25,395 nt of DNA from a virus. The notes beneath the pieces are model-generated. The model searched no databases and was not told the DNA's origin. It saw nothing but the letters and a program-made list of their open reading frames with translations. Location: the IMG/VR virus record IMGVR_UViG_3300032240_000846, positions 1 through 25,395 of that record, one strand, 5' to 3'. Shown here one piece after another: positions 1 to 25,395 of this stretch. How positions within the stretch are numbered: the first letter of the stretch is position 1; every line of letters starts with the position of its first letter. Made by a program: the position numbers and the translations under genes.

Positions 1-56
1 TGGCATATCTGAGATACAAGAAATATGCGCTAGATCAAGGTGTGGTCGGTGAATGA
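1..56 (+). CDS. C-terminal end of an upstream phage protein (partial)
   Basis: The third frame is open from the window edge and ends at TGA 54-56, with the visible C-terminus reading AYLRYKKYALDQGVVGE. Its stop overlaps the GTG start of the next small gene by a few bases (GTGAATGA), the tight coupling seen throughout this block. Only about 17 residues are visible, so no function can be given. It is called because the other frames here are interrupted and because the overlap resembles other junctions in the window. It could be spurious. Confidence 0.4.
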   Translation, partial: AYLRYKKYALDQGVVGE

Positions 57-201
57 ATATCAAAAAACATTTGATCTTTGCCTCAAAATCATTGTTTATG
101 GTCTTGTGGCACTTTATTTTCTTGGGTTTCTTAAATTTTTGCCAAACGATTTATCCGATAAGATAATTTCTCTATTACTTGGAAAGATAGGGTTGAAATA
201 A
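49..201 (+). CDS. small single-TM protein, possible holin/antiholin partner
   Basis: A 50-residue open frame starts with GTG at 49 (GTG at 40 is also in frame) and ends with TAA at 199-201, sharing its last A with the ATG of the next gene. An AAGG lies about 8 bases before the GTG. The protein starts VNEYQKTFDLCLK, followed by one hydrophobic segment (roughly residues 13-34, IIVYGLVALYFLGFLKF) and a short tail ending GKIGLK. A small membrane protein directly ahead of a holin-family gene suggests a role in lysis, for example as an antiholin. That is inference from position. No family was recognised. Confidence 0.55.
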   Translation: MNEYQKTFDLCLKIIVYGLVALYFLGFLKFLPNDLSDKIISLLLGKIGLK

Positions 202-695
202 TGTTTGAAATGTTATCTGGCGGTTTATTGGGTTCTATCTTTGGCGGTATATTCCGCCTTGCGCCTGAAGTCTTAAAATATTTTGACAAGGCTAATGAAC
301 GTAAACATGAGTTGGCAATGTTTGAACAACAATGCCAATTAGAAACCTTGCGTGGTCAGCAGAAGTTGGCTGAGATTGGCGCACAGCGTGAAGCCGCTAT
401 TGACGTTGGGGTTATGGATGCCTTTAACTCTGCAATCCAACAGCAAGCCGAGATGGTCAAAGCCGCAGGCGGTTGGGTCGCTAGTATGTCTGCATCTGTC
501 AGACCAGTAGTAACTTACTGGGTTCTGTTCATCTATTCATTTATCCACATTTGGTTTGCATGGAACGCATGGGTTGCTGGCTCGCCGCCAGTGGAAGTAT
601 TTAAAACCATGATGACTCCTGACTTTTCAGCCTTGTTATCTGGAACAATTAACTATTGGTTCCTTGATCGCACTCTCAAGCAAAGGGGTTTATAA
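201..695 (+). CDS. GTA-type 3-TM holin family protein
   Basis: This 164-residue protein resembles the holin family first described in gene transfer agents (holin of 3TMs, PF11351). The N-terminal part is Gly-rich and hydrophobic (MFEMLSGGLLGSIFGGIF). A charged helical linker follows (residues about 28-85). Then comes the diagnostic region: SVRPVVTYWVLFIYSFIHIW at about 99-118, and near the C-terminus the motif SGTINYWFLDRTL (about 147-159). Holins permeabilise the inner membrane so that endolysin can reach peptidoglycan. The GH24 endolysin lies one gene downstream, which supports the call. The start shares a base with the previous stop (TAATG). The next gene begins immediately after its TAA. 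Confidence 0.72.
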   Translation: MFEMLSGGLLGSIFGGIFRLAPEVLKYFDKANERKHELAMFEQQCQLETLRGQQKLAEIGAQREAAIDVGVMDAFNSAIQQQAEMVKAAGGWVASMSASVRPVVTYWVLFIYSFIHIWFAWNAWVAGSPPVEVFKTMMTPDFSALLSGTINYWFLDRTLKQRGL

Positions 696-1988
696 ATGGC
701 TACTACTAACGAACAAATCCAGCAGTGGTTTCAACAAAATCCCAATGCCAACGAGTCTGACATTTATACGGCTATGCAGGCCAACAAGGTTGATCCGTCG
801 CAATTAAGCACTGCAATGAATTTTGATCCTGCGGTTGTTCAGCAGAAGTATCAAGCCCAACAAGCCCTGTCTGCACCATCAGCGCAGGCAACAACTTCTG
901 CACCTGTGGTCGGTGGACTGCCGACCACTACACCAACCTACACAAAATATAACGACCAAGACATCGTTAATTATTTGCAAGACTTGACCACAAAGAATAC
1001 TCAGGGCGCATACAACCCAGATGCTTACAACACATCACAGCAGTTAAAAGATGCCCTTAAAACGTACAACGCAGACCCCAGCCAAGTTAGCAGAATCATT
1101 GGCAGTGGCACGACGGTACCAATTTATGGCGGGGCTAATGCAGGCGGCACGAACGTAAATTTAAAAGACTATGCCAATGAATTTGCCATGGCTACGTCTA
1201 AGTCACCACTGTTAGATGCAAACCAGCGTTTGACCCTTGATCCAACACGTGCGACTCAAGCCGCTCAAAATGAACTTGACACTATGTTTGATCCCAACAA
1301 GGGATCGCTCATGCCAATTCAGAATGCTGACTTTGAACTGGGCGGCAAATACTATGGCCAGATTGGTAACCGCGACAAGATGATTTCTGACTGGTACAAC
1401 GACCCAGCCAATCAGGCAACTATTGCCGCCGCCCAAAAGTCTGTTTTTGACAAATATGGTGTTCCTACCGGCATGCGTCTTGCGCCAAGAGCAATTGCTG
1501 AAAGTTTGGCTCGGACTGAAGTTAAGCCTGCCGCCGCAGTTGATCCCACTGAATATGGCAGTTACGGAGATTATTCGGCCGCACAAAATGCCGCATCATT
1601 GAAAGCCTTCCAAGACAAGGTCAATACATACAAGAAGTACGGCATAGACTTGATGGGCAAGCAAGACCCACAACAGTTGCAACCAACGTCTGGTCAAGTA
1701 ACCATGTCTAATTTGCGCGCAGGTTTGGCTGGCAAAGACCCACAGCAGGCGGCCAACTTTTATGGCACAACCCTTGAGAATTACAAAAAATCTTTGGCAA
1801 CTAAGAATCCGGACTATTACAGTGCACTTAGGACGCCTCTTCAGCAGATTGCTGATCAAACCGCTCGTGCCCAAGGCGCTGGAAAGCCAAATGCCTATGC
1901 AACTGCTTTGGCCAAAAAACACCCCAATGTTTTTAATGCGGCACTACAGCGTTGGAGTGATTATTTAAAAAGCAAATATCCCGTCTAA
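696..1988 (+). CDS. unrecognised 430-aa Ala/Gln/Asn-rich phage protein, probably virion-associated
   Basis: A long clean open frame starts directly after the holin stop, with AAGGGG as ribosome binding site. The N-terminus (residues 1-60) looks like a small helical domain: MATTNEQIQQWFQQNPNANE, then alternating Asp/Ser/Gln segments. A Pro/Thr/Ala-rich linker covers about 60-82. The rest is helical and soluble, with no membrane segment and no cysteine that I can see. The C-terminal part repeats Gln/Ala/Tyr-rich helices and ends WSDYLKSKYPV. Composition resembles ejection or internal virion proteins rather than enzymes. It sits between holin and endolysin, which is unusual for a lysis gene, so a structural or DNA-ejection role is the better guess. 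No specific family was recognised. Confidence 0.6.
   Translation: MATTNEQIQQWFQQNPNANESDIYTAMQANKVDPSQLSTAMNFDPAVVQQKYQAQQALSAPSAQATTSAPVVGGLPTTTPTYTKYNDQDIVNYLQDLTTKNTQGAYNPDAYNTSQQLKDALKTYNADPSQVSRIIGSGTTVPIYGGANAGGTNVNLKDYANEFAMATSKSPLLDANQRLTLDPTRATQAAQNELDTMFDPNKGSLMPIQNADFELGGKYYGQIGNRDKMISDWYNDPANQATIAAAQKSVFDKYGVPTGMRLAPRAIAESLARTEVKPAAAVDPTEYGSYGDYSAAQNAASLKAFQDKVNTYKKYGIDLMGKQDPQQLQPTSGQVTMSNLRAGLAGKDPQQAANFYGTTLENYKKSLATKNPDYYSALRTPLQQIADQTARAQGAGKPNAYATALAKKHPNVFNAALQRWSDYLKSKYPV
906..928 (+). other. perfect inverted repeat inside a coding sequence
   Basis: GTGGTCGG (906-913) and CCGACCAC (921-928) are perfect complements around a 7-base loop. This would make an 8-bp GC-rich hairpin in the mRNA of the 430-residue protein, in the codons of its Pro/Thr linker. 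The 11-base string TGTGGTCGGTG at 905-915 also occurs at 41-51. No role is known; it may simply reflect codon use. Confidence 0.4.
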
Positions 1989-1990
1989 AT

Positions 1991-2434
1991 ATGAACTTAG
2001 AACTTGCCGCCACTTTGTGCCGTCAGTTTGAGGGCTATAGAGCCAAGCCATATTTATGCCCGGCGGGTATCCCAACGATTGGGTACGGGTCAACTTATTA
2101 CCATGATGGTAGAAAAGTGGATTTAAGCGATCCACCTATGGATGAGCCTACCGCTAGAGGCCTTTTGATGGTGGAGTTGGAGCACACGTATTTGCCCGGT
2201 GTTTTGCGAAATTGCCCCATTTTGGCCACCGACGAGCGCAAGTGCAACGCCATTGTGGACTTCTGCTACAACCTTGGGATTGGCAGATTACAAACGTCTA
2301 CACTCAAGCGTAAAATCAATGCTCAAGACTGGGGTGGGGCCAAGGAACAACTCATGCTTTGGACTAAAGGAGGTGGCAAGGTTTTGCCGGGTCTTTTAAA
2401 ACGTCGAGAAGCAGAATGTAATTTGCTTGGCTGA
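1991..2434 (+). CDS. endolysin, GH24 lysozyme (muramidase)
   Basis: This 147-residue protein is a phage lysozyme of glycoside hydrolase family 24, which cuts the MurNAc-GlcNAc bond of peptidoglycan. The catalytic triad E-x8-(D/C)-x5-T is readable: E14 in QFEGYRAK, C23 in YLCPAG and T29 in IPTIGYGS. The TIGYG box at 29-33 is characteristic. A second conserved region, CNAIVDFCYNLGIGRLQTSTL, is the usual FxxN/G helix pair. Cys replaces Asp at position 23 as in many P22/lambdoid-type enzymes. There is no signal-anchor sequence, so export depends on the holin encoded upstream. Length is normal for a single-domain GH24 enzyme. It starts two bases after the previous stop, without a strong Shine-Dalgarno. 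Confidence 0.93.
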   Translation: MNLELAATLCRQFEGYRAKPYLCPAGIPTIGYGSTYYHDGRKVDLSDPPMDEPTARGLLMVELEHTYLPGVLRNCPILATDERKCNAIVDFCYNLGIGRLQTSTLKRKINAQDWGGAKEQLMLWTKGGGKVLPGLLKRREAECNLLG

Positions 2435-2498
2435 CAATTCGGCGATTGCTGTTTTTGCGGCTTAATGGGACAATCAACCTTATTCTGAGAGGGCATAA

Positions 2499-3137
2499 AT
2501 GGCTACAACTCCATCATGGGTCATGACGTATGACAACCTGACGTCCACAGTACTTCAGTACTTGGAACGTAAGGATGCCGCTGTCGTCAATGCCATTCCT
2601 ACATTTATTTCCCTTGCCGAGTTTGAGATTGCCCAAGAGATTAAGACTTTGGGGCAATTACAAGTGGCCGAAGCCACCACAACAATCGGCAATGCAACTC
2701 TGCAAAAGCCTGCCCGGTGGCGCAAAACAGTTTCCATGCAGATCACTGTCGATGGCAAATCTCAGCCAGTCTTCCTGCGCAAATACGAATATCTAAAGAA
2801 TTATTGGCCAGATGCTAGTCAGACTAGTATTCCCCTGTATTACGCAGATACCGATTGGGATCATTGGTACTTGGCGCCTACCCCTGATGACACCTATTCT
2901 TTCGAGGTTCTGTACTACGAGCGTATTGCACCGCTCAGTTCAACAAATCAGACCAATTGGCTGACTCAAAACGCACCAAATGCTATGTTGTTTGGCACGT
3001 TGTTGCAGGCCATGCCTTTCCTGAAAAACGACCAAAGAACCATTTTCCAACAAAAGTACACCGAGGCCCTCCAGTCCCTCAAAACAGAGGATGTGGCGCG
3101 TGTTGGTGATCGTCAAGCCGTTGCCGTGGACTCCTAA
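2499..3137 (+). CDS. head-to-tail adaptor protein (gp11/SU10-adaptor type)
   Basis: The 212-residue protein looks like the phage adaptor family that forms the ring below the portal in short-tailed phages (T7 gp11-like/SU10-type adaptor). Visible features are the N-terminal helix (TYDNLTSTVLQYLERKD), the following IPTFISLAEFEIAQEIK helix, a central beta-rich section with WRKTVSMQITV and PVFLRKYEYLKNYWPD, an aromatic stretch (WDHWYLAPTP and FEVLYYERIAPLS), and a C-terminal helical section (MLFGTLLQAMPFLKND). GAGAGGG supplies a strong ribosome binding site. The fibre-like and nozzle genes follow at once, which is the usual order for a tail-completion module. Family assignment is from recognition of the pattern only. 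It contains no cysteine. Confidence 0.68.
   Translation: MATTPSWVMTYDNLTSTVLQYLERKDAAVVNAIPTFISLAEFEIAQEIKTLGQLQVAEATTTIGNATLQKPARWRKTVSMQITVDGKSQPVFLRKYEYLKNYWPDASQTSIPLYYADTDWDHWYLAPTPDDTYSFEVLYYERIAPLSSTNQTNWLTQNAPNAMLFGTLLQAMPFLKNDQRTIFQQKYTEALQSLKTEDVARVGDRQAVAVDS
2815..2828 (+). repeat. copy 1 of 14-bp palindromic motif CTAGTCAGACTAGT
   Basis: CTAGTC-A-GACTAG is a perfect 6-bp inverted repeat around one base. The same 14-mer recurs exactly at 15966-15979, and in reverse complement at 15992-16005, inside the ParB-like gene. This copy lies in the adaptor coding sequence. It is a candidate protein-binding site; chance recurrence is possible but unlikely for a 14-mer in 25 kb. Confidence 0.5.
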
Positions 3138-3139
3138 TC

Positions 3140-4357
3140 ATGACCAGCTATGTAAACCCTTATACAGGCCAGACTATCAGCCCATCGCAAGTGGGTTATG
3201 AGAATCTGACCATCAGTGCAAATACGACCCTTCAGTGGCCTGTCAACGGCAACACATCAAGCGTTGTTGCAAACATCATTGAAGTCACGGCCACCACAAC
3301 TGGCTTGAATTTAATCATGCCTCCTGCAAACGAAGTGTCTGTAGGCCAAACAGCATTGATCAGAAACATTGGCTCTAATCCCTTTACGGTTGTTGACAAT
3401 AATAACAACACGATTGTTTCAGTGTCATCTGGAATTGCTCAGTACATTTATGTCACTAACAACAGCACAGTTTATGGCACTTGGGGTACTGTGCAGTTTG
3501 GTGCTGGTACTTCTGCCGCAAATGCGGCCACGTTGTCTGGGTATGGTCTTAAAGCACTTGGTACCACGCTGAACACGTCAACACCTGTTACTACGTTTTC
3601 ATCCACATACTCTTTAACCACATCAGACCGTGCATCTTTGTACGTTTGGAATGGTGGTGCAGGCACGTTGACACTTCCATCCGCTTCAAGTGTTGGAGCC
3701 GGATGGTTTTCAGTCATCAAGAATGATGGAACTGGCATCTTGAACATTGCTTTGCAAGGCACCGACACAATCGATGGCCAAACAAGTGCTCAACTTCAAA
3801 TTGCCGAATCATTTGTTGTTGTCTCAAGTGGAAGTGCTTGGTACAGCTATGCATACGGTCAATCAGCGACTTTCTTCTTTACGCAACTGGTAAAGAATGT
3901 GACTGGTGGAACTATCACATTGACATCCGCTGAAGCGGCCAATATTGTTCAAGAATATCAAGGTACCTTGACGTCAAACTGTACGATCATTTTGCCGCCT
4001 ACGGTTCAGTTGTATTCTTTGCGAAACATCACGACTGGCGCATATACGCTGACTTTTAAAACAACCAGTGTTGGCGCAACTACAGTTATTCTTCCGCAAA
4101 ATCAAACCATCATTGTTATCTGTGATGGAACCAACGTCTATAACGCGCAGACTGCTACCAGTTCAGGTATTAGTTTCCTGACGTTGGCCAACGGTTCTGC
4201 CGCCTCTCCTTCGATGTCATTTGCAAGCGATACAACAACTGGCGTTTACCTTGCCGCCAGTGGTCAGCTTGGGTTTGCAATCAGCGGATCAAACGCAGGT
4301 ACATTGACATCATCCGGTTTACGCATGCCAGTGGGAATTATCGGTGGAGCCTTCTAA
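3140..4357 (+). CDS. tail fibre-like structural protein, beta-rich
   Basis: This 405-residue protein is rich in Thr, Ser, Asn, Gly and Val and is predicted to be almost all beta. It is built of repeated short strands (for example LIMPPANEVSVGQTALIRNI, LTLPSASSVGAGWFSVIKND, CTIILPPTVQLYSLRNIT). Each block resembles one turn: strand, then a phrase like 'knigsnpftv/gtlni', then a Gly/Ser turn. The C-terminus has ASPSMSFASDTTTGVYLAAS followed by GQLGFAISGSNAGTLTSSGL, a pattern I associate with phage tail fibre and spike proteins. It starts two bases after the adaptor stop. Its TAA shares a base with the nozzle ATG. It lacks a visible receptor-binding tip or chaperone domain, so it may be a fibre shaft, an appendage base or a head decoration. 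Confidence 0.62.
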   Translation: MTSYVNPYTGQTISPSQVGYENLTISANTTLQWPVNGNTSSVVANIIEVTATTTGLNLIMPPANEVSVGQTALIRNIGSNPFTVVDNNNNTIVSVSSGIAQYIYVTNNSTVYGTWGTVQFGAGTSAANAATLSGYGLKALGTTLNTSTPVTTFSSTYSLTTSDRASLYVWNGGAGTLTLPSASSVGAGWFSVIKNDGTGILNIALQGTDTIDGQTSAQLQIAESFVVVSSGSAWYSYAYGQSATFFFTQLVKNVTGGTITLTSAEAANIVQEYQGTLTSNCTIILPPTVQLYSLRNITTGAYTLTFKTTSVGATTVILPQNQTIIVICDGTNVYNAQTATSSGISFLTLANGSAASPSMSFASDTTTGVYLAASGQLGFAISGSNAGTLTSSGLRMPVGIIGGAF

Positions 4358-6123
4358 TGACGGCAAAAGTTGTTACCCTTCAAGTCGGCCCGGGCATCCA
4401 GAGGGACAGCACACAATTTGCTTCTGTGAGTTATGTGGACGGAAAATGGGTGAGATTTCAATATGCCCGTCCCCGCAAGATCGCTGGATATACCGGGTCA
4501 TTTTTGGACGCTTCTGGGATAAGTCGCGGCATGATAATGAGTGCCGAAGACGGAATCAACTACGTGATCTCTGGCTACAGCGGCGGTTTGGAGCAATGGA
4601 CGACGGACAATGATGATGCCGTAGGTTTTGGCCCCACTGCAATCACCACAACGGGTTACACGGCAAGTAATAAAACTTTGTGGCAGATGGACATTGGTTA
4701 CGATGCTTTGGGTAATGCTCAAAACAATCTGATTGCCCATCCCGGCCAAAATCTGAATGACATTTCATCAACAGTAAACACTCGGCCTTTGTTTGGCAGG
4801 TTTACGGGCACTTCCGTGGCCCCTGTAGGCGTTTTTACAGCCACTGGCACCACTACCATTAGCACGCCAACTGTGACGTTTACAACCACGATTGCGGCCA
4901 TTGGCGCAGGCATGACGGTGACAGGAACAGGCATCCCTGCAAATACCACTGTAGTGTCTGCGTTGGAAGTGGCTGGTGTTTGGACTGTGACCTTAAACAA
5001 AAATGCCACGGCATCCGGCACGGTTGTTCTGACTTTTGATAATAACATCTCTGTGTCTGGTGGTATTGTGATGTTGTTTCCTTATTTGTTTGCTTATGGC
5101 AACAACGGCCTGATTGAAAACTGTGCGGCCGGTGACTTTAACAATTGGACGTCTGCTGACTCCAATAAAAACAACGTATCATCGACCAAGGTAGTTAAGG
5201 GTTTGCCACTACGTGGTGGTACTACTTCGCCTGCTGGTTTGTTCTGGACACTAGATTCTGTGGTGCGCGTCACCTATGCACCAACTACGGTAGGCACTCA
5301 AACTTTTTATTGGAAGTATGACCTGATCACTCAGCAGTCATCCATTCTTTCAAGTCAGTGCGTGATTGAGTACGACGGCATCTTCTACTGGTGCGGTACT
5401 GATCGATTCTTGGTCTACAACGGTGTGGTTCAAGAATTGGAAAACAAACAAAACTTTAACTACTTTTTTGACAATCTGAACTACAAACAGCGTCAGAAAG
5501 TCTGGGTCAGCAAAGTGCCTCGCTGGGGTGAAATTTGGTGGTTTTTTCCATCGGGCGACAGCGAAGAGTGCAACGACGCCATCATCTATAACGTGCGTGA
5601 AAAGTGCTGGTATGACGCTGGTCAAGCCATGGGTGCTCGTCGCTCTGCTGGAGTGTTTTCAGAAGTGTTTAGAAGGCCTATTTGGGGTGGAAACGAAGAA
5701 AACACCGCTGGCGCTTACACCCTGTGGCAACACGAAATTGGTACCAATGAGGTTTATACCAACCACGTCAATGCCATTGAGTCTTACTTTGAGACCAACG
5801 TCATTGGCGCCCGTACAGGCCTTGTGGGTTCCGTAGAACAGCCCGGCGACAATTTGTGGACTCGCTGTGAGCGCATTGAACCTGACTTCATTCAAGTTGG
5901 CGAGATGAATTTAATTGTGACTGGTAAATCTTATGCCGATGATGCAGATGATCCGTCAGACCCCTATCCTTTTGATCCAGATACACCGAAAATAGACATG
6001 AAAGAACAGCGGCGCGAGATGCGCCTGCGGTTTATCAGCAACACCCAAAATGGAGATTACTTCATGGGCCGTACCCTGATGAGTCTTGATACTGGCGATG
6101 TACGTGGAACGGGTAACCCATGA
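4357..6123 (+). CDS. tail nozzle / DNA-stabilisation protein (P22 gp10 / T7 gp12-like)
   Basis: The 588-residue protein resembles the beta-propeller nozzle family that closes the tail channel of short-tailed phages and holds the packaged DNA. Recognisable segments are the N-terminal phrase GIQRDSTQFASVSYVDGKWV, FNNWTSADSN (about 264-273), CVIEYDGIFYWCGTDRFLVY, and PRWGEIWWFFPSGDSEECND followed by AIIYNVREKCWYDAG, a highly conserved stretch in this family. Residues about 158-228 form an extra Thr/Val/Gly-rich module (GMTVTGTGIPANTTVV) that looks like an inserted Ig-like or beta-sandwich domain interrupting the propeller. The C-terminus is Asp/Pro-rich, then strongly charged (MKEQRREMRLRFISN). 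Its start overlaps the previous stop by one base; its end overlaps the next gene by four bases (ATGA). Confidence 0.72.
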   Translation: MTAKVVTLQVGPGIQRDSTQFASVSYVDGKWVRFQYARPRKIAGYTGSFLDASGISRGMIMSAEDGINYVISGYSGGLEQWTTDNDDAVGFGPTAITTTGYTASNKTLWQMDIGYDALGNAQNNLIAHPGQNLNDISSTVNTRPLFGRFTGTSVAPVGVFTATGTTTISTPTVTFTTTIAAIGAGMTVTGTGIPANTTVVSALEVAGVWTVTLNKNATASGTVVLTFDNNISVSGGIVMLFPYLFAYGNNGLIENCAAGDFNNWTSADSNKNNVSSTKVVKGLPLRGGTTSPAGLFWTLDSVVRVTYAPTTVGTQTFYWKYDLITQQSSILSSQCVIEYDGIFYWCGTDRFLVYNGVVQELENKQNFNYFFDNLNYKQRQKVWVSKVPRWGEIWWFFPSGDSEECNDAIIYNVREKCWYDAGQAMGARRSAGVFSEVFRRPIWGGNEENTAGAYTLWQHEIGTNEVYTNHVNAIESYFETNVIGARTGLVGSVEQPGDNLWTRCERIEPDFIQVGEMNLIVTGKSYADDADDPSDPYPFDPDTPKIDMKEQRREMRLRFISNTQNGDYFMGRTLMSLDTGDVRGTGNP

Positions 6124-6356
6124 TAAGTTACGACCCACGTGGCATGACTTGGGATCAGTACTGCAAACTGATGGCAGAGTTGTTTGCGCCAAATCAGTTG
6201 GGGTATGTTGATGAAGAAAATTGGAGAGACTGGGTTGATGGTCTCAATGGAATCGGTTATTTTGTGCAGTCAGGAGTGCCTGATCATCGTGGCTACAACT
6301 ATTGGTATGAGTGGGCTCAGCAAATGACTGGCATCATGAATATCTCGCCGCAATAA
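6120..6356 (+). CDS. small conserved phage protein of unknown function
   Basis: A 78-residue acidic, Trp/Tyr-rich protein begins in a 4-base ATGA overlap with the nozzle gene. Its layout (MTWDQYCKLMAELFAPNQLG, a WRDWVDGLNGIGYF core, then a Tyr/Trp-rich C-terminus ending in GIMNISPQ) is one I associate with proteins found beside tail-completion genes in aquatic short-tailed phages. It has no membrane segment or enzyme motif. Translational coupling to the nozzle suggests a virion or assembly role. That is inference. Confidence 0.65.
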   Translation: MISYDPRGMTWDQYCKLMAELFAPNQLGYVDEENWRDWVDGLNGIGYFVQSGVPDHRGYNYWYEWAQQMTGIMNISPQ

Positions 6357-6380
6357 CGCCTAACTATGGAGCAGAATTAA

Positions 6381-6788
6381 ATGTCACCGCAAGAAGCACA
6401 ACAAGTTGAGGCGATTGCTCGCGATTACTTCCTAAAAGAAGCTGGCTCTCAAGAGGGCGCAGACAAGATGATGAACAACCTTGCTCACATCGTTAAAGAA
6501 GAAGGCGCAAAACTCGTTCACATCAACAACGTCCTGTTTCTCCTGCTGGTCAGAGGTAAGGGCGTTGTTGAAATGCACACGATTGGTTTTGAGACAGATG
6601 CCAGCCAATATGCACAAGACATTGTAGAACTTGCCAAGTATGTGAGAAACATCGGAACCAAGTTGTTATACACCTATACACCTACACGAGCATTTGATCG
6701 TGTTGCCAGATTGACTGGTCTTCCAATTAAGAAGACTCAAACCGAAATGCACGGTGTCCCTTTGTACGTTTACGCCGTGGAGTTCTGA
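6381..6788 (+). CDS. putative GNAT-fold virion/internal protein
   Basis: This 135-residue protein has a plausible Gcn5-type acetyltransferase topology: an N-terminal helical part, a strand pair (LVHINNVLFLLLVRGKGVVE and MHTIGFE), a helix (DIVELAKYVRNIG), a strand (KLLYTYTP), a helix with FDRVARLTGLP and a final strand pair (QTEMHGVPLYVYAVEF). This resembles the degenerate GNAT-like internal protein of T7-type phages (gp13), where it sits near the ejection proteins as it does here. The usual acetyl-CoA loop (R/Q-x-x-G-x-G/A) is not clearly present, so catalysis is doubtful. Start is ATG at 6381, with GGAGCAG upstream. Assignment is by overall pattern and is uncertain. Confidence 0.5.
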   Translation: MSPQEAQQVEAIARDYFLKEAGSQEGADKMMNNLAHIVKEEGAKLVHINNVLFLLLVRGKGVVEMHTIGFETDASQYAQDIVELAKYVRNIGTKLLYTYTPTRAFDRVARLTGLPIKKTQTEMHGVPLYVYAVEF

Positions 6789-6789
6789 T

Positions 6790-8703
6790 ATGCCAGCCGC
6801 AATTGTTATAGGAATACTTGGAGCGACTGGCGCAACGGCCGCTATTGGCGCGTTTGTAGCTGAATCTATTATTGGCGCAACGGTTGCCGCAGAAACCGCC
6901 GCAACTATTGGAGCGGCGACTGTTGGTGCTGGTGTTGCGGCCGCTAAAGGTGGTGATGCAAGCGACATCCTTAAAGGTGCGATTCTTGGTGGCGTGACTG
7001 CCGGAGTTGGCTCAGAAGTCGCATCAACCGTTACAGATTCTCTTGTAGATGCCGGTGTTGATTCTGCGCTTGCATCAACCGCAGGTAGCGGCGCGGCAGG
7101 CGCTACAGGTGCGGTTATTCGCGGTGGCTGTATTGGTCGAGGTGGATTAACTGGATTCATCAAAGGCGCTCTTGGCGCAGGTGGCGGTGATTGCTATTGC
7201 GATACTGGTTGCTGTGATACAGGTTGCTGTGATGCTGGCACCACTAGTACTTGCGGCCCTGTTGGATGCGCATCAACCGTAACTACAGGTGGATTGCCAA
7301 CAGGCTGTACTGTGCTTACTTGTACTGCGGGTGATTGTTGCGCGGCCAACTGCTGTTCTGGTTGTTATTGTGACTGCACGACATGCTGTGACTGCACAAC
7401 TTGCTGTGATTCTTCAAAGTGCAATACATGTTGTGATTGCACCACCTGCTGTGATTGCACTACATGTTGCGAATGCATGACTTGTTGCGAATGCATGACT
7501 TGTTGCGAAACATGCTGTTGCGACACTTGCGGTTGTGACACATGTTGCTGTACGGACTGTTGTACTGACTGCTGTACCGATTGTTGCGATACTTGCTGTT
7601 GTACCGACTGTTGTACCGACTGCTGTACTGATTGCTGTACTGATTGCTGTGACTGCTGTACCGATTGCTGTGATTGTTGCGATTGCACTGACTGCTGTGA
7701 CACGTGCTGTACAGATTGCTGTGATACTTGCTGTACGGACTGCTGTGATACGTGCTGTGATTGCTGTACTGACTGCTGTGACTGTTGTGACTGCTGTGAC
7801 TGTTGCTGTGAAGTTAAAGTTCCAAAGGTTAAAGTTCCTAAGGTTAAAGTTCCAAAAGTAAAAGTTCCTAAGAAGAAGGTTGTTACAAAGACATCTACCT
7901 GCACTGGTAAAGCTGGTACTTCCGGTATCCCATGGCTTGATACATCTGCCGACATGTTGACAAGCAGAGGTCAAGGATTGCCCAATCCATTTGGTGTTGC
8001 TACAGAACAATCATTGCCTTTTGCAGGTGGTGGTTTAGCTTATGCAAAAGGTTCTTCTGTTTCTTCATGCATATGCTCATCCATGGTGTGCAAATACGCG
8101 CCTAAGTTTGCGGCATGCTCTGCATCTGAAATGTTGCAAGGCTACAAGTCTCAGGCCAAGGGTTCTATACCTCCACATGTACTAAAACAAATCATGTCTC
8201 ACATTTCACCATTGGGTAACATGGGTGGCATGGCCGCCGGTGGTTTACCTAAAAAATATCAGGAAGCCATGCCCAAAGGCCATGATCCTGAGTTCGTAAC
8301 AGGCATGACTGGCTACTACGCCTGCGGCGGTGGCACAGGTCAATCTGACGACATTCCAGCCATGCTCCATGATGGTGACTATGTGATGGATGCTGACGTG
8401 GTGGCCGCCCTTGGTGACGGCTCCAGCAAGGCTGGCCGCGAAGTCCTTGATGGCTTCCGCAGTCAGATTCCCCATAAACAGTCGGCTCAAGGTAAACCCG
8501 TACCCGCAAAAATTGCAGACGGCGAGTATGTATTTCCAGCAGGTTTTGTTACCGCTCTTGGTGGTGGCGACAACAAAGCCGGGGCAAAGATTTTGGATGG
8601 CCTGCGTGAGAAATTACGCGCACACAAAAGATCGGCGCCCACCAGTAAAATACCCCCTAAGGCGAAATCACCGCTTGATTACATTGAACAGGCGAAAGGT
8701 TAA
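6790..8703 (+). CDS. giant cysteine-rich virion-type protein (about 99 Cys in 637 aa)
   Basis: The start is taken as ATG 6790, one base after the previous stop, with GGAG seven bases upstream; an in-frame ATG at 6754 lies inside the preceding gene. Residues 1-115 are Ala/Gly/Ile-rich and hydrophobic, as in phage internal or ejection proteins. Residues 135-340 hold about 92 Cys in 206 residues, mainly as CC doublets two to three residues apart (CDCTTCC, TDCCTDCC, CDTCC), with Asp and Thr almost the only partners. Four tandem VKVPK units follow (residues 342-361). A Gly/Ser region has a few more Cys (SSCICSSMVCKYAPKFAAC). The C-terminus has two similar modules (HDGDYVMDADVVAALGDG and ADGEYVFPAGFVTALGGG), a motif type I know from phage structural proteins. 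The next gene follows with a 2-base gap and also has a Cys cluster. Function is unknown; metal binding or disulfide cross-linking in the virion are guesses. Confidence 0.85.
   Translation: MPAAIVIGILGATGATAAIGAFVAESIIGATVAAETAATIGAATVGAGVAAAKGGDASDILKGAILGGVTAGVGSEVASTVTDSLVDAGVDSALASTAGSGAAGATGAVIRGGCIGRGGLTGFIKGALGAGGGDCYCDTGCCDTGCCDAGTTSTCGPVGCASTVTTGGLPTGCTVLTCTAGDCCAANCCSGCYCDCTTCCDCTTCCDSSKCNTCCDCTTCCDCTTCCECMTCCECMTCCETCCCDTCGCDTCCCTDCCTDCCTDCCDTCCCTDCCTDCCTDCCTDCCDCCTDCCDCCDCTDCCDTCCTDCCDTCCTDCCDTCCDCCTDCCDCCDCCDCCCEVKVPKVKVPKVKVPKVKVPKKKVVTKTSTCTGKAGTSGIPWLDTSADMLTSRGQGLPNPFGVATEQSLPFAGGGLAYAKGSSVSSCICSSMVCKYAPKFAACSASEMLQGYKSQAKGSIPPHVLKQIMSHISPLGNMGGMAAGGLPKKYQEAMPKGHDPEFVTGMTGYYACGGGTGQSDDIPAMLHDGDYVMDADVVAALGDGSSKAGREVLDGFRSQIPHKQSAQGKPVPAKIADGEYVFPAGFVTALGGGDNKAGAKILDGLREKLRAHKRSAPTSKIPPKAKSPLDYIEQAKG
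7192..7809 (+). repeat. cysteine-codon repeat tract (CC-D/T repeats)
   Basis: The DNA is a degenerate tandem array of codons for Cys, Asp and Thr, with core units of 12 bases (TDCC or DTCC) and 21 bases (CDCTTCC). Cys is encoded by a mixture of TGC and TGT, Asp by GAT and GAC, Thr by ACT, ACC, ACG and ACA. Adjacent units therefore differ at the third base while the amino-acid pattern is kept. The frame stays open over more than 600 bases with many TGN codons, where a one-base error would change everything. This suggests selection for the protein rather than a fresh slippage product. Confidence 0.9.
7813..7872 (+). repeat. four tandem 15-bp units encoding VKVPK
   Basis: Four consecutive 15-base units start GTTAAAGTTCC(A/T)AA(G/A), with single substitutions in unit four (GTAAAAG). 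They encode VKVPK four times, directly after the last Cys codons. Alternating Val/Lys with Pro every five residues gives a strongly basic extended segment. Between the acidic (Asp-rich) Cys tract and the C-terminal modules it could act as a spacer or bind nucleic acid; neither is shown. Confidence 0.88.
8347..8616 (+). repeat. two C-terminal DG(D/E)YV modules in the Cys-rich protein
   Basis: The encoded protein contains two modules of about 41 residues. Both share (I/V)PA, then DG(D/E)YV, then ALG-G, then KAG followed by (V/I)LDG and a charged helix. The first starts near 8347, the second near 8494. The DNA sequences differ strongly, so the duplication is old. Similar modules appear in structural proteins of other aquatic phages as far as I recall, so this C-terminus probably marks the ancestral part of the protein onto which the Cys tract was added. 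Confidence 0.7.
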
Positions 8704-8705
8704 AA

Positions 8706-9884
8706 ATGGCAAACTTACTGCAATCATCGCAAAATAAGACAACGACGGCTCCGAGTTATTACACGGACTACCTGAGTAACCTTGCGTCACAAGGAAAAGC
8801 CGCCGCCTGTGCCGCTCAATATGTGGGCGCCCAGCCCTTGCAAGAGCAGGCTTTCTGTCAAGCGGCCGCTAATTTTGGTGCTCAACAACCAACGGTTAAG
8901 TCTGCCCAAGGTTTGGTAGGCCAAGCGGCCACTCAAAACGTCACAGGAGCCGCCGCACCGTTTCTTCAGGCCGGTACTACTGCCAGCCCTCTTTGCGCCG
9001 CCCAGCCCCTGATTTGCCAAGCCCAAGGTTTGGATATTGGATGCTTGGCCAGTCAGTACATGAGCCCCTACATCAAGACGGCCGTACAAGGTCTGTCTGA
9101 TATTGCTCATCGCAATATTCGCAACAATTTATCTCCTGCGGCCACAGCGGCCGCTGTTGGTTCTGGTCAGTTTGGTTCACAGCGTGGCGCTCAAGTGTTG
9201 GGTCAGATTCAGGCCCAAGCAGAGCAGTGCTTGAACCAGCAAATTGCGCAGATGGAGAACCAAGGTTTCGCGCAGGCACTTCAGGCCGCACAAGCCAAAC
9301 AAAGCGCGCTGGGTAACCTTGCAAGCACCACTGCAACCGCGCAACAAGCACAGAACCAAGCCAACCTTCAAGCCGCTCAAACAGCAACTCAAGCGGCGTC
9401 ACAACAAGGTCAATTGCTCAATCAGGCTGGTACCAATTTGGGTACGCTGGCTCAGACCGGTGCTGGTATGAACTTGGCATGTATCAATGCTTTGGCAACA
9501 CTTGGTGGCCAACAGCAGACGATTGCTCAAAACGCACAGAACTATCCATTGACCAAGCTGGCATCGTTGTCTGGCTTGCTCCAAGGCTACAGCGTTCCTA
9601 CTGGCACGAAGACTACTTTGTGCATGTCGCCATTCTCTGCGGCCGCCGCTTTGGGTACTGGCGCAGTTGGTTTGGCCAAGAATTTGCCGGGTATCGTGAC
9701 TGGTTTGAAAACCGCTTTCCCAAAAACTTTTGGCGGTTCATCTGATTGCTGTTGCTGTGACTGTTGCTGTAATTGTTGTTTCCAGTGTGCGGCAACAGGC
9801 GGTTCAATCAAAGCGAAAGCACGTGGCTCAATGGGTTGTGCATCAACTTATACACGTGGCGCTTTGCCATTCAAGAGAGGTTAA
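8706..9884 (+). CDS. internal/ejection-type virion protein with second Cys cluster
   Basis: This 392-residue protein is rich in Ala, Gln and Leu and has the layout of phage ejection or internal virion proteins. It has an N-terminal SYYTDYLSNLASQGKAAA helix, a central GLSDIAHRNIRNNLSPAATA motif with GSGQFGSQRGAQVLGQIQAQ, a long coiled Gln/Ala helix (about residues 170-265), and a Gly-rich C-terminus. It carries about 19 Cys: scattered residues in the N-terminal half (for example AACAAQ, AFCQAA, LCAAQPLICQAQ) and ten within 14 residues at 348-361 (DCCCCDCCCNCCFQC). Its tail GCASTYTRGALP resembles GCASTVTTGGLP in the previous protein. AAAGG overlapping the previous stop region is the ribosome binding site. 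Together the two genes look like partner virion components. Confidence 0.72.
   Translation: MANLLQSSQNKTTTAPSYYTDYLSNLASQGKAAACAAQYVGAQPLQEQAFCQAAANFGAQQPTVKSAQGLVGQAATQNVTGAAAPFLQAGTTASPLCAAQPLICQAQGLDIGCLASQYMSPYIKTAVQGLSDIAHRNIRNNLSPAATAAAVGSGQFGSQRGAQVLGQIQAQAEQCLNQQIAQMENQGFAQALQAAQAKQSALGNLASTTATAQQAQNQANLQAAQTATQAASQQGQLLNQAGTNLGTLAQTGAGMNLACINALATLGGQQQTIAQNAQNYPLTKLASLSGLLQGYSVPTGTKTTLCMSPFSAAAALGTGAVGLAKNLPGIVTGLKTAFPKTFGGSSDCCCCDCCCNCCFQCAATGGSIKAKARGSMGCASTYTRGALPFKRG
9747..9788 (+). repeat. cysteine codon cluster in the second Cys-rich protein
   Basis: Ten of 14 consecutive codons after the Asp codon are Cys, using both TGC and TGT. The pattern CCCC-D-CCC-N-CC-F-Q-C resembles the end of the longer tract in the gene upstream. 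It is the only dense cluster in this protein. Confidence 0.85.
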
Positions 9885-9887
9885 TTT

Positions 9888-11399
9888 ATGGCTGAACGTA
9901 AACAACAAGACTACAGTTTTGCTGGAGGTCTAGGCAATATCAATCCTGCCGAGATGCCAGAAGAATCGATTCAGAAGTATCGAAATACACTGGACGAACA
10001 AGTTAAGGCATTACAAAAACGCTATGAAGAACCCAACTGGTTCAAGGTAGCCGCTGGGTTTGCTAAACCGCAACTTGGTGGCTTTCTTGCGTCACTTGGT
10101 AGCGCCTCTGAGGCTCTTGGTGAGAACGTAGAACAGCAACGTGAACAGCAATTGCCCATCGCACAAATGAAAGTGCAAATTGAGCAAGCCAATATGTTGC
10201 TGTCTCAAAAGCAAAAGCAAAACCAAATTTTCCAAGATTGGCTGGCCAAGAACACCGGGCCCGATGGAAAAATTACACCGATGGATGCGACAACATACAG
10301 CCGTATTACTTCTCTTGGTGAAAATACTGACGTTGCTAAAGCGGCAAGTAAATACTACGAGGGTGCCAAATCTGGTCTGGAAATTACTGCTGGCGCCGCA
10401 GAAACTTCTGCACGTTACCCACAACTTGGTACTTCATTGGACAACTTCACTAAGTTCCAATTGAGTCCCAATGCTGATGAAAAGGCTATCAATCAAAGCC
10501 GTGCCGATTACATCAATCAGCTTAACAATTCGATGCCTCCGCAAACGGATAGAACCACTTGGATGGCTATGAGCGTTCCAGACAAACAAAAACTTGTTGA
10601 CGAGTACGGTCGTCGTCAGTTGGAAGCTGGCATGAACACAGAAGCAGGTTTGCAACAACAAGCATCACAGGCTCCTTCTCGTTTGGCACTGCTTGGTTCA
10701 GTGCGCGATTTGGCCATGGGCGTTGGGCTCAAAGATGTAGAAAAAGATGGCAAAACAATTTCTGGCCGAGATCAAATGGCTGGTTTGCTCAATTACTTCG
10801 GTGGTAACAATCCATTTGAAGTGTTGGCACGTGCGGCCGCCGATGGCAAGTTGGGCGACAAGTTGGCAGAGATCGATACTTATGCTCGACAAAACGCAAT
10901 GTCTCCTGAGGCCCGTGATCACTTCCAGAAGTTGGCAAAACTGCTGGCCGAGAACCAAGTCACGTTGCGCAACGGTGCATTGAACCCGACCGATCAGTTC
11001 TCTGCTCTCCAGCAGGCTGGTTCACCAAACATTGGCAACTCACAAACTGCTTTGGTTTCGTTGGTTGACTTGATGGGTCACGGCGAGAAGAACATGTTGG
11101 ACAAGTACCGTTATGTGCTGGACAACAAGGTGCCTTTCCGTCAATTGGGTGTTGATCCAGAATATCTGGCCAAGCAAGCAGAGTATGCCAAAGAGCATCG
11201 CCGTATCGCCACATCAAACCCGTTTGAAAATCCACCTTCATGGTACAACCCTGCCGCTGGTGCCAAGCCTGCACCAGCCGCTGGAAAACCAGCCGGCTCA
11301 CCTAGTGGCACACCAAAAAATCGTCCAAATGAACGAACAATGCCGGATGGATCGGTTTGGATTCGTCAATCAGATGGATCATATAAACCCAAAGGTTAA
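9888..11399 (+). CDS. putative internal virion / DNA-ejection protein
   Basis: A 503-residue mostly helical protein rich in Gln, Ala, Lys and Asn lies in the same tight operon (3-base gap; AGAGAGG ribosome binding site). The N-terminal 100 residues contain a helical pair (SIQKYRNTLDEQVKALQKRY and EPNWFKVAAGFAKPQLGGFL) often seen in podophage ejection proteins. Residues about 80-115 are a Gln-rich coiled coil (ENVEQQREQQLPIAQMKVQI). A Pro/Ala/Lys-rich linker near 455-485 leads to the C-terminal tag MPDGSVWIRQSDGSYKPKG, which looks like a small capping or binding motif. It contains no cysteine at all, in sharp contrast to the two preceding proteins. Function is inferred from position and composition. 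Confidence 0.6.
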   Translation: MAERKQQDYSFAGGLGNINPAEMPEESIQKYRNTLDEQVKALQKRYEEPNWFKVAAGFAKPQLGGFLASLGSASEALGENVEQQREQQLPIAQMKVQIEQANMLLSQKQKQNQIFQDWLAKNTGPDGKITPMDATTYSRITSLGENTDVAKAASKYYEGAKSGLEITAGAAETSARYPQLGTSLDNFTKFQLSPNADEKAINQSRADYINQLNNSMPPQTDRTTWMAMSVPDKQKLVDEYGRRQLEAGMNTEAGLQQQASQAPSRLALLGSVRDLAMGVGLKDVEKDGKTISGRDQMAGLLNYFGGNNPFEVLARAAADGKLGDKLAEIDTYARQNAMSPEARDHFQKLAKLLAENQVTLRNGALNPTDQFSALQQAGSPNIGNSQTALVSLVDLMGHGEKNMLDKYRYVLDNKVPFRQLGVDPEYLAKQAEYAKEHRRIATSNPFENPPSWYNPAAGAKPAPAAGKPAGSPSGTPKNRPNERTMPDGSVWIRQSDGSYKPKG

Positions 11400-11401
11400 T
11401 C

Positions 11402-12739
11402 ATGAGCACCTTGTCTGATTACAACAACAATCCCGGCAATCTGCGTCCTCCCAAAGGTGTGACCTACGAGGGGCAGATTGGTGTGGACGACAAAGGCTTT
11501 GCGATTTTTGAAAACAAAAAGTATGGCCAAACCGCTCTTATAAATGATGTAACTCGAAAATTGGAAAAGGGTGTTGATACGCCAGAAAAGTTTGTAAACA
11601 AGTTTTCGCCTGCTGGTTCTGAAAATGACGAAGACTCACGAGAGAACTACAAAATCTATCTGGCGCAACAACTAGGCCTTAAAAGCACCAGCGATCCATT
11701 TCCAAAAGATGCCGCAGAACGCCTAGCAAAGGCTGTAGGCGCTTTTGAAGGTGGCACATGGGCCAACCCTCAAGGTGAAGAAGAAAAGCCTGCTGAGGCC
11801 GCGCCTGAACCTGCCGGTGAAGACGGCAACACAGTAGCACCCAAGGGGTCTTCCGATATTCCCGGCAAAGCTGAATCTGACAAACCTTTTCTTGGAATTG
11901 TTGGTGGTGTAACTGGCGCGGGTATTGCCGGTAATGTGGAGGCAGGCAAGAGAATTCTTCCGTTAATTCCCAACTTGATTAACAAAGTTACGGGTAAAGA
12001 GATTGATGTCAACAAGCCTGCATCTCGGATGGCATTGCAAAACTGGCTCAACTCAATGTTGCAGTCGAATGGCCAAAACGTAAAACTTCCAGTGTCTGAG
12101 TTAGAAAAACTGACTGGTACAAAGATTCGCACCATGGGTGAACTAGGCGACGCTTACAAGGCCATACAGGCTGTTGAAGAGCAAAAGGTTACCAAGCCTA
12201 TGGTCAAGATGGTAGAAGGCCGCCCCGGCGTTTTTGAGCAGACTGGGCGCATGACTTCTTCCACTATTCCCGGCAAACCTGCTGTTGATCTGACACCATA
12301 CGAGGTCAAGTCCACCGGCCCAGTCCGTCAGGCGCTCGGACGTCAAATGCAAACGACAGGCGAAGTAATGAGAAGTGCATTGCCATCCGTTGGCCGTGTG
12401 GGTATTGGTGCTTTGGGTGGCGCCAATGCCATGATGACTGGTTACGACGCATGGGAAATGGCGCAAAAACTTAAAGCAGAAAAAGACCCAAGCTGGGTGG
12501 ACTATGCACGCTTGGCAACTAAATCTATGGCCACGGTTGGTGGTGGCTTGAGCATGCTTCCATTTGGTATCACTCAAGGTGCTGGCCTTGCTTTGCAGGC
12601 ACCTGAAGCGGCCATCTCGTTGGGCGAGAACATTTATGGTGGCGCCAAAGAATTGGGTAAACGCCGCAAAGAAGCCACCAAAGAGGATACGGATCGGATG
12701 CTCATGAATGTTGACCCCATGGGCAATCCGATGCCATGA
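11402..12739 (+). CDS. virion protein with N-terminal lysozyme-like NNPGNLR domain
   Basis: The first 125 residues match the pattern of virion-associated muramidase-like domains: YNNNPGNLRPPKG (7-19), GQIGVDDKGFAIFENKKYGQ, a helix with ALINDVTRKLEKG, TPEKFVNKFSPAGSEND and the terminal ENYKIYLAQQLG helix. This family is thought to cut a local hole in peptidoglycan during DNA entry. A Glu/Pro/Ala linker (about 125-160) leads to a Gly-rich segment (FLGIVGGVTGAGIAGNV) and helical regions with more Gly/Ala-rich, possibly membrane-interacting stretches (VGRVGIGALGGANAMMTGYD; GGGLSMLPFGITQGAGLALQ). That combination fits an ejected channel protein carrying its own lytic domain. No cysteine is present. 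It is the last gene before the strong terminator. Confidence 0.68.
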   Translation: MSTLSDYNNNPGNLRPPKGVTYEGQIGVDDKGFAIFENKKYGQTALINDVTRKLEKGVDTPEKFVNKFSPAGSENDEDSRENYKIYLAQQLGLKSTSDPFPKDAAERLAKAVGAFEGGTWANPQGEEEKPAEAAPEPAGEDGNTVAPKGSSDIPGKAESDKPFLGIVGGVTGAGIAGNVEAGKRILPLIPNLINKVTGKEIDVNKPASRMALQNWLNSMLQSNGQNVKLPVSELEKLTGTKIRTMGELGDAYKAIQAVEEQKVTKPMVKMVEGRPGVFEQTGRMTSSTIPGKPAVDLTPYEVKSTGPVRQALGRQMQTTGEVMRSALPSVGRVGIGALGGANAMMTGYDAWEMAQKLKAEKDPSWVDYARLATKSMATVGGGLSMLPFGITQGAGLALQAPEAAISLGENIYGGAKELGKRRKEATKEDTDRMLMNVDPMGNPMP

Positions 12740-12787
12740 TTACGTTGTAAGTCTCCACAGCGTGAGGGCATTGCAGTTGCCCCTTTC

Positions 12788-12823
12788 AGAGCCCCTTCAG
12801 GAATACTGAGGGGGCTCTTTTTT
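12788..12823 (+). terminator. rho-independent terminator of the late operon
   Basis: AGAGCCCCTTCAG (12788-12800) pairs along all 13 positions (one wobble) with CTGAGGGGGCTCT (12806-12818) around the 5-base loop GAATA. A run of six T follows. It acts on the + strand, after the last virion gene, where that operon meets the leftward operon head-on. The complementary strand has no U-run on its side, so it is probably one-directional. Confidence 0.95.
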
Positions 12824-12880
12824 ACTCCTCAGACAACGCAATGATTGCTGAGATGAGGAGAGCGATCACAATGATGTGAA

Positions 12881-13123
12881 TCACAATGGGCCCTTTTTCT
12901 CGTACAAGGCTTTTGCAACGTCAGGGTTGAGGCTATGCACAAACGTGATGCAACGAGTCCGCTCTGCCTGCGTAGCAAGATAGACCTTGTTTTTGATCTC
13001 AGTGTCTCGCAGTTTTGCAAATGCTTCAGCCAGCTTGATCAAGTCTGCTTCGATGAAGTTGTAATCTTCTTCTAAGCCTGCGGCAAAGAAGGCCTGAAAG
13101 ATGTCTTCTTTTTTGAGATTCAT
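12881..13123 (-). CDS. small conserved phage protein, unknown function
   Basis: The 80-residue acidic/helical protein is the last gene of the leftward operon. It starts MNLKKEDIFQAFFAAGLEED and ends with CITFVHSLNPDVAKALYEKK, a tail pattern that I recognise from unannotated small phage proteins near recombination genes. Its ATG overlaps the TGA of the gene upstream by four bases. No motif gives a function. Confidence 0.7.
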   Translation of the reverse strand: MNLKKEDIFQAFFAAGLEEDYNFIEADLIKLAEAFAKLRDTEIKNKVYLATQAERTRCITFVHSLNPDVAKALYEKKGPL

Positions 13124-13329
13124 TTTTCCTCCAAATCAAGTTCCATGTTGATAAGTTTGCAATGCTCCACAGGCACGCCTTTGCCAACAAGTTCCACAAG
13201 ATCAGTTTGTGTTGCCACATGTGCTCTGATGGTGCTATTGGCAACGTGCGCAATGGCTTGTTGCTTTGTGGTTGCATTAACCAAGCGAATGCCCTGAGGG
13301 CCGCCGACTACATAAATTCTTTCTGCCAT
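13120..13329 (-). CDS. small conserved phage protein, unknown function
   Basis: This 69-residue protein starts at ATG 13329 (MAERIYVVGGPQGIRLVNAT). TGGAG lies six bases upstream; a TTG four codons earlier overlaps that site and is a poorer start. The sequence alternates short strands and helices: YVVGG, RLVNATTKQQAIAHVAN, AHVATQTDLVELVGKGV. This looks like the small phage family that begins with an RxYxV strand and contains an ATxxQAxxHVA helix, for which I know no function. It is placed just after the exonuclease and may assist recombination or simply be an accessory. Confidence 0.72.
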   Translation of the reverse strand: MAERIYVVGGPQGIRLVNATTKQQAIAHVANSTIRAHVATQTDLVELVGKGVPVEHCKLINMELDLEEK

Positions 13330-13330
13330 A

Positions 13331-14119
13331 TCAAACTCCAAAACTATTTTTTAATTTCCAAAAACGAAGCAGGCACTGGAACATCTCCCAGCCCTTGACC
13401 AATTCATCTTCTGGCCATTCCACAACCTTTACGAGGCCGGGGTTTGTGCGTGAGACAAATACGTTGGCACAGCGTGCATGTGGCAAGTTCAAACCGTGAC
13501 GGTAGGCCGCCAATTGCATGAGGTGCTCGTCGTATGCATCGATCTTGTCGTCGGGCCCAAAGTCCTTTGACTTGGCGTCTAACACAATGCCGAGGGGCGC
13601 ATGCTCATCAACTTCACAGTACAAGTCCACCTTGCCGCCAAACCCCAAGTTGCTGGCGAATGAACGCTCAGTCAGCCATGGCTGGAATGGATGAACTTTG
13701 AAGTGATTGAAGATGGTCTCCTCAAATGATTTAGCCATCTCTTCGTGCTCCACAGGGCGCACACCTTGCATCCATGCTTCAATCGATTCATGAATGCGAG
13801 TACCGAATTCAGCGGCTTGTTTACCAGTCTCTTTGGAGTCGGCCACAATGCGTGCAATGTAAGCCTTCTCTGGTTCGTCGTCCATTTTTGGCAAGGTCAT
13901 GGCGGCCAGAAGCATTTGCTCCAGCTTCCACTGCTCTAAACCGGGCTTGGCGGCGATTTTCATGACGGTGGTAACCGAGGGTACCAAGTCCATCTTGCGC
14001 GCGTCTCTGAGCGTTGTAGGGCGGTCTGAGCCGTCCTTTGCTTTGACGGTGTACTGTGGCCCACCATCCTGTTTATACCAATGGACGGACTCGGCCGACC
14101 GGGCAATGATTGTGCTCAT
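13331..14119 (-). CDS. PD-(D/E)XK exonuclease (RecB/Cas4-like), probable recombination nuclease
   Basis: The 262-residue protein carries the nuclease core of the PD-(D/E)XK superfamily. H110 (FGTRIHESIE) and E151 (LTERSF) precede D165 in GGKVDLY. D181-A-K183 (IVLDAKSKD) is the catalytic D-x-K pair, and Q202-xxx-Y206 (MQLAAYRHG) is the conserved QxxxY motif typical of RecB- and Cas4-like nucleases. Metal-dependent exonucleolytic trimming of dsDNA ends for single-strand annealing or replication repair is the likely role. An SSB-like protein is encoded two genes upstream in the same operon. TAAGGAG supplies a good ribosome binding site. I see no separate annealing protein (Redbeta/Erf type) in this operon. 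Confidence 0.85.
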   Translation of the reverse strand: MSTIIARSAESVHWYKQDGGPQYTVKAKDGSDRPTTLRDARKMDLVPSVTTVMKIAAKPGLEQWKLEQMLLAAMTLPKMDDEPEKAYIARIVADSKETGKQAAEFGTRIHESIEAWMQGVRPVEHEEMAKSFEETIFNHFKVHPFQPWLTERSFASNLGFGGKVDLYCEVDEHAPLGIVLDAKSKDFGPDDKIDAYDEHLMQLAAYRHGLNLPHARCANVFVSRTNPGLVKVVEWPEDELVKGWEMFQCLLRFWKLKNSFGV

Positions 14120-14128
14120 GTGTTCTCC

Positions 14129-14479
14129 TTAGTAAGTAAATCCGTTGTCATCATCAAGACGACTTTGTTTTGGTTTTGTGAGTGTTCTGTACTCAAACAT
14201 TCCTGCCATGCTGGGAAAGCGAAGATCAAACAGCCGGGGCAAGTAAGGCCTGTGGTTGTTGTTGATCTTCCACATCCCTCCAACCTCTTCCACCGCCGAG
14301 TGGTGTCTTAAAAACTCGACGATGGTGTAGCTGGAGTAGTGGGTGCGACCACGAGCACGAACTTTCATGGCCTCTGCAACAAAGGCATTCCATACGTGCT
14401 CATTCTCAGGTAGCCATTCAATGAAGTCATCGCTGAACTGGCCCGGATTCTCAGCGATCAGTTGCAACAAGTAATCCAT
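14129..14479 (-). CDS. conserved phage protein of unknown function
   Basis: This 116-residue protein contains a motif set I know from unannotated phage genes next to recombination modules: EHVWNAFVAEAMKVRARGR, HYSSYTIVEFLRHHSAVEE and GGMWKINNNHRPYLPRLFDL. The basic KVRARGR stretch and the WKINN region suggest nucleic-acid contact. It begins two bases after the SSB-like stop with no strong ribosome binding site, so translation probably depends on the upstream gene. No enzyme motif is visible. Confidence 0.72.
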   Translation of the reverse strand: MDYLLQLIAENPGQFSDDFIEWLPENEHVWNAFVAEAMKVRARGRTHYSSYTIVEFLRHHSAVEEVGGMWKINNNHRPYLPRLFDLRFPSMAGMFEYRTLTKPKQSRLDDDNGFTY

Positions 14480-14481
14480 GA

Positions 14482-15132
14482 TCAGAAGGGAATGTCGTCG
14501 TCGTCTTCAAACGCAGGCTTGGCTGGCGCGGCCTTAGGTTCTGGTGCAGGTGTCTTGCCCTGCAACTTTTGCCACTCAGGCGATGTGCTGATCTTGGCCT
14601 TTAAGTGTTCGCTGAAACCGTTGAACATTTCCATGTCGGGCTCATCGATCTTGAACAACTCGTTTTTATTCACTGCTGTAGGCAAACCGTTTTGCTTAAT
14701 CATTGCAGGCACAGGGGTCACACCGTTCACGTTGGTGTAGGTTTTATTGTCTTGGCCAGCACGCTCAATCACGTTCAGCATGCACCATGCACCGAGGACG
14801 TTTTTAAGGTCGAATTTGCGCATCTCTTCCTGAGTGAAAGGTTTGCCGCGCCATGACTGCAAATCAAGGCGAAGGTTGGCTTTCTCAGACCAAGACAGCG
14901 TGTAGTTTTTAAAGATTGCAAATGGACGGCCATCGTTCATCTTGATGGGTGTGCCATCGTCATCCATGCCGTGGATTTCCCAGCCGAGCATGATCTTGTG
15001 GAGGTATTTGACTTGACCCATGTACTCTGACTTTTGAGTACCGAGGTCAACGATGCGATAGCAACGTGCAAGGTGCATACCAGCGGGGCAACGCTCAAAA
15101 TTACCGCCCTTATCTTCTACATAAAAACTCAT
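14482..15132 (-). CDS. phage single-stranded DNA-binding-type protein with SSB-like acidic tail
   Basis: The 216-residue protein begins FYVEDKGGNFERCPAGMHLA, followed by RCYRIVDLGTQKSEYMGQVK, strands typical of a family I recall as phage replication/ssDNA-binding proteins. The last residues, EDDDDIPF, match the tail of bacterial SSB (DDDIPF), which docks host RecO, RecQ, PriA, Exo I and others. A Pro/Ala-rich linker (KTPAPEPKAAPAKPAFE) precedes the tail, just as in SSB. The core does not show an obvious classical SSB sequence, so it may be a functional analogue. It heads the leftward operon, with AAAGGA ahead of its ATG and the palindromic operator candidate at 15172-15186 further upstream. 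Confidence 0.75.
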   Translation of the reverse strand: MSFYVEDKGGNFERCPAGMHLARCYRIVDLGTQKSEYMGQVKYLHKIMLGWEIHGMDDDGTPIKMNDGRPFAIFKNYTLSWSEKANLRLDLQSWRGKPFTQEEMRKFDLKNVLGAWCMLNVIERAGQDNKTYTNVNGVTPVPAMIKQNGLPTAVNKNELFKIDEPDMEMFNGFSEHLKAKISTSPEWQKLQGKTPAPEPKAAPAKPAFEDDDDIPF

Positions 15133-15171
15133 GATTTATCCTTTGTAAAACGTCCCGTAAGACACATAACC

Positions 15172-15186
15172 CGGTCAATCTGACCG
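15172..15186. promoter_or_regulatory. candidate operator in the divergent control region
   Basis: CGGTCA-ATC-TGACCG is a perfect 6-bp inverted repeat with a 3-base centre, lying between the leftward SSB operon (starting 15132) and the rightward repressor gene (starting 15248). On the minus strand a loose -10 (TTATGT) lies just beyond the palindrome, so a bound protein could block leftward initiation. The Cro-like protein encoded nearby is the natural candidate to bind here. No other copy was seen. Confidence 0.55.
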
Positions 15187-15196
15187 TATGAAGAAT

Positions 15197-15226
15197 ATAA
15201 CACAAAATTTGATTCTGTGTTAGACT
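15197..15226 (+). promoter_or_regulatory. promoter with 17-bp dyad, site A (repressor/helicase operon)
   Basis: ATAACA (15197-15202), 18 bases, then extended -10 TGTTAGACT with hexamer TAGACT (15221-15226). The 17-base element TTTGATTCTGTGTTAGA (15208-15224) is the weakest copy of the repeated dyad TCTAA-N7-TTAGA: the left arm is degenerate. The AAAGGAGG ribosome binding site of the Cro-like gene follows at once. Sites B-E are at 19126, 20037, 22385 and 24264. Confidence 0.6.
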
Positions 15227-15247
15227 CTGTCTCGGAAAGGAGGAAAT

Positions 15248-15448
15248 ATGAACCTGAAGCAATACTTCAAGGATGAGCCTTACGGCGCGAAGAAAGAGAT
15301 GGCTGACTATCTTGGGATTACCCAAACATGGTTGGGGCTTCTGATTCGTAAAGCCCGAAGACCATCACCTGAACTGGCAAAGAAAATTGAGAAGGCCACA
15401 CAAGGCCTCGTGAGTGCAAAAGAACTGCGACCCGATATTTTTAACTGA
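15248..15448 (+). CDS. Cro/YdaS-type helix-turn-helix repressor
   Basis: A 66-residue protein carries one helix-turn-helix: KKEMADYLGITQTWLGLLIR spans both helices of the motif (about residues 15-34). It ends with the phrase ELRPDIFN, typical of Cro/YdaS-like phage regulators. AAAGGAGG lies six bases before ATG. It is the first gene rightwards from the divergent control region, and the dyad promoter A overlaps its 5' leader, so autoregulation is likely. It could bind the 15-bp palindrome at 15172 or the five dyads; the sequence does not decide which. No CI-type repressor or integrase is present, so lysogeny is not supported. Confidence 0.85.
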   Translation: MNLKQYFKDEPYGAKKEMADYLGITQTWLGLLIRKARRPSPELAKKIEKATQGLVSAKELRPDIFN

Positions 15449-15478
15449 CCCGACGTTGGGTTTTAACTGGAGATGTAA

Positions 15479-16297
15479 ATGAGAACTGTGAAACTGAGTG
15501 ACATTCGGATTGATGGCGGCACCCAAGGCCGTGTTGAGATCGATCAGAACCATGCCTACCAAATGGTAGAGATGATGAAAGAGGGATACGAATTTGATCC
15601 CATCGACACAAACTTTGACGGCTCGACTTACTGGCTGGTTGATGGCTTCCATCGCTACCATGCCTACAAGTTGCTGGGCATCAAAGAGGTGACGGTCAAG
15701 TACGTACCCGGCACTCTGGACGAGGCCATCGTCCGTTCATACGGGGTCAACTCGCGTCACGGCAAGCCACGCTCTTTTGATGACCGTCAAAAGATCGTGG
15801 AGAGTGCCTTGGCGAATCCGCTGACCAAAGACAAGACCAACTACGAGATCGCCAAAATTTGTGTGGTGTCGCAGTCCTTTGTTGCTGGTGTGCGTGACCC
15901 TGCTAAGAAGCAAAAGCAAAAGGCGGCCAAAGAGAAGCACATCAAGAAAAAGGCTGAGGAACTTGCTAGTCAGACTAGTAATCCAGAACCTACTAGTCTG
16001 ACTAGTAGCGAGAAAGCAACACTAGGGGTAAGTCCTAATCCGAATGATGGTGCCGCACCTGATGAGGCCGAAATCCGCGCCGCTGAGTTGGCCATGCAGG
16101 CTGACCAAGAAACCATGTACAAGCTGTTGGAGTCGGACGATGCTCTGGCCACTGCTCACGAGGAGATCAAGCGATTGAACCACCTCAATGCTCAACTCGA
16201 AGTGCGCTTGCATGGGCTCATGAACGAGCGCAACGAGGCCGTGAAACTAGTCAAGAAACTGCAAAAAGAAAACGACAAACTGAAAGCCAAAAAATGA
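15479..16297 (+). CDS. ParB-like DNA-binding protein with coiled-coil tail
   Basis: The 272-residue protein has a ParB/Srx-type N-terminal domain: strand VKLSDIRI (4-11), then the hallmark VDGFHRYHAYKLLG (54-67, equivalent to GERRxxA of ParB). A helix-turn-helix-like segment follows at about 115-140 (KTNYEIAKICVVSQSFVAGV). A basic KKQKQKAAKEKHIKKKAEE stretch and a Ser/Thr/Pro linker lead to a long coiled coil (about 218-272). ParB-domain proteins bind palindromic DNA; some are nucleases or CTPases. Two copies of the CTAGTCAGACTAGT palindrome lie inside this gene in the linker codons. It overlaps the helicase start by four bases. Plasmid-type partition is unlikely without a ParA gene, so regulation or genome organisation is the better guess. 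Confidence 0.78.
   Translation: MRTVKLSDIRIDGGTQGRVEIDQNHAYQMVEMMKEGYEFDPIDTNFDGSTYWLVDGFHRYHAYKLLGIKEVTVKYVPGTLDEAIVRSYGVNSRHGKPRSFDDRQKIVESALANPLTKDKTNYEIAKICVVSQSFVAGVRDPAKKQKQKAAKEKHIKKKAEELASQTSNPEPTSLTSSEKATLGVSPNPNDGAAPDEAEIRAAELAMQADQETMYKLLESDDALATAHEEIKRLNHLNAQLEVRLHGLMNERNEAVKLVKKLQKENDKLKAKK
15965..16009 (+). repeat. two palindromic CTAGTCAGACTAGT copies inside the ParB-like gene
   Basis: GCTAGTCAGACTAGTA (15965-15980) and TACTAGTCTGACTAGTAGC (15991-16009) each contain the 13-bp palindrome CTAGTC-(A/T)-GACTAG. Being in opposite orientation they also form one larger inverted repeat around a 10-base centre. They encode the Ser/Thr linker of the ParB-like protein, which tolerates such a sequence. 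A one-mismatch copy is at 22265-22282 and a third exact copy at 2815-2828. Confidence 0.75.
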
Positions 16298-17829
16298 CCA
16301 AAGCCCTAGCGCCGAGTGAGCGTGATGATGGATCAAAATTCCCTACCCCACGCCAATTCCAAGTCGATGCCCACAATGCCCTTCGCCAAGGGTTTAAAGC
16401 GGGTCACAAGAACCAGATCATCATGGCCCCTACGGGGGCTGGGAAGACCTATCTGGGCCTGCGCATCTGCAATGAAGCGATGCAAAAGGGAAAGCGCGCC
16501 GTGTTCCTATGCGACCGCACCACCCTGATCAACCAGACATCGGACGTGGCCGACAAGTACGGCCTGAACGAGCACGGGATCATCCAAGCCAAACACTGGC
16601 GCCGTGACCCTGAGAAGTTGCTACAGATTGCCTCGGTGCAAACCATTGGCAAGCGCAACTTCTGGCCACAAATGGATGTGCTGGTGGTGGACGAGGCCCA
16701 CACGACCTATAAAGCGTGGACTGAGTTTGCGATGACTACCGGCGCCGCTGTGATTGGATTGTCTGCCACACCGTTTACCACGGGGCTGGGCAAGATTTTC
16801 TCCAATCTGATCAACGCCACCACCATGTACGACCTTACGCAAAACGGCGTGTTGGTTCCCATGCGGATTTTCTCCTGCCAGCGCCCAGACATGACTGGTG
16901 CTGAGACGGCCGGCGGCGAGTGGACAGACAAAGCCGCAGAAGAGCGCGAACTCAAGATTGTGGGTGACGTTGTCTCAGACTGGCTGAAGTTTGGCGAGAA
17001 CCGCAAGACGATTGTGTTCGGTGCAACGATCAAGCACTGCGAAGAGTTGTGCAAGCAATTTATCAACTCTGGCGTGATGGCCGCCGTGTTCACGTCAGAA
17101 ACGACCGCTAAGGAGCGCGAAGACCTTTTGAAGGAGTATCGCAAGCCCAACAGCCATTTGCGCGTCCTGATTAGCGTAGAGGCCCTTGCAAAGGGTTTTG
17201 ACGTGCCTGACGTGGGTTGTATCTGTGATGCGCGTCCTCTGCGTAAGTCTTTGTCTACCGCGATCCAGATGTGGGGCCGTGGCCTGCGCTCATCGCCTGA
17301 GACTGGCAAGAAGGACTGCCACCTGCTGGACTTCTCCGGCAACATCATTCGGTTCTTTGAAGACTTCAACGACATCTACTTCAACGGCCTTGATGCCTTG
17401 GACGACGGCGATAAGCTGGATAAGAAGATTCGCGACAGAGAAGAGTTTGAGCCTAAGGGTTGCCCTAAGTGCGGATTCAATCCGTTTCACAAGCGGTGCA
17501 TGGCCTGCGGATACGAAAAGATGTCCACGCAGATCAGCGATGCATTACCCGGCCACATGAAGGAAATTTTTATTGGTGAGGGAAAGAACAAAAAGAAATT
17601 GGCCGACAATGCCGAGCACCTGTGGAATCAGGTTGTGGCTTACGCAAAGCACCACAGTGCGCCAGAGAAGCAGTCAGCACGTGCATGGCACTTGTTCAAG
17701 CAAATGACTGGACAAGAGACGCAGTGGGCATTCTCGAAAGCACCAGCAGTTGAGATCACCAAAAACGTGTTTAATAAGATTCAACAAATGAACATTGCGT
17801 ACAAGCGCGGTATTGGAGCACGGAGATGA
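16294..17829 (+). CDS. superfamily 2 DEAH helicase with zinc finger
   Basis: This 511-residue protein has all main SF2 helicase motifs: the Q-like region TPRQFQVDAHNAL (18-30), Walker A APTGAGKT (45-52), Walker B DEAH (133-136), motif III SATP (157-160), a second RecA-like domain beginning near TIVFGATIKHCEEL (239-252), motif V AKGFDVPDV (299-307) and motif VI QMWGRGLR (325-332). A four-Cys zinc finger follows (C390, C393, C402, C405). The C-terminal 100 residues are helical. It probably opens DNA for phage replication or recombination. It is coupled by 4-base overlaps to the ParB-like gene upstream and the primase-like gene downstream, the arrangement of a replication operon. Confidence 0.92.
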   Translation: MTKALAPSERDDGSKFPTPRQFQVDAHNALRQGFKAGHKNQIIMAPTGAGKTYLGLRICNEAMQKGKRAVFLCDRTTLINQTSDVADKYGLNEHGIIQAKHWRRDPEKLLQIASVQTIGKRNFWPQMDVLVVDEAHTTYKAWTEFAMTTGAAVIGLSATPFTTGLGKIFSNLINATTMYDLTQNGVLVPMRIFSCQRPDMTGAETAGGEWTDKAAEERELKIVGDVVSDWLKFGENRKTIVFGATIKHCEELCKQFINSGVMAAVFTSETTAKEREDLLKEYRKPNSHLRVLISVEALAKGFDVPDVGCICDARPLRKSLSTAIQMWGRGLRSSPETGKKDCHLLDFSGNIIRFFEDFNDIYFNGLDALDDGDKLDKKIRDREEFEPKGCPKCGFNPFHKRCMACGYEKMSTQISDALPGHMKEIFIGEGKNKKKLADNAEHLWNQVVAYAKHHSAPEKQSARAWHLFKQMTGQETQWAFSKAPAVEITKNVFNKIQQMNIAYKRGIGARR

Positions 17830-18695
17830 GTTTTGTAGACTTTGCTAGAGCACATGGCGTCGAGATCGATCCTGCACGCCTGTATGCGTCTGATCGGATC
17901 AAGCGATGCGGAACTACTGAGCGCCCCAATTCAGGCAACGGCGCCTACTTCTGGGATGGCCAGCGGGGCTGGGTGATGGATTGGTCAGGCGAGGCCAAGG
18001 TGATCTGGTACGAAGACCCGCATGCCAAGCCTTGGACTGACGAAGAAAAGCGCGTATGGGCCGCAAAAAGGGCCTCGGCGGCCACTGAACAGGAAAAAAA
18101 GTATCAGAGCGCCGCTTTTGAAGCTGATAAGACTTTGCGCAGTGCTCAATATGACTATCACCCTTACCTTGAGATCAAGGGGTTTAAAGAGACCCGTGGT
18201 TTGGTTTTGGATGACAAGTTGTTGATACCAATGCGCAATGTGTCCAACAATCGTTTACAGGGCTACCAGTCAATTTATTGGAATGAACCTCAGCGCAAGT
18301 ACGAAAAGAAAATGCTGTATGGCATGCGCGCTAAAAATGCTGTGCTGTACCTTGGTGACCGTGAGAACGAAGAGTGCTGGCTAGTAGAGGGTTTTGCGAC
18401 TGGACTATCAGTGCGTCATGCTCTGCGCAGTGTGGGCATCTCAGCGGCCGTTGTGGTGTGTTTCAGCGCCAGCAACATGATTCAAGTTGCGCCGCAGATT
18501 AGAGGCAAGCGGTTTATCTTTGCCGACAATGATGAGAGCAAAACGGGCGAGAAGTCTGCCTTGTTAACCGGCCTGCCATGGACGATGGCCGACACTGTTG
18601 GCTGGGATGCCAACGACCTGCATTTAAAGGACAGTTTGTTTTCTGTTGTTGCAAAAATGATGGATGTCCGTAAAAGAGAAATGATTTATTCTTAA
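17826..18695 (+). CDS. TOPRIM-domain primase-like protein
   Basis: The 289-residue protein has a C-terminal TOPRIM domain as in phage primases: CWLVEGFATGLSVRHALRSV with the acidic E188, FIFADNDESKTG with D234-x-D236, and DANDLH (261-266). The N-terminal 120 residues contain WDGQRGWVMDWSG and a charged helical region; no CxxC zinc ribbon is visible, so template recognition must differ from DnaG-type primases. There is no attached helicase domain; the SF2 helicase of the upstream gene, with its zinc finger, may supply the partner functions. The ATG overlaps the helicase stop (ATGA). The gene ends just before the noncoding locus with its own promoter. Confidence 0.86.
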   Translation: MSFVDFARAHGVEIDPARLYASDRIKRCGTTERPNSGNGAYFWDGQRGWVMDWSGEAKVIWYEDPHAKPWTDEEKRVWAAKRASAATEQEKKYQSAAFEADKTLRSAQYDYHPYLEIKGFKETRGLVLDDKLLIPMRNVSNNRLQGYQSIYWNEPQRKYEKKMLYGMRAKNAVLYLGDRENEECWLVEGFATGLSVRHALRSVGISAAVVVCFSASNMIQVAPQIRGKRFIFADNDESKTGEKSALLTGLPWTMADTVGWDANDLHLKDSLFSVVAKMMDVRKREMIYS

Positions 18696-18700
18696 AGTAC

Positions 18701-18729
18701 TTGACACGGTTGGTTGAAATCCGTTTAAA
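18701..18729 (+). promoter_or_regulatory. sigma70-type promoter of the noncoding RNA locus
   Basis: TTGACA (18701-18706), exactly 17 bases, then TTTAAA (18724-18729). The -35 is a perfect consensus. It lies only five bases after the primase-like stop and points into a region without a gene. Expected start of transcription is near 18736. It lacks the 17-bp dyad found at the protein-coding early promoters, so it may be under separate, perhaps constitutive, control. Confidence 0.75.
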
Positions 18730-18735
18730 ATTCAC

Positions 18736-18859
18736 TCAATGGTTGGGGTTGGAAGCCCAGCTAGAAAGTCGTTAAGTCAGGCTCCGACCCCTTGAGGGTC
18801 TGTATGCTCCACAAGAGTATGCACTTCCAACGGGGTCTGTCTTAACGACTTTTTTTATT
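18736..18859 (+). ncRNA. putative structured ncRNA with pseudoknot and intrinsic terminator
   Basis: Strong pairings are readable. AAGTCGTTAAG (18766-18776) pairs over 11 bp with CTTAACGACTT (18841-18851), overlapping a run of seven T: a terminator stem closed around an inner domain. Inside are a hairpin GACCC/GGGTC (18786-18800) and a 9-bp hairpin TGTATGCTC/GAGTATGCA (18801-18823). GTTGGAAG (18748-18755), upstream of the stem, is perfectly complementary to CTTCCAAC (18824-18831) inside it, giving an a-b-a'-b' pseudoknot. GACCCC could alternatively pair with GGGGTC (18832-18837), so two conformations are possible. The 5' end has GGTTGGGGTTGG. A sigma70 promoter precedes it. The class is not one I recognise. 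A small RNA regulator or RNA decoy is possible. Confidence 0.7.
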
Positions 18860-18860
18860 C

Positions 18861-19107
18861 CCGCTGAATCGGACGCGCACTGGCGGTAGCGATTCGGGGA
18901 CAGTCCTACTACGGGAAAGATGCTGAGACAGGACAATGGGTGGCGAAGTGAGTGCCCTTGCATCGAACGACTGACGGGTCAGGTAACTCCGACGGGTATC
19001 TGTGAAGGCTCATCCTCTCTTGGGAGGGCTGAGTCTGTCCACCTCTGGGTATCAAGGGATTTAAAGTAAGGTTGAAATAAAATATCAATAAGGGCCGGGC
19101 CGGGGCC
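18861..19107 (+). ncRNA. second structured noncoding segment, class unknown
   Basis: No frame gives a convincing protein and the stretch is dense in pairing sequences. GAATCG/CGATTC (18866-18871 with 18890-18895); GGACAG (18898-18903) with CTGTCC (19035-19040) closing a large multi-branched domain; within it GTCCT/AGGAC (18903-18907 with 18930-18934, competing for one base), CTGA-CGGG-TCAG (18971-18982), and a bulged 9-bp hairpin CTCATCCTC/GAGGGCTGAG (19009-19033). It has no separate promoter that I can see, so it may be made by read-through from the promoter at 18701 past the terminator. It might instead be an extended leader for the oxygenase gene. It does not match tmRNA, RNase P RNA or a group I intron core by eye. 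Confidence 0.5.
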
Positions 19108-19116
19108 ATTTTTTTT
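19093..19116 (+). terminator. possible GC-rich terminator with T8 run
   Basis: GGCC-GGGCCGG-GGCC (19093-19107) can form a short 4-bp GC stem, followed after one base by eight T. The stem is short but very GC-rich, and it lies at the 3' end of the structured segment and directly ahead of promoter B. Position fits the end of a noncoding transcript. Confidence 0.45.
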
Positions 19117-19144
19117 GTTCGCAAATCTAATTAAATGTTAGACT
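19115..19144 (+). promoter_or_regulatory. promoter with 17-bp dyad, site B (oxygenase gene)
   Basis: TTGTTC (19115-19120), 18 bases, then TGTTAGACT with hexamer TAGACT (19139-19144). The dyad TCTAATTAAATGTTAGA (19126-19142) has perfect TCTAA/TTAGA arms. AAGGAG and the start of the oxygenase gene follow 20-25 bases later. Confidence 0.72.
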
Positions 19145-19167
19145 ATTGAAAGTCTACACAAGGAGAA

Positions 19168-19809
19168 ATGATGGATCAGTTGAACGAGACGCACTACTTT
19201 TCCACACCAATTTACATGGTGAAGAAAATGGAATTTTTGGAGACTGTGCGTAAGGTTTCCAATCGCTACATTGCCGCTTCGCAAAAGCGCAAGAAGGGCA
19301 AAAAGTACGTTGTGCTGATGACAGCCAGCTACATGGCTGAACCTGAGGTCGCAGAGTTTGCTCAGTACATTTCTCAAACCGCATGGAACATCTTGGCGTC
19401 TCAGGGCGCGAACATGGACAACCTTGTGACTTACTTCACCGAGATGTGGACGCAAGAGCACAATCATTTGTCATCGATGGAAACGCACTTTCATGGCCGT
19501 GGTGCGCAGATCAGCGCGTTCTACTTTTTGGACGCACCAAAGAATGGTTGCAAGTTCGTGATCCATGATCCACGTCACGGTAAAGTGATCACCAATCTGC
19601 CGCCAAAGAACAGCAAAGACATTACGCAAAATTCCCATCAAATTGTGTTCACGCCAGAGGCTGGTACGTTGATCCTGACCAATGCATGGGTGCCACATTC
19701 ATTTACAAAAAACTTTAGTCGTGAGACCGTTCGGTTTGTCCACATGAACCTGTCTGTGGCCGTGAATGAGAATGCAGTCAAAGAAGAAAAGTCTGTGGAG
19801 GTAATATGA
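19168..19809 (+). CDS. 2OG-Fe(II) oxygenase-like protein
   Basis: The 213-residue protein resembles the phage-borne 2-oxoglutarate/Fe(II) oxygenase family (2OG-FeII_Oxy_5 type). The double-stranded beta-helix core is visible: THFHGRGAQISAFYFLDAP (106-124) with candidate iron-binding His107/109, FVIHDPR (130-136), FTPEAGTLILTNAWVPHSF (161-179) with the distal His177, and ETVRFVHMNLSV (186-197) with Arg189 as candidate 2OG contact. Such enzymes hydroxylate proteins, nucleobases or small molecules; the substrate here is unknown. The exact iron ligands cannot be fixed by eye. Two ATG codons lie in tandem at 19168/19171 after AAGGAG. It is the only apparent metabolic-type enzyme in the window, with its own dyad promoter right after the ncRNA locus. 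Confidence 0.72.
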   Translation: MMDQLNETHYFSTPIYMVKKMEFLETVRKVSNRYIAASQKRKKGKKYVVLMTASYMAEPEVAEFAQYISQTAWNILASQGANMDNLVTYFTEMWTQEHNHLSSMETHFHGRGAQISAFYFLDAPKNGCKFVIHDPRHGKVITNLPPKNSKDITQNSHQIVFTPEAGTLILTNAWVPHSFTKNFSRETVRFVHMNLSVAVNENAVKEEKSVEVI

Positions 19810-20036
19810 AAATTCGTGTGCGTTTCAACAAGTCTCGTGGCCAAGAAGGCCGTGGCACAGTTGATCACGTGTGGCGGGTTTTTGTGGGCAAGAAAGAGTA
19901 TCTGGCCAAGCATGTGGCATTCACGGTTCCAGTGCGCAGTGAGAAGGAATGCTGTAGCGAAGATTGGAACATGGTGGCACATGGCCAAATCCAGATTGAC
20001 AGAGAAACTTCTACGGTCACGGTGGTTGCGGAATAA
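19806..20036 (+). CDS. small hypothetical protein coupled to the oxygenase
   Basis: A 76-residue protein begins in a 4-base ATGA overlap with the oxygenase gene. It is predicted mostly beta: KIRVRFNKS, WRVFVGKKEYLAKHVAFTVP, GQIQIDRETSTVTVVAE. It has one Cys pair (KECCSEDW) and no recognised family. The tight coupling suggests a shared expression programme with the oxygenase. Promoter C begins within its last codons. Confidence 0.65.
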   Translation: MKIRVRFNKSRGQEGRGTVDHVWRVFVGKKEYLAKHVAFTVPVRSEKECCSEDWNMVAHGQIQIDRETSTVTVVAE

Positions 20037-20055
20037 TCTAATTCCGTGTTAGACT
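20026..20055 (+). promoter_or_regulatory. promoter with 17-bp dyad, site C
   Basis: TTGCGG (20026-20031), 18 bases, then TGTTAGACT with hexamer TAGACT (20050-20055). The dyad TCTAATTCCGTGTTAGA (20037-20053) starts exactly after the stop codon of the preceding gene and has perfect arms. It heads a cluster of tightly overlapping genes running from 20093 to 22285. Confidence 0.75.
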
Positions 20056-20092
20056 CTCCGCACCACAACAAGTGGGATAAACAGGAGAAGCA

Positions 20093-20482
20093 ATGACCAC
20101 CTACACGCATTGGGACGTCCTCATGGCCAGTCCCACCGACCCTCTTCCAATGAAGAAGCGCCAGTATCAAATGAACCTGATGCGTCAGGCGCTTGAGAAC
20201 TGTAAGACCAAGTCCACACCGCAAGATATTGCGGCGCTGGCTACTGCGGTTGACCTAATGAATACTTTGCGTGACATGGGGCACTTAGAAGACGTAGATA
20301 AGGCCTTAGAAGACGCGATGATTGCACTCATGTATGAAAACTTCAACGACATCGAGGTTCGCATGTTTGAGGGCATTCTGGAGGACTACCAGATGGTCAT
20401 GGATAACTTGCCTGCACGCACCATGATCATGGCCCACCGTGCCACGGAGAAGCGGCTGGGTAAAGAAAAGGTGATCGCATGA
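20093..20482 (+). CDS. hypothetical helical phage protein
   Basis: This 129-residue protein is the first gene behind promoter C, with CAGGAGAAG as ribosome binding site. It is acidic and helical: KKRQYQMNLMRQALENCK, IAALATAVDLMNTLRDMG, VDKALEDAMIALMYEN, then MFEGILEDYQMVMDNLPART. No enzyme or DNA-binding motif is visible and I do not recognise a family. The three following genes are joined to it by 4-base overlaps. Confidence 0.72.
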   Translation: MTTYTHWDVLMASPTDPLPMKKRQYQMNLMRQALENCKTKSTPQDIAALATAVDLMNTLRDMGHLEDVDKALEDAMIALMYENFNDIEVRMFEGILEDYQMVMDNLPARTMIMAHRATEKRLGKEKVIA

Positions 20483-20757
20483 CAGAAGAAGAACTTGAGA
20501 AGGCCATCGTCAGGCATACAAACCGCCGCAAGACATTCATGGCAGAAGGCTTATGCGAAGACCAAGCATGGGACTTGGCCGAGCAAATGTTTGAGCGCGA
20601 CAAAGACCCATACGACGACAGGCGTGTGTGCTTTGAATGCGTCTACTACGCCGGCAAACACTGCACCAAGATCATAGATAAACACGGTAAACCAACTATG
20701 CAACTTCGGTTCATTTTGCAACGCTGTGACTACTTTAAACTGAAAGGTAAAAAATGA
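20479..20757 (+). CDS. small Cys-containing putative zinc-binding protein
   Basis: The 92-residue protein has an N-terminal helical half (MTEEELEKAIVRHTNRRKTF) and a C-terminal half with four spaced cysteines: CFEC, then KHC, and finally QRCDYFKLK. CxxC plus two further Cys and an LQRCxxF ending is a pattern I associate with small phage/plasmid zinc-ribbon proteins of unknown role. It could bind nucleic acid. It overlaps both neighbours by four bases. Confidence 0.7.
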   Translation: MTEEELEKAIVRHTNRRKTFMAEGLCEDQAWDLAEQMFERDKDPYDDRRVCFECVYYAGKHCTKIIDKHGKPTMQLRFILQRCDYFKLKGKK

Positions 20758-20996
20758 ACTTTAAAAAAAATCTGCATGCATCTGACGAGTTAACTTTAAC
20801 AATTTATGACTTAGTCAATCTTCTTAAACATGGAAAGTTAGTTAGTTCTGGTTTAGATGTAATTTTTGATTTTGACAAAAAGTTTTGTGGACTTGATGCT
20901 GAAGACAAAATTGAAATCATGAGAACTTTTAAAGGTGCAAACGTAATCAAATTGATTGAAACAGTAGAAAACAAATTGAAGGAGCGCAACATATGA
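20754..20996 (+). CDS. AT-rich small hypothetical protein
   Basis: An 80-residue protein, rich in Lys, Leu, Asp and Phe (MNFKKNLHASDELTLTIYDL), with a helical C-terminus (ANVIKLIETVENKLKERNI). Its DNA is clearly more AT-rich than its neighbours, with codons such as TTA, AAA and GTT, which hints at separate acquisition. It is nevertheless joined by 4-base overlaps to the genes on both sides. No family recognised. Confidence 0.68.
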   Translation: MNFKKNLHASDELTLTIYDLVNLLKHGKLVSSGLDVIFDFDKKFCGLDAEDKIEIMRTFKGANVIKLIETVENKLKERNI

Positions 20997-21193
20997 CCGA
21001 GAAAATGAAAATTGTTTTTGCGCCCGGTTGTTTCGACAACTTCGACGGCACGCAAGAAGAGTTGGCGCAGATGCTGGCAGACCTTCACCAGATGGTGGAA
21101 GACGGAACCATCATGGATAACGCTACACCGATTGACACCGAAGATGAAGAAGCATTCATCGAGGCCATGATGAAGAAAGTACCACGCCAATGA
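20993..21193 (+). CDS. small conserved phage protein (FAPGCFDNFDGTQEEL motif)
   Basis: The 66-residue acidic protein starts MTEKMKIVFAPGCFDNFDGT and continues with a helix QEELAQMLADLHQMVEDG, then a second acidic segment (DTEDEEAFIEAMMKK). I recall the FAPGCFD-F-GTQEEL phrase as a recurrent small-protein signature in phages, with no assigned function. It overlaps the RuvC-like gene start by four bases and may act with it, which is only inference from position. Confidence 0.75.
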   Translation: MTEKMKIVFAPGCFDNFDGTQEELAQMLADLHQMVEDGTIMDNATPIDTEDEEAFIEAMMKKVPRQ

Positions 21194-21639
21194 GAACACT
21201 AGGAATTGATCCCGGCGCATCGGGCGCCATCGTGCTGTTGGAAGACGGCCAGCCTATCGAGTGGACTGCAATGCCCACCACCAAGATTGGCACGGCCACG
21301 CGAGTGAATGCGGCCGCTCTGACTGACTTCATTGCATCGTGCTGTTGTGAGCACGTATACGTTGAGCAGGTGCATGCAATGCCCGGGCAGGGCGTGACAT
21401 CGATGTTCAATTTCGGCCACTCATGCGGCACTGTGATGGGCGTGCTGGGCGCGATGGGCCTACCGCACACCATGGTGACACCGCAGGCGTGGAAAAAAGA
21501 AGCAGGCCTGATTGGCACCGACAAAGATGCCGCAAGGTCACGAGCAATTCAACTGTGGCCTAAGTGGCGCGAGTTGGACAAAAAGGGTAAGGGTCAGGCC
21601 TTGGCTGACGCCGCACTAATCGCCAAGTTCGGATCATGA
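21190..21639 (+). CDS. RuvC-like Holliday junction resolvase
   Basis: This 149-residue protein has the RNase H-like fold of RuvC resolvases. Motif I is LGIDPGASGAIVLL with D7. VYVEQVHAMPGQG provides E59. GQALADAALIAKFG near the C-terminus provides D140, in the final helix where bacterial RuvC has its last acidic residues. FNFGHSCGTVMGVLGAMGLP and PQAWKKEAGL match the regions typical of RuvC. It would cut four-way junctions produced by phage replication and recombination before packaging. It works in the same pathway as the exonuclease and SSB-like proteins of the leftward operon. Confidence 0.9.
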   Translation: MRTLGIDPGASGAIVLLEDGQPIEWTAMPTTKIGTATRVNAAALTDFIASCCCEHVYVEQVHAMPGQGVTSMFNFGHSCGTVMGVLGAMGLPHTMVTPQAWKKEAGLIGTDKDAARSRAIQLWPKWRELDKKGKGQALADAALIAKFGS

Positions 21640-21674
21640 GCGGCTGGCGCAAACGACAAATCATGGAGAAACAA

Positions 21675-22016
21675 ATGAGTCAAAAGGACATCAACAACGC
21701 AGTGGAATATTTGTACACCCACGGCGCCAAATATGCAGAGGCAAAAGCCCACAAGGGTTACCTTGAAAACTACACCAAGTCATTGATTGCATCACTGGCC
21801 ATCAAGTTCATCGCAGAAGAGAAGGCCAAGTCCATGACGCAGGCTGAATCCATGGCTTATGCAGACGAATCCTATGACATTCACATTCGAGGCCTTAAAG
21901 AGGCCGTAGAAGCCGAGGAGGCCCTCCGCTGGGGGTTGATAAGCGCACAGGCCCGAATCGACGTCTGGCGCTCTCAAGAGGCCTCCAACAGGGCATTTGA
22001 TAAGGTGGTGACGTGA
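21675..22016 (+). CDS. conserved phage helical protein of unknown function
   Basis: I place the start at ATG 21675 (MSQKDINNAVEYLYTHGAKY), six bases after GGAG; an upstream in-frame ATG at 21636 overlaps the RuvC stop (ATGA) and would add 13 residues. The protein is about 113 residues, strongly helical and charged: AKYAEAKAHKGYLENYTKSL, a central acidic helix, EALRWGLISAQARIDVWRSQ and the tail EASNRAFDKV. I recognise the QARIDVWRSQEASNR ending as typical of a conserved phage family found beside HNH/resolvase genes; no function is known to me. It overlaps the nuclease gene by four bases. Confidence 0.75.
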   Translation: MSQKDINNAVEYLYTHGAKYAEAKAHKGYLENYTKSLIASLAIKFIAEEKAKSMTQAESMAYADESYDIHIRGLKEAVEAEEALRWGLISAQARIDVWRSQEASNRAFDKVVT

Positions 22017-22285
22017 ACGGCAGTTACAACAAAGCCGAACGCGCATGGGTGCAGTTGGTCAAAGAGCAAGCGTGCTCTGTCTGCGGCCAAGAGGGGCCCA
22101 GCGATGCCCACCACATCAAGCAGGGAAATCACTTCACTGTGGTGGCCCTGTGCAAGTCCTGCCATCAAGGGAGCAAGATGGGTTGGCATGGCGAGAAAAG
22201 AGCATGGGCTATCGCTAAGATGGAGCCCATCGATGCCCTAAATGTCACAGTCTCAAACGTGTTTGCTAGTCTGAATAGTAGCTAG
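22013..22285 (+). CDS. HNH-type nuclease, Ref/DUF968-like
   Basis: The 90-residue protein starts at GTG 22013, overlapping the previous stop (GTGA). It shows CSVCGQEG, then DAHHIKQGNHFTVVALCKSC, then HQGSKMGWHGEKRAW. The two CxxC pairs and the HH/H residues form a small zinc-bound HNH (beta-beta-alpha metal) fold similar to phage P1 Ref (RecA-dependent nuclease) or DUF968 proteins. It may nick or cut D-loop or junction DNA together with the RuvC-like enzyme. The last codons contain a near-copy of the CTAGTCTGACTAGTAGC palindrome (22265-22282). Confidence 0.8.
   Translation: MNGSYNKAERAWVQLVKEQACSVCGQEGPSDAHHIKQGNHFTVVALCKSCHQGSKMGWHGEKRAWAIAKMEPIDALNVTVSNVFASLNSS
22265..22282 (+). repeat. 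imperfect copy of the CTAGTC palindrome
   Basis: GCTAGTCTGAATAGTAGC differs from the 15992-16009 copy (ACTAGTCTGACTAGTAGC) at two positions. It overlaps the last codons and stop of the nuclease gene and is directly followed by another CTAG. It is about 110 bases ahead of promoter D. Confidence 0.5.
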
Positions 22286-22301
22286 TTTGTTTTCAAAAAC
22301 G

Positions 22302-22369
22302 GCCGTCGTGCAAAAAAACAACGGCAAAAAAAACTTTTTTTCAACTTTTTTCACTTTTTTTGCAAAAAA
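22302..22369 (+). promoter_or_regulatory. phased A/T tracts upstream of promoter D
   Basis: Six tracts of 6-8 A or T lie at 22312-22318, 22326-22333, 22335-22341, 22346-22351, 22355-22361 and 22364-22369. Most centres are 9-11 bases apart, close to one helical turn, so the DNA should be bent, and they end just before the -35. They may act as an UP element. The 5' part also holds GCCGT (22302-22306) complementary to ACGGC (22321-22325), a weak terminator-like stem for the upstream operon. Confidence 0.6.
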
Positions 22370-22372
22370 GGC

Positions 22373-22403
22373 TTGCACATAGAATCTAACTGCGTGTTAG
22401 AAT
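22373..22403 (+). promoter_or_regulatory. promoter with 17-bp dyad, site D
   Basis: TTGCAC (22373-22378), 19 bases, then TGTTAGAAT with hexamer TAGAAT (22398-22403). The dyad TCTAACTGCGTGTTAGA (22385-22401) is the most symmetric copy: TCTAAC and GTTAGA are perfect 6-bp arms. A long AT-tract region precedes it. It looks like the strongest of the five promoters. Confidence 0.8.
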
Positions 22404-22409
22404 TGTTTC

Positions 22410-22431
22410 CACTGCAATGTCGCAGGTTTAT
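22410..22431 (+). repeat. leader repeat copy 1 (shared with site E)
   Basis: These 22 bases, starting CACTGCAATG and ending GCAGGTTTAT, recur at 24289-24310 with one difference. CTGC and GCAG in the repeat can form a small hairpin with a 6-base loop just before the ribosome binding site. It lies 7 bases after the -10 of promoter D, at or near the expected transcript start. Confidence 0.75.
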
Positions 22432-22445
22432 TTAGGAGATTTCAA

Positions 22446-22763
22446 ATGACTGAAGTTCAAGCAACCATCCAAGCCCTCGCAACTGTCGAGAGCCTCAGCA
22501 ACGACATCGACACTCTTGCAGTGTTGGATCGTCAACAGAAAGCATTGGCCGCTCAGGTCAAAACCCTCAAAGACAACATCGCCAACACCTTTGGCGAAGG
22601 TAAGCACCGTGGTGAGAAGTACGGCGCTACTGTCGTTATTGCCAACGTCAAAGGAACTGTCGATTACGACGCACTGTGCAAACACTTCGGTATCACTGAA
22701 GACCAACTCAACGCCTTCCGCAAAGAAGGTTCTGCACGTATCACCGTGACACCTACAGCTTAA
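22446..22763 (+). CDS. conserved early phage protein, unknown function
   Basis: The 105-residue protein is the first gene of promoter D, with AGGAGAT as ribosome binding site. The N-terminal 55 residues are a helix or coiled coil (TIQALATVESLSNDIDTLAV and QQKALAAQVKTLKDNIANTF). The second half has GEGKHRGEKYGATVVIANVK and a small helical domain with DYDALCKHFGITEDQLNAFR. I recall the YGEGKHRGEKYG phrase from conserved but unnamed phage proteins; the layout is also similar to Gam-like host-nuclease inhibitors, but that is a weak analogy. Strong promoter signals suggest abundant early expression. Confidence 0.72.
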   Translation: MTEVQATIQALATVESLSNDIDTLAVLDRQQKALAAQVKTLKDNIANTFGEGKHRGEKYGATVVIANVKGTVDYDALCKHFGITEDQLNAFRKEGSARITVTPTA

Positions 22764-22770
22764 TTGCAAC

Positions 22771-22786
22771 GGGCCCTTCGGGGCCC
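22771..22786 (+). other. intergenic UUCG tetraloop hairpin
   Basis: GGGCCC-TTCG-GGGCCC forms a perfect 6-bp GC stem closed by the very stable C(UUCG)G tetraloop. No T-run follows; the AAGGAG of the next gene is only three bases away. It is therefore more likely an RNA stability or processing element than a terminator. Confidence 0.8.
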
Positions 22787-22800
22787 ATAAGGAGACCTTC

Positions 22801-23055
22801 ATGAAACGTGCATACCTCAAAGCCTACAACGCCCTCAAAAAGCTGGGTTGCCCTGTGTTTGAACGCAGTGACTATCCCGGCAGATTCTTGATCAGCGCAG
22901 AAGAGCCCGAGAGTTACAAATGGGCCAACTACTACCCCGACTACAACCAGTGGTCAGGTGAAAACACCAGTCCAGTCATGGATCAAATCTTGAGCAAGCA
23001 TGGATTGTTTGCTGAGTGGGAAAACCCCGGTTGTTTAATCGTTTTTGAAATTTAA
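22801..23055 (+). CDS. small conserved phage protein, unknown function
   Basis: This 84-residue protein starts MKRAYLKAYNALKKLGCPVF and continues ERSDYPGRFLISAEEPESYK, with a Tyr/Trp-rich middle (WANYYPDYNQW) and the tail KHGLFAEWENPGCLIVFEI. I recall this layout from unannotated phage genes; no function is known to me. AAGGAG sits between the tetraloop hairpin and its ATG. Confidence 0.75.
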   Translation: MKRAYLKAYNALKKLGCPVFERSDYPGRFLISAEEPESYKWANYYPDYNQWSGENTSPVMDQILSKHGLFAEWENPGCLIVFEI

Positions 23056-23065
23056 GGAGAACATT

Positions 23066-23449
23066 ATGAATGCAGGAACACAAACAGGTAGCTTGGTCAA
23101 TCATTTGTACAGCCGCATGACTATCGGCGCGCCAGAGCCCACCGTAGGCATGGGCGTGACCATGCTGTCGTGGACAGATCGCGACGCCGGCACTATCGTT
23201 GAGGTAAACATGAAGAAGCGATACATCGCAGTCACCGAAGATCGCGCAGAGCGCATCGACAACAACGGCATTAGCGAGTCGCAAGAGTACAAGTTCACGC
23301 CAGTGCTGGATGGCCACCTTAACTACTACCGCAAGGACAAGAAGGGCCAATGGCGCCGTTGCTATCACAATCAGAACGGCCGTCTTGTATTTGGCACTGG
23401 TGGCTTGATTGTTGGCCGCCGCGAGAAGTACTACGATTTTTCTTTCTAA
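23066..23449 (+). CDS. conserved phage protein, unknown function
   Basis: Start is ATG 23066, seven bases after AAGGAG; an in-frame TTG at 23045 lies in the preceding gene. The 127-residue protein is mainly beta: VGMGVTMLSWTDRDAGTIVE, KKRYIAVTEDRAERIDNNGI, SESQEYKFTPVLDG, and LIVGRREKYYDFSF at the end. The SWTDR, RIDNNG(I/M)SE and Y-DFSF motifs are typical of a widespread small protein family that I know only as uncharacterised. Confidence 0.78.
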   Translation: MNAGTQTGSLVNHLYSRMTIGAPEPTVGMGVTMLSWTDRDAGTIVEVNMKKRYIAVTEDRAERIDNNGISESQEYKFTPVLDGHLNYYRKDKKGQWRRCYHNQNGRLVFGTGGLIVGRREKYYDFSF

Positions 23450-23459
23450 GGAGACAACC

Positions 23460-23648
23460 ATGAGCACAATTACATTGCCACCACACTCAAAGATCAGTTA
23501 TCCATCAACACCCAACAGAGATTTCAAATGGGAGACTGGTTCCGACGTGCAGGCCATCTGGCGCCGCTTTGGCTGGACACCGCCAAGTGAGAAGATGACA
23601 CCACCACCACCCGAGAAATTTATCGAACCAGTAAGGAAATTCAAATGA
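23460..23648 (+). CDS. small Pro-rich hypothetical protein
   Basis: ATG 23460 follows AAGGAG by six bases. The 62-residue product contains ISYPSTPNRDFKWETGSDVQ, a short helix with VQAIWRRFGWTPPSE and a Pro-rich basic tail (MTPPPPEKFIEPVRKFK). The IWRRFGWxPPSE phrase looks conserved in small phage proteins, as far as I recall. The stop overlaps the next ATG. Confidence 0.68.
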   Translation: MSTITLPPHSKISYPSTPNRDFKWETGSDVQAIWRRFGWTPPSEKMTPPPPEKFIEPVRKFK

Positions 23649-23908
23649 GCGAGAAAAAAGAAATGAGTCAACTTGCCCGGCAGTTGCTGGGCAACTCTGG
23701 CGCTGTGCAGTTCTACACTCAGCAGGAGTTTGACGACGCGCTGACCATTGCTAAGGCTGAGATCATGACGGTGGCCATCGAGACCACAAAGCGCGCCATC
23801 ATGATCGAACGCGAAGAATGCGCCAAGATATGTGAGCAGGCCCCAGAACCCGATGGCGCTGACTTGGCTGAGAAGATTCGTAACCGTATCCCTACACAAC
23901 GCCAATAG
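23645..23908 (+). CDS. small helical hypothetical protein
   Basis: An 87-residue protein begins in a 4-base overlap with the previous gene. It has an N-terminal polar helix and a second half with TTKRAIMIEREECAKICEQA and a C-terminal DLAEKIRNRIPTQRQ. The ExxxIxxEREECAKICE helix is common in small phage proteins of unknown function; two Cys could bind metal or pair. No family assigned. Confidence 0.68.
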   Translation: MSEKKEMSQLARQLLGNSGAVQFYTQQEFDDALTIAKAEIMTVAIETTKRAIMIEREECAKICEQAPEPDGADLAEKIRNRIPTQRQ

Positions 23909-23917
23909 GAGGGCGCT

Positions 23918-24238
23918 ATGGATAAAGAGATTGACGCAGTCGAGAAGATCGCCGTCGCGATGGAAATGCGCATCAATGACACGATGAAGGACACCGTCGA
24001 GCAATACGACATCGGTGTGGCCGTCAATGTCTTAATCCAAGTGGCCACCAGCATGCTGGCCAAGGCCGTGATTATGACCAAGCATGAACATCAGGCTGGT
24101 TTGGCCAAAGTGATTGCCGTCATGGTTCGTGCCAAGGTCGTAGAGGGTAATGCGGCCGTGGAATCTATCGTGGCCATCGAAAAAGCCATGATGGGCCCGT
24201 ACAGCGGCGACTTCACTTGCTCACCTACAAATCATTAG
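23918..24238 (+). CDS. hypothetical helical protein
   Basis: A 106-residue, Ala/Val/Met-rich helical protein follows after nine bases, with AGGAGGG as ribosome binding site. Segments include VEKIAVAMEMRINDTMKD, GVAVNVLIQVATSMLAKAVI and LAKVIAVMVRAKVVEGNAAV. The helices are moderately hydrophobic but do not form a clear membrane segment. No motif gives a function. It is the last gene of the promoter D cluster. Confidence 0.66.
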   Translation: MDKEIDAVEKIAVAMEMRINDTMKDTVEQYDIGVAVNVLIQVATSMLAKAVIMTKHEHQAGLAKVIAVMVRAKVVEGNAAVESIVAIEKAMMGPYSGDFTCSPTNH

Positions 24239-24251
24239 GGTTTGTACCTAA

Positions 24252-24282
24252 TTGTGTACAGACTCTAATTTTGTGTTAGAAT
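24252..24282 (+). promoter_or_regulatory. promoter with 17-bp dyad, site E
   Basis: TTGTGT (24252-24257), 19 bases, then TGTTAGAAT with hexamer TAGAAT (24277-24282). The dyad TCTAATTTTGTGTTAGA (24264-24280) has perfect arms. A second small inverted repeat, TGTAC/GTACA (24243-24247 with 24256-24260), covers the -35 region. Spacing and leader match site D, so the two promoter-leader units look like a duplicated module. Confidence 0.75.
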
Positions 24283-24288
24283 TCTCAT

Positions 24289-24310
24289 CACTGCAATGAC
24301 GCAGGTTTAT
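24289..24310 (+). repeat. leader repeat copy 2
   Basis: These 22 bases match 22410-22431 with a single change (T to A in the loop), leaving the CTGC/GCAG arms intact. Position relative to the promoter is the same as in site D: the repeat starts seven bases after the -10. Retention of the arms with a loop change is what an RNA hairpin would predict. Confidence 0.75.
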
Positions 24311-24325
24311 AACAAGGAGTTAGAC

Positions 24326-24520
24326 ATGAACGAAGAGATCGAAACAATCATCCACACCCAAGAGAACGTGCGCATTAGCGTCGATGTCTGGGATGACGGC
24401 GGCGTATGGTTGTCACTGCAAGGTCGTGGTGCCAGCATGCACACCACGCTGACCCGCGCCGAAGCAGAGCAAATGCTCAAGGGCTTGCAAGCAATCTTGG
24501 CCAAAGAGGTGACAGCATGA
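24326..24520 (+). CDS. small acidic hypothetical protein
   Basis: The start is ATG 24326, six bases after AAGGAG; an earlier in-frame ATG (24296) lies within the leader repeat. The 64-residue protein has a strand-rich N-terminus (IETIIHTQENVRISVDVWDD), GGVWLSLQGRGASMHTTLTR and a C-terminal helix AEAEQMLKGLQAILAKE. The shape suggests a small antiparallel sheet with one helix. No family recognised. It overlaps the next start. Confidence 0.68.
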   Translation: MNEEIETIIHTQENVRISVDVWDDGGVWLSLQGRGASMHTTLTRAEAEQMLKGLQAILAKEVTA

Positions 24521-24759
24521 ACCGCCATGAAATCGATGAGATGATGCGGGGCTTGCCCAGCCAACAGCCACAAGAGACAACAGCCCAGAAGTGGCTGGTG
24601 GGCTTCCTCTTCGTGGCATTCCTGATTTTGTGCATGTGGGCACCAGATTTTCGCTATCAACCAACCGAGGAAATAAACCATGGCAACAGCCAAAAAGATA
24701 TCAGCCAAGAAAGTGGCTACCAAGGCCCCTGCAAAGAAGGCATTCGCGAAGGCCGTTAA
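24517..24759 (+). CDS. small single-pass membrane protein
   Basis: An 80-residue frame starts ATG 24517, overlapping the previous stop by four bases. It has a polar N-terminus (NRHEIDEMMRGLPSQQPQET), one clear membrane segment (WLVGFLFVAFLILCMWAP, about residues 26-43) and a polar C-terminus. Its last 80 bases overlap the start of the next gene in another frame. A membrane protein made early could act in superinfection exclusion or host takeover, but nothing proves this. The C-terminal third may be a by-product of the overlap. Confidence 0.6.
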   Translation: MNRHEIDEMMRGLPSQQPQETTAQKWLVGFLFVAFLILCMWAPDFRYQPTEEINHGNSQKDISQESGYQGPCKEGIREGR

Positions 24760-24955
24760 ACGGGCCTCAGAGCCGTCAAAACAGGTGGAGCCTACCTACT
24801 CCATGTCCCCAGAGGTCAAAGAGTGGATAGAGCGTGCCAATAGCATGATCCAGCACCTGCGTGGCAAGGTGGATCGTTTGGAGCGTGAGAACAAAGAACT
24901 CAAGTCCTATCGTAAGTTTGCAGAAAGCAGGATTCTCAATGTCAGCCAAGAATGA
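24680..24955 (+). CDS. basic H1-like N-terminus plus coiled coil, putative DNA-binding protein
   Basis: The 91-residue protein begins MATAKKISAKKVATKAPAKK and continues with Ala/Lys repeats like histone H1 or the H1-like tails of bacterial nucleoid proteins (about residues 1-34). Residues about 40-90 are a coiled coil (VKEWIERANSMIQHLRGKVD; LERENKELKSYRKFAES). A basic AKK tail on an oligomerising helix suggests nonspecific DNA binding and bridging. GAGG nine bases upstream is its ribosome binding site. It overlaps genes on both sides. Function is inferred from composition only. Confidence 0.68.
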   Translation: MATAKKISAKKVATKAPAKKAFAKAVKRASEPSKQVEPTYSMSPEVKEWIERANSMIQHLRGKVDRLERENKELKSYRKFAESRILNVSQE

Positions 24956-25220
24956 AGGGCCTGAGTGCCAGAACAAACAGGCGGCGCGCGAAGCATCATT
25001 CAAGATGCCCAAGCACGACAGCAAGATCACATTCTTGAACCAAGATGGGGACGAAGTAGGAGTATTGGACTTTAATGGCCCCGGATTATCGTTTGAAGGA
25101 GTGGCTGATCTGAGCGCCATCACATTCATGAATCATTTGAGCCGCAGGTTCCAAGATCGCCTCAAAGAGGAATACGACAGAGGCTTCAAAGCAGGTAAGT
25201 CTTCACAAACTAAGTCTTAA
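24939..25220 (+). CDS. conserved small phage protein near terminase
   Basis: Start ATG 24939 is preceded by AGGA; its first 17 bases overlap the previous gene. The 93-residue protein has a polar N-terminus, then SKITFLNQDGDEVGVLDFNG, PGLSFEGVADLSAITFMNHL and a basic helical tail (EEYDRGFKAGKSS). The VLDF-G--L-FEG--D-SA--F pattern is one I recall from small proteins just upstream of terminase genes in aquatic phages; no function is known to me. Confidence 0.74.
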   Translation: MSAKNEGPECQNKQAAREASFKMPKHDSKITFLNQDGDEVGVLDFNGPGLSFEGVADLSAITFMNHLSRRFQDRLKEEYDRGFKAGKSSQTKS

Positions 25221-25231
25221 AGAGGTAAACT

Positions 25232-25273
25232 TCCAGTTATGCGCTGAAATCATTGCGCGACAAAGGACTGGAA
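25232..25273 (+). promoter_or_regulatory. inverted repeat spanning the terminase ribosome binding site
   Basis: TTCCAGT (near 25232) and ACTGGAA (25267-25273) are perfect complements, with GCGC/GCGC as possible inner pairs. The AAAGGA ribosome binding site (25262-25267) lies inside the loop side and the 3' arm abuts the ATG at 25275. Folding would hide the ribosome binding site, so this may be a translational control element or a protein-binding dyad. Confidence 0.5.
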
Positions 25274-25274
25274 T

Positions 25275-25395
25275 ATGACCGACAAGAAGACAAAGACCAA
25301 AGAGGTGCCAAGCCTCATCGTGACTGCACCGGAGAGTGAGACAAAGAACCTCCCCGCCACGCCAAAGAACAAGGGTGGAAGACCATCTAAATACA
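25275..25395 (+). CDS. terS: probable small terminase subunit, 5' part (partial)
   Basis: Forty codons are visible before the window ends. After a polar leader (MTDKKTKTKEVPSLIVTAPE) comes KNKGGRPSKY. GRPSKY at this position is the usual start of the helix-turn-helix domain of phage small terminase subunits (typically followed by 'tpe' and helices), which recognise the packaging site. Other GRPxKY DNA-binding proteins exist, so the call rests on this motif and on its position between early genes and the expected packaging/head genes. AAAGGA is the ribosome binding site. Confidence 0.6.
   Translation, partial: MTDKKTKTKEVPSLIVTAPESETKNLPATPKNKGGRPSKY

Follow-up and report, generated by a model that had tools for sequence, protein, structure and literature searches.

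Cysteine-dense tracts in two putative ejection proteins of a phage lineage

The central result of this study is a tract of 206 residues holding 92 Cys, 42 Thr and 34 Asp in a protein, here named A, encoded by the virus record IMGVR_UViG_3300032240_000846 (IMG/VR), of which a stretch of 25,395 nt (25.4 kb), referred to as the window, was analyzed. Tracts of this kind recur in related phages with different spacers, the Cys content of A is coupled to that of the neighboring protein B, the tract is followed by a basic strap, and the next protein of the set, C, is free of Cys. A preliminary description of the same DNA had reported 206 residues with about 92 Cys at 7192-7809, in frame from 6790, and translation reproduced this exactly; right about the tract of the window, it had overlooked the Cys tail of B, the Lys/Pro strap and the recurrence in relatives. 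Such a composition would arise by chance with a probability of about 1e-115 (binomial, 1.25% Cys), and the remaining window genes contain about 1% Cys on average, protein B (19 in 392) excepted. A reassigned TGY codon was ruled out by this low level in the other window genes and by C and D, which have none. The earlier statement that no phage family of such Cys density is known agreed with our family, PDB, Pfam and literature searches: A and B had no sequence match in PDB or Pfam, the window tract alone retrieved no Pfam family at E 10 in a search whose HMMER filters may drop biased sequence, and no description of such Cys-dense phage proteins was found in the literature searched, which had subscription papers outside its reach.

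On the 5' side of A lie an endolysin gene, an SU10-type adaptor, a stabilisation-type virion protein and two small genes, and A is followed by B, C and D (Table 1). As judged from gene content and order, the A-B-C-D layout is that of a podovirus ejection set. It is similar to P22 gp7/gp20/gp16 and T7 gp14/gp15/gp16 in gene order after the adaptor and stabilisation tail genes, in the helical, Gly/Ala/Gln-rich character of the proteins and, by annotation in relatives, in a last member with a probable peptidoglycan-hydrolase-type domain, but differs from them in the 99 Cys of window A and the 19 Cys of B, as well as in the basic segments of these proteins. The ejection-type operon proposed earlier is supported by the adaptor and stabilisation genes upstream and by the Cys-free and putative peptidoglycan-hydrolase-type proteins downstream, and from the gene order we infer that A and B are packaged and ejected. 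A PDB sequence search found no match to solved structures; the P22, T7 and epsilon15 sets are themselves without recognizable mutual relationship (PMC8402733). Gene order is identical in Caudoviricetes sp. ctpbd312 (MW202545), a complete genome of 57 kb from Manatee Spring, in which the gene syntenic with D is annotated as SLT transglycosylase; protein D of the window had no Pfam match in a profile search. In this genome A (UOF78444) contains 36 Cys and B (UOF78443), which ends in a tail of CCS repeats, contains 33, the two being annotated only as hypothetical and 'coronavirus S2 glycoprotein'. The C-terminal third of UOF78444 is 75% identical to that of window A, whereas the tract sequence is different.

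Table 1. Features of the window discussed in the text, with the evidence on which each rests.
Feature	Position (nt)	Strand	Evidence
SU10-type adaptor (head-tail), marker of the tail module	2499-3137	+	family match
Virion structural / stabilisation-type tail protein (phrog_3287)	4357-6123	+	match; synteny with 'phage stabilization protein' of MW202545
Protein A gene, 637 aa, 99 Cys	6790-8703	+	ORF from ATG 6790 to stop 8703, homologues
A, N-terminal Gly/Ala-rich helical region	6790-7191	+	structure model, weak fold match
A, tract with 92 Cys among its 206 residues (135-340), disorder predicted	7192-7809	+	translation, model
A, GCASTxxxGGLP motif, like C-terminal GCASTxxRGALP of protein B	7264-7299	+	sequence comparison
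A, cationic strap rich in Lys and Pro that immediately follows the tract; it has KVPK repeats and a net charge of +11 over 25 aa	7816-7890	+	charge scan, repeats
A, conserved C-terminal region, two similar halves (DGDYVMDA.. / DGEYVFPA..)	8281-8700	+	homologue alignment
Gene of protein B (392 aa with 19 Cys), modelled as long helices	8706-9884	+	ORF, model
B, Cys tail CCCCDCCCNCCFQC (C348-C361)	9747-9788	+	translation, homologues
B, basic C-terminal cap TGGSIKAKARGSMGCASTYTRGALPFKRG, missing from Cys-free B	9795-9881	+	homologue comparison
Protein C gene, third of the A-B-C-D set, 0 Cys	9888-11399	+	ORF, Cys count
Protein D gene, fourth of the A-B-C-D set, 0 Cys	11402-12739	+	synteny with MW202545
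2OG-Fe(II) oxygenase (PF13759), distribution follows the Cys clade	19168-19809	+	profile searches

Relatives were gathered by a search with A, which gave 28 IMG/VR loci, and by one with an alignment of B, which gave 79, plus two Burkholderiales/Betaproteobacteria MAG contigs (L110 and L111). When Cys content was compared among these homologues, as the preliminary description had proposed, tracts were found to recur with 22-117 Cys per A, and three states could be distinguished. Cys-rich relatives combine such an A with 17-33 Cys in B (two B cut by contig ends excepted); Cys-poor relatives have 2-9 Cys in A and 6-16 in B, loci L007 (23 Cys in an unfinished frame of B) and L014 standing apart; and Cys-free relatives have 0-4 Cys in A and none in B, about 33 of them being essentially Cys-free in both proteins. 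No complete A with 10-21 Cys occurred among the homologues counted. The Cys-bearing part of the family comprises 26 complete pairs, in which a B with at least 17 Cys always accompanies an A with at least 20 and never one with fewer (Spearman 0.75): B carries 17-33 Cys in 14 of 14 pairs with A at 20 or more and 7-16 in 12 of 12 pairs with A below 20. In the Cys-free part, only 12 Cys occur in the 31,024 aa of 34 A proteins, and the 14,325 aa of 37 B proteins lack Cys altogether. Protein C has no Cys in the window or in the 64 unique sequences counted (32,432 aa). Among the controls, T7 gp15 and gp16 and P22 gp7, gp20 and gp16 contain no Cys, T7 gp14 one and gp13 three. Therefore, Cys is normally kept out of such proteins, a rule that this lineage breaks in A and B only.

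In a phylogeny of B computed after masking Cys and removing gappy columns, which comprise the tail, Cys in B has two origins, one in a clade with support 100/99 and one in L014, and the tract of A changes at least six times. In L014 (6456-7529), a phage that does not belong to the main Cys clade, B gained its 16 Cys a second time and separately, next to an A that has none. A paired test of A against the B tail on supported branches comprised three independent pairs, too few for significance. The tract can be dispensed with, since siblings in the same clade, such as L031, manage with an A of 2-9 Cys. In this context, the preliminary description had taken homologues lacking the tract with the flanks joined, together with proof of an assembly artefact, as evidence against it; tract-less homologues do exist, but they are Cys-poor and carry other sequence between the flanks, and an artefact was not borne out.

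The tracts themselves differ in sequence and spacers, being built on CCTD in the window, CCED in L111, CTPCVPCTPC in L045, CCCDTSCCNTC in L072 and CSCC in L043. What is kept across these sequences seems to be the amount of thiol and not the sequence, bulk thiol being apparently under selection. In most Cys-rich A proteins no more than about 10 residues separate the strap from the point where the dense Cys run ends; in L049, L051 and L053 the automatic distance was upset by a second Cys cluster, the basic stretch still following the main tract. In a scan for the most basic 25 residues of A outside the C-terminal region, 16 Cys-rich proteins had net charges between +4 and +12, with a mean of 8.1, and the same scan gave means of 3.4 in Cys-poor and 2.8 in Cys-free relatives; in the sequences compared, the Lys/Pro strap is absent from Cys-poor relatives. 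The GCASTxxxGGLP motif also lies inside A of several phages. The two halves of the C-terminal region read DGDYVMDADVVAALGDGSSKAG and DGEYVFPAGFVTALGGGDNKAG, and a near-invariant tail, HKRSAPTSKIPPKAKSPLDYI, is common to very distant phages. Within this region, Cys512 (8323-8325), in YYACGGGTGQ, tracks the Cys clade, and Cys-free relatives have Gln, Asn, Gly, Ser or Asp there.

By its sequence, the design of B is that of A, namely a Cys segment and then a basic segment. The Cys of high-Cys B proteins lie mostly in the tail, which in relatives contains CGD or CCS repeats, and after it comes the cap, of the form GGLIKSKARGxxGCASTxxRGALPxKKG. Outside the tail, Cys259 is present in 33 of 35 members of the Cys clade, with Asp in 27 of 37 Cys-free relatives, and Cys306 in 30 of 35. 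These single sites (B 259 and 306, A 512) replaced polar, probably exposed residues, as expected for exposed cross-link sites.

A tract of this kind might also result from neutral expansion of a TGYTGY DNA repeat with no role for the protein, since tandem repeats are present and viral contigs often contain chance TGY-rich frames that resemble antisense shadows cast by repeat genes. The codons speak against this explanation. Third positions of the window tract are mixed (TGC 45 and TGT 47, GAC 16 and GAT 18, all four Thr codons), which bears out the earlier remark on third-base variation of the Cys, Asp and Thr codons. The CGY and TAY codons each lie one transition from TGY, at codon positions 1 and 2; despite the mixed third positions, Arg (CGY) is missing and Tyr (TAY) occurs only once or twice in the window tract, both being low in the tracts of relatives too, and therefore the protein is held beyond the DNA repeat, in support of the selection on the protein suggested previously. 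In close pairs, Cys is retained about as well as other residues and its codons change silently: 43 of 46 Cys are kept between L043 and L044 (87% identical), with silent changes in 8 of the 43 codons, and 56 of 66 between L049 and L051 (82% identical), with silent changes in 12 of 56. The remaining five frames of the window tract would encode Val/Ala, Leu with stops, Gln-rich sequence and the like, and relatives invariably read the Cys frame out of the six. Codon pattern, pair retention and constant frame together make neutral repeat growth insufficient; with the repeated gains in A and B, the differing repeat units and the linked strap and B tail, this explanation is largely refuted and seems hardly credible.

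An assembly artefact was ruled out, since the tracts recur in independent assemblies (L045 and L046, from two metagenomes, are identical, and L049 and L053 are 99% identical) and in the complete genome MW202545. Similarly, a wrong frame or an antisense reading (7365-7955, minus strand) was ruled out by the plus-frame homology of both flanks. That minus-strand ORF, 196 aa and rich in Gln and Ser, is a shadow of the Cys tract. A strict DNA pattern for such tracts found no further phage in viral contigs; a loose one matched at least 286 places, and among the matches listed the Cys-rich frames were mostly short, looked like antisense shadows and in no case carried the C-terminus of A. Such shadows make most 'Cys tracts' obtained from DNA-pattern matches in viral contigs look doubtful.

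Ejection proteins exit the virion at least partly unfolded and form a conduit spanning the periplasm (PMC8402733), and the periplasm is an oxidizing compartment (PMC8954989). We hypothesize, as a tentative reading, that A and B are ejection proteins with a thiol module which would be disulfide-welded in the oxidizing periplasm, fixing the DNA conduit. The module would consist of a disordered Cys tract and then a basic segment, the Lys/Pro strap in A and the KAKARG-type cap in B. In this scheme, every functional step of which we infer, packaging, ejection and disulfide formation included, A and B would be synthesized in the host cytoplasm in reduced form, enter the virion together with C and D and pass through the portal before the DNA. 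On reaching the periplasm, inter- and intra-chain disulfides would form among their Cys, thereby welding the section of the trans-envelope conduit made of A and B and preventing it from sliding back, and the basic segments would anchor the conduit to DNA, phospholipid or the wall as an anionic partner. Like the T7 and P22 ejection proteins, protein C would remain Cys-free. Disordered thiol-rich segments with basic segments behind them, on the first two proteins, would fit a chain that travels soft and reduced and becomes cross-linked on arrival. By modelling, B was predicted with long helices and a disordered Cys tail (mean pLDDT 62, pTM 0.29), and in A the tract was disordered and the model confident only at about 71-130 and in parts of 525-615. 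Residues 73-140 of A formed a small helical bundle, whose ten best fold matches were Tim17/22/23-family or complex I B14.7-type membrane subunits, but the model was of low confidence, Z reached only 6-8 across 57-69 residues, and there was no Pfam match. This weak match may reflect a common helical arrangement, and it agrees with a possible Gly/Ala-rich membrane-seeking segment. In the mitochondrial disulfide relay, oxidation of Mia40 substrates beyond the membrane stops the back-sliding of a threaded Cys-bearing chain. The likeness to A and B would be one of working only, since there is no twin CX3C/CX9C fold and the host enzyme would be of the DsbA type.

The main rival to the disulfide weld is a metal-thiolate store, in which A and B would hold clustered Zn, Cu or Fe and thus compact or protect the virion thiols, or deliver metal to the host or withhold it. 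We consider it somewhat unlikely. In several tracts a Cys content of 30-50% is combined with acidic spacers, namely D/E in those of the window, L030 and L111; bound metal would prevent oxidation of the thiols ahead of ejection, and the clade has an Fe(II)-dependent oxygenase. Like metallothioneins, the tracts are very rich in Cys and have few aromatics. However, CxC, which is common in metallothioneins and a hallmark of them, was rarer than in shuffled sequence in all A tracts tested, six of them markedly so (z -0.2 to -6.8), a deficit caused in part by the four-residue repeat phase of some tracts; CxxC and CxxxC tended to lie above expectation, and His was almost lacking. Other tracts have no acidic spacers (CTPCVPC, CSSC), and the window tract matched no metallothionein family of Pfam, is far larger and lies within a large phage protein. 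The CxC depletion weakens the metallothionein reading and would leave room for other metal sites, and no feature of the sequence discriminates between a disulfide and a thiolate-metal bond, both of which suit the CC and CCC runs.

The same bonds might instead serve inside the virion, along the lines of the rod in the preliminary description, if the tracts oxidized in the capsid after lysis, stiffening or closing a disulfide-laddered internal core that reduction would open on infection. Keratin-associated (ultra-high-sulfur) proteins have 30-50% Cys in CC and CxPC-type repeats, a style that the tracts resemble, and their bulk cross-linking offers a working analogy; they differ in that the window tract has no Pfam match, is of phage origin and is linked to a cationic strap. 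The tract is also predicted to be disordered when alone. Nevertheless, the portal is narrow and passed at least partly unfolded (PMC8402733), and no phage reductase was found in the 40 records scanned, many of them fragments; such a core appears improbable. Still less convincing is a redox shield or thiol sink, in which the Cys would scavenge oxidants or electrophiles for the packaged DNA or the injection site: it would suit a conservation of bulk thiol only, but leaves the restriction to A and B, the basic strap and the single conserved Cys in conserved parts unexplained.

Returning to the disulfide weld, neither thioredoxin nor glutaredoxin of phage origin was found in 40 records, many of which are fragments, so these phages would depend on host enzymes. 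When eight Cys-clade and six Cys-free records were compared without bias, PF13759 was the sole family that occurred in seven or more Cys-clade records and was missing from all Cys-free ones. Profile searches detected it in 12 of the 13 Cys-bearing records with a size of at least about 30 kb, a count that includes L014 (26.2 bits, just below the cut-off), and in 2 of 17 Cys-free records (Fisher p 2e-5). The Cys-bearing and Cys-free groups are mostly single clades, so the pattern reflects descent as much as a link, and the putative connection of the oxygenase to A and B is a lead. A fuller scheme, in which the weld acts as a one-way oxidative latch for genome delivery and the phage 2OG-Fe(II) oxygenase modifies the tract or the Lys/Pro strap, is in our view unlikely. 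About 190 bases before the oxygenase gene, a Betaproteobacteria-1 RNA (RF02932, 99 bits) was found at 18862-18979; it also adjoins the oxygenase in L250, L252 and L248. Scans of four further Cys-clade pieces showed tRNAs near its place or nothing, and this RNA was missing from two Cys-free records and part of a third. In L252 (MW202545), six tRNA genes (Ser, Thr, Asn, His, Tyr, Pro), none of them for Cys, are clustered at 6121-6696 beside this RNA. The window has no tRNA-Cys, and the tRNAs found in seven other Cys-clade records do not include one either.

Altogether, this phage lineage has up to 117 Cys in proteins of a kind that is normally Cys-free, which suggests a previously undescribed, sulfur-based route through the bacterial envelope. 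The scarcity of Cys in the ejection proteins of model phages and of most of the family might be expected for chains that unthread and refold across an oxidizing space, and its extreme abundance in exactly two proteins, together with the strap, makes conduit assembly and retention testable by simple thiol chemistry. If the latch and the oxygenase modification were true, injection would be locked by thiols and the phage would possess a hydroxylated structural material; no description of either was found. Periplasmic cross-linking, if true, would be a new viral use of host redox chemistry, and metal holding would make the tracts a virion-borne metal store. Under either of these two readings, A and B would be a natural ultra-high-thiol protein material from viruses of bacteria.
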